A DNA stretch of 64,000 bases from Cystobasidiopsis lactophilus (Eukaryota > Basidiomycota > Agaricostilbomycetes > Agaricostilbales > Chionosphaeraceae), in NCBI GenBank assembly GCA_001599975.1, contig BCIO01000002.1, forward strand, positions 2,677,883-2,741,882. Reading direction: 5' to 3'. The position numbers were made by a program, and so were the translations under genes. The notes beneath the pieces are model-generated. The model had not been told where the DNA came from and did no database searches. It worked only from the letters and a program-made list of their open reading frames with translations. Shown here piece after piece: positions 1 to 64,000 of the stretch; within the stretch, counting starts at the first letter, position 1, and every line of letters starts with the position of its first letter.

Positions 1-398
1 CTTGGGCGATCATCAGGGCTTCGATAACGCCTGATCTCGGGTTGAATAAGCGCAGGCCGCACCCAGAGGACGTTTCCAACGCACCATGGAGCTGATTTAG
101 GCCTCCTCCAGACGGAAAAGTGGTCAAGTACCGTTCTTCTTGATCTGGATTTGGGGTAGAGCTGTTGGAAGTGGCAGGGTGGTTGGCCGAGGGCCAGTCG
201 ACAGCATTCCAGTTGTGCAGAACCCAAATGCTGCCAACCAAAATGGCGCCGATGCTTAACAGCAGCCTGAAGTAGCCTTTCTTCTTGTAGTTCGAGTTTG
301 TCGTGGCCCAAGCCGGTGGAGGAGCTCGGGACGGTTGTTCTGGAGCCAAGCTGTCAGATCGTGTGGACTCCTGCCCTTGCGGAAGCCGCCTTACCCAT
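1..398 (-). CDS. Putative O-fucosyltransferase-family type II membrane protein, N-terminal part
   Basis: Partial gene running off the left edge. Seen: ATG at 398-396, then exons 395-398, 85-339 and 1-30, separated by introns of 55 and 54 nt with GT-AG ends. The short N-terminal tail is followed by a basic run (YKKKGYF) and one hydrophobic signal-anchor helix, then a Ser/Thr/Asn-rich stem. After splicing, the first motif of the globular domain reads GGGLNQLHGVIEALMIAQ. Known: a G-G-x-N-Q segment next to a hydrophobic helix is the first conserved block of the GDP-fucose O-fucosyltransferase (PF10250-like) proteins, which act in the ER/Golgi lumen. Inference: a Golgi or ER glycosyltransferase of this superfamily. 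Only the first roughly 95 residues are present, so the catalytic Arg region cannot be checked. Confidence 0.5.
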
Positions 399-891
399 CA
401 GATTTTCAGTCCCAGCATAATCTGAGGCAGAGCCAGGGTGAATGCTGTGTCACGAATTGTGAGACTGTTGACAGCTGAACAAATGCCACGCTCACCCTCG
501 CTCGCTGGCTGCCTCGTCGTACATCATCGTCGCTCGCTGTCGAAAGAGAGTCTCCAAACGCAAAAGCAGCATGACGGGAAGAGGGATATTATCACAGTCC
601 TGGACAGCAAAAAAAGAGGGTTCGCCGCTCGCCGCTCTCTGACACAAAAGTGACAGCACATTTTCGGATGCCTGTGCACTCCTTCTTGCTTCACACCTTA
701 AACTTCAAGAGTCACCTTAAACTTCAAGAGTCACACAAGTGCTCCAGTGTGGTAAGGTTGGAGGCTTGCTTACATTGCAAGCAAAGTCCATAAAATCGAA
801 ATGTTCAATAAAAAGCAACATGTGTGCAACGCCAAAGCTTGTACACGCCAATGAACTTTTCTGTGTACAGCAGGCGTGAAAAAGAAGGCAT
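399..891. other. Intergenic stretch between two minus-strand genes
   Basis: No convincing gene. It should hold the promoter of the fucosyltransferase-like gene and the 3' flank of the next minus-strand gene. The only structure noticed is a 19-bp direct repeat at 695-732. Confidence 0.5.
695..732. repeat. Perfect 19-bp tandem direct repeat (two copies)
   Basis: The unit accttaaacttcaagagtc occurs twice back to back, at 695-713 and 714-732. It lies in the 3' flank of the minus-strand secreted-protein gene. It looks like a simple slippage duplication; no function is claimed. Confidence 0.9.
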
Positions 892-1403
892 TCAGTTGCC
901 GCCGCAGGGTGTAAAAAGATATGCGACCCACCATTCCACCAAATCGCAAGGGGCCATATTTGACTCAAGGAGCGGTGGTGGACGCATCGACCAACTCTGC
1001 GGCTTGTGTGGTGAAGTCGATTTGCTTCTTGCAGGTCGAGCGGCAGAAGGCTTGAACGGTAGCTGGAGCACAAGTGGGCCAGTAAGCATCTGCCGTTCAT
1101 CAAACAAGAGGGGACGATCAAACGCACTCTGGGCATCTTTCTGGAACTCGCAGACTTGGAAGACCTTCGGGTTCTTGCGGTGGGTGGCCTTGGCCACAGC
1201 TCTGGTAGAAATTGACGGCAGTCAGATCTGCGCTCCAGCGCTCGAGCCATGGCAAGGGAGGCAACGCACGCAACACAGGCATGCTTCCACTCTGCACAGG
1301 TAGTCGAAGCCAAATCTTTGACATAGACAGTCTCGCGATAATCAAAAGCGGCTGCGGATGAGGCTGCGACAAGGCCGAGCGCGACAAAAGCTGGGAAGCG
1401 CAT
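892..1403 (-). CDS. Small secreted protein, unknown family
   Basis: Proposed exons 1270-1403 and 892-1201 with one 68-nt intron (donor gtgcgt, acceptor ctaccag), giving about 147 residues. The first 19 residues form a clean signal peptide (MRFPAFVALGLVAASSAAA) followed by FDYRET. The mature protein is basic, with a few cysteines and a Ser/Pro/Arg-rich middle. No family was recognised. The intron is inferred because the second exon gives a smoother protein than unspliced reading; further introns in exon 2 are possible. The call of an extracellular protein rests on the signal peptide alone. Confidence 0.45.
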
Positions 1404-1789
1404 GCTGGTTTGTTGCTGACAAGAACTCGGGCGGACGTATCAAAAGAGCGTGGGTTGTGTAAAAGAGTGACGACAGAGGAACTCTTGGCTTGGCTGTGGA
1501 CGTTGCGGAAAGAGCGTTGTTTACTTCTAGAGGAGCGCGCATAAGCGGCGGAGCAATACACGCGCGGCTGTTGGCCTAATGAAGCCGCCAACGTTCTTCA
1601 AGCTTGGAGGCTGCGGGCGTTGTTCTCTGTCGGGGATGAAGGAGACGCACTACTGAAGAAGACGCGTCTTGCCAGGCGGGAAGTGGGCGAGCGGCACCGA
1701 GGCCGGCTACAAGGCAAAATGCTAAGTGCTAGGATTACACTGGTGAAATGGTGAAAGTACACGCTATGTTTCTAATTGGGGGAGAGAAC
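1404..1789. other. Intergenic stretch, nothing recognised
   Basis: Upstream of the secreted-protein gene and downstream of the acyltransferase gene, both on the minus strand. No coding frame with signal or homology was seen; presumably promoter and terminator sequence. Confidence 0.5.
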
Positions 1790-3115
1790 TCAAGCCTTGA
1801 GGATGCCCTTGGCCTCCCATTGAGCCTTCACTTTTTCGAGGAGCTCGTCCTTGGCCACGAAGCGCTGCTCCAGCCATTTGCCGAGAGCTTGCGGGTCGCT
1901 TGGCAAGTCGCTGATGGCAAATCTACAGCAGGGGATCAGCAGCTGCAATTGAGATGAAGAGGGGGTTGTCCACCTCTGAATGTCGATCTGCCAATGCCAG
2001 GCTGGACTGAGCTTCGTGTTTGCGTGGACATCGTACAAGGTGGCGGCCCTCTGGAAGCGGCCTCGAGGGTCAGCGCACGCAATCGTAAAATCGTAGACAT
2101 GGGTGACGTGAGAGCCTCGGAGCTCTGTTCGATTGCCCGGCAGCTTCAGATTTAGTCTAAACACGCGCAGGAAGGTTGGCCCACCGTTGATGGCAGCAAC
2201 AAAGCCTCGGGTGCGTGGGAGAAGGACGTGATGCAGAATGGGCAGGTCTCTAGTTTTGGCGAAGGCTTGGCTCTGGAGTTCCATGATTGTCGAAGGGTGT
2301 TTGAGTCACCGAAAGAAGTTGGCTTCTTACCTCCGCAATCTTCTTTTTGGATACTCTAGTTCCCTCAGAGTAAGAGACGAGCCAGATAGGACGCTTGTTC
2401 CTCTTGATGGCCCTGAAGGCTTTGGCCGTCAGCTGATTGTCGGTCGCCCAATCCCGCGTGACCATGACCATTCCAATAAGCTGCAGCTCTTTCTCGTCAA
2501 TGTTGTCTATTGCCCGAGGAGACCATTCACTGACCCACAAAGAGAGACCAAAGATCGGCAGTTGCCATTTGAGCTGCCAAGATCCCCAGTACGTCAGCGT
2601 CTTCTTCCTTGAAGGTCAGCAATGTGTGCCCACCGCATCCTTGGCGAAGTACCGACAGTAGCCCAGCATCTTCTTTCGCTTGGCCATCCCTTGCTGCGAG
2701 AGGTGGCAAGGGGAAATCTCAGCCAGGTTGCCGAGATCAAATAGGGACGAAGCCCAAAGTTGAGACTCACAATCGCATAAAAGTCGCTGTAGGACAGATG
2801 ATTGGCTGCACAGCAAAACACTTCTTTAGTCTCTGCCTCGACCTTCAAAGCCACAGACTCACAAACGATGAAGGCGGACTCCGACTTGGGGATCTCGTCG
2901 CCAGTGTATTCCAAGTGACCGCCGTGCCACTCCTCCATCACCCACTGCATGGACGCCCAGAGCTGAAAGGCGACGAAAGAGTTGAACTCGTAGGCGGCGC
3001 CAGGTGAAAACGGCAAGATCAAGGTGGACAGCAGGAAGCAGGCATTGGCGAGCAGGCCATAGCCAAAGACGAGCAGGCCGTAGAGCAACACTCTGAGCAC
3101 TCCAACGACGTCCAT
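1790..3115 (-). CDS. 1-acyl-sn-glycerol-3-phosphate / lysophospholipid acyltransferase
   Basis: Seven exons: 2863-3115, 2771-2805, 2634-2693, 2331-2573, 2185-2272, 1974-2124, 1790-1922, giving 320 residues and a closed frame. PlsC/LPAT fold: two N-terminal hydrophobic segments, the catalytic NHLSYSD box (HX4D) at residues 86-92, a KRKKMLGYCRYFAKD segment, and the acceptor-binding EGTR at 186-189. LPRTRGFVAAI then matches the conserved block after EGTR in the eukaryotic AGPAT3/4/5-LCLAT1-CST26 branch. Known role: acylation of lysophosphatidate or lysophosphatidylinositol in the ER membrane. Which lysolipid is used cannot be told from sequence. The ATG at 3115 is the first one before the membrane segment. 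The gene is transcribed divergently from the MFS gene 134 bp away. Confidence 0.88.
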
Positions 3116-3249
3116 CTTGTCGTGTTGAGCGGGTGAAACGCACCACGTCACGAGCCGAGGACAAGGGGTGGAGTCGCGAGTTGCCTGCAGGTTGTCCTTG
3201 CTCCAGCGACAAGCGGCTTTCTTCTGCGCCTCAAATTTCATGCGCGATC
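3116..3249. promoter_or_regulatory. Shared divergent promoter gap (acyltransferase / MFS transporter)
   Basis: Only 134 bp separate the start codons of two divergent genes, so both 5' UTRs and core promoters must lie here or overlap coding sequence. No TATA box was identified. Confidence 0.35.
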
Positions 3250-6200
3250 ATGGCCGATCCGCCACTGTCATTCAAGAAGCGGCGCTCGACCTCGACCAGC
3301 GACGGGCCTTGGAGTCGGCGGCTCTCGATACCCAAGTCCGTCTTCTCGCTCGGCGGCAAGCGCAGCGTCACCTCGCCGGCCCAGCGCACCTCCACGCCCA
3401 GGCAGCAGCAGGAGGACGATGACCCGTTCAACGCCACGATCTACGAAGCCGAGGAGCCAGAGGGGCCTGGCGCAGTGCCTTCATTGCTGCCCTCCTACAA
3501 CCCGCCCTCGTTTGCGACCCCGTTGCCGACGATCCCCATCACGGTGCTTTGTATAGCGATGCTGGGCGAGTTCCTATCTGCAGCAACGGTGCGTCCGACC
3601 GCGCTCCTGTCTGGGAGATCGCGTTTGACGGTGTGGAGAGATCGCAGCCGGCCGCGTTCATGTACTTCATGGTCGAGAGCTTCTATCTCAAAGGCGTGGA
3701 CGACCCGCCAGAGGGTTTGGAGGCCCAGGTCGCCTTCACCAATGGCATCGTCTCCTCCGTCTTCTTCCTCTCCCAGTTCTTGACCTCGCTGCTGTGGGCG
3801 TCCATCGCGCAAAAGCACGGCCGGCGCGTCGTGCTCTTCGTCAGCTTGCTGGGCAATGCCGCCTCTTTGACCCTCTTTGGCTCCAGTCAGAATGTCGGGA
3901 CTGCCATCGTCGCTCGGCTGGGCCAAGGCTTGTTCAACGGGGCAGTCGGGGTGGCAAGAGGCGCCGTCAGGGACATCACGGACCCGACCAACGAAGCAAG
4001 AGCCTACACGTTAGTAGGTTTGAGTCAGTTTTCAAGTCCTATCATTCGATGCTCTGAGCTGAAGGTCAAATCTCTGCAGGCTGGGGTCTGGGCGGCATTG
4101 TCGGTCCCGTGCGTGCAAATCCTCAATACCTCTGATCTCAGCTGTCTTAAAATTACCTGCTGTACAGATCATCGGTGGTGTTTTCGAGCACCCAGCCACC
4201 AAATACCCACGGCTTTTCGGCTCCAACCAATTCCTGATCGATTACCCTTACATTTTGCCCTGCTTATGTTCCAGTACCCTCACGTTCACCGGCGCCCTGT
4301 TGTGCCTCTTTCTTAACCGAGACGGCGGCTCTCGAAGTGGCGGTATCCAGCTGCCTACCGAAAAGTCCGCGGAGGAAGGGCGCTCCATCTTTGCCTTGCC
4401 GCAACGCCTGTTTCACCGGGTCTCCACCTATTTCACCACACCTTCCAAGCTCATTCATCCGTCGACTCCGGAGTCCCCTGGGGTGCCTTTGCTGGATTCG
4501 ACCTCACCTCCAGCGTCAGTAGCGCAAGCGCCTAACACGCTGCCCGTTCCAACGGCGATCAAGGACCGCCGAACCAGCGCTATCACGGCTCAAACTGGCA
4601 CCAGCTATGGCTATGAGCCGAGGTCTTACCGGCAGACTGCCTGGGCGAACCGACGCTACACCGGCCAGAGTCACCTCAACCACCGCCGGGCTTCGATGGC
4701 CGCTTCCACCGTTTACGCCCCGGACTACGATCAGCCCTTTGACGATTCGAACCTCAACTTTGCTCAGCGCCTGCTGCTGGCTAACGAACCTGGCGTGTTC
4801 AACATTTCCGATCTGTGGGTCGCCGCCGCTCAAGTGCAAGACGACCAATACTCGCAGATGGAATGGGCGGACGAAAGCGTGTTTGACGACGACGAGACGG
4901 CAGCGGACATCACCATGGACCAGAGCCACCGGTTCTCGGAGTACGGGTCGGAGCCGCCGTCGCTGGAGAACTTGCGGGAGACAGCACGCAGCCAACGAGG
5001 CGCTTCGCCTGCGGCCACGCCTTCGCGCAACTTGACCCCCAACAAGGACAACACGACTCGGTTAGAGTCACCCGCTGCTCGCCGCGTAGATTCAGCCTTG
5101 GGACTCGGTCGAGCACCACTGCTGTCTCCTCGACAGAGAATCGCGTCCTCAGCTCGCAGGCGCACCAGCGCGGCTTCAGTTCGGCCCAACATCTTTTCTA
5201 ACACTGGTCTCCATGAGCTGCCTCCTGCATCGCTGGCAGCCCAAGAGCAGCTTCTGCCACCGGAGCCCTTGGCGCCCATTCCTGAAGGCAAACCGGCTTC
5301 CAGCTCGTCCTCGGAGCAGCGTCCGCCACTATCTCCGGCTCATAGCGCGTCTCCTTTGACGCCGTTCCCACCTCAGCCTGCCGCTGGCGAATCCAAGTCT
5401 CCCTTCCAACATCTTCCGCTGGGGGTTATTTCCCAGCTGTTCATGCTCGCATTCCATGGTGTTGCGACCGACCAGATCTTCATGTTTGTCTACCCTTCTG
5501 GTCTTGCGTTCTCCGACTGACACACTTCAATCTAGGACTTTCTTGGTGACGCCTGTTCCAAGTGGCGGTCTGGGTCTGGACGCCTCTCATTACGCTCAAC
5601 TGGTCGCCGTAATGGTCTTCTTCTCGATGCTCTGGCAGTTCAAGGTGCGCATTACGTCCCCTGGGTCCGAACTATAGCTCATGGAGATGCCAGGTGTACC
5701 CTGCCCTTGGACCTCCAAATGGGCCTCTGTCTCACTTAACGATGCTTCGGCTTGGGCTCTCTTGCTACATCCCGGTCTACATCGGATATCCGGTCTTAAG
5801 AAGCCTCTACAGCGAAAAAACGAACGGCTATATCATGGCCGGCATGATCGTTCTCAGCGCTTTGCGCTATCTGGCCAACACATTTGCTTGTGAGGCCGCC
5901 CTTCCTTGGCCCACTGTGTCCCTTTTTGATGTTAAGACAGACACTTCGATCATGGTCCTGACCAACGCACTGACTCCGCCGGCATATGTCGCCTTGGCGA
6001 ATGGCCTGGCTCAGTCGGCGGCGTCCGCTGCTCGGTTTTTGGGCCCCGTTGTCGGCGGCACTCTCTGGTCTATGTGCGTGTCTTGCTTCCTTCCCCGGCT
6101 GTTGACCAAGGATGAATTGGAGCGTTCTCAGTTCGATCGAGCATGGCCCAACAGCGAACCCATTTCCCTTTGATTACCATTTCGGTCAGTGCATCTTTCA

Positions 6201-6300
6201 AACCCGCTTCGAATGCAGAATTGACGAAGCACGCTCAGCATTCTATTTCGTCGCAATCGTCTGCTTCTGTGGCATCATGCTCTCGTTCAGAATACGATGA
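3250..6300 (+). CDS. MFS transporter with a very large central loop (ZIFL/YCR023C-like)
   Basis: Nine exons: 3250-3588, 3648-4017, 4080-4108, 4168-5483, 5536-5644, 5694-5889, 5941-6073, 6132-6184, 6239-6300; 868 residues, frame closed. The N-terminal cytosolic tail of about 90 residues is Ser/Arg-rich. Membrane helices begin near residue 95. The motif between helices 2 and 3 (QKHGRRVV) and GLFNGAVGVARGAVRDI in helix 4 fit the TetA/ZIFL-type MFS group of fungi. Helices 1-6 end near residue 297. A Ser/Pro/Arg-rich loop of about 360 residues follows, then helices 7-12 from about 655, ending YFVAIVCFCGIMLSF. Known: the family exports metals or organic cations at plasma or vacuolar membranes. Substrate unknown. 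The loop is several times the usual size and may be a phosphorylation or docking region. Confidence 0.85.
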
Positions 6301-7003
6301 GCTTCTCAAACGTCGTCGTTCGCGGCGCTTTTATTTGTATAAGAACCCATACAACCTACTCACAGCACTTGCATTGCTCATAATTGTATCTCTTCCCTCT
6401 TCTTATCGACGTCTCAAGATCTCAAGCTGCGGACCAATTGCTTCAGGCGGCTGACTTGGAGGCGCAAAATGCTTGCTTGCCACTCCTCGTTCGTGACCTC
6501 TAGCATTGGTCCCCAGGATTTGGCTATGTATTACACTTCCGATTCTTTTACTGCTATGCCTGGATCCTCGATCTTGAGCTGGATGCTTCCATTTGAGTGT
6601 CAAGCGGCGCGGTTTTGCCGTCGAAGTTGACCTCGAATGCGCAATTCGTTCGTGATTGCCCCCAAGTGACGATGCGGCTGAATGCATGGCTGTTGGTGCC
6701 GAGGAGGACAGCCATGCAGCGAAGAGCCCCTTTTGTCCAGGACGCGCTTCGACTGACTGAATCCGCGGAAGGGCGTTTCGGCAGTGACGCAGTTTTTAGT
6801 GCCCTCTCGTCTCAAGATGCGTTCAGAAGCGAGGAATTTCCAATGCCGAGGAGCGAGACTGTCCTATTCTGTTGCTGAGAAGGATCCTGCGCCGGGGATT
6901 TCATCGGAGGCGCAAAGAGAGTTGCCCGGCGCCACGGTTCTCTTGGTCTCCCACCTATCATATTTGTCCAAGACTTCTGTCGCGATAGACTGTCGGCATC
7001 AAG
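6301..7003. other. Intergenic stretch, no supported gene
   Basis: About 700 bp between two plus-strand genes. Short open frames exist on both strands but none shows domains, signal peptides or codon structure that I trust. Presumably terminator of the MFS gene and promoter of the next gene. Confidence 0.45.
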
Positions 7004-9308
7004 ATGGGCAGCTGGATCCTCACCCGATACCTAACGATTCTCATCTGCCTATCTTGGCCTACCCGTGCTTTCTATCAGCCAGTATGTCCGAATCCCTCGA
7101 GTTGACGGCTCCCTGACGTTTTGACAGTCTCAATACTTGGACGCCCTCAGCCAATTCCAGTCTACCTTCTTGGTCCCGCAGAACACATTCGAGGCGGCGA
7201 AGATCAACTCGACTCTCTTCGCAGACGACGTAGTCGGACGCTTGGATGTTACTACTACGTTTGTTGGCAGGGAATTAAACACAGGTGCGAGCTCCAATCT
7301 CATCCGGCGCCACTTTCTCAACTTCAACGCTGCCATCGCAGAGTATCTTTTCGCCTTGTTCTCTCCAGCAACGCGCTTGCCAAATACCACCAGTCTCATC
7401 GGTTTTCCTATCAGCACGATCAAGGTGCTAGAGTTGACCGTGGGCGGGCCCGTGGTCAGCTACGATATCATCCTCAACTTGAGCTATCCCACGGCCAACC
7501 TCTTCATGCCGCTGGAGGTTGGCATGAACCTCCGCTTCAACGATGCTTTGGAGATCAGCTCCTGGGACGCGACGCTTCGCCGAATGCCAGCCGGGTTCGA
7601 CCATTTTTTGATCCCGAACATTCTGCCGCAAGTGGCAGCCGAGATTGGCCAGCAAATCGACTCCACCAGTAACACGACCTCGATACTGCACCAATACGCC
7701 GCGAATCAAGTCTGCACTGTCGCTATGGCGAACTGCACTGGCGAGAACGCACAGTACGCCAGCCACAGCGAATGCATGGATTTCCTCGTGAATCAAAAGG
7801 AGTTTGGTCAATGGTACGAAGGGGGCCTGGACACCGTTTGGTGCAGATACATTCACCAGTAAGCTCGCCATGCTCGCTTTAGGCGCCCGCCGTAGCTCAT
7901 TGGTCGTCGTAGGTACATGGTTGCATTGAGGCCTTCTGTGCATTGTGCTCACGTCGGGCCAAGTGGCGGCGACATGTGCATATCTAGGAGCTGTAAGTAC
8001 CATCTCTGTTAGCCATTACGATCTGTCCCTGACCGCCAAGTAGACGTGGACGAAATGTTGAGCCCGCCTTACCAAGAATCGCTGAACATTCAAGACATTC
8101 TGGTCGATGCCTCCTCAACTAGATCTTTCTCAGACCAACAGAAGGTGAATTGGGCCGCAGCAGTGTCTCAGCTGGCATACGCCACCACGGTCAGCTTCTA
8201 TGCGGTCTCCACAATGGTTCTCCTCTCCATCCTTTGGGCCCTGGCCAAAGCCTTTGATTTCGGCCTGTATTCTTGGACGACTGCCTATCGCACTATGAAC
8301 GAGCATCAGCAAACTGCGTGCGTCATGTGTGAGTGGCCGCTTGCGAAACAAATGGGACGGGCACTCAATTCGCCACCAGATTGCATCAACACGCCTGTCA
8401 CCGCGGCCGCTCTGGCATTACAACTATCAGGCTCCAATGTCTTGCGGAACGAGTACACCACCCAGCATGTGAACGAGCTACGATCGACGGCACTCATCAT
8501 TTCGGTCCTCTACCTGTTCGAGCTGGTCTATCGCCGCAGCATGCGTATGTCGCTAGTGTTACACCACTTCATGACACTCTTCGCAATCATCCTTTTGCTG
8601 GTATGTCTCCAAGAGACGAGAGATCCCACTTTTGCCACGGCCGGCTACCTGTGGCTCTTCCAAGCCACGACCGAGCAATCGGTCTTCATCTCGATGCTCC
8701 TTTGTCAGGCCCCTTCTTTGAAACGATGCGGTAATAACTGATTATGTCTCGCACAGACCGTTTCCAAGGCCATACACCGATGGTCAGGGTATGGCTTCAA
8801 GGTGCAGCGTGTCAAACTTTGTGGGCCAGTCTCTCCGCGGTTCCGATCATCACTGACACGTTGGTTTTTTTAGCATCTTTAAGTGCGGCTTCGCCATCGG
8901 CTTGCTTGTGTACTGGGGCCTGCACCAAGGTGAGAGAGAGAAAGGGAGTACTGAAACGGCAGGTTTACTCACCCGTTTGTTTGCGCCGCAGTTCACTTGT
9001 ACGACTACGCTATCGAGACAGCGTGGAAGGTTCTGGTCCCCATCATATTGGTGGCACTCATGGCCACACAAGTCTGGGGATCCATGAGTCTGTGGAAGAT
9101 TGCGCAGAAAAAAGACCCGTTGGCAGCGTCCCGGTTGGGAAGCATAGTAAGCCTATCTTTCATCCTTTTCGCCCTCTGGGCCGCTGGTCATCCGAGCTGA
9201 CGTCTGTTTGCAAAGGACCCGGAATCGCCGCCGCCTGAGAAGAATCTGGACCCGAACTTGAGGAGCACTGTCAAACCTGCAGAGCAATCTCTACGCCATG
9301 TTACATAG
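7004..9308 (+). CDS. Polytopic membrane protein with luminal N-domain and TLC-like C-domain, unknown function
   Basis: Ten exons: 7004-7081, 7128-7284, 7342-7858, 7913-7992, 8044-8328, 8380-8703, 8757-8820, 8874-8929, 8992-9146, 9216-9308; 602 residues, frame closed. A signal peptide is followed by a luminal or extracellular domain with several N-glycosylation sequons and conserved-looking blocks (VGRELNTEYLF, a Cys/His block with HVGPSGGDMC). After about residue 330 come several membrane helices. One region reads VLHHFMTLFAI, reminiscent of the His pair in TLC (TRAM/LAG1/CLN8) domains. The C-terminal tail is short, charged and cytosolic. The ninth exon boundary set depends on donor gtgggccag at 8821, the least certain. 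I do not recognise a characterised family; the TLC resemblance is weak and inferred. Confidence 0.6.
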
Positions 9309-9985
9309 ACCACTAGAGACGGCCACTAGAGTACTAGAAATCTAGAGATTATGAAGACATTTTCCATGCAATTTTCGGTGACCGTTGGGATTTGCCACCG
9401 AAGAAGACGCGGCGCGTTCAGGCGACTGGAGGAATGAGTCTCATTAGGTTACTCTCTTCTCAGAACGCTCCATCCAAGGCTTGCTTGTTGTCTAAATCAT
9501 GCACATGTTTCTCGAGACGAGCGGTCCCTTGGCGTGGTTTGCCGTGCGGTGGCGAGGAGAGCACCCTTCCCGAATCTGGGCTGCAGATTGCGCCGCCTGA
9601 CTCAAAGACCACTGCATCTCCATACGCCGTTCCCAGTGCACGCCAGACACCTCTGACGAGGTAGAACCCCTTTTGGGCCAGACCCCTGGCCCGCTCGCCT
9701 CCGCTGCGCACGGCCTTGGCCTCAAAACCTGCTCAGAGACGATCTTCTCGTTTCGTCTCAGAAGGGTTTTGAGAATAACGTCGACGTCCTCACCGTCGCC
9801 GCTGTCGAGTATCAACGTCGCCTCGAGCGAGAATCGTTCAGAGCACACCCTTCTCGTGCATTCTTGCCTTTGTGAACCGACCCTCTGAATGGTCTCTCGA
9901 TTTTGGCTTTCTCTCTTGAACGTCGAGCACCCCAGGTCCCCAGCGTCCCCTTTTCTCACTCTCAATTCAATCCTCTGTGTGACCG
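9309..9985. other. Intergenic stretch, no supported gene
   Basis: About 680 bp with only overlapping short frames on both strands. Likely the promoter and 5' leader of the HSF-domain gene. Confidence 0.45.
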
Positions 9986-11361
9986 ATGGCCTCGTACATG
10001 CAGCAGCCTGCGCCACTCCGCGTCTTTCAACCCCCTTCGGATCAACCTGTGCCACAACAACAGAATCCGGCCTTTTGGAGCTCGTCCGCTTACGGCCACC
10101 ACTCTGCCTCCCACTCGCACCAAGGCACCCCTGAACCCGAGGGCTCGCATTACACCTACGGCGGCCGCGAGTCGTACATTCAGCCTCAGTTCGCCAACCC
10201 CGGCGCGGTCTACACTCCCCCCGGCGGCTCGCCCAATATCAACAACCAGCCTCGCGTCGTACCATCGTCCAGGGACTCGTACCGGACCCCCTCGCCCACT
10301 CCCTCGCGCGCCGAAACCGCCTACCCTACTCCCTCGCCGGACCGCCGCATGGCCCAACAGCACCAGCTCGCTGCCCGCCGACCTCCCTCGGCCGCTCCCG
10401 TCACTGCTGGCGCCAGCTCTGGCGCTGCTGGCAACCCGGACGCCGCCGGCATGCGCTGCACCGTGAGTCGGCTCACTACGCGCATGAATTGCACTTTCTT
10501 TGTTCTCAACGCGTTTCATTTTTGGCCGCTACCTCGCAGGACTTTGTGGCCAAGGTGAGCAGAGCTCAGGCGGCTACCAGTGTGGCCGGAAAGCCCATTG
10601 GCGCCGCCGCAACCGCCGGGGTGTTGACTCGCGCTGACGCACGTGTTGCAGCTGTGGTTCCTCTTGGACAGGCCCGAGTACAGCCCGCACATCCGCTGGA
10701 ACAGCTCTGGCGAGAGCTTCATCTTTTACCCCAGTGAGTCCTGCGCCCTGGACTTGCCCGTTGATTGGAGGGGCTAACTGGAGTTGCACCTCACAGCCGC
10801 CGAATTTGCCACCGACGTCCTGGCTCGCCTCTTCAAGCATTCTAACGTACGTTCGTGCGGGCTGGAGTTCCTAAACCAGCTCAACCCGTGTCCCTCTACA
10901 GGTCGCCAGCTTTGTTCGCCAACTGAACTTATGTACGTTGAGTTTGTCTGCGCTCGAGGCACTCGGCCGCTTCATTAGTGACAATGCGCTTACTCTTTGG
11001 GTTTTCAGACGGGTTTCAGCGCATTTCTCACTTGGAACTGCTGGAGGACTTGGACAACGCCTCGCCCGGTGGTGCCCACTCGGCGCCCGCTTCCATGCAG
11101 GCTTTTGAAGACATCCCCGCCGTCCCTGCCTCTGGCTTTGCCCACCCTGACTTTGTGAGGTGAGTCAGGTTTCTCCGTTCCGCCAACATAGCCACAAAGG
11201 CCCTAACGAAATGCTTTTTGAACAAAAGGGGCAAGCCGGGCACCCTCGGCCGCATCCGCCCCAAGCCCTCGCCCAGCCGCGCTCGCAAGGCCTCCAAGAA
11301 GCGTTCGCGAGATGACGAAGACGACGACTTCGAGGCCCACTCTCGCCGCCGCGTCAACTAG
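9986..11361 (+). CDS. HSF-type DNA-binding domain protein, short form
   Basis: Seven exons: 9986-10462, 10540-10554 (15 nt), 10652-10733, 10797-10846, 10902-10932, 11009-11159, 11229-11361; 312 residues, frame closed. The first 159 residues are Pro/Ser/Gln-rich low complexity. The DNA-binding domain runs from FVAKLWFLL through SFIFYP and the recognition helix HSNVASFVRQLNLYGFQRI to FAHPDFVRGK. The wing between YGFQRI and FAHP is expanded by a Ser/Ala/Pro insert. A basic tail (ARKASKKRSRDDEDDD) ends the protein almost at once, so no HR-A/B coiled coil is visible. Known: HSF-family proteins bind nGAAn repeats in the nucleus. Inference: a monomeric or partner-dependent member, more like Sfl1/Mga1-type regulators than canonical trimeric Hsf1. 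Confidence 0.85.
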
Positions 11362-12241
11362 TGGCCCTCGCTTCTCTCACCTACAGCCGGCCTTGTCAGC
11401 GCCTTGTACCACCACTGCGCCCTTTCTTTTGTGTCTCTCGGCATCTCAATCAGACGCCCTTTCCTACCTTCTGTCTAATAGGCAATCTACGACTTCTTCT
11501 CTATTCCCGCTCGATGCCATCTTTTTGGGTCGACCCCAACCTCTATACCAACCCTTAAAAGCAACAAAAACAAATTCCTCCTGGCAGTCTCGTCGTCACT
11601 CCGTTTGGCAACGCCTCTTACGTGCTCGCAGTCCAGATAATGGCGGAAATTTCGGTGGCGGTTTTCGTGTTTTTCGTCTGTCCGTTCTCGGGGAGCATTT
11701 ATAGGGTCAAAGCGACTTGGCGGGATTCCCTCTTTACCATTCCAGATACCTTTGCATGTGATATACTTTGGCTCTCTTTTACCCCTCTGCGTTCCTAGAA
11801 TGTAAACTCAGATGCCTTCCCATCCTTCCTTGATCGGGCCGCCTCCGAAGTTTCTGCAGAGTCAAACCTAAAACAGAGAAGAGAGGAGGGCTGAGGCATC
11901 TAGAATGCGATAGAGGGAGATAGAACGCACTCGTCACAGCTCCCAGGCTCCTTAAGGTCAGAAGGCGTGGAGAAGGCAAACGAGCCAAGCGGAAGCCTCC
12001 GGAACCGTGGCTTACGGCCGTCGCCCCTATGCATCAAGAAGGTGTCCATCACCCTTCAGGTCGATTCTATACCGTTCTGGCCTGCACCACCAGGTTTTGC
12101 TCCACGGGCGGAGGATGCCAGAGCTGTGATTAAGAAAACCGCGGCCGCTGCACATTTAATATTCTCCCTTTCACTCACACTCGTCCACCGCTGTTCAGTT
12201 GATCAAGTTCATCGCACCTTTTTCTCGAAGCGAAGAACGTA
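11362..12241. other. Intergenic stretch, no supported gene
   Basis: About 880 bp, noticeably pyrimidine-rich and interrupted in all frames. No gene supported; should hold the HSF-gene terminator and the promoter of the next plus-strand gene. Confidence 0.5.
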
Positions 12242-13224
12242 ATGCCAAAAGCAACACTCAAGGTGGCCAGCGTCGTCGAGCCGCCGCAAAGCTCATTCTT
12301 GCTCCTGGACTCCCCTGTCAGCGGCAGCTTCGAGCTTGATGACAGCGACGAGAGCAAGCGCACTTCTGCGACTTCGATGACCAGCGACGATGACTCGCCA
12401 ACCTCGTTCCAGTTTGCGACCTGTAAGCCTTAATCTTGTGAGGCGAGTCGGACCGAGTGGTTCTAATTAAGATCCAGACGGAATACATGTGCGGCGGAAC
12501 CCAGGCATCAACGTTGGCATGATCCCGAGCAGCGAGATGGTGGCGGCGACGGAGGAGGTGCCTGGACCGGCGGAGGTGGAGGACGAAGGAGAGGACGAGC
12601 CCGATTCGCCGACGACGGGCGCGTTCGAACATTTGGTGGTCAATGCCCGCCGCAGCTCGACCTACTCCAACAGCTCGTACGGCTCGTCGTAGAGCTCGCA
12701 GGGTGGCCATCGGCCAGTCTCCGCCAACCTGTCGTTTCGATCCAATGGCCAGTTCGTTTTGGCCACGCCGCCGCCGTCCAAGAGGTGCTCGAAGAGAAGC
12801 AGCCAGGAGAGCGGGCTCACTTCCTTCTCGGCCACGGTAGAGACAGCGCAGCGAGTGGGCATCAGGGGTTCGGTGGCATCGACCGACATGACTGGCGGCA
12901 GCTTGTCTACGCCACCCCGAGCGGACAGCATCATGAGCCCGGCCGAAGCCTACGTGTAAGTCTGAGCTTCCTTTTCCAGCGTTGATCGCTGTGAAAGCTG
13001 ACATGACTGCCCCCAATAGGTTGATGATGAAGTCTCGAGCGCGCATTGCCGAGCGAGACGCGGCTTTGGAGCAGGCCGCCAAATCGTCCCCTCCTTTCAC
13101 ATCACCAGCAACGAGCCCGACGCCACATCGAAGTCGACGCTCATCCATTGCGACCAAGCTGAGCCGGTTCTTGAAGCGCCCCAAGACGCCCACCGTCTTG
13201 GTCGGGCAGCGGGTGACGGCCTGA
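12242..13224 (+). CDS. Ser/Pro-rich protein of unknown function
   Basis: Exons 12242-12422, 12478-12955 and 13020-13224 keep one frame, but that frame carries TAG at 12690-12692. The frame is rescued if 12636-12701 is a 66-nt GT-AG intron (donor gtggtcaatg, acceptor ctcgcag), which preserves phase and gives 265 residues. If instead that stretch is exonic, the product stops at about 130 residues. The protein is acidic and Ser-rich at the N terminus, then basic near the C terminus (KLSRFLKRPKTP). No domain recognised. The skipped stretch itself reads as Ser-rich protein, so intron retention, a nonsense allele or a sequence error are all possible. Confidence 0.5.
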
Positions 13225-13943
13225 AAGCCAGGCAGGGAGCTTCTACTTATTGTTTGTTCCGTTCACATTTCCTCGATCTCTGGCGGAAAGGGTTGTAATC
13301 GCGCCACTCGTGCATGAAATGTCAAATAGGGCGCTGCAGCTCTCTCGAAAGCCCTAGCGATCAAGCAAGGCCACGCAGTAGCAGAAATGTACACATGATG
13401 AGTCAAGACAGCGCAGAGGTGTGGAAGGCTGCTAGCCGCAGAGCGAGAAGCAACCTGAGTCCTCGAAACGCGAAGTTGGCAGCACCTCCTCGTGAAAGGA
13501 CGGCCGCTGGGAGAACTACACAGGGGCAGGGGTTTTCGCTCTTTGCCAGGCTTATACGCTTAAAACGGTCGTTGTGGCTCTAGACCGCCAAGCACCTTGA
13601 GTTGGCAAGTTTTGGTGGAAGCGGAGCAACCGTGCGCGCGTGCCGGTGAGTGTGGGTGGCAAAAGTCGCGGAGTGCGGAAATGGGATTCCCTGAGAGTGA
13701 TGTGTCTTTGCCAATGCAAAAGACTTGCTTTGAAGCCCTGACGCGAAAGAAATGGGAGATAAAGATCGACGGCGACCACAAGCCCAAAAAAAGGTTAGGC
13801 AGCCTCTTTTTCTTTTCTCGTGAGATTGGGCAGGCGGCAAACAACTTGTTGAAGGCGACCACCCTTTCTGTAAGCTTGTCCCGCTTGGCCCTTGTGTTGC
13901 ACGCTTCTAACGCACCGACCCAGACTCACCACAGAAGAACAAG
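13225..13943. other. Intergenic stretch upstream of eS4
   Basis: About 720 bp with small overlapping frames but no supported gene. The last 100 bp are the eS4 promoter and leader; a short pyrimidine run precedes the start region. Confidence 0.45.
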
Positions 13944-15131
13944 ATGGCCCGAGGAGTAAGAGTCGTCTTGGTTGAGCTGGCATTGCGCCGTCAACTGACG
14001 CATCCTTTTCAACCCGCTTAACAGCCCAAGAAGCAGTATGTTCCCCTCCCTTTGATGGTCTTCTACGAGGCACAGGACTCATGTGTTTGGTTTCCAACAG
14101 CTTGAAGCGCTTAGCAGCCCCTTCATCATGGATGCTGTCCAAGTTGGGCGGCACCTGGGCCCCTCGCCCGTCCGCCGGTCCCCACAAGCTCCGAGAGTCC
14201 TTGCCTTTGGCCGTCTTCCTCAAGAACCGCTTAAAGTACGCCTTGACCGGGCGGGAGGTCGACTTGATCGTCCTCCAGAGGCTCATCAAGGTCGACGGCA
14301 AAGTCCGCACCGACACCACCTACCCTGCCGGCTTCATGGGTGCGTTAGCCTTTTGCCCTCCAATCAGACTGCACTCTCTGATATGAATGCCGCTATCATC
14401 ACAGACGTTATTTCCATTGAAAAGTCTGGCGAGCACTTCCGCCTGCTGTACGATGTCAAGGGCCGCTTCACCGTCCACCGCATCACCGCCGAGGAGGCAA
14501 ACTGTGTGTCCCGGGCCTGCTTTTTGATCTGGTAGAGCTCTGCTGACTTTTGCCTGGTAACCACAGACAAGCTGTGTAAGGTCAAGCGTGTGCAGCTTGG
14601 GCCCAAGGGTGTCCCATACCTCGTCACCCACGACGGCCGCACCATCCGCTACCCTGACCCGGCCATCCGTGTCAACGACACCATCCGCCTCACCCTCCCC
14701 ACCAAGCCCACCTCGACCGAAAAGCCAAAGGCTGTCGGCGTCGCCCCCCACGGCGTCGCCCCCTCCCCCAAAATCGACGGCTTCGTCCACTTCGAGGTCG
14801 GCACCCTCGTCACCTGCACCGGTGGCCGTAACTTGGGTCGCGTCGGCACCGTCGTCTCCAAGGAGCGCCACTTGGGCGGCTTTGACATCGTCCACGTCCG
14901 CGACGCCCTCGACCGCGAGTTCTCCACCCGCCTCTCCAACATCTTCGTCATCGGCGAGCACGGCAAGCCCTGGATCTCCCTCCCCAAGGGCAAGGGTGTT
15001 GCGCTTTCCATCACTGAGGGTGAGCAAATGGCCTCCTTGAGCATGCGTTTTTCCCATACTCATTCCCTCCCCTCATCTTCACAGAGCGCGACCAGAAGCG
15101 TCGCCAGAAGGAGAAGGCTTTGGGAGCATAG
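13944..15131 (+). CDS. RPS4: 40S ribosomal protein eS4
   Basis: Six exons: 13944-13955, 14025-14035, 14101-14339, 14405-14503, 14567-15019, 15085-15131; 286 residues, frame closed. The first two exons are 12 and 11 nt. The sequence follows eS4 from MARGPKKHLKRL through the S4-like RNA-binding part, the central domain and the KOW region ([16 protein letters not shown]), ending [15 protein letters not shown]. Role: structural component of the small ribosomal subunit. Length is about 20 residues more than the usual 261-265, explained by a Pro/Lys/Gly-rich insert near residues 165-186 between NDTIRL and IDGFVHF. That insert lies within one uninterrupted exon and offers no internal AG acceptor, so it appears to be translated. 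Confidence 0.95.
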
Positions 15132-15143
15132 ACATTGGGGTCC

Positions 15144-15521
15144 TTACATGTTTTTGGTCACGGCTGCGGTCTGAAACTCGGCTTGGATTTCGTGGCTCGC
15201 TTTCTTCCCCGTCCGGCCATCCTTGAGTCCTTCTCCATCGATGGCCTTTCCAGCCAAAGTTCCCGCGCTCTTTCGGCAGGCTGCGCTTTGCTCTCCTAGA
15301 TGGACGCCAACAAGGCGGAAAGCGATAGCTTCATTCGGTGCGACCCTGGCGAGCTCGCTGGTGGGCTCAAGACGAAGCGTGGCGACTTCCTCCAGAGAGA
15401 ACCCGGTCGAATGCTTGCCCTTCTTCTTCGGCAAAGGCGGAGCTGTCTTGCTAAGCCTCCGCGCTGCTAAAACTGGACTGGTGCCACTGCCTCTTTTGTT
15501 TGAAGTGATGCGTGCTTGTGC
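15144..15521 (-). CDS. Possible small basic protein, 5' flank of duplicated unit A
   Basis: A minus-strand reading conserved with 16923-17261: both copies share [23 protein letters not shown] and SAGT--GK-IDG without frameshift, while their tails differ. A shared acceptor-like ttag precedes both segments, implying an upstream exon that I could not fix; no in-frame ATG is present. Both copies are Lys/Arg-rich. The plus strand of the same DNA is also open in both copies, so strand choice is an inference from protein-like composition only. No family recognised. Confidence 0.3.
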
Positions 15522-15641
15522 CTAAGAATCCGCGCGTCTGCAGCTCCAATCCCGGTTCAAGTTCCTACTAGATGTCAGTTGTTCCATTCACTCGTCGAAA
15601 GTTGGGTGAGACGAGCTGAAACAAGGAGAAACCAGGCCTTT

Positions 15642-16863
15642 ATGCCCTCCGTCGCAAAGGCCATCTTCAGAATCCCGACGTTTACGCTCAAGAACGTCAA
15701 GGCGTTCTACGTGCCCACCTTCAGGGTAGATTTCTATGGTCAAATCAGTCTGACGTGAGTAGAAAACCTCACTATGGAGAGATTTGGCCTTGAACTGAAC
15801 GAAGGTTATGACAGCGTGAACGGCAAAGCGTACGTCTTTCGGCCTCGCCGGTGGCTGGTACCGCTCTTTACTCATTGACATCGCGCACAGGCAAATGTGC
15901 CACGTTATTTGGAAAGACACGGCCATGACAGCTTTCAACTTCGGGCCACTGAGCAAGCTCGCCTTTGACCACCCCATCAACAGCGAGAGCCTGCAACCGT
16001 TCGAGCCAGTCGAACACTCCTTCAACCCAGTAGACGACAGCCGCGTGACCATCATTCCCTTCACGCAATCGGTCCACAACTTTCCGGCCTACCTTAACAA
16101 ATTGCCCGATCAAACCTTTTCGGTCGATGATGAGGAGGAAGGCTCCTCGCCAAAAAGGGTGACCTGGAAACCAAAAGGAACCAGGGTCTACATGCTGGCC
16201 GAATACCCAGTCTACATCCCGGCGTACCTCGTCGAGCTCGAAGTGAAGTACGCCGACTCGGACGAAACGCACTTGATTACCTCGGTCGTCGCGGGCACTG
16301 GTGCAGCGGGCTTGCCCAATCAGATGCTCGCCACGCGATCTACACTCCTGGGCGACGGGTGGCACGAGCAATGGGACCATTACGCGCCTACCTACATCTC
16401 TGACGACGCCACCCCAGCTTTCAGCCAAGCTTTCTCGGAGATGATCGTGGACCTGTCGTCGGAGGTCCAAACGGCGGATCCCGAGCAAGTGTGGCGGACC
16501 CGCCGGTCAACCATGAGCTATCGAGAGTGGCATGGCAAGAACTGCGCTTACATCGACGCTCAAAGCGAATTGGACTGTCTCAAGCAGTTAACTAAGGCGG
16601 TTAACGAGGACTGGTCGGAGGAGGACCGTGAGCAGCCCGCACCTTTTCTTCTGCTGTTACCCTAAAAATTGGCGCTCAACAGTCAAAAGACGATCACCCT
16701 TCGCTACGAAGAAAGAGTTCAGTAAGGTGGTGAAAGCCGACATGGCCGAACTGGAAGAGCAGGTCCGTCTTTCGGGCGCTTTGCCACTCTGCTTCGAATT
16801 AACTTCCTTCTTAAGCAGGTCGAATACGCGTGGCCGGATTGGCTGCCACGGCCAAAGAAATAA
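15642..16863 (+). CDS. Unknown protein, tandem paralogue A
   Basis: Exons 15642-15754, 15815-15829 (15 nt), 15891-16627, 16683-16762, 16819-16863; 329 residues, frame closed. It starts MPSVAKAIFRIPTFTLK and ends WLPRPKK. The body has alternating polar and aromatic segments (YMLAEYPVYIPAYLVELEV), a DSDETH block and MSYREWHGKN-AYIDAQS near the C terminus. No signal peptide or clear membrane helix. All exon boundaries and phases match paralogue B, which begins 1.7 kb downstream, so the pair arose by a local tandem duplication. No family recognised and no function claimed. Confidence 0.75.
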
Positions 16864-16922
16864 CTTAGACTATAGCTTCCACTTCTCACTAGCATTGTAC
16901 TATTGCATTCCCACGACTCTCT

Positions 16923-17261
16923 TCAAATGTGGTACAACAGCGAGATTCGCTCGGCGCCCCTTGAGTTCACTCCATCGATGACCTTTCCGTCCACAGTCCC
17001 TGCGCTCCTTCGGCCAGCTGCGTTGCTCTCTGCTAGATGCACACCCGCAAGGCGGAAAGTGGCACCATTCGAGTTCGGAGCAATTCCAAAAAGGTTGCTG
17101 GTGAACCAACGCCGGCGCTTGGCGACTTCCTCCAAAGAAAACACGGTCGAATGCTTGCCCTTCTTCTTAGACGAAGGTGCGGCTGCCTCGCTAGGTCTAT
17201 TCTTCGCCAAAACTGCTCTGGTGCCTCTCCTTCTTTTGTTTGGAGTGATTGCGTGCGGCGC
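16923..17261 (-). CDS. Possible small basic protein, 5' flank of duplicated unit B
   Basis: Counterpart of 15144-15521. In this copy the segment begins after an acceptor-like ttag and reads ITPNKRRRGTRAV, then [20 protein letters not shown], ending in a divergent tail. Same caveats apply: no in-frame ATG, an upstream exon is required, and the opposite strand is open too. It sits head-to-head with paralogue B, about 110 bp from its ATG. Confidence 0.3.
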   Translation of the reverse strand, partial: APHAITPNKRRRGTRAVLAKNRPSEAAAPSSKKKGKHSTVFSLEEVAKRRRWFTSNLFGIAPNSNGATFRLAGVHLAESNAAGRRSAGTVDGKVIDGVNSRGAERISLLYHI

Positions 17262-17370
17262 CTAAGCCTCTTCGATTCTGCAGCTTCAATCTCGCTTCAA
17301 AGTCCTACTAGATGTTAGTTATCTTGCTGGGGAGGTGAAGCCAGCTGAAGCAGGGAGAAACCAGGCCGTC

Positions 17371-18627
17371 ATGCCCTCCGTCGCCAAGGCCATCTTCAGA
17401 ATCCCAACTTTCACCCTCAAGACCGTCAAGGCCTTCTACGTACCCACCTTTCGAGCAGACCTGTATGCACAGATCAGCCTGACGTGAGTTGCCAACATCG
17501 TCTCCGGACAAAATTGTGCATGACTGAAAGGAGATCACCCCAGCATGAACGGCAAAGCGTAAGCTACTCTCACCTTTATGGCCACCGGCATTGCTCATTG
17601 GTTCACGATGCTGTGTACAGCCAAGCTAGCCACGTTCTTTGGAAGGACGCCGCCATGACAGCTTTCAACTCTGGGCCGCTGAGCGACCTTCCCCTTGACC
17701 TCCCGATCCATTCCGCCAGCCTGGAGCCCTTCGAGCCAGCCAAGCACTCTATCAACCCAGTAGACGACAGTCGCGTGACCGTCATTCCCTTCTCGCGGTC
17801 CTTCCACAACATCCCTCCATGGTTCAACAAATTGCCCGATCTGCCTTTCTCGGTCGAGGGGCCCGAGGGTTCTTCGCCCTTGAGTGTCGTATGGAAACCA
17901 AAAGAAACCAAGATCTACATGCTCGCCAACTACCCCATCTACATTCCGGCGTTTCTCGTCGAGTACGAGGTGAAATACTCCGACTCTGACGAGACGCACT
18001 GGATGACGACAGTCGTTGCGGGTGCCGGTGGAGGAAGCTTGGGCGGCAAGGCGCGCAACCTCATGTTCGCCACGCAATCCTCGCTGTTCGACGAAGGGTG
18101 GCACCGTTTCGGCAGGCGCGACGGGCCCACATTCGTGACTTCGGGGTTGAAGGGCCTGGCGTCGTCGGCGACCAAGGTGCTGACGAAGAAGATATTGGAA
18201 CTGCCGTGGAAGGAGCACACGGTGGACTCTGAGCAAGCGTGGCGGAGCAACCGGACGACCATGAGCTACCGAGATTGGCACGCCAAGAACCGCGCCTACA
18301 TCGACGCGCAAAGCGATTTGGAGGCGGCCAAACTAGTGGCCAAGATGGCCCAAAGAGGGGACTCGAAAGTGTGGCAGAGTGAGTAGCACTGCGCCTTCCC
18401 ATTGGCCGTTGAGCTGATAGCTGGAGGCTCCCACAGTCAGCCGGTGGCCGCCGTTTGTCAAAAAGGTTACTACGGAAGACTTTAACGAGGTGTTGAAGAC
18501 GCGAATCGCCAGAATGGAAAAAGAAGTTCGTTGTCCAGATGTTTTGCCACTCTGCTCTGATCTGACCTGGCTTCTCGAACAGGCCAGCGATGCGTTGCCC
18601 GAGTGGCTGCCACGGCCTAAGAAATGA
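17371..18627 (+). CDS. Unknown protein, tandem paralogue B
   Basis: Exons 17371-17483, 17544-17558 (15 nt), 17621-18378, 18437-18525, 18583-18627; 339 residues, frame closed. First, second and last exons have exactly the lengths of those in paralogue A (113, 15, 45 nt). The central exons differ by small indels, including a Gly-rich insertion (GAGGGSLGGK). Same N terminus (MPSVAKAIFRIPTFTLK), DSDETH block, MSYRDWHAKN block and WLPRPKK end. By eye the two proteins share well over half of aligned positions. Function unknown; soluble and probably intracellular, as no signal peptide is seen. Confidence 0.75.
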
Positions 18628-19096
18628 CGTAGAATGGGCTTCCATTTTGCTTACAAGCATTGTACCATTGCATTCCCACGACTCTCCACAATCTGCCCGT
18701 CCTCTCACCACCGAAATCTGCGACCCTTTCTGTTACTTCCTTCTTTCGCCATCGGCGGCCTCTTGTTACTCGATCACTTTGAGACTAAAGACGCTCAGAC
18801 TCTTCGAACGGGCCCGGCGCTTACTTGACACTTCCTGTCTCGTGCCTGCGGCCCGCCCCAGGGTTGCGCCCCCTTCTCGATGAGCGTTCTGGTCAAATAT
18901 CTGCCTTCTCTGCACCGAATGTTACTTGCTTGTCTCCCGTTGCAGCCAGTGGTCTTATGATGGCTTTAAGTGCCTCCCATCGGCGGAAAGCGATTAGAGC
19001 CAGATTGCAAGGCTCGCGGCTTTCGAGAGGACTGCTTCGAGGCTCGCGCTCTAGAATGTCTCGAGGGGTTCATAGTTCACGAGCAGCTATCGGGGT
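18628..19096. other. Intergenic stretch, nothing recognised
   Basis: About 470 bp between the convergent paralogue B and the cupin-like gene. No supported gene; expected to hold two 3' ends. Confidence 0.45.
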
Positions 19097-19700
19097 TCAG
19101 TTACGTCCCGAGCCCAACGACGACAACCAGCTGCCTTTGCCGAATGACGTCCAGCTCACTCTCTTGTGCTTCGTGGGCGTGCAGACTGACCTCGGCACCG
19201 TTCGAGTGGTGCTGCTGGGGTCAAACGCGGTTTCCATCATGCCTGTCCACGTATTCATCAACCTATGCTCCGAACAAGGCATTTCGACTTGGACAACGTA
19301 CCGACGAGATTCATTGTCCTCGAAGACGAATCATTTCTAATCGCATGCGCCCACCCAGGCGGGATCTCCAGCCAGGTCTGCCCTTCATCGAAACGCATGA
19401 CTTGAGCTGGCTGGTCTGGTCCCTCGTCCTGTATGCAAGCGAGTCAGCCTCCGAAGAACATTCTCGACATTCGCCACCGACATAATGAAGAGACCATTTG
19501 TCCGTCGCGATGACGGCGAAGTATTCTTTGACGTCGTGGAAGTGATTACCGCGAGTGCAGCCGGGCAGAATTGTCAAGACATGCATGTCGCGGACGGCCG
19601 ACATAGATTGGAGATGTACTGCCCTGACCGAGGTCGCTTGGCCGCGATCGTCCGTCCATGACTTGTCAGCTAGAGGCAAGGCAATAATACTGGCTCCCAT
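19097..19700 (-). CDS. Small cupin-like protein
   Basis: Proposed exons 19478-19700, 19302-19400 and 19097-19242; 155 residues, frame closed. One conserved barrel is visible: TRGNHFHDVKEYFAV (His at 53 and 55, Glu at 59) and, after splicing, GQTWLEIPPGWAHAIRN. These are the two metal-binding cupin motifs in RmlC/WbuC-like small cupins. Known families with this layout include sugar-nucleotide isomerases and epimerases as well as non-enzymatic proteins. Substrate cannot be predicted. The first intron (80 nt, acceptor ctcaag) is the weakest point. A longer N terminus from an upstream ATG is possible. Confidence 0.65.
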
Positions 19701-20202
19701 TGGCTCTTTTGCTTGTCGAATGCGGTGGCGAGAGGAGAAGAGAGTCGAGGTAAGACTTCTCTCCGGCAGCACCGCCTGCACCCTGCACAGCTGGGACTTC
19801 GGGCGAGGCCTGTCCTTATTGCTTTCTGTAAAGTCTCGCGTCATCACGTTAGGCGTCCCTTGGCCCCGAACGATTGGGCAGTACTCTGGAGTTCGTTTGG
19901 CTCCCTAAAGGTCGCCAAACGAGGCGAGGCGGCAGACGCACAATTGGACGCACCACGATGTAAGAAAGGAGAACATGTCAAAGAGGTTACTGATACGCCG
20001 GGAATACGCCAAGGAGGGAGGGACTCGACAGCCTCCTGATGGATTGAGTGGATTGGCTTGTACAGTCCTTCTTAGATTGATAACATGTAGAACCGTTGTA
20101 CTCAAGAGACCAGTCTTCGCCACCAACCCAAAAGTTGTTGCTCGCGAAGTCGAGGGCTGAGAGCGCCGCGTCTGGCCTTGCCTCCCAACAAAGCCCGCAA
20201 AC
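19701..20202. promoter_or_regulatory. Intergenic region between cupin-like gene and actin
   Basis: About 500 bp between divergent starts; it must include the actin promoter and leader. No clear TATA element was found. No gene supported. Confidence 0.35.
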
Positions 20203-22174
<1,972 letters not shown>

Positions 22175-22640
22175 ATCACCACCCGAAGCGAATGGGCCGG
22201 AGTGAGACGACAAAATATGCAAAACGAGCGCCGCCACAGCTTGCCGCCTTTAGAACTGGGCGGGCAAGGGCTCCTCCTCTTCTTTTTAAAACCCCAAACG
22301 GCTTTTTTTACTACGCAACGCTCTCTAGCTTCAATCTCAAACGAAAAGCTTTCATGAACTAGGCGGAGGACGGCAGGTGACTCGCTTGCCTGAAAGTTCG
22401 GCTTGCCTTGCAGGACAAAGCCGGGATTGAGCACGGCCCTTTTGAGTCGTTTGAGCGTTGCCTCCGGACCATCGATACCCCTTCCATTTGAAGACTCGCG
22501 AGCCTCTCTTGCTTGGTCACACCAAAGCCAGCCCAGCTTTGAGGACAGTTGGTTGAGACTTCGCACTTTGGGCCAAAGTTCCTCGAGTTGCTTTGCTTTA
22601 GACTCGCCTTCGACAGCTCGATTGGGCAGCGCCGTTGATC
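22175..22640. other. Intergenic stretch, nothing recognised
   Basis: About 470 bp between actin and the PPR-type gene on the same strand. No gene supported; holds actin 3' UTR and the next promoter. Confidence 0.45.
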
Positions 22641-25600
22641 ATGCTAGGTGCTCAAGCAGCCAAGGCCATCAAGCTGTAAGCCTAGACTGCTATCCTCGAC
22701 CAGCTCCGAGTCCCTTATAACTTTTTGCATAAATTGCCAGCGGCCAGCATGCCAACCGTTCCATTCGACATGCCTTTACCAACTTGTCAACTTCGACGGC
22801 CCCGCCTCCTCCTTCAACTACAGACAATGGCCGCCCCATCTCTGACCCTTACTATTTCACCCCAGCGCCGCAGCCAGAACCGGCGACTGGCTACTTCACA
22901 CCGTCTCCCGCCCCAGTCCACCACGGTGCCAAGCCAATAGATCCCGCCTTCTTCTCTACAGAGCAAGGGACAGGGAAGAGTCAGGACCGGAATCGGAACA
23001 GTGCAGGGAATCGAGAGCAGAGGTTCCAGGTGCGCTTGCCATTTCATTGCTTGTGCCAGTTTCCGAACTGATTTCGAGTGACTTTGGGTCTTACAGTATG
23101 GCAGAGGGATAGCGGGAGCGCAGGTCAACGGGATCACCAGCAATGACTTGGCTTCTTCATCGAGGCTCGACGAGGAGGACGACTCAAAAGTCAATGCTCG
23201 CCCGCCAGTCCGGCTGGCGAAGCGCCGCCTTTCTGTCTCTCGCCCTTTGGGGGACGCTGCTGCCAAACCTGTGGCCACCCCGTCCCAGCCCGCGGCGACT
23301 ATACTGCCCGTGCCCGTCGCTGTGTCCTCGGCCGTCATTGTCTACCAAGACTTGAAGCAGCGCTTTCGTCCATCGACTGTCGCAGAGGTCACACCTCTAC
23401 TAGCTGCGAATCGCCGGCCCTCTACGCCGCCGAAATCGACGCCACACCAGCAGCGCCTACTCACCACCGAGGCCGAGGCTTCGACTTCCACTGCACCTCC
23501 CTCAGAACCAGCAGCGACCGCCAAGTCCGAGCCGGATGCTGCTGCTGAGAGCAGCGCGCCCAAAGTCCAGTTTGCACGGCGGCGGCGAGCGCAGTCCTCC
23601 CCTCCAAGCGTCCGAGTGCTGCCGCCCGAGTTGGAAGACCCAGCAACCCTTAAATACATATCGGAAATCGAAAGCGCCGACAAGACAACTCTCCTGTCGG
23701 TGATCGCCCGATACCAAGCGGCCGGACCTCTGTCAACCTACGCCCACAACGCTGCCTTGAAAGCGATTCTCCACGCCAACTACAACACTATCCCCATCGA
23801 CAAGGCCCTGAAGATGTACGAGCAGATGGCGGCCAAAGACCTGGAGCCGAACCGCATGACTCACGAAACCATCATCACCTTGCTCGCAAAGGCAGCCATG
23901 GAGACGCAGCACAAGTTCACCGGCGTCCAAGACGAGATCGAGCAATTGACCTTCTTGCACCAGCACTGCCTCCCGGCGGATGTTCAGGGCCTTGCCGTTC
24001 AGCTGAACGCCCTCGAAGCTGATGCCCGACGACTGAGCGGAGCCGAGGACCGAGCCGCAGCCGCCTTCCAGCTGTTCCGCGCCATCGACTTCCGCCGCTT
24101 CGAACACCAGAACTGGAGACTTCGGGGCCTGGTGATGAAGCTGTGCGCCCGCTTCAACAATCGCTGGCTCGGCATGAAGATCGTACGTGTGCCCTCTTGA
24201 GTACCCACGTCTGCATGCAGCTCACCACAAGCTGGCACAGTTCAAGCAGAGCATCAAAGACTTCAACGCCCACCCGACGTACCGTGTTTTTGCCGCCGCC
24301 ATACAGCTAACAGATCCCGGAGACATCGCCGAAGCCGAGGCCCTCTTCGCCCTCTACAAGGAAATCAAGTCCAACAACGCTTTCGCCCCCGTCTCAGAAG
24401 AAGATCTCTCCAAATCCGTAAAGAGCGGGATGGCCACCTACGAGGGACAGATTTGGGTCAACATGATCGAATGCTACTTTGCGGCCGGCCGACCCGACGC
24501 GGCAGTCGCGCTGCTGGAGCAGTACCAAGCAGAGAAGATTGGCCAGCTCCACGCTCATCTCGTGCAAGTGACGTTGCTGGGGTTGGCTGAGAACGGCGAG
24601 CTGGAGGCAGTGGCCCGGTGGACCGATCGGATGCTGCAAGAGTTGATCCCCGGAGTGCTCCGCTTTGGCCACTTTCACCCAGCTCTCAAGATCATGCTCA
24701 AGTCAAACGAGCCCGAACGCACCTTGCCGGTTCTCAAAGCCGTCCGCGACGGACTGGTCGATGATCAGAAGTTCCGGATCACCGCCTATCTTCCCGTCCT
24801 TGTCCAACGCTTGATCGCTCAGAACAAGACGCAATACATTCCCGAAATCATGGGACTGGCAGCTTCAGTGATCAGCGGCAGAGACACCGATTTTCAATAT
24901 CCGCGCTTTTCGGCACTCTCGAGTCTCGCCATCCAAGGAGGTGCCGTCGCCGAAACGGTCGAATTTGCCGAGCGGTATTGTGCTCGGTTGGACGACTCGC
25001 ATCGCAGAGCCTCCGCTTATCGCCTGGCGCAGCGCATCGAGGCTGCCATCTCGCAGCCCATGCCATTGGCACTCGAACTCCGCATTGGCGCCCTCGATCA
25101 CCGCTTTGAGAGAACTCCTACCGAGTCCACTGTCGCTCGGGTTTCTGCGGCCTGGGAGAGCGCCACAGCCAACCTCAACGGCGACTTTGCCTCTCTCAAC
25201 CTATCCCCTGCCCAGTGGACTTATCTGCTGTGGGCGTCAGGTCCCCGTCGGTTGGAAGACATGCGTAGCGCTGGAGTCGACCTAACTTCGTACCTCAAAG
25301 AGGACCAGCCTGCAAAAGTCTTTGTCGACGGCCTTATTCAAGAGCTGGCAGCACGCAACGGCCCGACAGCAACGCAGTTCAGCTTCAACGGCGTCGTCTC
25401 TAACGACCACATCGAGCCTCTGCTGCTCGATTTTGTGAAGTCTGGCAAAGACGAAACCGCCGAGACCAGCTCGCCGCCGACCTCCGACCTCCATTCGCCT
25501 TTGCTGACCAGTGTGGCCAGCGAAGCGCCCGAAGAGAAGACCAGCGAGCTGCTCGACGGGCTCTCTGCATCACCGATTCCGGCCGACATGCCTAATTACT

Positions 25601-27258
25601 TGCCGTCGCACCATTCCCGAGCCCCGCTTTCACTGCGCCCAGACAGCAGAATCAACGACCTGAAGGGCGGCGCTTGGACCAAGGTTACGGACCGCGACGC
25701 GCTCGGCTTCATGCACACTGTGCTCTCAGAGGCGCGCCTAGGTCGTCTGACCAGGACGGTAGCTGTGCTTGGCCTGATCACTCGCTTGGCAAGAGTCGCG
25801 TCGGTCACCGCCGCCCAATTCGCCACTCTATATTTGATTGGCTATCAGGCCTTGCCTTTTTACGCGACTGGCAACCAAACCTCCGCCTGGGCCAACCTCG
25901 AGAACGCCATGCTCATTGCCATGGCGTCCAGAGGTGAACTCGAGCGCGTGGCAGTCCACCGCGAGCGACTGATCCAAGCTGGCCGGGCTCCAAGTGCCGA
26001 TGCCTATGCCAGCATGATCTTGAACGCCCACGACACGACTGACGACGCCACTGTCGCCCTCGAGCTCTTCGAAGAGTCGCAGCGGCTTGGTGTCCAGCCC
26101 AACACTTACCTCTTCAACAACCTGATCTCGCGCTTGTCAAAGGCTCGGCGCACCAAGGAGGCCCTTGAATGCTTTCAGATGATGAAAGCTTCGGAGACCG
26201 TGCAACCGACTGCCGTCACTTATGGCGCTGTCATCAATGCGGTGAGCCTCGCTCTCATTTAGGCGTCTATGGCTGTTGATCTCAACGACTTCGCGATGAT
26301 GTTCAGTGCTGCAAAGTGGGCGACGCGGCATCGGCAGAGGAGCTCTTCGAAGAGATGACGGCCCTGAAGGACTTTGTCCCTCGCGTCCCGCCTTTCAACA
26401 CGATGATCCAGTTCTTCGTCTCCACTCAGCCTGATCGCATTAAGGCGCTGCACTATTACCAACGCCTTCTCGATTTCAATGTCCTTCCCACCGCCCACAC
26501 CTATAAATTGCTGCTCGACTGCTACGGCCTAAATCAACCCGTCGACTCTGCCTCCCTGCAAGCGGTGTTCCAACGGCTGGAGGAGGAACCAGATATTAAG
26601 GTTGAGAACGTTCACTGGGCCTCCCTCATCAACTCGTTTGGCGCCGAGCAGCAGAATCTGTCGCAGGCGATCGCCATCTTCAACAGCATCCGTGAGCACC
26701 GCGACGCCCCAGCAGGCATGTTGCCGGACGCCGTTTGCTTCGAAGCTCTTCTCAACGCCTGCCTCGCCAACCAACGATACGACTTGCTGGACAAGTACTA
26801 CAGCCTAATGGGAGAGGAAGGTGTGCATAGCACTGCCTACGTTGAGAACTCGCGTATCAAGGTCAGCTTTTCGCATTCTCATTCATTTTAGGAGACTGTT
26901 ACTCATGGTTCCTCAGGCTCTCGCTGCGCAAGGCCGATTGGAAGAAGCTCGACACGTCTTCAATTTGCTCGTGGACCCTCCGGCTGGCGTGGCTTCCCAC
27001 GGGAACCATGCTCAAAATCGTCGTCCAGGCAAGACCCAATCTCAAGCCCCGTCCGTTGCCCCTGGCATTGTTTTCCGCGAGCCGTCGACCTACGAGACCA
27101 TGCTGCGGATCGAGGTGCAAGCCGGCAACGCGCAAGGCGCCAACGAGATCTTTAACATGGCTCTGCAGCGAGCCTTCCCGCAGCCTATCATCGGGCGGCT
27201 ACGACTGGTACTTGAGCAGCAGGACGCTGCGGTGGCAAATGTGGACACGACCTTGTAA
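22641..27258 (+). CDS. Large pentatricopeptide-repeat (PPR) type protein, probably mitochondrial
   Basis: Six exons: 22641-22675, 22741-23029, 23097-24182, 24241-26241, 26307-26861, 26917-27258; 1435 residues, frame closed. The N terminus is basic and hydroxylated (MLGAQAAKAIKLGQHANRS), consistent with a matrix-targeting presequence. A Pro/Ala/Ser-rich stretch of about 250 residues follows. Helical hairpin repeats then run to the C terminus; typical 35-residue PPR units are visible near NTYLFNNLISRLSKARRTKE and VTYGAVINACCKVGDAA. Known: fungal PPR proteins of this size (Pet309/Cya-5 group and relatives) bind organellar transcripts and act in stability or translation. The exact orthologue cannot be named from sequence alone. 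Confidence 0.82.
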
Positions 27259-27572
27259 GACGAACCCTCTTGTACTATAGCTGCTTCATCTGTTCCCACC
27301 TGCATTCACAACCCACCACCCCCCTCTCTCTACAATCTGTTGCCCTGCTGCTCTTTGAGCTTGGATTGCGAGGCGTCCGGCGTCCGCGTTGAACGGGTGG
27401 CGGTGGCGAACGAGGTCGACGCCACTTATTCTCCCAGCGCCCTCCAACGTATTGATCTGGACGCTCTACTAGTAACAAGTCTCTTGTTCTGCTCTGGATA
27501 CCACCACGGCAAGTCGCCATCGGCCCAGATCTTCGAGCCATTGTTGTTTTGATCTCTCGTTTCGCCTGCTCG
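27259..27572. other. Short intergenic stretch
   Basis: About 310 bp between two plus-strand genes; pyrimidine-rich near 27310-27340. Nothing else noted. Confidence 0.4.
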
Positions 27573-29663
27573 ACGATGAGGTCTGGGTCAGGACAAAGGC
27601 GACAGCAGCTTGCGTCTGCCTACCCAGCGCCCGATACGCAGCTTGGAAATGTACCGCGCAGCGACACGGCCCTCACGGTTCGATCCACAGCGCTCACCGT
27701 CGAGCAAAGGCGGCAAGCTGGCGTCGAAGAGAAGGTCGCCCAGCGCCAGAGAAAGCAAGAGCAGTACAAGGCGAGCGTGACGCAGCCCAAGACGACCAAT
27801 GACAGCAACATCAGCCAGCTGAAGCGCGAGCAGCAGAAGGCCACGGAGACGATGGCGGCCATGGAGGCGCACTTGAGCCAGCCATTGCCCCCCAGCAGCA
27901 GCATCAGGGGCCTCACCAGGCCGTCGTCGTCCTCCAAGGTCATCGACTTGGACGACAGCGACTCGCCTCCAGCCACCAAGAAGAAGCACAAGGGCCGGGC
28001 GCCAGCGTCTATAACGAGTGACGAGTGAGCAGCCCGGATCTGCACTGGAGGAGTCGGCGCCGACCCCTCTCTCTTTTTTTTGTCTCTCCAGCAGGTCGAA
28101 CCATGAGAGCAGCCATCGTTCTAAGAAGTCTCACAAGCGGCCTACGGAGGAAGAAGACAGCGAAGTGGAGGAGCAAGAGCCTACTCCCAAGAAGAGCCGC
28201 CACGCCACAGAGCGCACGGGCTCCTCATCCCGTCTGCCCACCACCGAAACCCCCAAGATGCCAAAGTCAGCCAAGGTGCGGGCTTCAGCGCCTCCCATCG
28301 CGTCCATGTCGAATGCAGCTGCCATGGACGGTGGGCCCCGGAAGAAGCCGCGCTTGAGCGTGCCCTACATCGAAGTTCCCGCGCCATCTCCCAAGGCCAA
28401 GGAGATGCTGCCGTCGTCTCCCGGCAAGTCTCGCAAGCGTCAGCCCGGCGCCGTCGAACCTCAGATCGTTGTCACGCACCCACAATCGAACCCCCGCAAG
28501 CGTCCCACCAGTCCTGCCAGCGCAAGCAGCAGGCGATCGGGCACAAGCAGCTCTGTGGAAGACTCGGATGACGACTCTGACTTTGAAATCGTTCAAACAT
28601 CCAAGAAGAAGAAGAAGAAGCCTGCCAAGAAGCTCAAGCGGGCCGCTCAGCCGCCCACGCCTTCCACCTCGACCCACTTGAACGTGGTGCCGGTGAAGAA
28701 GAAGAAGGAAGCGGTGGTGCAAGAGCAAGTGTCGGATGATGAAGCGCGCCGCATAGCCGATCAGTTTTTGAACAACCAGACCCAAGTCGTCCCGGCCCAC
28801 CTCAAGCCCAAGCTGTGCCCCTTTTGCGATCGGCCGCTGCCGAAAAAACCGTCGGCCAAGTTGAAGGCTTTGCTGAAAGAACTGGTCAGCAAGCACAGCG
28901 GCAAGCGAAAGCCCAACGTCTTCAACGACAAGCACATCGAGGTGCCTCTGGGCAAGCGGGAGAGCGAGTGGGACCTATGTCGACTGCACGTGGCCGAGTC
29001 GGAGTATGTGCCCCTGGGAGAAGAGAATGGATGGCCGGCCGCCGGCGAAATCGACTTCACGAAGCTGCCTAAGTGAGCCTTCTCGTTATCCTCCCATTGG
29101 TTTGGTGCCCTTTTGTTAACCATCTTTGACCTTTATGAAGGCGCGTCAAGAAGCTCCTCCCAGGCCTGCAAGAGATAGCGACCACGCCCGCCAAATCCAG
29201 CTTCTTCAAGTCGGCCAAAGAGGAATGGAGCGCAGAGGGCCGAAACCCAGGCAACGCAGGCGCTATGGCAGAGAGTGAGACTCAGTTCTTCCATAGTCCG
29301 CGACTTTGTGCTCACTGGTTTTCTCGCAGTCAACACATTCCACAAAGAGTTTCCAGGATAGTAAGGCTTGACGTTTTTGCCCGGTCTTCGTCCCCGACGT
29401 CTGCTAATCTCGCTTTCATCAGTTATGGTTCCCAAGGCTTCGAGATCATTTCCACAGCCCTTACGTCCGCCAACGACAAAGGCAAACTGTCTGTCAGCCC
29501 CGACACAAGGCCCTTAAGTCTACAAGAATTTTTCCGACGGGTCCTTGTGCCCGAAACAGGCGTTCTCCTCATCATGGAAGACCGCCAGTGCACCAAAGCA
29601 GAGGCCAAGAAGCAGCTGGAGGCGTCGAGACTTTATGGGGGCGCCATCTTCCCCTCCGATTGA
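27573..29663 (+). CDS. Rtc4-like domain protein
   Basis: Five exons: 27573-28024, 28092-29072, 29141-29274, 29330-29360 (31 nt), 29423-29663; 612 residues, frame closed. Residues 1 to about 390 are a disordered Lys/Ser/Pro-rich region with several bipartite nuclear-localisation-like runs (KKKKKKPAKKLKR). A CPFCDRPLP element precedes a conserved block with WDLCRLHVAES. The C-terminal part reads FPGYYGSQGFEI and later PLSLQEFFRRVLVPETGVLLI, which match the Rtc4-like domain. Known: yeast Rtc4 was found in a screen on telomere capping; molecular function is unclear. The basic tail suggests a nuclear protein. The first ATG in the frame was used as start. Confidence 0.8.
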
Positions 29664-29837
29664 CTTTCTGGGGTTGCTCAATAGGTCCTATTGTACCTGT
29701 TACCTTTTGTTTGGCCCCGTACGAAAGAGTCTGGTGACCACATCTCTCCTGTGTTGCCGCCGGGCGCACGCCACCCGAAGATTCGCCGTTCTTCCCTTGC
29801 CATTGTGCGGATGTGCTAGATCAAAGACCCGAGCTTG

Positions 29838-32567
29838 ATGCGAATAGGCCTTTTGTGCGCCAGCCGAGTTTGTAGAGCTACAGCCTCTGGCCTCGCGTCA
29901 GGCGGAACTTCCTCAGCCTTGGCAAGTGGTCTGCGCACCGCTTTTCCCCCATTGTTCGCTTGTGCTCCGATACCCTCTCTTGCACCACAACAACGACTCC
30001 TCTCCAGAGCGTTGAGTACGGTGACCATGGCCCGGCCACTTCAATTCGACGTATCGCCCGCCGACATTCAACGCGATGGAGCAGCAGCCATCGCCAGGTC
30101 GAAGGCGGCCTTGGATCGCATCGCAGCCTTGACACCAGAGCTCTGCACTTTTGACTCTGTTGTGAAGCCTTTGCAAGAAGCTGCGACCGACTTGGACGTC
30201 AGCGTCGGCATCCCAACCTTCCTGCGCGATGTCTCGCCAGACAAGGCCGTTCGCGATGCCTCGTTTACCTTTCAGACATCGCTGGACGACTACAAGAACG
30301 AGTCGCTCATGCGTGTCGACGTGCATCAGGCCCTCCTGGCTGCAAAGGCTAAGGGTGAGCCCTTGGAGGGTGAGGACGCCCGATTGCTCGAGAAGCTGCT
30401 TCTGGAGCGAAGGCGGGCTGGTTTGGATCTACCCGAGGACAAGCAAGCGGAGATCTTAGAGCTGTCAAAGAAGATGGACAACCTCTGCTCTCTCTTCAAC
30501 AAGAACTGCTCTGAAGCTGGTCCGTTTGCTCGGCCTAGCATTTTGTTCTGCTCCTCTGATTGAAGTCAACAGTGGGCGGCATCGATTTCACCGAAGAAGA
30601 GCTGGTTGGAGGTAGGGAGTGTCACGCTATAGTCACCTTGCGCTGCTCATTTCTTGGGCCGCAGTCCCCCAGGATGTACTGGACGGCTTTCCTAAGACGG
30701 AGAAGGATGGCAAGACTTATCTCAAGATGACATTCAAGACACCCGACTACGTGCCAGTGATGTGGGTGTGCCTTTGCTCGTAAAATCAGACAATGACCGG
30801 AGACTGCTCAGACAATATGCCAACAACATCGAAACTCGACGCCGCGCTTACTTTGGCTACGAGACGCGCGTTCCCGAGAACACTGGTTTGCTGAGGCAGG
30901 TCGTCGAGCTCAGACAGAAGAGCGCCGCCGTGTTGGGCTACGAATCATGGGCAGCGTTTACTCTTGAAGAGAAGATGGCAAAGACGCCTTCCACTGTCCA
31001 TACTTTCCTCGCTGACTTGGTCACTCGAATGGACAATTTTTCTCAAGAGGAGTCCAAGGCCCTGCTGGCCCTACGAGATGAAGAGCGAAAGAAGGCTGGC
31101 CTCCCTGAAGAGACCTTGGACCGCATTCCTATCTGGGAATATCCCTGGTACGCCCATTCCTCGACTGCGTTCATTTTGCGTTTCAAACTTGTAACAGGCT
31201 GGATCGTCTCTACACCGAGCGCACACTCGATCTGGACAACAACGAAGTCAAGAAATACTTCCCAGTCGATCATGTGGCCGCGGAGGTGCTGTCGATGTAT
31301 CAAGAGCTGTTCTCGTTGCGGTTCACGCAGGAAGAAGGCGCCAAAACTTGGCATCCGGAGGTCACAAAATGGTCCGTGTACGATTCATCGACCGACAACT
31401 TTTTGGGAGTCATGTTCCTCGACCTCTTCCCTCGTGACGGCAAGTATGGTCATGCTGCTGTCTTTCCCATCTGGCCTGGCTTCGATCGAAATGCGAATGA
31501 ACATGCTGCCCCCGTCGTGGCCATGGTCGCCAACCTGGCCAAGTCCGTCCCCGGCAAGCCAGCGCTGATGGCACACGACGATGTGGTCACTTTCTATCAC
31601 GAGATGGGCCACGCTATACACAGTCTCGCTTCGCACACTCGTTGTAGGTGTTTACAATCACTTCTTTCTTTTGGGCTCTCCTCATGGAAGCCAGACGCCA
31701 AATTCCATGGCTTCGAGGTCGAAGGCGATTTTGTCGAGGCACCTTCCCAGGCGTTGGAAAACTGGTGCTATTCGCGTCCTGAGCTCAAGCGCCTGTCCAG
31801 ACATCATGCAACTGGAGAGCATTGTAAGTCGTTGTCTCAGTGCGCCGGCTATGATCGTTCTTAACAAGTTCGTTGAAGTACCTGATTCCATGGTCGAGAA
31901 GATCATCGCCTCTCGCCACGTCAACCAAGCCCTCTTCAACCTGAGACAGCTGTTCTTCGGGCTGTTCGACATGAAGATTCATTCCATGACACCTAAAGGT
32001 GCGTCTTGGTTTTCGGATTCCGTGCAGGCACTCACGGTCGGATCAGAGCTGCCGCAAGACTTGTCCAAGCTTTGGACAGAGCTGCTGAATAAGGTCACCT
32101 TGCGCTCGACGCAGGGCGCTCAGGTGCCGGGCGAGACGACCTTTGCGCATCTGACCGGGGGTTCGTTGTCGTCACTCAATAGAGAAGCGAGCGGCTGATG
32201 GCCCACGTGCTGCCCCAGGTTACAGCGCCGGCTATTATGGTGAATATCTTGGGACAACGATCCTAACCTGTTGCTGATGAGCTATCGTCCACCCAGGCTA
32301 CCTGTGGTCGCTCTCCATCGCCTGCGACATGTAAGTTCCCGCGAAGTGCTTCAAGGAGGTGCGGTCCTTGTGCTCATTGTGACATCCAGCTTCACCCTCT
32401 TCAAACCCAACCCCATGTCCCCTGAAATGGGCCTGCTGTACCGAGAGAAGATTCTGAAGCCTGGCGCTACCAAAGACGCCAACGAGCTGGTCCGCGACTT
32501 TCTGGGTCGAGAGACGAACAACGAAGCCTTCCTCGAAGAGTTGCTGGCAGGTCACAAGAAGTCTTAA
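29838..32567 (+). CDS. PRD1: M3-family metallopeptidase (thimet oligopeptidase / saccharolysin)
   Basis: Eleven exons: 29838-30519, 30573-30611, 30665-30761, 30812-31147, 31198-31643, 31695-31823, 31879-31998, 32047-32160, 32219-32239 (21 nt), 32297-32330, 32390-32567; 731 residues, frame closed. The zinc site HEMGH lies near residue 519, with the third ligand in DFVEAPSQALE. The substrate-closing loop GYSAGYYGYLWS follows. Known role: degradation of short peptides, including spent targeting peptides, in cytosol and the mitochondrial intermembrane space. From the first ATG the protein has an Ala/Arg/Ser-rich leader that looks mitochondrial; an internal Met (30025) just before RPLQFDVS would give a cytosolic form. 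Dual targeting is an inference. Confidence 0.93.
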
Positions 32568-32720
32568 AGGGGCACAACGACCGCATTTTGTACACTACTT
32601 TTACTTTCTGCAGCGGATGACGGAGGCCAGCTTGGTCAATTACAGGAACTTTAGACTGAATTTACTACAATTTTGTACAGGTTTCAGGCCAAATCGAAGA
32701 GCCTCGATGGGAAAGTCGAG

Positions 32721-33303
32721 CTAGAAGTCGATGCCCAGTCCTGCCAGCGGAGAATAAGCTGGTGCGGGGAGCAGGTCGCCGCCTTCATCGACGGAGCCCC
32801 AAAACTGTTCGTGAGGCCATTAGCGCCTGATTGCAGATAGATAATTGAAAGAGACTTGCGCATTGTTTGTTCGGGTAAGGGGTTGGTCGCCGGAAGCGGC
32901 GGCTGCCCGTAGATGGACTGGACATGATTTCGACGACGCCCGACTTCCAGCTGACCCGCTTGCCTGGCGAGCCCTCGGCACCGCCTGCTGGTACGACAGT
33001 GCTGGCAGACGCGTCGCTGCCCTCCGAGCTTCCCGAATTGACTCTAGACATGATCAGGTCCGTTTCGAGGTGGAGGTAATCGGTTGAGGGCAACGATCCA
33101 AGGCGAAGATTGGGCCGCTGATAGTCTGAGGGTTCGCTGGCAAGGGCTCTGTAGGCTGGAACCGGGGAGGCGTCTGGAGTGAGGATGGGAGTGTTGGACG
33201 GGGTTGAGGGCTCCAGATGCTCTTCGCTTTGACCGACTGGGGTTGAAGGCAGCTCTAGATAGGGCGAGCATTCAGGGTTGTTGTAGAATGGTAGTGACGA
33301 CAT
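32721..33303 (-). CDS. Ser/Pro-rich protein of unknown function
   Basis: The frame opens at ATG 33303-33301 and is Ser/Pro/Thr-rich. It contains KRVSWKSGVVEI, where K-R-V-x-W resembles a PP1-docking RVxF/W motif. A last exon is suggested by cacgaacag followed by FWGSVDEGGDLLPAP and ending LAGLGIDF-stop at 32721. The donor for that intron does not join in phase with any obvious GT, so the 3' end is unresolved; read unspliced, the frame stops at 32785. No domain recognised. It is convergent with the M3 peptidase gene. Confidence 0.4.
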
Positions 33304-34353
33304 GTCAAAGGCAATGGGTGAAAAGGCGGCTGCTGGGTGGCGAAATTCAGCAGCTGCCGCATTGGCCGTGTTTCATTACTTACCTTGCATTTTTGGAATT
33401 GCGAAAGGGAGCAGAATGGGTGAAAATAGGATGTTGAAGAGCAAGAGGTAAAGAGAGGCAGGACAGCCTCTTCATTTTAATTTCGTCGGGCCCGACCATT
33501 GCACCGGGCTGGCTGGCTATGCGTTCATACTTGGCACGACTGTGCGCAGCCTATCGTGGTAGTCCCTCAATGACCTGACATTTCCAGTGCAGGAGCGAAG
33601 CATCGGAAGAACTGTCGTCATAGGAGAGGCATTGCCCTCGAGTTGCGAAGGTTGGGTGGCGGCGACGACTCTCCTGCCTTTTGAAGCTCTCCGATTTCTT
33701 GTGGTCGTGTATTTTGTGTGACAGCTGAGCGCATGATAATGAGTAGCGGAGCCAGCGGAGCAGAGCTCTTCGTCTCCCGCGGCGAGGCGGTCTGCCACTG
33801 TCAGTGTGACGAGAAGAAACTGGACAAAGTTGAAGCAGCTCGTCGGTGTCTGCCTATGTATTTGTGGCCAGGGAATCTTTGAACCGATGATTCTGTCCAA
33901 GCAAGGCCCATTTGGGGTTGTGCTGTGGTAAAACAATGATGTGTGTCGCTGATGAAGTGAACCTTCCTTCACCTCTTGAACTTTCGCCGTTGTGTCTGCT
34001 TCGTTGCATGCTGGACGAGGGACCTGCCCCTCATCTAAAGGCTGGGGCCGGACTCGCCGGACTCCGACCCTGCGCAGAATCCCGCCTTCTGTCCTTTCTT
34101 CAGCGTTTGGCGCTATTGGACTCGTGCGATGATTTCACGCTGTGCCTCTGCTAGCGTACATCTGTTCTGCGCTTACACTTTTCAATGCACACGTCTCTTG
34201 CTTACCATCCACCATTTCTTGCTCGCCCACACGAACGCCGCCTCCACACTCCTTTTAATGTGAGTGCCATTGTCCAATGCCTTGGACAAACCTAAACGCT
34301 TCAGAGCAGACAAAACATTCTTTTCACCCCTGCCCTCTCTTTCTCTGGAAACA
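33304..34353. other. Intergenic stretch, about 1 kb, no supported gene
   Basis: A 151-codon minus-strand frame (33517-33972) exists but starts without signal or homology, so it is not called. The region separates two divergent genes and should hold both promoters; the last 100 bp are pyrimidine-rich before the secreted repeat protein. Confidence 0.4.
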
Positions 34354-36201
34354 ATGCTGCTGAAATCGGCTGTCCTTGCTCTGCCTGCCTTGGCGTGGGC
34401 TTCGCAAGCGCCCGCTCGCCACCACCGCCGCGATCTCCTGGACGTCGATCTTTGCTTGGACATCGACCTGCTTGGCTTAGTCGAAATTGATATTGCCGCG
34501 GAATGTAGGCCTTTGTACGCAAAAAGGTCCCAATCTCATCACATTTCACAGTGGACATCCTCGGACATGGCCATCGAGTGCCCTGCGCTTCCAAATGCCC
34601 CGAGCCATGGGTTTTGGCCCCTGGAGGTCTCATTGACGTGGTACGGTGTCTTTCTCTTGGATTTGACTTCGTCGCTGACGCAACTTTTGCAGGACATCTG
34701 CGTCGAAGTTGACGTCTTGGGCTTGATCTCCGTCGATGCTGCGATCTCGCTCTCCCTTTTCTCTCACGACCTCGAACAACTGCCCTGCAAGCGCGTCTCC
34801 GACTGCGCACCAGCTTCTTCGTCGGTCCATCCCAGCAGCTCCGCGGGCCCCTCAAAGCCAATTTCGTCCGCGAGCCCAAGCTCCTATGGAAGCTCCAGGT
34901 CTTTATCCTCCGTACCTCACTACTCTTCATCGGCGCCGGCTTCCGACGAGATTGCCACGAGCGCCGCTAGCTCCCGCCCTAGCTCCGCCACCTCTCAACC
35001 TCCTCGTCCCTCCTCAAGCAAGGCCCCGCACCCAGCTTCGTCGTCCGCTCCGCACAGTGTCGCTCAATCTTCGAAGCCTGCTTACTCTCACAAGCCCTCT
35101 TCGTCAATCTCCAAGCACACCACCTCGAAGGCCACTCAAAAGCCCCATCAGCCGCACCATAAGCCTACCACCACCACAAAGCCTCATAAGCCGCTTCATC
35201 ATACTCCTAAGCCGACCAAGAAGCCTCACCACTCCCCCAAGCCGACCAAGGAGCCCCACAAGCCGCTTCATCATACTCCTAAGCCGACCAAGAAGCCTCA
35301 CCACTCCCCCAAGCCCACTAAAAAGCCCCACAAGCCTCACCACACGGCCAAGCCAACGCACGCCCATGCCAGCCACCACTCCAGCCACCAGCCGGCTTCA
35401 AGCAAACCTGCCACACCCGCCTCCTCTGCTGCGCCTTCAAGCACTTACCTTGGTACTCTCCCTGGAGACAACAAGCCTCCCTCCAGCTCTGCTCCCGCTG
35501 CCTCCAGCTCCTACTTGGGAACTCTTCCCGGCGACAACAAGCCTCCGGTCTCCTCCGCTCCCTCTTACCCTGGCGACAACAAGCCCCCGGTCTCTTCTGC
35601 TCACAGCACCAGTGGCTCGTACTTGGGTACTCTTCCGGGTGGTGAGCTCCCCAGCAGCAGCTACCATCGCTCGTCAGCGCCCGCCAGCTACAAACCCAGC
35701 TCGTCGGCTTCTCCTCCGGCTGCTTCCTCGAGCTCTGGCCCTCACCCACACTGCCGGCGCGATCTTTTGGATGCCGAAGTGTGCTTGGATGTCGACCTGC
35801 TCGGCCTGGTCAACATCGATCTGGAAGCTGACAGTGAGCCCGTCCGTCGCGGTCGTGAATGTGTCTTGCTAAGTGCATATCGGTGATTGCAGTCGATATT
35901 TTGGGCTTGGGCGGGGCCAAAAAGGTGCCTTGCTCGTCCGGCTGCCTTTACCAGCCTATGCAGCGAGGAGCTGGCTTGTTGGATGTCGTTAGTTTTGCTT
36001 CTCCTCTCACCTACCTGCCATTCCTCGGACTAAAAGAGCATGTGACAGGATGTCTGCGTCGACGTGGACGTCTTAGGCTTGATCAAAGTGGAAGCGGCGG
36101 TCCACCTTGGCCTGTTCGATTCCAGCATGGAACCCGTTTCTTGCTCCGCGCCTTCCAACCCGTGCTGCCCTCACAACCACCGACGAGCCAGGATCTTCTG
36201 A
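34354..36201 (+). CDS. Secreted Ser/Pro/Lys repeat protein with duplicated terminal domains
   Basis: Five exons: 34354-34504, 34552-34640, 34693-35833, 35893-35987, 36049-36201; 542 residues, frame closed. A signal peptide (MLLKSAVLALPALAWA) is followed by RRDLLDVDLCLDIDLLGLVEID. A first domain of about 85 residues contains CLDIDLLGL, VPCASKC, and CVEVDVLGLISVDA. A Ser/Pro/Thr/His/Lys linker of about 300 residues follows, with a 24-residue tandem repeat and three YLGTLPG units. A second copy of the domain then gives RRDLLDAEVCLDVDLLGL, VPCSSGC and CVDVDVLGLIKVEA. Cys positions and intron positions correspond between copies, so the ends are a real domain duplication. Inference: a cell-wall or matrix protein with two related Cys-containing domains joined by a glycosylated stalk. 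Family not recognised. Confidence 0.8.
35188..35331 (+). repeat. 72-bp tandem repeat in the coding linker (two near-identical units)
   Basis: Units 35188-35259 and 35260-35331 encode KPLHHTPKPTKKPHHSPKPT-like 24-residue blocks. Being a multiple of three, unit gain or loss keeps frame, so length polymorphism between strains is likely. Confidence 0.85.
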
Positions 36202-36465
36202 ACAACGAAAACACTCTTTAACACGGACACTTTTTCTTCGCACTTCAAATTGGGCTCCAAGGGTTTTTAGGCCAGGCGACGCTGGGTTAATCGTCGCGCT
36301 GAATTGACTACTTTTTGCAATGCTCCTCCTCCAAAGAGGCCCTCGCCGAGACACAGCTTCGCCTCAGTGCCCACAGAAAGTCGTGAACGCGGGGATCAAC
36401 TTTATTCGCACGTGAAATGGAGCTTGCCTCCTGAATTCAGCCTCCTTCTTCCGCGTCCGTCCAAT

Positions 36466-39400
36466 ATGGCCAAGGTCTTCTCGCTCGATGAGGTGGCCCA
36501 GCACAAGACGGAGGACAGCGCCTGGGTTGCAGTCGATGGCGGAGTCTACGTGAGTCGGCCATCACAGCTCATGCGTTCAATGGCTGGTCGCTCATTGGTG
36601 GGAGTCGCAGGACGTGACCAAGTTCCTGGCCAAGCACCCGGGCGGCAAGAAGATTCTGCTCAACAACTGCGGCAAGGACGCGTCGGAGCAGTTCTGGGGC
36701 TTCCACTCCAAGGCCGTCCTCGCAAACGCCAAAGACATGCTCATTGGCACCAGTTGCGTTGCTTCTCCCTTCAGCTCTTGGGCCTCGAGCTGGCATTGAT
36801 AGGATGTAGTAACAGCCGCTGTTGGGTCAAAGGAAGAGGCCGTCGCCGAATCAGAAACGGACCTCGCGCAAGAGAACGAGGAGCTGGACGATGACGCCGC
36901 CTACTTTGGAGACCTCATCCCCTTTGGAGATCCCGTACGCCCTCGTCTTTGCTCTTGGCGTATCAATTAGCCTGGACTGATACCAAACATGCGCGTCCAC
37001 AGTATTGGTGTAAGGCCAACTCCTGCATGGCAAACCTGGGGTCAGCGTTCATTTTGATCTCGCAGACATGGACTGGGCCTCGCCGTACTACGACGAGTCG
37101 CACAGACGGCTGCGAGCGTACATGCGAAAGTTCACAGAAACCGAGATCGAGCCTTATGTGTGAGTCCCCCATCCTACACTTCGAGAGCGTGCGTCTCTTG
37201 AACTTTAGTCGATGGCAACAGCATGGAATGGGACCAGAAGAAGACTGTTAGTTCTGATGCTACCCTCGACGCTCTTGGGCAGTCTTGTTCAAACAACATC
37301 CTTCAAACATTGACAGTTGCCACCCGAGTTCATGAAGAAGGCCGGCTCGCAAGGCATCTTGGGCGCCGTGTGCGGTGGCAAGTGGCCGGCCGTGAGTGAC
37401 AAACCGTTTGATTCGCTAGTGATATTGGATGCTCATGTTTTGAATCCGGATTAGAAATGGGCCAAAGGCATCCCAGTGCCAGGCAACGTCGACCCCGAGA
37501 AGTGGAACGCCTTTCACGACTTCATCGTCGTGTGAGTATCTTCTCCTTCCTTTATGAAGGCTTCTTTTTGCCCTTGCCGACGCTGTTTTGGTCGCGAACA
37601 GAGACGAAATGTGCCGGTGCGGATCCGGTGGCGTCAGTGAGTTTTGCCCTTCTTAACGCAGCGGCAAATGAACGAATCCGATCTGCTTTTCGCGTAGTCT
37701 GGGGCGTGATGGGCGGCTTGGGCATCGGCTTGCCTCCCATCATCAAGTTTGGCAGCCAGGAAATGAAGGACCGCATCATCCCGCCCGTCATTCGAGGCGA
37801 CAAGCGTATCTGTCTGGCCATTAGTCAGTACTTGATGGTTGCTTGTTATAAGAATGCTTACATGCCTAACGGACAGCCGAACCTGGCGCTGGCAGCGATG
37901 TGGCCAACATCACCACCACCGCCGTCAAGACTGAAGATGGCAAGCACTATATCGTGAACGGCGAAAAGGTGCGCAGAAGAACCACTGAATAGCGTATCAT
38001 GCCCACACGAGCCTCACAGAAATGGATCACCAACGGCATCTGGTGTGATTGCAAGTCCTCTCTCTCTTCTCCCGCTTCATCACTTTGCGACTAAGCTGAC
38101 CAGCGCTATTAGACTTCACCGTCGCTGTACGAACGGGAGGCAAAGGCATGGGCGGCATCTCCTTGCTCCTGATCGAGCGCAGCTTCGGCGGCATCGAGAC
38201 CAGGCAAATGGGTGCGTTCGGCTTTTAGTTTCGCCGCCGTGACTGAGCGTCGAGAGTTTGCCACTCGCACAGACTGCATGGGCGTTCACTCTTCCGGCAC
38301 AAGCTATGTCACTTTTGAGTGCGTTTCCTCCACTGAGCCTCGTTTGTCCGCGCGATTTAACTTGCGCCTATGCGGCCCACCGCAGAGATGTCAAGGTGCC
38401 GGTGACCAACATCAGTACGCTGCCCTTCGCTCTCAGATGTGAAGCGCTCTGATGGCTGTGTTCGGACAGTTGGGAAGGAGAACAAAGGCTTCAACTTGAT
38501 CATGAGCAACGTGAGCGTTCCGACTGCCGCGGCGTTACCAACCAGTTTTATGTTGAACTTCCTGCAGTTCAACGGAGAGCGCATCGGCATTGCAATGCAG
38601 GCCAATCGCTTTTCTCGCGTCTTGCTGGAAGAATGCATGAAATACTCTTCCAAGCGCAAGGTCGGTCCACCACCGAACGCATGCGCTGGCTTTGTCTGCC
38701 TGACACTGTGACCTCTCAGACTTTTGACACGCTGCTTCGTGACCACCCAGTCATTCGAAACAAGCTGGCGCACATGGCCAGGCAGATAGAAGCGCAAGTC
38801 GTTTGCTTTTTGTGCACTCGCCACTGCTCACCATGACTCTTGTGGCTCTCTAGGACGCACGCCTGGATTGAGGTCAGTAGCTTCATAGATTTCTACTAAC
38901 ACAGGGTCAGACAATTTATGCTTGGAGCGTGGCAGACTCTGATTTATCAAACGACCAAGTACGAAGCTGAGGATATGATGCTCCGAGCCGGCGGAAACGT
39001 GGCTCTCCTGAAAGCCCAAGCGACAAAGACAGTAAGGCTTATTCGTTCGCAAGCCTTTGGTACAACAACAAGGCTCATCGCGACTGCCCGCCACCGCAGT
39101 TGGAATATTGCGCCGCGGAGGCTGTCCAGATTTTTGGCGGTTTGGGATACGTGAGTGCTCTATACAATTCTCTCTCGAGAACAAAAGGTTTAGAACGCTT
39201 GCTCGTGTGCTCAGACTCGAGGTGGCCAAGGCGAAAAAGTGGAGTGAGTGCTCTCTTCCGTTTGTTTGCAAGTTGGGCCCTGAATCGAAGCCCCAAATAG
39301 ACGCCTTTATCGAGACGTTCGCGCCTACAGCATTCCCGGTGGAAGGTGTGTTCTTGTCTCTCTGTCTCTCGCCCTGCCGAAATCTGACTTGACAATGTCA

Positions 39401-39474
39401 GCGAGGAGATCATGCTCGACTTGGGCATCCGGCAGTCCATCAAGGTGGCCGAGATCATGGGGGCTAAGCTCTAG
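36466..39474 (+). CDS. Cytochrome b5-acyl-CoA dehydrogenase fusion
   Basis: Twenty-four exons, closed frame, 533 residues: 36466-36549, 36611-36752, 36810-36934, 37003-37009, 37066-37159, 37222-37246, 37317-37391, 37455-37531, 37602-37636, 37698-37823, 37877-37968, 38020-38044, 38113-38211, 38273-38318, 38386-38414, 38470-38510, 38568-38660, 38720-38793, 38854-38872, 38936-39031, 39100-39150, 39215-39243, 39301-39345, 39402-39474. Residues 1-75 are a cytochrome b5 domain with haem ligands in HPGG (His37) and GFHS (His60). From about residue 120 comes an acyl-CoA dehydrogenase: flavin/substrate motifs GSDVANITT, KWITNGI, RIGIAMQANRF, and the C-terminal IPGGSEEIMLDLGIRQS. Known: fungi carry such b5-ACAD fusions, thought to act in peroxisomal or mitochondrial acyl-CoA oxidation. 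Exon 4 is 7 nt. The intron after exon 18 is GC-AG. Confidence 0.92.
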
Positions 39475-42176
39475 TCAGATTGCACATTGCAGAAACATCA
39501 ATTGTAGTACCTCGCTGTGCCATCAAATCTCATCGCAATGTGCTTTGGACATACCCTTCCGGCCTCCTCGGCATTGGTGAAGCAGTTCACGAGAACGGGC
39601 GCAAGGCGAAGACGTCGAATAAGCAGCACGTATTGTAGCAAGTACACGCAAGCCTTACGAGAGAAAATTCAACCGTGTTGGATCGCAAAATCGAAAGCTT
39701 GGTGAGGCAGAGCATTATTAGGCCACTCGCCACCCACCAATGTGGCCGTCAGCCCAGCATTTTGTGGCGCGATCAGTGCGGCAGTATTATTAGGAAAGCT
39801 GGGAGGCAAAGGGGAGGGGGCGGTCCGGCTCAAGAGCTGACGGCGCCCGGTTCATGAGCGAGCCGGTTCCTTTGGCCGCCATGTAAGTCTTCCTCCATTT
39901 CTCCAAGACGACGAATACATTATGACAGCTGACACACCTGAAGCGAGCCCATCGCTCGTGCCGTGAGCCGGCCAGCTCCGACAAGGTGGCGACACGAAGC
40001 CCTTTCGCGGACGTGCAGGCCGGGCTTGTGACTCTTGCCCGGGCGGTGCGACGAAGTCGTGAGAAGCCGCCGCTGACCTGGAAGATGGCTAGACGGCCTC
40101 CTCTCAAGCTCCACGGCGGGTTGGCGAGCGAGGAGGCGGCGGCGCCTTTCCGCTACTGTTGGCCGCCTGCAGCCCAAGACGACGATACCGAAAAGGGACA
40201 TGGCACACGAGCGCCCCCAGTCAGCCTGCGTACAACCTGACCGAGCAAAATTTGAGGAAGAAGACAGACCAGCGACGCAACCAATTCTATGACGTGAAAC
40301 GGGACGGAGCAGGGACGGAATTTTGCCCTAAGCTAAGCTTTGTGCTTACTATCGCTGGCAGACGACGCCACCTGTGGGGCGAGCCAGTAGCCGTATCTGG
40401 CGACATGCGTGCGGTGGCGGGCGAGGAATGGTCGGTGAGGCCAGACGGCGGTGGCGACTTGTGACAGAGGGCTGCTTGTGATCACATTCTAGGCCCAAAG
40501 CGTGGTGATTAGGTGGTTGCTCTTGTTCCCGCACATATGCGACAGAAGCGTTGAGGGCAGGCGATACACGGGCGTCAATCAGCAACCAGAGCCTGACCCC
40601 GCTGCTCTGCTTTGGTTGCTCTCCAACCATCCAGAGATCCTGGAGCGCTGTTGTTTCTCTTCTGCAGCCAACCAGATCCGAGACTCGGCTCGGTTGGTCT
40701 GACGTTCTTCAGAGTCCCACCGTACGAAGACAGACCGAACATTGCTCCGACTTTGTGGGCTTGCCCAAGACCAAGGCAATTGTCGCCACTTAATATTGTG
40801 CCGAACCTTCCTGTTTCGGAGGGCAACACCAAAACTTGTCCTTGGTCTGGGAGACGGCAAGCAACAAGCCCCTGGCCAAAGGTGCGTGATCTGTGATCAA
40901 TGATCAAGTCTGGTCGTCGAAGATGTGGCTAACGTTTGGGGACGCTGAGGATGCCAAAAGATAACAGAGCAAACTTCTGGCTGAGCTTGGACGACGAGGA
41001 GTTTGCCGAAGAAGTTGTGGCAAGTGAACCAAGGCACGGTGCGAATCAGACGATTGTGACAACACTTGGTGGAGCCAGTCCTTGACGCTTTCGCAGATTG
41101 GCAAGCACAAGTCGGCGTCATCAAACCGTCATAGAGGCTGTCCATCAGGAAGGCTACGGACATTGGCAAGCGACTCGAGGCCGTCAATATATTCCGAAGC
41201 TGGTTGATCTACGACGATTCCTCCGAGTCTGGCAGCACACCGTCACTTCCTGTTGCCGACGCTTCGTGGCTGCAATTCGGTACTGGAGTCGCACTGTGCC
41301 AACATCCGGTGGTCAAGGGTCAAGGTGTAGCAGGCACATCAAGCTCGACTTGCGACCCGCTTCTTCGCCAAATCGGAACACACCAATCCCCAAGACACTA
41401 GCAGAAAGAGTACCGGGCCTGCTCACTGGAGGTAGTGACGGGTGACCCGAGAGGACATCAGCCAGGTGCGCTCTGCTGACGCCCTATAGCCAGGGCGGCT
41501 CTTGCGGTCACCAGATGATGCTGAAGCGAGTGACGTATGGCGCTTGATCACAGGCACTAGCACAAGCATCTCATTTGCTGAGGGGGGCACAGAGCTGTCC
41601 AGGGGCGGTTTGCGGCTGCTATCTGGTGGGCCAAAAGAACATCGCGACTGGTCCTCGACCCACGGTTGGCTCGGATCTTGGCCACCAGGGCAGGAAGGAA
41701 GGCCGGCCAACAAGTGCGACTCGGTACATCGCTATCTCGTCGACCTGCAGTCGAACACACCCCGGCGGACCAGGGCGAGCCGAGACAGACGCAGACCGAC
41801 GCCCACAGATCTTCGCGGTGCAAAGCTTGCTCTCAAGCGCCTTCGTGATCGACTCTGGTCCGGCGCAAAGAAGCTAGCTGTTCCACCTTCATCTTGGGCG
41901 CCCGGGTGAGGGAAGGTAGAGCATTGGAGAGTGCTGCTGAGGCGAGCATTGACGCATTGGCGAGGATTTTGCCACCTGGCTAGACCTCGCTCTACAAATT
42001 GGCTTTGGCCACCGCACTGCCGTCATCGTCGAAGGGGTCGAAGCAGGTTCTTGGGGATTGGCTCGGCAGCCTGTGACAGCGGCCCGAGACTTGAACAGAC
42101 AATCTCTCTCGCCGCCATCTTGGCCTTTTCCTGTTGGCAGCTCCAAAGCACCAGTTCTCTTCGGGGCTGCCTCGAG
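39475..42176. other. 2.7-kb region without a convincing gene
   Basis: Longest unexplained stretch. Frames on both strands are short and overlap; none has recognisable motifs, consistent splice sites or signal peptides. A minus-strand start at about 40201 (MSLFGIVVLG) and a plus-strand acidic stretch at about 40950 were examined and not accepted. It could hold decayed genes, a non-coding RNA or the regulatory region of the downstream transcription factor. Confidence 0.35.
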
Positions 42177-44753
42177 ATGGAGAGAACCACCATTTTCCCC
42201 ATTGTGCAACCTGCTGGCGGCACCGGCTCAACACCCGGTTTCCCTTCCACATCCACCATCTCCGCCTCCTCCCCCAGTGATTTGTCCCGGAGTGAAGTGG
42301 CGGGGACGTTGCTCAACATGTCCACCAATGGCGGCGGCCCAGAGCCGTCCACTTCAAAGCCAGGCGCTCGGATTGCCCTGGCATGTACCGTGTTCGTCCA
42401 CCCAATTCCGCTGTGCTTCATTGGCCCTCGCCGGCTCACTCTGCGGTCCGGCGCATTACAGGTGCAGAGTCCAGAAGATGCGCTGCAAAGGCGGGCACCC
42501 CGTGAGCGGCCTCCAGAGGAACCTTGGCCCCATCTCAATCTAGTCCCTCCAGTGCGAACGCTGTCGCCGGGGAGGTCATGAATGCGTAAGTGCCACCAAT
42601 CCGAGCGTTTGCACCATGGCGTCCGCTCCTCTTGCAGCAGCTCTCTGTGGCAGCCTCAAGCCGGCTCATTCGTTGCGCGCAGGTTTATGATGCCTCATCA
42701 AAACCCAGAGTGCGCAAGGAGAACACGCTCTCCCAGCGGACTTCGACCATCGAGGCGCGCATTGGACACCTCGAAAGCTTGCACGCTGCCTCGCTGCATA
42801 ATAAGCAGCGCCCTCCCGCGGCCATTCCACCTCTCGCCGGGCCGGGCCGCCCTCTAAATCCCAAGGACAATCTGCTTGAACTCAGGCACCTCGAGGAATT
42901 AACAGCATCCAACTTCCTGGTCAACCCAGCCGAGGAGCGATTGCACGGACTAGCTCGTATGCCAGACGAACACCCAGAGTCTTACTCGCCTGCTCAGATG
43001 GACTGGCCGGTCGACAATCCGGAGGACATCGTGAATCGGGGGCTCATCAGCAAAGAACAGGCGCGATCGTACTGGGAGCGCTTCCATCGGGTCTGCGCCT
43101 ACCGGGTGGGCTGTAAGCAGAATTTGGTCGCGCGTCCACTTGTTGGCCGGCTTAATTTGGCGAGCAAACAGTCACAGACGAGGAGAGGACGTTGTTTGCC
43201 ACTAGGCGACAGTCTCCATTGCTTTTTGCTGCCATTTGCTCAGCTGGCGCGCGGTCGCTGAAGGAATTGGACGAATCCGCCATCCTCATGGCCGAGGCCA
43301 AGCGCCTCGCCGTTCGCGTCATCTTCGTGGACGATCTTGCAGACTCTGCGTCGATGCTAGGGGACTTGAAAGGGTTGTTGGTGCTTTGCGTATACTGGTC
43401 CATGCCCAGCTTGGTGGGCACCATCGTCTCGTAAGCTTTGGCGTTCTCGTTGTCCTGCCAATCGCAGCATCTGACTAAAGGTTTCGCGAACAGTCTATCC
43501 TACCACCTGGGCTTGCACACCATCTTCGTCAAGCTCACCGATGCTTCTTTGCGCGGGCACGCGGACGAAGCCCCACTTGTTTACCGCGGCCGTTTATGGC
43601 TAGTGGTCTACATTTACGCCAATTTGTGATTGTTTTGTCGCTTTTGTTGCTTCACCTAAGATGTTGAACTAATGAGCTCGGTCAACCGCCAGGTTCTCGG
43701 TCCTGTACAGACAGCCTCTGCTGATTCAAGTCGACTCTTCCGTCCTTGTGCAACAAGCGGACGTCCTACGCTCTTCCGCATACAGCTCAAGCGAATTGGA
43801 TGCCTGTGTCTCAATGCATTGCGAGCTCATCGCACTGCTGACTCGGGCCAGGACCAGCATGCAAGGAGATCCGGAAACCGCGTGGCAAATAGTCCCATTG
43901 TTTGCGGATCAGTTAGACCAGTGGTGGAGCAAGTGGTCGGAAGCAGGCGAGGACGGTATCAAGGATAAAGAGTGGGTTTTCGCCGGCTGTCGATTGCTCT
44001 TCGGAAAAGCTCAGAGTTTGTTAAAAGCACTTCGTACTATCTGGTTGCTTACCACATCTCCAGATTATACATTCACACGTTCAGCTGTTCGTAACACTTT
44101 CCAGCGGCGCGCGTGCACTTTCGCTGACCGAGATTTGCTGGTTCTGCAGTCAGCCCTGTCATCGACGGCAAGGACATTCTAAGTGTTCCCGACAAGTTCG
44201 TGGCAGGGCATGTGGCAGCCAGCTGCTCGTTGAGCATTGTTAAGGCTGCCCTTGATCCCAATAGAGGCGTGTCGCCGTTTGGCCTGGCGGTCGACTTTCA
44301 GCTGTTGGGTCTTGGACTCGCGGTTTTCAGTAAGGTCGACTGCTCTTTTCCCAAAGGTTGCTGGTTGAATCTGTCCGCAGCGCTGTGCAGTCTATCCCTA
44401 GTCCTACCGAACAGCTATAACGTCCTTGAACATCGTGATGCTGTTTTCACCCTCTACCAAACCTATTACTCGGAAGCCAACTCGCCCTACTCACGCGCTA
44501 TCCTCAAGCTGTGTGATAAGTTGACGGCGACGGGCGACAACATGGTCAATTGCGACCTCCCAGCAGGCGAACATGTCGCTCAAGTCTTGGACAAGGAATC
44601 GCGGGTTTCTTTGGATTTGATCGCAATCAGTCCTGGCAAGTTTTTCTCTGTACTCAGCTGAAGTCTTGCCTGACCCCGCTCCCAGCTTTTGCCGAGGGGG
44701 TTTTTAACGGACCCTCTGTTGGGCCCGCCTTTCCTCTGCCCAGCCTGCCTTAA
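42177..44753 (+). CDS. Zn(II)2Cys6 fungal transcription factor, paralogue 1
   Basis: Eleven exons: 42177-42391, 42462-42501, 42553-42585, 42683-43112, 43172-43430, 43494-43625, 43693-43971, 44028-44086, 44150-44329, 44381-44635, 44686-44753; 649 residues, frame closed. The zinc cluster has Cys at 70, 73, 80, 86, 89 and 96 (CTVCRVQKMRC then CERCRRGGHEC). It is followed by a coiled-coil-like linker and the fungal-specific middle homology region (SYHLGLHTIFVKL, RGRLWLVVYIY). Known: such proteins are nuclear regulators, usually binding CGG repeats. The last intron starts gcaagt (GC-AG). Exons 2, 3, 4, 7, 8 and 9 have exactly the lengths of those in paralogue 2 at 47281-49939. Target genes unknown. 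Confidence 0.9.
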
Positions 44754-45128
44754 TTCAGCCTGCTATCACACTCTCGAAGTCACCGTTTTGGTTTGTAAAC
44801 GAGGACGTGCGCCAATTTGCCGCCACCAGGGATTCAAGCCTCGCCCCAAGCCTCGCCCGAGCTGTCATCCCAAAAGGAAGCGGCGACTCATCGACTAAAT
44901 GTTGTATCGCTGTATGCGCAGACTTCGCTCAATTGTACCATCATTCACCACCCAAATGCTCCAATTCCTATCTCGCAGCCGATTGTTGACGCATCGATTG
45001 CTTGCATGGCAGAATCCCCTAAAATCAAAACCCAATCCAGTAGAGCATGGCACAGTGAGATTGAGAAGGGCTGAAACAGAGCCATGATGAAAGTGAGAAC
45101 TGAGAGAAAGTCGGTATCGAGGAAGGGA
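44754..45128. other. Short convergent intergenic stretch
   Basis: About 375 bp between the convergent transcription-factor and F-box-like genes. No gene supported; holds two 3' ends. Confidence 0.45.
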
Positions 45129-46652
45129 CTATGGGTCCGGAAAGAAAGTTTCGTCGAACAAGAGGTCGGTCGATAACCAAGAAACGTTTGGCATCTCAAA
45201 GATGATTTTTTTGATGCGAGCCGGCCTTGTGGGCGCGTCATGGCCTCCACGGGCGAGGTGGATTGACCGCAGGTTGGAGAAACAGGCGGCGGCCGAGTAC
45301 AGCAAGTCCCTTGACAACTCTGGAGGCTCCTCTTTAGGGCTGTAAGCGAGCACAAGGTGCTTAACACTCTCTTGAAGGGGCGCAGGTGCGCTCGGTTCGT
45401 CAGTGTCGGCCTCCTCCAATAGCTCCACCAGCGTGTCCAATTGATCGTAAGGTAAGCCCAGAAGGATAGGCGAGCATTCTGGTAGTACGCGCAGAGGTGC
45501 CTTGGAAGTTGGTTTAGTGCCTATGATACGATCATAGTCCCTTGAAGCAGCAGGCTCACCTCGCCGTCGACCTCGTCGCCGATCCTCAAATCCCTGAGAC
45601 ATCCCGAGAGGCTCGACAGGAAGGTTTCAGAACCCTTGGCGATCATATCCTTGCAATCCGTCATCCAAAGAGCCCTCAAAGCAGGCAGGACTCCTTCTGG
45701 CAGCGCCCAGAAGAACTGCTTGGCAAGCCAAACGAAGTCGACGGTCATGTTTTGCAGAATCAGGACGGTCAGCTTGGACAGGTCGAAAGACTCGGTGATC
45801 AACTTGCTGCTGTCCAGTTCGACGTCCAGGCGCGTTCTGTGCGCATGTCAACCTTTCGGTCCTAGCGCATTAGCCGGATTCGCTCACCGGAAGTGATTGT
45901 GTAAATGCAGAATCTTCAAGGCAGGAGAGAAGGCGATGGTTTCGAGGGAGAGCCTGTGTTTCTCGTCGACCTGTTCGCTGCCCCAATGGCCGCTCGCAAC
46001 TGCAATTTGTCAGTGTCGGTCGCAGCCAAGCTGTCAAATCTGCTCTCACAAATGATAGTGAGGGCCTTCAGAGCTTCAAGTGGGCGGAGCTTGAAGAGCT
46101 CGATGCTGCCCTCCAAGACGAGATTCTCCAGGTGCTTGAATGGCTCGAGGTCGTACACCGCTTGGTATCGATGCATGCCGTAGAAGTTGGCGAGGTCCAG
46201 GGTTCTCACGGAGCTCGCAAATTGAACAGCCCGCTTGATCTCGTCAGAATCGTTCTCGACCGTAATGACTGGGCACTGCATTCAGAAACGCCAAAGACAA
46301 GGGACCACATCGACTCACAGTACGCCATCAGTTTCTGGGCCGCATTGCGGAATATGCGGTGGGCAAGCGAAGCCGCCTCAAGATCTCTGAGGGAGCTGGG
46401 TTCAAGAGTGCTGATGCCAGGGAAGGTAGAGTGCCGCCTGCTCGTCTTCACCAAGTGCGAGAGGACGATTTCAATGAGCTCTTGCGAGAGGAGCCCGATT
46501 CCGAATCCGCTGTGCCTGAGGCAGACCGTACACCTGCAGGGCGGCACGTAAGCGACAGTGAGCTTCGACGAAACCACAGTCGGTTTCGACGAAGCCGTGA
46601 TGGTCTTGTTGACGGGCCCAAAAGGCGCTGCAGGCTGTGGCCTTCGCGACAT
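45129..46652 (-). CDS. F-box-like leucine-rich protein
   Basis: Five exons: 46319-46652, 46050-46268, 45888-45999, 45560-45836, 45129-45500; 437 residues, frame closed. Near residue 45 it has LLSQELIEIVLSHLV, matching the L-P-x-E-L-x-x-x-I-x-x-x-L core of F-box motifs, followed by a long stretch with LRR-like spacing (VRTLDLANFYG, LENLVLEGS, LKILHLHNHF, LTVLILQNM). Known: fungal F-box proteins recruit substrates to SCF ubiquitin ligases through Skp1; many are lineage-specific. No substrate can be inferred. A further upstream in-frame Met exists, so the start is a choice. The gene lies between two paralogous transcription factors on the opposite strand. Confidence 0.65.
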
Positions 46653-47280
46653 TGCTCCGCGCCCAAGCCTGAGATTCTGTGATTCTGGGGCGTAAGCCTG
46701 TCGTTTTAAGGCGTAACTTGAAGGCGGAGAGAAGCAGGCCGTGCTGCCCACAATTTCGGTGGCGACCTTGGCCGCGCTGGGAGAAGAAGGGAGAACGAAT
46801 CTGTTTCGAGCGACGGTGTGGCTTGTCATTATTATAATCTCTTGCACACCTTCATCTTCATGTTGGACTGTGCGCCGTTCGAAGTGTCCAATGAAATAAT
46901 CTGGGCCACTTTGCCGCGCTGTCGTCTGGGGAAGGCTCGACTCTCAAGTCTCGGATCCGGAGCCGGTGGCCGCAAACGCCCTCCTCGCATGTTGCACAAC
47001 TCTTCGCGACTTCTTCGCGCGTCAGCCACCATCTAGAACGTCAAACATGATAAGATGTTCCGGCAGTCCTCTCCCCGACACCAAAATTCTCGACCGGTCA
47101 TCAGGCATACCGGAGCCGCCGTGACACCTTTTCCCTTTCTTGCGTCTGTCCTTCCTCCTTTTCCAGTTCCACCAAGCTGGACCTCGCATTGAACACCACA
47201 GTGCTCTTCGCTCTTTCCTTGGAACACCCCGCGCGCCTAGATTGGCGCTTGTTTGTTGAAGTCCGGATCGCATCCAGGAC
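46653..47280. promoter_or_regulatory. Divergent intergenic region with possible first exon of transcription factor 2
   Basis: About 630 bp between divergent genes. The transcription-factor frame downstream lacks an in-frame ATG after the stop at 47257, so a first exon should lie here. A candidate is an ATG at about 47054 followed by donor-like gtcatcag near 47096, but the joint was not proven. Confidence 0.35.
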
Positions 47281-49939
47281 CAGCACAGCAGCAAAGTCGA
47301 GCTGAATTTGCCATTGATTGGAGTTGGAGAGGAATGGGGTGCCTTAGATGAGCCAGCAGACGGGGCCGCCGGTGCTCCTACGGATACGACGCTGGTCAGC
47401 CAGAGCCAGCAGAGACCGGCACCGAGCCCCAGCTTGCTTGCTGGTCCCAAAGTAAGGGCGCCTTTGGCCTGTACAGTGTGTGTTCTTGGTCCTTCACTTC
47501 TCCGTTTGCATCAGGTGGTTGAGCCCTCCCCTGACATAGATGTCGTCAACAAAAAATGAAGTGCACCGGTGGTCAACCGGTATGGGCTGCGCCGCTAATT
47601 TATACCAGTAAACTGACGTGGTGTTGGCGTACAGTGCGAACGCTGTCGACGTGGTGGCCACGAATGTGTGAGTGGTGACCTCGCATCTTTTTCTCTGTGC
47701 ACTGTCGTTGCCTCTTCCACCTTGCCATCTTCGCCTCCACTTCCCTCTGCCTGGCTTGCAAACTTTTCGGTTTTTGAACTGAGCTGATGTATTGCCTCCA
47801 TTCCACGCAGACTTACGATCACTCGACCAAGGCCAAGACCCGCAAGGACAACACCCTTTCGAAGCGAACAGCAACCCTGGAGCAGCGCATCATCCAGCTG
47901 GAAGCGGACCGTCACAGGGCGTCTTTGCTTCGCGGGCCATCATCGGCTAGAGCCTCGCCCGGCGAGCGGCCGGTCTCCCTGCAGTCTCACAACGACGCCG
48001 CGCTGCAGCTGGTTCGCCTTCAAGAGATGACAGCCTCCACATTCCTCGTGAATCCGGCTGAAGAGCGCCTGAACGGCCTGGCGCACCTGCCCACCGACCG
48101 CCCACACCGGTACTTCCCCGAGCTGATGGACCTGCCCGCCAACAATCCGAAAGACGTCTTGTTTCGCAACTTGATCACCAGAGAGCAGGCACAGCGGTAC
48201 TGGGAACGCTTCCACTCGACGTGTGCTTACCATGTTGGCTGTAAGCTACTGTTTTATCCTCTTCGTCTGCAGAAAAGCAGAGCTGAACTTTTCCGGGCAT
48301 GACAGGGATTGACGAAGTCGAAATGATTCAGAACACGAGACACAACTCGCCTCTACTTTTCGCCGCTATCCTTTCGGTCGGCGCCCGCTCTTTCCAGGAC
48401 GTGGCCGAGGCCACCACCTTGTTTGCTGCTGCTAGGGTCCTAGCGCAAGGGGTCGTTTTTGTAGATGACCTGGCAAATCCAGACGCTACGCTGGGCGATC
48501 TGAAGGGGCTGCTTGTGCTGTGCGTCTATTGGTCCATGCCGAGGTTCGTCGTCATTTGCCCTACATTTTCCGTCCGCCGGTGGACCCTTCTGATGGCTCT
48601 CTCACAGCTTGATCGGGACTATGGTCAGCTTGGCTTACCACCTCGGCTTGCACACTTTGTTCGTCAAGCTCACCGACCCAACCCTCCGAGGCCATGCGGA
48701 CGAGGCCGCCCTCATATCGCGCGGCCGGCTTTGGCTCATCGTCCACCTTTACGCCAACCTGTACGTTTATCCACTTCCAACATTCCTATACAGGCGTGCT
48801 AAGCGTCCGCCGCAGCTTTTCACTTTTGTACCAGCAGCCCGTCCTCATGCGGGGCGATTCATCTCTCATGATCCAGCAAGCCGGCATCATTCGCTCTTCC
48901 TCCTTCAGTGACCATGACCTGGATGCGTGCCTGGCGCTGCACTGGGAGCTCGTCGCGCTGTTGACCCAGGCGAACGCGAGTCTGCAGTACGACTCGGTCA
49001 ACGCCTGGAAGGCGGTTCCTGCCTTTGCCGAGCAGCTCGACCATTGGTGGACCAAATGGTCGCAAGCTCTGGACGGCCCGTTCAAGACTAAAGAGTGCGT
49101 TACAGTCCTTGGTCGCTGGGAGCTCGCCTCATTTTTGCCCTCAACACATAGCGCTTCGTACTTCGTCACGGCTTATCAAATGTCGCGGCTCTTCATCTAC
49201 TCCTATAGCTGTAAGTCTCATTGCCTGGCCTATAATGCGGACCGAGGTTGAGACGCGGCTTGCTCCTTCAGTCACCCCGCTGCTGGATGGACACGAGATT
49301 CTCCTCGTCCCCGACAAACACATGGCCGCACACATTGCTCTGGGCTGCGCCAAAGGTGTCATCGAAGCCGCGCTGGATCCAAATCGACCGTTGCCTCAAT
49401 TTGGGCTTGCGATCGACTTTCAAACCATTGGTCTTGGGCTGGCGGTTCAAAGTGAGTTTCGTGGCGCACCTCCATCATCAAAGCTGAGTGGCTATTGCAC
49501 AGCTTTGTTGGGTTTGGGCCTGGTCCTGCCCAGCTCGTTCGACATAGCGGCCATCCGCGACCTCGCTGCTCGCCTTTGCCAAAGCTGCTACAACGAACCC
49601 CGGTCCCCTCACGCAGCTGCATTAGCCAAACTGTGCGACAAGCTGGACTCCTTGGCCGAAAGCTTGCGCAGTGGCGACCCGCTCACGACCCCCAGTATGC
49701 GCCAGCCCCAGCGCATCGACAGAGAGTCCCTAGAGGCCCTCAACACCATCGCCACCAGCTCTCGTCAGTCCATTCTTGCTTCGCACTTCATACCGTCTCT
49801 GTGCTAACGTGGTATTCCAGCTTTTCGTGAGGGCGTTTTCAGCGAAGGCGTTCTCTTCCAGGGGCTTTCGTCGCTTTCGTCGCAAATCCCACGCTCAGTC
49901 CCGCCTCCTTCCTTCTCGTCGGCTTTTCTGCCTTCTTAG
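47281..49939 (+). CDS. Zn(II)2Cys6 fungal transcription factor, paralogue 2 (start unresolved)
   Basis: Exons recognised: up to 47477, then 47540-47579, 47635-47667, 47811-48240, 48306-48543, 48608-48760, 48816-49094, 49152-49210, 49272-49451, 49503-49763, 49821-49939. The zinc cluster is CTVCRQQKMKC then CERCRRGGHEC. The middle region carries SLAYHLGLHTLFVKL and RGRLWLIVHLY. Similar to paralogue 1 throughout. Exons 5 and 6 together are 391 nt as in paralogue 1, but the intron between them lies 21 nt earlier, inside the Met-Pro-Ser codons. The C-terminal tail (FREGVFSEGV then Ser/Pro-rich) is longer. The start codon needs an upstream exon. Role: nuclear regulator, targets unknown. Confidence 0.85.
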
Positions 49940-50416
49940 ATGTGTTTGACCCTGTAAAAACTCTTGCATTCGGCTTTGAGATTCAGTCCCGGCTTGCCGG
50001 GTAGGCGCGTAGACTCCGCTCGCCACTGGCCGAAAGCGCATCATTCCACTCGATTAGAAATCGGAAGCAGCTGTCAGCGGCTGTGGAGAGATGCTTGTCC
50101 AACCAAGAGGGCAGGTGTGCGAGATTTCAAGGAGAGCGATGCGCTCTTTGCTAAAAGCAAGATTTCCTGAGGTCGCGGGGGAGCATGAAAATCCGTTCTC
50201 CTTCGTAAGAAAAGACGTCTCTTCGGTCCGCCATCTTTTGATAAAGTGGTGGTGTGCGGTCGAGGTGAAGGGAGATATGGAAACATGGGTGCTGTGTTGA
50301 GAAAATTTCGCCACATCGATGAGCTTTTGCAAACTATGGAGGGGGCAATGGATGAACACTGGACTGACCCAGCAGATTGTGAAAAGTCGCAAGGGGTGCA
50401 GACTTGGGTGGAAAAA
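49940..50416. other. Convergent intergenic stretch
   Basis: About 480 bp between the 3' ends of transcription factor 2 and uS11. Nothing recognised. Confidence 0.45.
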
Positions 50417-51177
50417 TCAGAGACGACGACCGCGGCGACCGCCCTTTCTGCGGGTGGAGTCGCTGGGAACGGGCGTGACATCTGAACGGAACCCGGCCAC
50501 ATGATGAGCAAGGACCAGCGCGAAGGGGTCGGGGGAGACGCACCCTCGATGCGGCCAATGCGCATGCCAGCGCGAGCCAAGGCGCGGAGGGCAGCCTGGG
50601 CACCAGGGCCGGGCGACTTGGTCTTAACACCGCCGGTTGCGCGGATCTTGATGTGCAAGGCGGTGATGCCAATCTCCTTGCAGCGGACGGCAACGTCCTG
50701 GGCGGCCAACATGGCGGCGTAAGGGGACGACTCGTCGCGATCAGCCTTGACCTTCATGCCGCCTGCGCCCATTCAACTGCCTCAGATACAGGCCTTCAAG
50801 AGCCAGGCAGCTGATGGAGTAGAACGCACCGGTAACACGGACGATGGTTTCCTTGCCCGACAGATCGGTGACATGGACGAAGGTGTCGTTGAAGGAAGCG
50901 AAGATGTGGGCGACGCCAAAGACGAGCTCTCCCTCCTTGACTTGGGCTGTTGCTGCACATCAGTCTCTTGCTGCAGCAGCACACTATGATTAGAGACGCA
51001 CGACCAAGGGAGATGTTCTCTGCGCTTGGGGATCAGACTGCAGCTCGCAATGCGGATTCGAAGCCAAGTGAACTTGCCTTCGGGCTTGACAGCGCGAGCA
51101 GCCTTTTTGGGAGCCTGCAACAATGTGGTTCAGCATGCGTGTCTGAGGCTTGACAAGGCCGCAGCAGAACGCACCAT
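50417..51177 (-). CDS. RPS14: 40S ribosomal protein uS11 (S14)
   Basis: Five exons: 51175-51177 (ATG alone), 51078-51114, 50830-50946, 50544-50762, 50417-50481; 146 residues, frame closed. It reads [20 protein letters not shown], then [22 protein letters not shown], the helical core, and [21 protein letters not shown], ending in the basic [14 protein letters not shown] tail. This is uS11 across its length. Role: platform of the small ribosomal subunit. The first exon holds only the start codon. The second intron begins gcaagtt after GAAG, a GC-AG intron with otherwise perfect donor consensus; only this joint gives the conserved PEAQVKEGE. Confidence 0.96.
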
Positions 51178-51552
51178 GGCAAATGTATGGTTGAGCCGCC
51201 TCGAGATTTTTTGGCCCGCCTTGAAGCTCACTTTTCCGACTGCCGATTGTGGTAGACAAACTTTCCAAGTTCTCAGAATGCAGTCGCTAGCCCACTAGTA
51301 GTGACAAAAACAAAGAATCTGAAATGGCAGATATTCGAAATGCAACCATCAAGGGAGCGGGATCCAGCCACCGCTCCGGTCGTTCGCCACCCGGGCTGTT
51401 CAGTCCCCAGCCTGTTCCGTTTCCGTAGGACTCCTTTTGATGCTTATATACACACAAGCTGGTGAAAGAAGTCAGATCATCGGAGGTGATCAGAAGAAGG
51501 AAGGCCCACTCGAAATATATACATTGGACGAGAAAAGCCCATCGCTAATGGC
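51178..51552. promoter_or_regulatory. uS11 upstream region with TATA-like sequence
   Basis: About 375 bp. On the minus strand a TATA-like gtatataagc lies at 51442-51451, about 265 bp before the uS11 ATG. The distance is long, though a spliced leader could explain it. No gene supported. Confidence 0.3.
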
Positions 51553-52791
51553 TTAGGGAAACTTGCGCGCGTAGGTGGCGGTGTACAGTCTGACGTTGAG
51601 TCGGTCGGGGACGCTTTCAAAAGTGGGCGCCATATCCTCGCCGTGGAGCTGCCAGAACTCCTTCAAGCGGGGGAGCACGTAGACATTGGCGAGCTTGGAC
51701 TTGAGGTTGGCCCACGCGGTGGCAGTGTTGCCGAAGACGGTGGCGGCGACGCGGACGACCTCGACGCAGTCAGGCAGAATGGCCACGAGGTCGCCCAAGT
51801 CCTTTGCGAGGCTGAGGTAGCCAAGCTCAACTTTGCGCAGCCCCGTGCACTTGGTGAGGTTGGGGAAGTAAGGGTCCTCGGAGCTAACCTGGATGGTCAC
51901 GAGTTGCTTTTGGAGGGCGTGGATGAGCATGTCACAATCGGGGGTCGGGCAGCAGATGAGCCGAAGGTGGCGAAGCGCCCGGGTGACGAAAGGCATGTGG
52001 CGGACAGCGAGTCCAGGCGGGCAAGGCTGCATGGCGATGAGGGAGAGCGATTCGATGGCGAGCAGAGGTGAGACGAAGTAAGGGCCCATTCCCACGTCAA
52101 ACGTAGCGTGCTCGAGGACAAGCTCGCGAAGAACCACGGTGCGGGCGAGGACAACGGGCAGCCAATCCAACCTCAACTGATCGCCTGCAGGAGGCTGAGA
52201 CAATGGTTTCTCGCCGCGCACCTCGAGATGCCTCAGCTTGCTCGCGCCGGGCAAGTTCTGTCCACGCCGTGTTTAAAGAGGGATGATCCGGGTCAGGCGC
52301 TGTATGACATAGACATCTCTTACCATGTCAAGGCCAAGCAAGCACGATCGAGTGCACTGGTAGATAGCGAGGCTCTCGAGATTGGGGCACAAGGCGATGA
52401 ATTTGAGGTTGAAGCCGCCGCGGTTATTCACGTGCAAAGTACGGACGGCGAAGGCTGGTGGGAAGCGGCCAGCGGTTTTGGCGATGGTCAGCGTAGGGAG
52501 CGGGTCATGAGGTCCACCTGGGAGGCCGTAGATGTGCAGCTCTCGGTACAAGCGCAGTTGGATGGCGGTAAGGAGCTGCTTGCAAAGGAAGGGCTTGAGC
52601 TGGCTCCAGAGCGAAGGTCCAGGCACTCTCAAGGGCTTCTCGACCATGAAGCTGAAGTTGCTGACCCGGCCATCGATGTACTGGATGATCATCCCCACGA
52701 CGAACGCTGGCAAGGCTGGCAAATAAGCGCGCGCGGTGACAGCTGCGCTTGCCAAACTCTGTCGAGGCAGGATCCGCACGACAAGCGACAT
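51553..52791 (-). CDS. Leucine-rich protein, F-box/LRR-like, unknown function
   Basis: Two exons: 52324-52791 and 51553-52257, with a 66-nt intron (gtaaga to gtggacag); 390 residues, frame closed. Repeated hydrophobic spacings typical of irregular LRRs (LESLAIYQC, LRHLEVRGE, LRELVLEHA, LRHLRLICC, LRKVELGYL) run through the protein. An N-terminal hydrophobic segment (YLPALPAFVVGMIIQYI) stands where an F-box would be but is not a clear F-box. It resembles the 45-46.6 kb gene in style, not in obvious sequence. Likely a substrate-recognition-type scaffold; function unknown. Confidence 0.6.
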
Positions 52792-53555
52792 CTGATGAGC
52801 AGTGGTGTACGACTGAGCTGGAGAGAGCTGGAGAAACGGAGGCTTGGAAGAGCGTGCTCTTCAGGTGTGGGCCTTAGTCTGGAGTTCGCGTGCGTGAGGA
52901 GCGTTCTCGTCTTCGCTTGGTGGACTGGTTGAATCGATGTCGACGAGTAGGTTGGGAGGAGGGATTGGTTTGGCGGCAGAGGATCAAGTTGGTTCCGTCG
53001 AAAGGTCACCGCGAGGTCCCGACAGCACTCTCAAATGTGGGCAGTCGTCTCTCGAAACATTTATAAGAGCTAGGAACGCCAATTGCACAAGGTGATTGCA
53101 GTGGCCCGCCCAAAGTCCCCAAGGAGAGGACCGCGCCTTGCAATGAACGCTCAACCCTTACACGTCGAGGCACAGCTCTCTGTGCTCGGCCACCCCTTCC
53201 AAGGATAAGCAGGCTCCTGTTGCTGCCAATTTCAAGTTGGGCGGAGAGGGTGTTGAACAGCCGGCAGGCTTGACGAATAAGGTGGCGACGAATTCGAGTC
53301 TACGTCCACCTCTGCGTTCTTCTTGCGAGCAAGCTGAGAGTTCGACCTCTTCCAGGACGATGACGTCTCTTTGTCTGGATCTCGAGGTCAATTGACAGCC
53401 CGATGGTCCGAGAGTCGCCGCCGCTGTGGACGGTGAAGGCCATGGACAAGCCAAGCGCGAAGCCAAAATTGTGTGAACGACATGGTGGGTGAGGCCGGAT
53501 ATCAGGTGGTGAGTACATGTTGTTACAGGCGGGCTTAAGAGGAAGAAGATCCAGG
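52792..53555. other. Intergenic stretch, no supported gene
   Basis: About 760 bp. On the minus strand a TATA-like cttataaatg lies near 53037-53050, about 250 bp upstream of the leucine-rich gene. Open frames here are not convincing. Confidence 0.4.
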
Positions 53556-54188
53556 TCATCCTTCGACCATGTCGGCCGTCGGAGGGGCGGTGGAGACCGG
53601 CGCCCTTTGCTTGTTGTCAACCCCTCGGCCCTGCGGATTCGTCTGACATCAGCCACGTCAGCTATGTCAGTAGAGATGCACCACCGACAATGGCCTCCTC
53701 GGCGTCCTTTGGCGTGAAGCCGCCTTCGTTGATGGCCTTGACCCTCCGCTTGTGCAATTTGGTCTTGAGATGGCCCTTCAAAGTGTTGGCATCGATGAAG
53801 TGCCGATCACAGGCCACACACGGGTGCTCTCCCCCGCCAGACAGGTCGAGCGGGTCCGGCTCCCAGCCAACTTCAAGCCGCTGCCTCTTGCCGCCATTGT
53901 CTGCCAGATCCCCAATCACCTGGTCGATGTCCCGGCTATACCGCTCTGCTCAAGATGTCATTCTGAGTTTATCCAAGAGTCAATCCAAGGCCAAGAGCAC
54001 TGACTGGTCCTACAAAGTTGTCGAGCAATGAGCATCGAAAGAAATTCTAATGCGGGAAATGAAGAGCTCACTTGTGATCCTTTGCCTGCCCTTTGGCTGA
54101 TCCATGCTGGTTCGCCAATCGTATCAGGACGCTGCTGCTGCAATGCTGGCGGGCGACTCACAGTTCTAGACCGTCTCGTTCGCGTCAT
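53556..54188 (-). CDS. BUD20: Bud20/ZNF593-type C2H2 zinc-finger ribosome-export factor
   Basis: Proposed exons 54162-54188, 54072-54106, 54001-54009 (9 nt), 53689-53935, 53556-53630; 130 residues, frame closed. The zinc finger is CVACDRHFIDANTLKGHLKT then KLHKRRVK, followed by GFTPKDAEEAIGRGVDN, the conserved Bud20/ZNF593 signature. The N terminus is basic (MTRTRRSRT), as in the family. Known: Bud20 shuttles with pre-60S particles and aids their nuclear export. The finger and C terminus are secure. The N-terminal joints, including the 9-nt exon, are inferred from splice signals and phase. Confidence 0.88.
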
Positions 54189-54651
54189 CTTCGTTGGCTG
54201 CGGCCAAAGAAATTCTGGCCCAAGGCATTTCACATGCTCGCACATCTTTCCGCCCCAGACCACCACGACTGGCTCTTGCCGATGACATGACCCTTGGACT
54301 GATTGCCGAGACCGAGAGACGCGACCCAAAGTCCATTAACTTAATGCAGAAACTGAAGAAAACGCGCGGTCCATTGGCAGCTCGCATTTGGCAACTCTGG
54401 GTTCGCCCGCCCAACAATGCGGTTCCTTGCTCTTTGGATGCCTTTGACAAAGGGCATTGCTTGCTCAGTACCACCACGACCCCCTCTGTAAAAAAACACT
54501 CAAGCGCAGCGCTTGCTTCAAGCCGAACAGCAACGCTCGCCCCCTTCCACTCCTTTGAATTTCTTGCCCGCGCGCGCCTGGAGCCCAGCTTCTGTGACCC
54601 GGTGTCTCCTTTCTTCTCTCGTTTCCTTTCAGTAGATCCCAAGCCACCACA
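54189..54651. promoter_or_regulatory. Divergent region between BUD20 and the repeat precursor
   Basis: About 460 bp between divergent starts. No gene supported. The final 70 bp before the ATG at 54652 are pyrimidine-rich, consistent with a strong fungal promoter or leader. Confidence 0.35.
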
Positions 54652-56559
54652 ATGCGCTTGACCGCCGCTGCTGTTGCCATTGCGACAGCTGGCCTGTTCG
54701 CTTCGGCCGCCGCCCAAGATGTGCCCATGGAGACCGAGGCCGCCAGCGCCGACATGGGCACCTTGATGGACCGCATCCTCGACCTCAACGCCGCCGGCAT
54801 CATCCCCGCCGCCATCCCTCCCGAGCTGCAGGCCCAAGCTTCCTCCGCGGCAGCTGCATCGGCCTCTGTCAACCTGGAAGGCCTCTCCAATGGCACCTTC
54901 AAACCAGCTGGGGCAAACCTTAAAGTCAATCTGCCCAACGTGGTCTCTTCCGTCGTGCCAGAGGTCCTATGTGCGCTTCTCTTCACTTTTGATCGCAGCA
55001 TGGGACATGGAAAGCTCACAGGCTGAACACAGCCACTGCCGAAGCCGCACTCACTCAGGTCGTCACCAACGCAGCCCAGCTGCCTGTCTTCACCGGCCTG
55101 CTCGGCGAGACACCCAAGTTCGTGCCCCACCCACCAGTCTACACCGACGCCCCCATGCACAAGCGCGGCGCCAACAGCCACAGGCGCCACGTCGAGCTCA
55201 AGCGCATGTATGAGGATGGCCAGGACGCCAAGATGGCCAAGCGGGATGTGGATTTGTCCCAGAACGCCACCGTGGTGGATCCGGTCTGTAAGTGTAACGC
55301 AAAGCTCCTGATCTGACCAAAAAGCTGACATCTACCTCCCCACAGTGAACGCCGCCGGCAATACTACACAGCACACTCGTGCCGCCCATCATAACCACCT
55401 TCTGTCTTCGGCCAAGCCCGCTGCTCAAACTCCTAATGTGGTCATCAAGCTTCCTGTGGTCACTGACATCCTGCCTCAAGCTGCTGCAACCGTCGATGCT
55501 GCCGTCCAGCAAGTCAATTCCATGGCGAACCACGCTACCCTCAGCTTCGCCAACATCATTGGCATGGGCAAGCCCACCCCGACTTTCATCCCGCACCCCC
55601 CTGTTGTGCCCACCTCTAAGGTTGTGAAGCGCATGTTCGAAGAAGAGGGTGAGTGGATATCTTGCACGAAGTCTTTTCCCCAATAAGCTCATTGTGTTTG
55701 CTTGTTGTCAGATGAGGCCGTGGAAAAGCGAGCTGGCCACTTCCTGGACCGAGTGGGCAGCGCGAACGCTGAGCCAACCGAGGAGTCGGAGGACATCGCC
55801 AAGCGCTCGCGCAACTCCCGGGTCAACAACAAGGCCAAAGCATCGGCCGCCGCCGCCGTGGCTGCCCCAGTCGCTGTGGTCGCCCCACTCGCTGCCGTTG
55901 TTGCCCCAGTCGTTTCCAACGTTGTGGATGCGGCCACCACCCCTCTCGCTGCCGTCCCAACGGTACCTGTTGTTGTCGACTCCCTCACGCAAGCGGCCGC
56001 CGCCACCGTCGCCTCTGTTGTGGCTGACGCACCCGTCGTCGTTGCGCCTGTGGTCGACGTCGTCTCTTCTGTAACCGACCAGGCCGCCCACACCGCTGCT
56101 TCCCAGGTCGCTGCCGTCGTGGCCGCAGTAACCACCCAGTACGACTTGGCCATCCTGGCCGGCAACTCGGCCGCTCAACGAGCTGCGGCGCTTCTTGGAG
56201 GCTTTCACGGGCCGCCCACACCTACCTTCACTCCCAAAGTACCCACCTATGCCAAGCTGGCGCGCAAGGCCGCCCGTCGTCTCGATCAAGAGCAGCCCGC
56301 CGTGGCTAAGCGCCAGCACAACAAGCCCAAGGTCACCAGCAACGTTGTCAAGGTCGTCGTTCCGGTTGTGGAGACGGCCGCTGCAGTTGTGGCGGAGGCT
56401 CCTGCGGCGGTCGAGACAGTGGCAGAGGCGGCGGCCAGTGTCGCGGCGCCTGTGGCCCAAGTCATCACTTCCAAGGCCGTCAACTTGGGAGGTCTCCTCG
56501 GCTTTGGCAAGCCCACTCCCACCTTCGTCCCTACCTTTCCCACTTATGCTAAGGAGTAA
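54652..56559 (+). CDS. Secreted repeat precursor with Kex2-type dibasic sites
   Basis: Exons 54652-54963, 55059-55287, 55346-55648, 55712-56559; 563 residues, frame closed (the first intron, 95 nt, is the least certain). A signal peptide (MRLTAAAVAIATAGLFASAAA) starts the protein. Four copies of a motif follow: ETPKFVPHPPVY (about 124-132), KPTPTFIPHPPV (about 256-267), PPTPTFTPKVPTYAK (about 457-471) and KPTPTFVPTFPTYAK at the C terminus. Each copy is preceded by LLG or IIG and a long Ala/Val-rich helix-like segment, and the first three are followed by dibasic sites (KR or RR) and a short acidic spacer ending KR. Inference: Kex2 processing in the Golgi releases several related peptides, as in fungal KEP precursors such as Ustilago Rep1. 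Fate of the peptides (wall, surface or signalling) is unknown. Confidence 0.78.
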
Positions 56560-56770
56560 AATTTTGGGGGTTGCTGCGGCCTCGCACATTTGTTGTAACC
56601 TCTTCGAGCCATGGAATGCACGTCTATGTATTGCTCTATCTATCTAGATATAACGACAACAACGCTGCCTAGGCCTCAGATGCCACAGCTTTTGCTTTGG
56701 CTTCCTTGACCGGCGCGCCCAACTCGTCGTTCGGCAGCTTCAAACGCTCAGTCAGTGGCTGCTGCGAGGC

Positions 56771-58777
56771 TTAAGTACAAATGCTCACAAAGAATGAGGT
56801 GAGGAGAACAAGCACGGCTGCGAAAGTCGCAAACAGGAATACGTGCCGGAGGGCAACAGCAAACGCCGCCTTTGCTGCGGCCTGTTGAGCCGGCCTTAGC
56901 TCATATAGAGTCGCAATTGAATGTCGAAGGCGATAAATTAGCTGCAGCAGGGTCAAGCTCAGACGAAGTCGAGACCCCAAAAGCCGTCCACTCACCTTTT
57001 CAGACGTAAAGCGCTTCCGAAGTTCAGCGGCGAGTCCCAGCTGGAAAATGGTTGACGATACTGCGACGCCTGTGACCTGCCCTAGGCCTCTCCACACAAA
57101 CACAAAGCCGGCAGCCGTTGGTGCCTGTGCTGGTTCCACCGAAGCCATTATTGAAACTGCCAAACATGTCCCTTCAATCTAAAACCGACCGCTCGACACT
57201 CAAGCTCACCTTGAGTCGATGTGAGCAAAGCACTGAATCCAAAGCCCATGGGTACAACAGCGAACCACAGAAGCCAACTGGGCGAGGCTGGCGAAAGGTG
57301 AGCAATGATGGACACTAACACAACACTCTGTTGAGTAAGGACGCCAGAGGAATCGGTAAGAGAGAAGAGGGCTGACTGGCTATGACTGGGCCAGTACAGG
57401 CCAAGACCGTCCACCATTTATACCTCCCGGTGATTTTGAGCAGAATTCCCATGAACGGTGAGCCAAGTATCATAGCCAGCTGTTCCAAAATTAAAGACTG
57501 TAAAAGGTGGGAGGCTGTGCCGATCCTCACCGAGTTAGGTAGCAGATGAGCACCAGCTTCTGCCTCCGACTTGCCCATGACGACCTCGAGCAACCTGGAT
57601 TCAACATGAACACAGTCCCTCTCATTACCAAGCTTTGAGACCTACAGTGGTAAGAAGTACACCATAGAAAAGTTCACGACCGCGATGACACCCGAAATGA
57701 TGCCAACACACAAAGCTTGTCGCCGGCGAAGCAAACTAACGGGCAGCACAGGTTCTGCCGCGTAGAAAGCTTCCACACAGATGAAAGCCACAAGAGAGAC
57801 AATGGTGGTGGCAGAAAGCGTCGGGACCAGGATTCGCCGGAGATGAGATGGTGGCGAGTTGACGAAGCCAAGCAAGAACAAGAACGATCCAATCTGCGCT
57901 TGAGACAATCAGCTGTGTTCCAAGGACGAGAGAAACAGGGACCGACAGAGACGAGCATGGCAAAACTTCCCAGCAGGTCGATCCGTCCCAAAAGTTGGCG
58001 CAGAGACTTGTGCGTCGGCTTCGACGGCGGAATTGCAATGTAAGCAACCAGGGCATTCATGGCGATGAGCGGCAATTGGACTGCACTGCGAATGAGAAAC
58101 ACGTAAGATGCGCTCCCATAGGATCACTCACAACCAAAAGCCCATCGCCACCCGAACGAAGCTGTGATGGCGCCCCCGATAACGCCGCCCAAACCCATAC
58201 CGCCGGCGAATCCAAGGAAGAAAAGTCCTTGATACAAGGCGCGATCCTTCACCTCGAACATGTCCGCAATGATCACGGAAGCCACCGTGCCGCTCCCGCT
58301 TCCCATGCCAGCGATGAACCGCGCCACGGCAAACATGAGCATTGACCGAGCACCGGCACACATGGCCGTCCCAATTAAGAACAAGGTCGTTGCTTGCAGG
58401 AAGGCCCTTCTGCGGCCCAGCTGATCGCACAGTCGGCCGTAGAGTGGGTTGCCGCAGACAGAAGACCAGAGGAACGCAGTGCCGATCCAGCTGGTCTGCG
58501 AGAAGGCGTTGAATTCGCTGCTGATACTGAAGGGCGTGCTCAGCTATGCGTGAAGTACAAGCCAAGGCCCAGCGCACGTAGAAAGGACAGTGGCAACGAC
58601 AGTCAGGTCCAAAGTCGCCAGGAAGGCAGAGAATAATAGGAGCCAGACGATCAGCTGTTTCCTGCGTGGAGAAGCATTCCTGACGGCCTCCAAGTAATCG
58701 GGCTGTTCGTGTTGACCCAGCAGAGCCGTCGTTTCGGTGATCTCGCTCGAGCTCCCTCCGAGTCGTGCGGCACCCAT
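56771..58777 (-). CDS. MFS transporter, DHA2 (14-helix) type
   Basis: Nine exons: 58578-58777, 58132-58520, 57947-58080, 57646-57893, 57531-57594, 57387-57479, 57210-57327, 56996-57156, 56771-56941; 525 residues, frame closed. After a short polar N terminus comes LDLTVVATVLSTSEFN (helix 1), CDQLGRRRAF (signature loop), GMGSGSGTVASVIIADMF (helix 4) and GGVIGGAITASFGWRWAF (motif C region). Later helices include YFLPLLLEVVMGKS, as in fungal drug:H+ antiporter-2 and Vba-type vacuolar amino-acid permeases. Localisation (plasma membrane or vacuole) and substrate are not determinable. It diverges from the arylsulfatase gene with a 192-bp gap. Confidence 0.87.
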
Positions 58778-58969
58778 CTTTGAGCCTGCTCGACCGTTTC
58801 TCGCGCTCGCTTGCCAAAGATTTGGTCGTACTTGGACCAATGCTGCTCAGACGTGTGCTTAGACGTGATTTTGCCGACACAACAGAACCCTTTTTCAAGG
58901 CGCAATTTTCATTTCGAGTGGCAAATTTGGCCTGTTTGCCGCGCCGAGGACTATTGTCCTGCCGCAACC
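58778..58969. promoter_or_regulatory. Shared divergent promoter (transporter / arylsulfatase)
   Basis: A 192-bp gap separates the two start codons; both core promoters must lie here. Co-regulation is an inference from arrangement; no specific operator was identified. Confidence 0.35.
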
Positions 58970-61209
58970 ATGCTCGTCTCGTTCTCTGCGGTCGCAATAG
59001 CGGCGTGTTGGTCCATCGCCGCGAATGCGGTAGCGCTTTCGTCGCCGGTGGCGAAGCACCCGAACATCGTTTTGATCATCACTGATGACCAGGATGTGCG
59101 GACGCTGGAAGAGCGGCGCCATCTGCCCAAAGTACACGATCATCTGATTGATGAAGGCACCCTATTTTCCAACTTCTTTTGTCAAGGTGATAGGGCTTGC
59201 TCGGTAGCCTGAAGCTGCTCCTCACCCGAACTGAAACAGTGTCGGTCTGCTGTCCATCGAGGGTGTCTCTACTGCGAACCCAGCTTGCACACAATCACAA
59301 CATCACCTTCGTCTCTGCTCCGTGGGGCGGCTATCCTCGTTACAACGAACTTGGCCATAATGGGCGGGCGCTCCCCGACCACTTACAGGCGGCCGGTTAC
59401 AAGTGCGTGCTTTCCCTTGGCCTTCGCGGCGCTGCTGAGCGATTGCTTCACAGCACCTACTATGTGAAAATTGCCATTTTTCAATGCCGGAAGTGATCTT
59501 TGACTGACCTTGCAAACTGCAAACTTCAGGTGGGTAAGCTCATGAACGAGCATTCGGTCGACAACTGCGAGTCTTTGCCTGTCACTGGCTTCAATGGCTC
59601 GGACTTTTTGGTCGATCCACATACTTGCAAGCCCTTGTCTCCCCGGTCCACTGAAAGGACAAGCTAACGGCATTCGGCAGATGATTACTGGAATCCTGCA
59701 TTCTCAACGAACAGCATGTGCTTTTGTCCAGTTGAGTGACACTTATGATCTGACTGGGTCTCGCAGATGGACCTGCCGAGCATCTTCCCGGCACTTACAG
59801 CACTGATGAAGTCAAGCGAAGGGCTTTGGGTCGCCTCGACGAGGCGTTTCAATCCGAAGACCCTTTCTTTGTCGGAATCGCACCAATTGCACCGCATTCG
59901 TGGCTGGACGCCATTCCGGAGGATCTTGGGCGTATTCGGATGGACATCCCGGCCTCGCATCCTCGCCACGCCAAAGACTTTCCAGCCGACCAGGCTCCTA
60001 GAGTACCTTCTTGGAATCAGCCTGGCGGTGTATCATGGGTGGCAACTCTGCCTGCGATGAACGACACCGTGCAAGGCTACGTGGACGATTTCTACCGCGG
60101 CCGGCTTCGAGCGCTTCAATCTGTCGACGAGCTTGTTGAAGAAGTCGTGCAGAAACTAGAACAGGCCGGAAAGCTGGACAGCACCTACATTTTCTACACG
60201 TCTGACAACGGCTATGCTCGTAGGTTCTTGACCTCTCTTTGGGAGCTTCTTTCTAAACCTGCTCACAAACAATCTCCAGTGGGAACGCATCGTCGCAATC
60301 CAGGCAAAACCCTGGCATTCGAAGAGGACATCCACGTCCCTTTGATCGTGCGCGGCCCCGGCGTCAAGAGAGGATACATCAACAGCGTGTCGTCTCACAA
60401 CATTGTTGACCTCTCTGCGACCATCTTGGACCTGGCTGGGGCGTCAACAACGTACACACATGATGGCACGCCCATTGCTTTGCAGAACGAGAAGGCCGAA
60501 GACGAATCAAGAAGCATCAATCTGGTGGAGTACTGGGTGCTCAGTGCGGAGGAAGGGCACTTTGGCGGACAGCTCCGCACCAACAACACCTACCGAAGCA
60601 TACGCGTGGGTCTTTTGTGTTCAGGGCCGTCTGCGTATGTGAGACTCTAAGCTGGTCGCTCCAGGTTCACGAGGAGCACCAAGACTTTAACCACACCTTT
60701 GTACTTGCCTTTCCCTTTTTTGGTCCTTGGTAGCCCTGACCCAGCACCAGAGCTACTCGGTGTGGTGCACCGGAGAGCGGGAGCTTTATCATCTCAGCAC
60801 AGACCCGTACCAACTGAACAACTTGCTTTCGCCGATCAACAAGCTCGCCCACCCATTCGCTTCCGTCCACGCTCAAGATGCAGATGGCGCCCCGCTCCTG
60901 TCCTCGATAGTTTCAAGGGTTGCTGACCGGCTCGACGCCCTCATCCTGGTCATGAAGAACTGCGTCGGCCGGCAGTGCACGCATCCGTTCGAGACGATCT
61001 TCCCACATCGGCTAGCCGCTGGAGGGCACATCACAACTCTCCGCCAGGCCATGAGCTCAAAGTTTGACGACTACTTCCAGAGCTTGCCGCGAGTTGGTTA
61101 CAGCGAATGCGCCCTCGGATATCAATCCCGCCTCGAAGCGCCCTTTTGGGATCCGAGTTACGCCTTTGGCGACAGCAACGCCCTCTTCAAGCTGCAAGGG
61201 GCGTTCTAG
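58970..61209 (+). CDS. Secreted arylsulfatase (ARS-1 type)
   Basis: Nine exons: 58970-59180, 59240-59402, 59454-59463 (10 nt), 59530-59626, 59681-59725, 59767-60219, 60280-60605, 60665-60700, 60745-61209; 601 residues, frame closed. A signal peptide is followed by PNIVLIITDDQD (metal ligands Asp39, Asp40) and the sulfatase signature CCPSR at 74-78, whose Cys74 would be converted to formylglycine. NTYYVGKLMNEHS, TGFNGSDFLVDP and FYTSDNGY follow, as in Neurospora ARS-1 relatives. Reaction: hydrolysis of aryl sulfate esters to scavenge sulfate outside the cell. The fourth intron begins gcaagccc (GC-AG), the fifth is only 41 nt. In other fungi this class is induced by sulfur limitation; not shown here. 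Confidence 0.92.
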
Positions 61210-61359
61210 GTCGAGAAGGGACCGCTCCTGTATAGATCCTTCATCATGAATGAATGTCTGATTGCATCGAACGTCTGCATTATCTACCCAGCCAAGAAAC
61301 AAGAGACCCAAAAGGAGAGAAGCGGCAGGCAAAAGACGTTGCCCCTGAAAGGGCGCCTT

Positions 61360-61397
61360 TCAGAAGTGGGAAGCTGTGAATTTTTAGAAGTGGGGAG
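61360..61397 (-). repeat. Tandemly duplicated terminal exon of the phosphate symporter
   Basis: Minus-strand 61384-61397 (acag then 14 nt ending TAA) is followed by a near copy at 61360-61373 (acag then 14 nt ending TGA), 24 bp further on. Either acceptor would close the frame, giving Ala-Pro-His-Phe or Ala-Ser-His-Phe. Confidence 0.7.
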
Positions 61398-63761
61398 CTG
61401 TTGATGGTGGCGTTTAGCTCCAGCATGGCACTTTGGACGTATGAAAACCGAAGGCGCACCATTGAGCATGAAGCCACAGAAGCAGCCAGCCACGACACCG
61501 GCAATAGGGACGGTCAAGACCCAGCCCATGAAGATGAAGCCGAGTTGCTTCCAGTTGACGGCCTTGAGGTCGTTGTTGCACAAGGCGACGCCCAACGTTG
61601 CGCCTGCATTTGGGAGTTAGATCACGACGCTCTAAAGCGAATTAAGGCAAATTTAACATGCCCGTTATGCACATCGTCGCTGTTTTACGACGCATTAGAC
61701 GTGATATAAGCGTCGCAAATGGGACGGGCTTACTGCTAACAGGCAGTCCGTATTGCGAGGCGAGCAGGACGGTGATGGCGGCTCCGAGTTCCATTGAAAA
61801 GCCGCGCGAAGGAGAGTGGAGAGTGATCTTGTTGCCCAGGGCGCGCATGATGTTGTAGCCGTAGGTGGCAAGGCCAATGACAATCATGATTCCGCCGACA
61901 GCGAGCATCCATGTTGGTACGTCCGTATTCTTGCCAGACACTGCTGATGAACGCCAGACATCGTACATAGCAGAGAAGGGGCCGATAGCGTTGGCAACAT
62001 CATTGGAGCCGTGAGCGAATGAAGCAGTGCAGGCGGTCATAACTCTGGTGCCCGCGAAATCAAATCAGCTTTGCTTTGCTTGCTAAGTAAGGAAAAGAAC
62101 GTGCTGTAGGAAGCTGTACATGTGCTCGGTTTCGTTGTCGTATTGCTTGGCGGCGACGTGCATCTGGTGGAGGCGCTCGGCCTCCTTGCCGGTGCTTTGC
62201 AAGGCCACAACATCGACTGTAAATGATGATGAGTAGCAGTTGGAGCGTGGACAGACACAAAAGAGCAGCACGAACCCGAAGATCCGTAGGTGATAGTCTT
62301 CCAGACCGTGGGAACAGCCTTGTAGCGCATGATGATCCACAAGTTCTTGGGGAGGATCCACGAGCCCTGGATGGGATGCTCGTCCTTGACTTCGTGCACG
62401 GGCACTGGGGCCGGGACGTTCAGGATCTCAGGCTCCTCCGAGGTCGGAGTGCTCTTCTCCATATCGTTGCGGGAGTTGATCGAGGATGCCTTGTCGTCCT
62501 TGATGACACGGTAGTCGGGAACGTGCGATGCTGCGCCAACAGTACCAGCATCGGCAGGAGCCTGTCGCTTCCACAAAAGGGGCCCGAGGAAGAAGTGGTA
62601 GAAGCGAATGGCTGAAAGCCCACAATCGATGAGTCAAGCAAATCTGGGTCAAGAGAGCGGCAGGGAACAAACTGTAGTCTTTGCGAACGGTCTTGCAGTA
62701 GACGTACGGAAGCCAAAAGATGACGGAGAGCAGAGCGACGACGGCGGCCGTGCCAACGATGGCGGCGGCAATGGTTGACGTTGCAAGCTTGTTCAAGCCG
62801 AGCGACGGGGCACCCTTGTAGACAATGCTCATCGTCAAGACAGCGGCGACAGTGAAGAAGTACAGTGGCGAGGCGATCTGCAAGCCCAGTGGGCAAAACG
62901 ATGAGATGTGGCCAAGAGGCACGTGCGCGAAGAACGCTCACCAAAGCAGCACGGATGGGGTTCTTGCGCGTCAGGACGGCGTACTTTGTGAAGAGAAACT
63001 ACAAAAAGCCATGTCAATAACAATATCCTCAAGATCGTAAAGCACACTCACGACGACGGCGGCGAATCCAGCCTGAGGCTCACGTCAGCTCTCTTCCTAT
63101 CCCCTGTCAATGTGTACATACCGAAATGCCGGGAGCGATCACCAGACCGGCGAAGATGGTGGCCAAACCTTTGCCGCCGTTCCATCCCCATTGGACCGAC
63201 CCAGTGCCGCCAATCGCAACACCCACTCCTGCGACTGCCGAGACAATCGAGTAGGTGGTGCTGACGGGCCAGGACTTATAGGTGGCAAACATCTAGACGG
63301 CAACACTTAGAGTGGCCAAAGAGCCGGACGAGCGAGGAGACTTACCAGCCAGCACGAGGACGCGGTGATGGCGCAAAAGAAAGCAAGGAGTTCGACGCCG
63401 GCATTGTTCTGGAACGCAGACAAAGAGATGATGCCGTTCTTGATGGTGCCAGCTGTCCGATGGGTCAGTGGCGTGGTCTCACGGAGGAAGGCGGAATACG
63501 TACAGACTCGAGCGCCGACCAGAACGGCACCCAAGAATTCACACAAGGCAGCTGCAAGGCAAGCTTGCTTGAGGGTGAGGGACTTGGAGGACACGCTGGT
63601 GGCGAATGAGTTTGCGACCTGGAGCGGATGCGGATCAGCCATCACTCGTTATCGTTTCAAATTAGAAGTGCACCCACATCATTGGCGCCGATGTTGTAGG
63701 CGTCGAGCAAACTGAAGAAGACTCCCAAGCCGAAAATGTACGAGTACTCAGACATCACCAT
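61384..63761 (-). CDS. PHO89: PiT-family phosphate symporter (Pho89/PHO-4 type)
   Basis: Thirteen exons: 63678-63761, 63504-63618, 63346-63452, 63122-63292, 63052-63072, 62942-62998, 62673-62877, 62276-62611, 62105-62216, 61734-62044, 61662-61679 (18 nt), 61460-61603, 61384-61397; 564 residues, frame closed. Both PiT signatures are present: AYNIGANDVANSFATS near the N terminus and FAHGSNDVANAIGPF in the second half, separated by a hydrophilic loop of about 150 residues. Membrane helices flank both. The C terminus is FMLNAPHF. Known: Na+ or H+ coupled phosphate uptake at the plasma membrane, high affinity and induced by phosphate starvation in yeast and Neurospora. Two introns start with GC (gcacgt after exon 9; gcatgt after exon 11). 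Confidence 0.94.
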
Positions 63762-64000
63762 CTTGAAGGACGAGTTGGGGTGTTGAAAGTAGTTTGAGAG
63801 CAAGAGCCATGAAGCAGATTTTACAAAGACAGAGGTGGAACGTGCAGGCCATAATTGCCAAGGTCCCAAGGCAGTGCCAAGATTATTTCCCACACGCAAG
63901 CAGTTTTTTGCCGACTCCAAGTGCAGTCCAGCCACATAGCGAACCATTACGCCACTTGCTAGTGCATGAGGTAGCTAAGCAGGAGGTCATCGGCCAGCGC

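What the first reader, a model, noticed from the sequence alone, without database searches (positions are those of the whole stretch)
54652..56559. Four-copy Pro/Thr peptide precursor with Kex2-type sites
Seen: signal peptide; four copies of a PTPTFxPxxPxY-like motif, each led by LLG/IIG and an Ala/Val-rich stretch; KR or RR sites after the first three copies and after the short acidic spacers that follow. Known: fungal KEP precursors (for example Ustilago Rep1, alpha-factor-like precursors) are cut by Kex2 at such sites. Inference: a secreted peptide family made from one precursor, either surface-active or signalling. The motif itself is one I do not know from any described peptide.
Basis: partly seen in the sequence, partly recalled or inferred. 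Interest (0 to 1): 0.82.

Follow-up and report, generated by a model that had tools for sequence, protein, structure and literature searches.

The report
Four-unit secreted fungal peptide precursor
This is a fungal gene for a secreted-looking protein that seems built to be cut into four similar alanine- and valine-rich pieces, each ending in much the same unusual proline-threonine tail; a second gene in the same genome carries one such piece, and what the pieces do is not known.

Summary
The gene (window 54652-56559, +) has four exons, a hydrophobic N-terminus, four copies of a PTPTFxPxxPTY-like tail and nine KR/RR sites. Seven KR, nine dibasic sites and four motifs were each unmatched in 20000 composition shuffles. 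The first intron is better placed at 54971-55032 than at 54964-55058: all introns are then phase 1 and the unit 1/unit 2 alignment score rises from 65 to 100. The protein is then 574 aa, without Cys or Trp. What repeats is larger: Ala/Val/Pro-rich body, PT tail, dibasic site, short mostly acidic spacer, dibasic site. Products would be 130, 110, 158 and 81 aa, not short peptides. The same genome has one shorter relative (235 aa, one tail) and a kexin gene with S8 and P domains. Three protein searches found no relative elsewhere, but they did not return this gene's own protein either, so the negative is weak. Best reading: a lineage-specific Kex2-processed repeat protein, probably surface-active or wall-associated like smut repellents; that role is inferred. 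New member of a known kind.

The parts
54652..56559 (+). whole gene, ATG to stop; four exons, 574 aa in the preferred model
54652..54970 (+). exon 1 (preferred model)
54652..54714 (+). hydrophobic N-terminus, residues 1-21, likely signal peptide (by eye)
54971..55032 (+). intron 1, 62 nt, phase 1 (preferred over 54964-55058)
55033..55287 (+). exon 2
55288..55345 (+). intron 2, 58 nt, GTAAGT...CCACAG, phase 1
55346..55648 (+). exon 3
55649..55711 (+). intron 3, 63 nt, GTGAGT...TGTCAG, phase 1
55712..56559 (+). exon 4 with stop
54715..55166 (+). unit 1, residues 22-151, 130 aa, ends KR (spans intron 1)
55098..55145 (+). motif copy 1, LLGETPKFVPHPPVYT
55167..55244 (+). spacer 1, GANSHRR HVELKR MYEDGQDAKMAKR
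55245..55632 (+). unit 2, residues 178-287, 110 aa, ends KR (spans intron 2)
55555..55611 (+). motif copy 2, IIGMGKPTPTFIPHPPVVP
55633..55806 (+). spacer 2, MFEEEDEAVEKR AGHFLDRVGSANAEPTEESEDIAKR (spans intron 3)
55807..56280 (+). unit 3, residues 325-482, 158 aa, ends RR
56191..56256 (+). motif copy 3, LLGGFHGPPTPTFTPKVPTYAK
56281..56313 (+). spacer 3, LDQEQPAVAKR
56314..56556 (+). unit 4, residues 494-574, 81 aa, C-terminal
56494..56556 (+). motif copy 4, LLGFGKPTPTFVPTFPTYAKE

Best explanation
A secreted Kex2-processed repeat precursor of a fungus, most likely a basidiomycete. Shown by sequence: a hydrophobic N-terminus, four repeated units with a conserved PT tail, and KR/RR on both sides of short spacers. 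Inferred: the protein enters the secretory pathway, kexin cuts after KR/RR, a carboxypeptidase trims the basic ends, the spacers are discarded, and four Ala/Val-rich units of about 80-160 aa are released. Inferred more weakly: the units act at the cell surface. The Ala/Val/Pro-rich bodies would assemble or coat the wall in the manner of smut repellents, and the Pro/Thr tail (possibly O-mannosylated; recalled, not tested) would be the exposed or anchoring end. The shorter relative would supply a single such unit. I put the cut-precursor part at about 0.75 and the surface role at about 0.4.
For: Open four-exon model and nine dibasic sites. Dibasic and motif counts unmatched in 20000 shuffles. 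Bodies of units 1 and 2 align beyond the tail (0 of 2000 shuffles), and of units 2 and 4 likewise (2 of 2000). Spacers 1 and 2 share the form KR-M[YF]E...KR. Relative at G000 C2:3809712-3810544 (-) with hydrophobic N-terminus and ...KPTPTFKPVFPTYAKR; BLASTP of its tail to unit 4 E 3.5e-6 in a two-sequence comparison. In the PTPTF.P core, copies 2, 3, 4 and the relative differ at 3-4 of 6 codons in all 6 pairs, always synonymously (columns chosen because conserved), so the copies are not recent DNA duplicates. Kexin gene with Peptidase_S8 and P domains. No Cys or Trp, so not a hydrophobin. Rep1 of Ustilago maydis is a precedent: Kex2-released amphipathic peptides that form surface fibrils (PMC4617103, passages seen).
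Against: No RNA, peptide or phenotype data. The amphipathic-helix signal is patchy: in 36-aa body windows the share of 2000 shuffles reaching the observed moment at 100 degrees was 0.087, 0.002, 0.145, 0.043 and 0.067 for units 1-4 and the relative, and for the best 18-aa stretch 0.083, 0.149, 0.135, 0.012 and 0.525. In differently cut bodies at 100 degrees it was 0 of 3000 for units 3 and 4, but 0.067, 0.117 and 0.094 for unit 1 (old intron), unit 2 and the relative (six angles tried). Units are longer than the 35-53 aa Rep1 peptides. The AlphaFold model of unit 4 is poor (mean pLDDT 55.7). In the relative, one KR and one RR are followed by Pro, which kexin dislikes (recalled). No relative outside this genome supports the pattern. 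The one basidiomycete study seen found no specific function for the KEP-derived peptides it examined (PMC9769878 passage).
Confidence: 0.45

Rival explanations
1. A peptide-signal precursor: the conserved LLGxGKPTPTFxPxxPTY segment is the mature short peptide, freed by Kex2 at its C side and by another protease before LLG.
For: The tail is the best conserved part (T, P, F, P, P invariant in 5 of 5 copies, plus one Ala of the body), is followed closely by KR/RR in copies 1-3 and recurs in the relative.
Against: No dibasic site directly precedes LLG/IIG in any of the four copies. Copies differ in the last third, and copy 2 lacks the Tyr. No fragment starts with a run of XA/XP dipeptides such as Ste13 removes.
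Confidence: 0.2
2. A host-directed secreted repeat effector, comparable in build to Ustilago Rsp1, Hum3 or Rsp3.
For: Secreted repeat proteins with Kex2 sites in a smut include Hum3 and Rsp1, whose double knock-out halts development in the plant (PMC4617103 passages).
Against: Species and lifestyle are unknown here; no expression data; Ala/Val-rich bodies and a Cys-free sequence do not point to it specifically.
Confidence: 0.12
3. An antimicrobial or membrane-active peptide precursor.
For: Basic heads on units 3 and 4 and helix-like Ala/Val bodies.
Confidence: 0.08
4. A dikaritin-type RiPP precursor whose tails are cyclised by UstYa proteins.
For: KEP-like build and a Tyr in 3 of 4 tails.
Against: UstYa (PF11807) was not found in the genome (but no control genome rang). 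0 of 42 neighbouring reading frames scanned matched UstYa or tyrosinase (not every frame was scanned). Umemura gives repeats of 13, 14 and 8 aa for ustiloxin, phomopsin and asperipin-2a (PMC7329392 passage).
Confidence: 0.03
5. A wall or surface protein that stays whole; the dibasic sites are incidental or cut only once as a pro-region.
For: No peptide data; the cut fragments are long.
Against: Seven KR against none of 20000 shuffles reaching that number, placed regularly on both sides of three spacers.
Confidence: 0.12

Closest known systems
Kex2-processed repeat proteins (KEPs) as a class (Le Marquer 2019, PMC6339444, passages; Umemura 2020, PMC7329392, passages and section 13)
   Same: Signal-like N-terminus, at least three imperfect repeats, KR/RR between them, kexin in the genome; possibly lineage-restricted sequence, which Umemura calls usual.
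   Different: Long units (81-158 aa) with a short shared tail rather than short near-identical repeats; spacers of their own between two dibasic sites; a separate single-unit gene.
Rep1 repellent precursor of Ustilago maydis
   Same: Secreted, Kex2 sites between imperfect repeats (PMC4617103 passages); hydrophobic units.
   Different: Rep1 has 12 repeats giving ten peptides of 35-53 aa and one of 228 aa; here four units of 81-158 aa. Sequence similarity was not tested: no Rep1 sequence was fetched.
Hum3 of Ustilago maydis
   Same: Imperfect repeats with Kex2 motifs.
   Different: Hum3 has 17 amphipathic repeats of 31-36 aa and a hydrophobin domain; here there is no Cys at all.
Ascomycete alpha-pheromone precursors
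   Same: Repeats set between KR sites.
   Different: No runs of Ste13 XA/XP dipeptides at fragment starts; no STE2 receptor found while STE3 was found (no control rang for STE2).

Membership tests
Kex2-processed repeat protein (KEP) | N-terminal signal peptide | tested here: inconclusive
   Hydrophobic n/h/c pattern seen in the translation; no SignalP run possible.
Kex2-processed repeat protein (KEP) | At least 3 repeats of at least 8 aa between KR/KK/RK/RR sites (Umemura, section 13 read) | tested here: met
   Four tail copies of 12 aa or more, each in a different KR/RR-bounded segment, the fourth C-terminal. Umemura's own repeat-scoring program was not run.
Kex2-processed repeat protein (KEP) | Repeated sequence not longer than 100 aa (Umemura) | tested here: inconclusive
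   The shared part is about 60-65 aa at most, but 3 of 4 whole segments exceed 100 aa.
Kex2-processed repeat protein (KEP) | At least four fragments after KR/RR cutting, at least three of them similar (Le Marquer, passages seen) | tested here: inconclusive
   Ten fragments, four with the tail; the FIMO similarity step of that pipeline was not run.
Kex2-processed repeat protein (KEP) | A kexin to do the cutting | tested here: met
   Peptidase_S8 plus P_proprotein in two overlapping frames, C4:868981-870871; activity not shown.
Rep1-type repellent | Processed units mostly of 35-53 aa (one of 228) | tested here: not met
   Units are 130, 110, 158 and 81 aa.
Rep1-type repellent | Amphipathic repeats | tested here: inconclusive
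   Helical moments exceed shuffles for some units only.
Rep1-type repellent | Surface-active amyloid-like fibrils on hyphae | not testable with these tools
   Needs purified peptides.
Rep1-type repellent | Sequence similarity to Rep1 | not tested
   No Rep1 sequence fetched; three database searches returned nothing at all.
Dikaritin RiPP precursor | UstYa (DUF3328) genes nearby | tested here: inconclusive
   0 of 42 neighbouring frames scanned matched, but not every frame was scanned and genes are split by introns; genome search negative without a ringing control.
Hydrophobin | Eight-Cys pattern (recalled; also named in the PMC2253510 abstract start) | tested here: not met
   No Cys in 574 aa.

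The most novel reading that the evidence does not exclude
An undescribed family of secreted fungal units, delivered four at a time by one kexin-cut precursor and singly by a second gene, in which the divergent Ala/Val-rich body is cargo and the conserved PTPTFxPxxPTY tail is a common address or assembly tag for the cell surface.
Probability: 0.25. Interest if true: 0.6.

Novelty: new member of a known kind. Interest (0 to 1): 0.4.

Why it matters
Kex2-processed repeat proteins are widespread in fungi and their functions are largely unknown (PMC9769878 abstract). This one offers a built-in comparison: four divergent bodies sharing one tail, plus a natural single-unit version in the same genome. 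If the tail proves to direct surface assembly, it would give a testable second case of repellent-like coating beside Rep1. If not, it remains one more KEP of unknown role.

Tried and rejected
Three searches of the protein database: full length (the 7994 candidates sharing most words scored), tail of the relative (one candidate) and the C-terminal 124 residues (6915 candidates). None gave a match, at E 0.001 in the first and E 10 in the other two. None of them returned this gene's own protein, so this organism's proteome is probably not held and absence is weak evidence. Pfam found no domain in the protein (E up to 0.1). A PDB profile search of the units gave one hit at E 0.98, an antibody chain, rejected. 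An AlphaFold model of unit 4 on four rows was too poor to search with. Family searches for HET, hydrophobin PF01185, STE2 and UstYa were negative; no control genome rang for these four. STE3 was found in this genome, which shows that a receptor gene of this kind can be seen. Alpha-pheromone, dikaritin and hydrophobin readings were set aside for the reasons given in the rivals, Closest known systems and the membership table. A PDB search with the uS11 frame, meant to help name the lineage, did not.

Unit 3/relative was not tried.

Full report
Observation. The window lies in a 22.1 Mb genome of 8 contigs; GC is 0.56 over the window. The gene runs from ATG 54652 to stop 56557-56559 on the + strand. 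Shuffling the mature sequence 20000 times never gave 7 KR, 9 dibasic sites or 4 motif matches; the motif expression was written with the copies in view.

Correction of intron 1. I listed the GT...AG choices with donors at 54880-55009 and acceptors up to 55109 that keep the frame open: 27 combinations. TAT|GTGCGC scores 5, the best in the list, shared by the four choices that use this donor. Of these, the one ending ACACAG at 55032 is 62 nt long, like the other two introns (58 and 63 nt), and makes all three introns phase 1. It adds 11 residues, VLSTAEAALTQ. They align with unit 2: the local alignment of unit 1 with unit 2 rises from 65 to 100, and for bodies without the tail from 33 (60 of 2000 shuffles reach it) to 57 (0 of 2000). 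I therefore prefer the 574-aa model. RNA would settle it.

Anatomy. Cutting after every KR/RR gives ten fragments. Four carry a tail: residues 22-151 (130 aa), 178-287 (110), 325-482 (158) and 494-574 (81). Between them lie GANSHRR, HVELKR and MYEDGQDAKMAKR; MFEEEDEAVEKR and AGHFLDRVGSANAEPTEESEDIAKR; and LDQEQPAVAKR. Spacers 1 and 2 share M[YF]E-acidic...KR. The tail is LLGxGKPTPTFxPxxPTY[AK]-like; T, P, F, P and P are invariant in 5 of 5 copies including the relative, as is one Ala of the body. Whole units against shuffles of one partner: unit 1/unit 2, unit 2/unit 4, unit 4/relative, unit 4/unit 3 and unit 2/relative 0 of 2000; unit 1/unit 4 0.002; unit 1/unit 3 0.0045; unit 1/relative 0.009; unit 2/unit 3 0.0095. 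Without the tail only unit 1/unit 2 (0), unit 2/unit 4 (0.001) and unit 3/unit 2 (0.0075) stand out of eight body pairs tried with the preferred model. So the tail is clearly shared by all units, the body clearly by units 1, 2 and 4 and less clearly by the others. The protein has no Cys and no Trp.

A second gene. The genome search with the whole protein gave the four exons of the gene itself and one other place, C2:3809745-3810017 (-), E 6.4e-5. A codon pattern for KPTPTFxP had three hits, copies 2 and 4 and this same place, against none for the pattern read backwards. Its gene model has three exons and 235 aa: MLSQYTSSPLAAFIILAAAARLSTA..., KR sites, and a single ...AALSFLTKPTPTFKPVFPTYAKR followed by a short basic end. 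One KR and one RR in it are followed by Pro. Searches with its tail and with unit 2 found no third gene; the search tool says its counts are lower bounds.

Machinery and setting. A kexin is present: Peptidase_S8 plus P_proprotein in two overlapping frames on C4. STE3 receptors are found at two places, one of them with stops inside the matched stretch, while STE2, HET, hydrophobin PF01185 and UstYa are not. Together this fits a basidiomycete, an inference only, since the last four had no ringing control. Neighbours look like housekeeping: of 42 neighbouring reading frames scanned, 10 matched a Pfam family, one of them (Helicase_C) only below its cut-off (not every frame was scanned). They include a zf-C2H2_jaz protein just upstream, an MFS transporter just downstream, a sulfatase, uS11, a phosphate transporter, UDP-glucose dehydrogenase, an alpha/beta hydrolase and a proteasome subunit. 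No sign of a RiPP cluster was seen in them.

Relatives elsewhere. None found in three searches. Since a full-length query did not retrieve the gene's own protein, this organism's proteome is probably not in that collection, and the result says little about close relatives. Of 8 papers with the letters PTPTF none is about a fungal peptide, judged from titles and abstract starts in the listing.

Function. The precursor reading rests on sequence; that the units are released is inferred. The surface-active reading rests on analogy: Rep1 and Hum3 of Ustilago maydis are repetitive and carry Kex2 sites, and Rep1 peptides form surface-active fibrils (PMC4617103, passages). The analogy is imperfect: units here are longer, and the amphipathic signal is patchy. 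A study of basidiomycete KEPs reported no specific function for the peptides it examined (PMC9769878, passage). [quoted passage not shown] The verdict is a new member of a known kind with an unusual tail, moderate interest.

Noticed in passing
   Followed up: yes
window 58124-58543 (-): Frame of an MFS transporter downstream, pointing towards the gene's 3' end (MFS_1 4.7e-27); frames at 56771-57178 and 57674-58123 on the same strand may belong to it but matched no family.
   Followed up: partly
window 59754-60650 (+): Sulfatase frame (PF00884, 1.1e-22).
   Followed up: no
window 53662-53919 (-): Small zf-C2H2_jaz protein, divergent neighbour upstream.
   Followed up: no
L025:3-3128 (+) and L025:3744-7019 (+): Two very long stop-free frames (1042 and 1092 aa) next to the relative's locus; the second has three zinc-knuckle matches, nature not worked out.
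   Followed up: no
G000 C4:1994434-1995499 (+) and C1:2329659-2330000 (+): Two STE3-type receptor loci; the second has two stops inside the matched stretch, intron or decay not decided.
   Followed up: no
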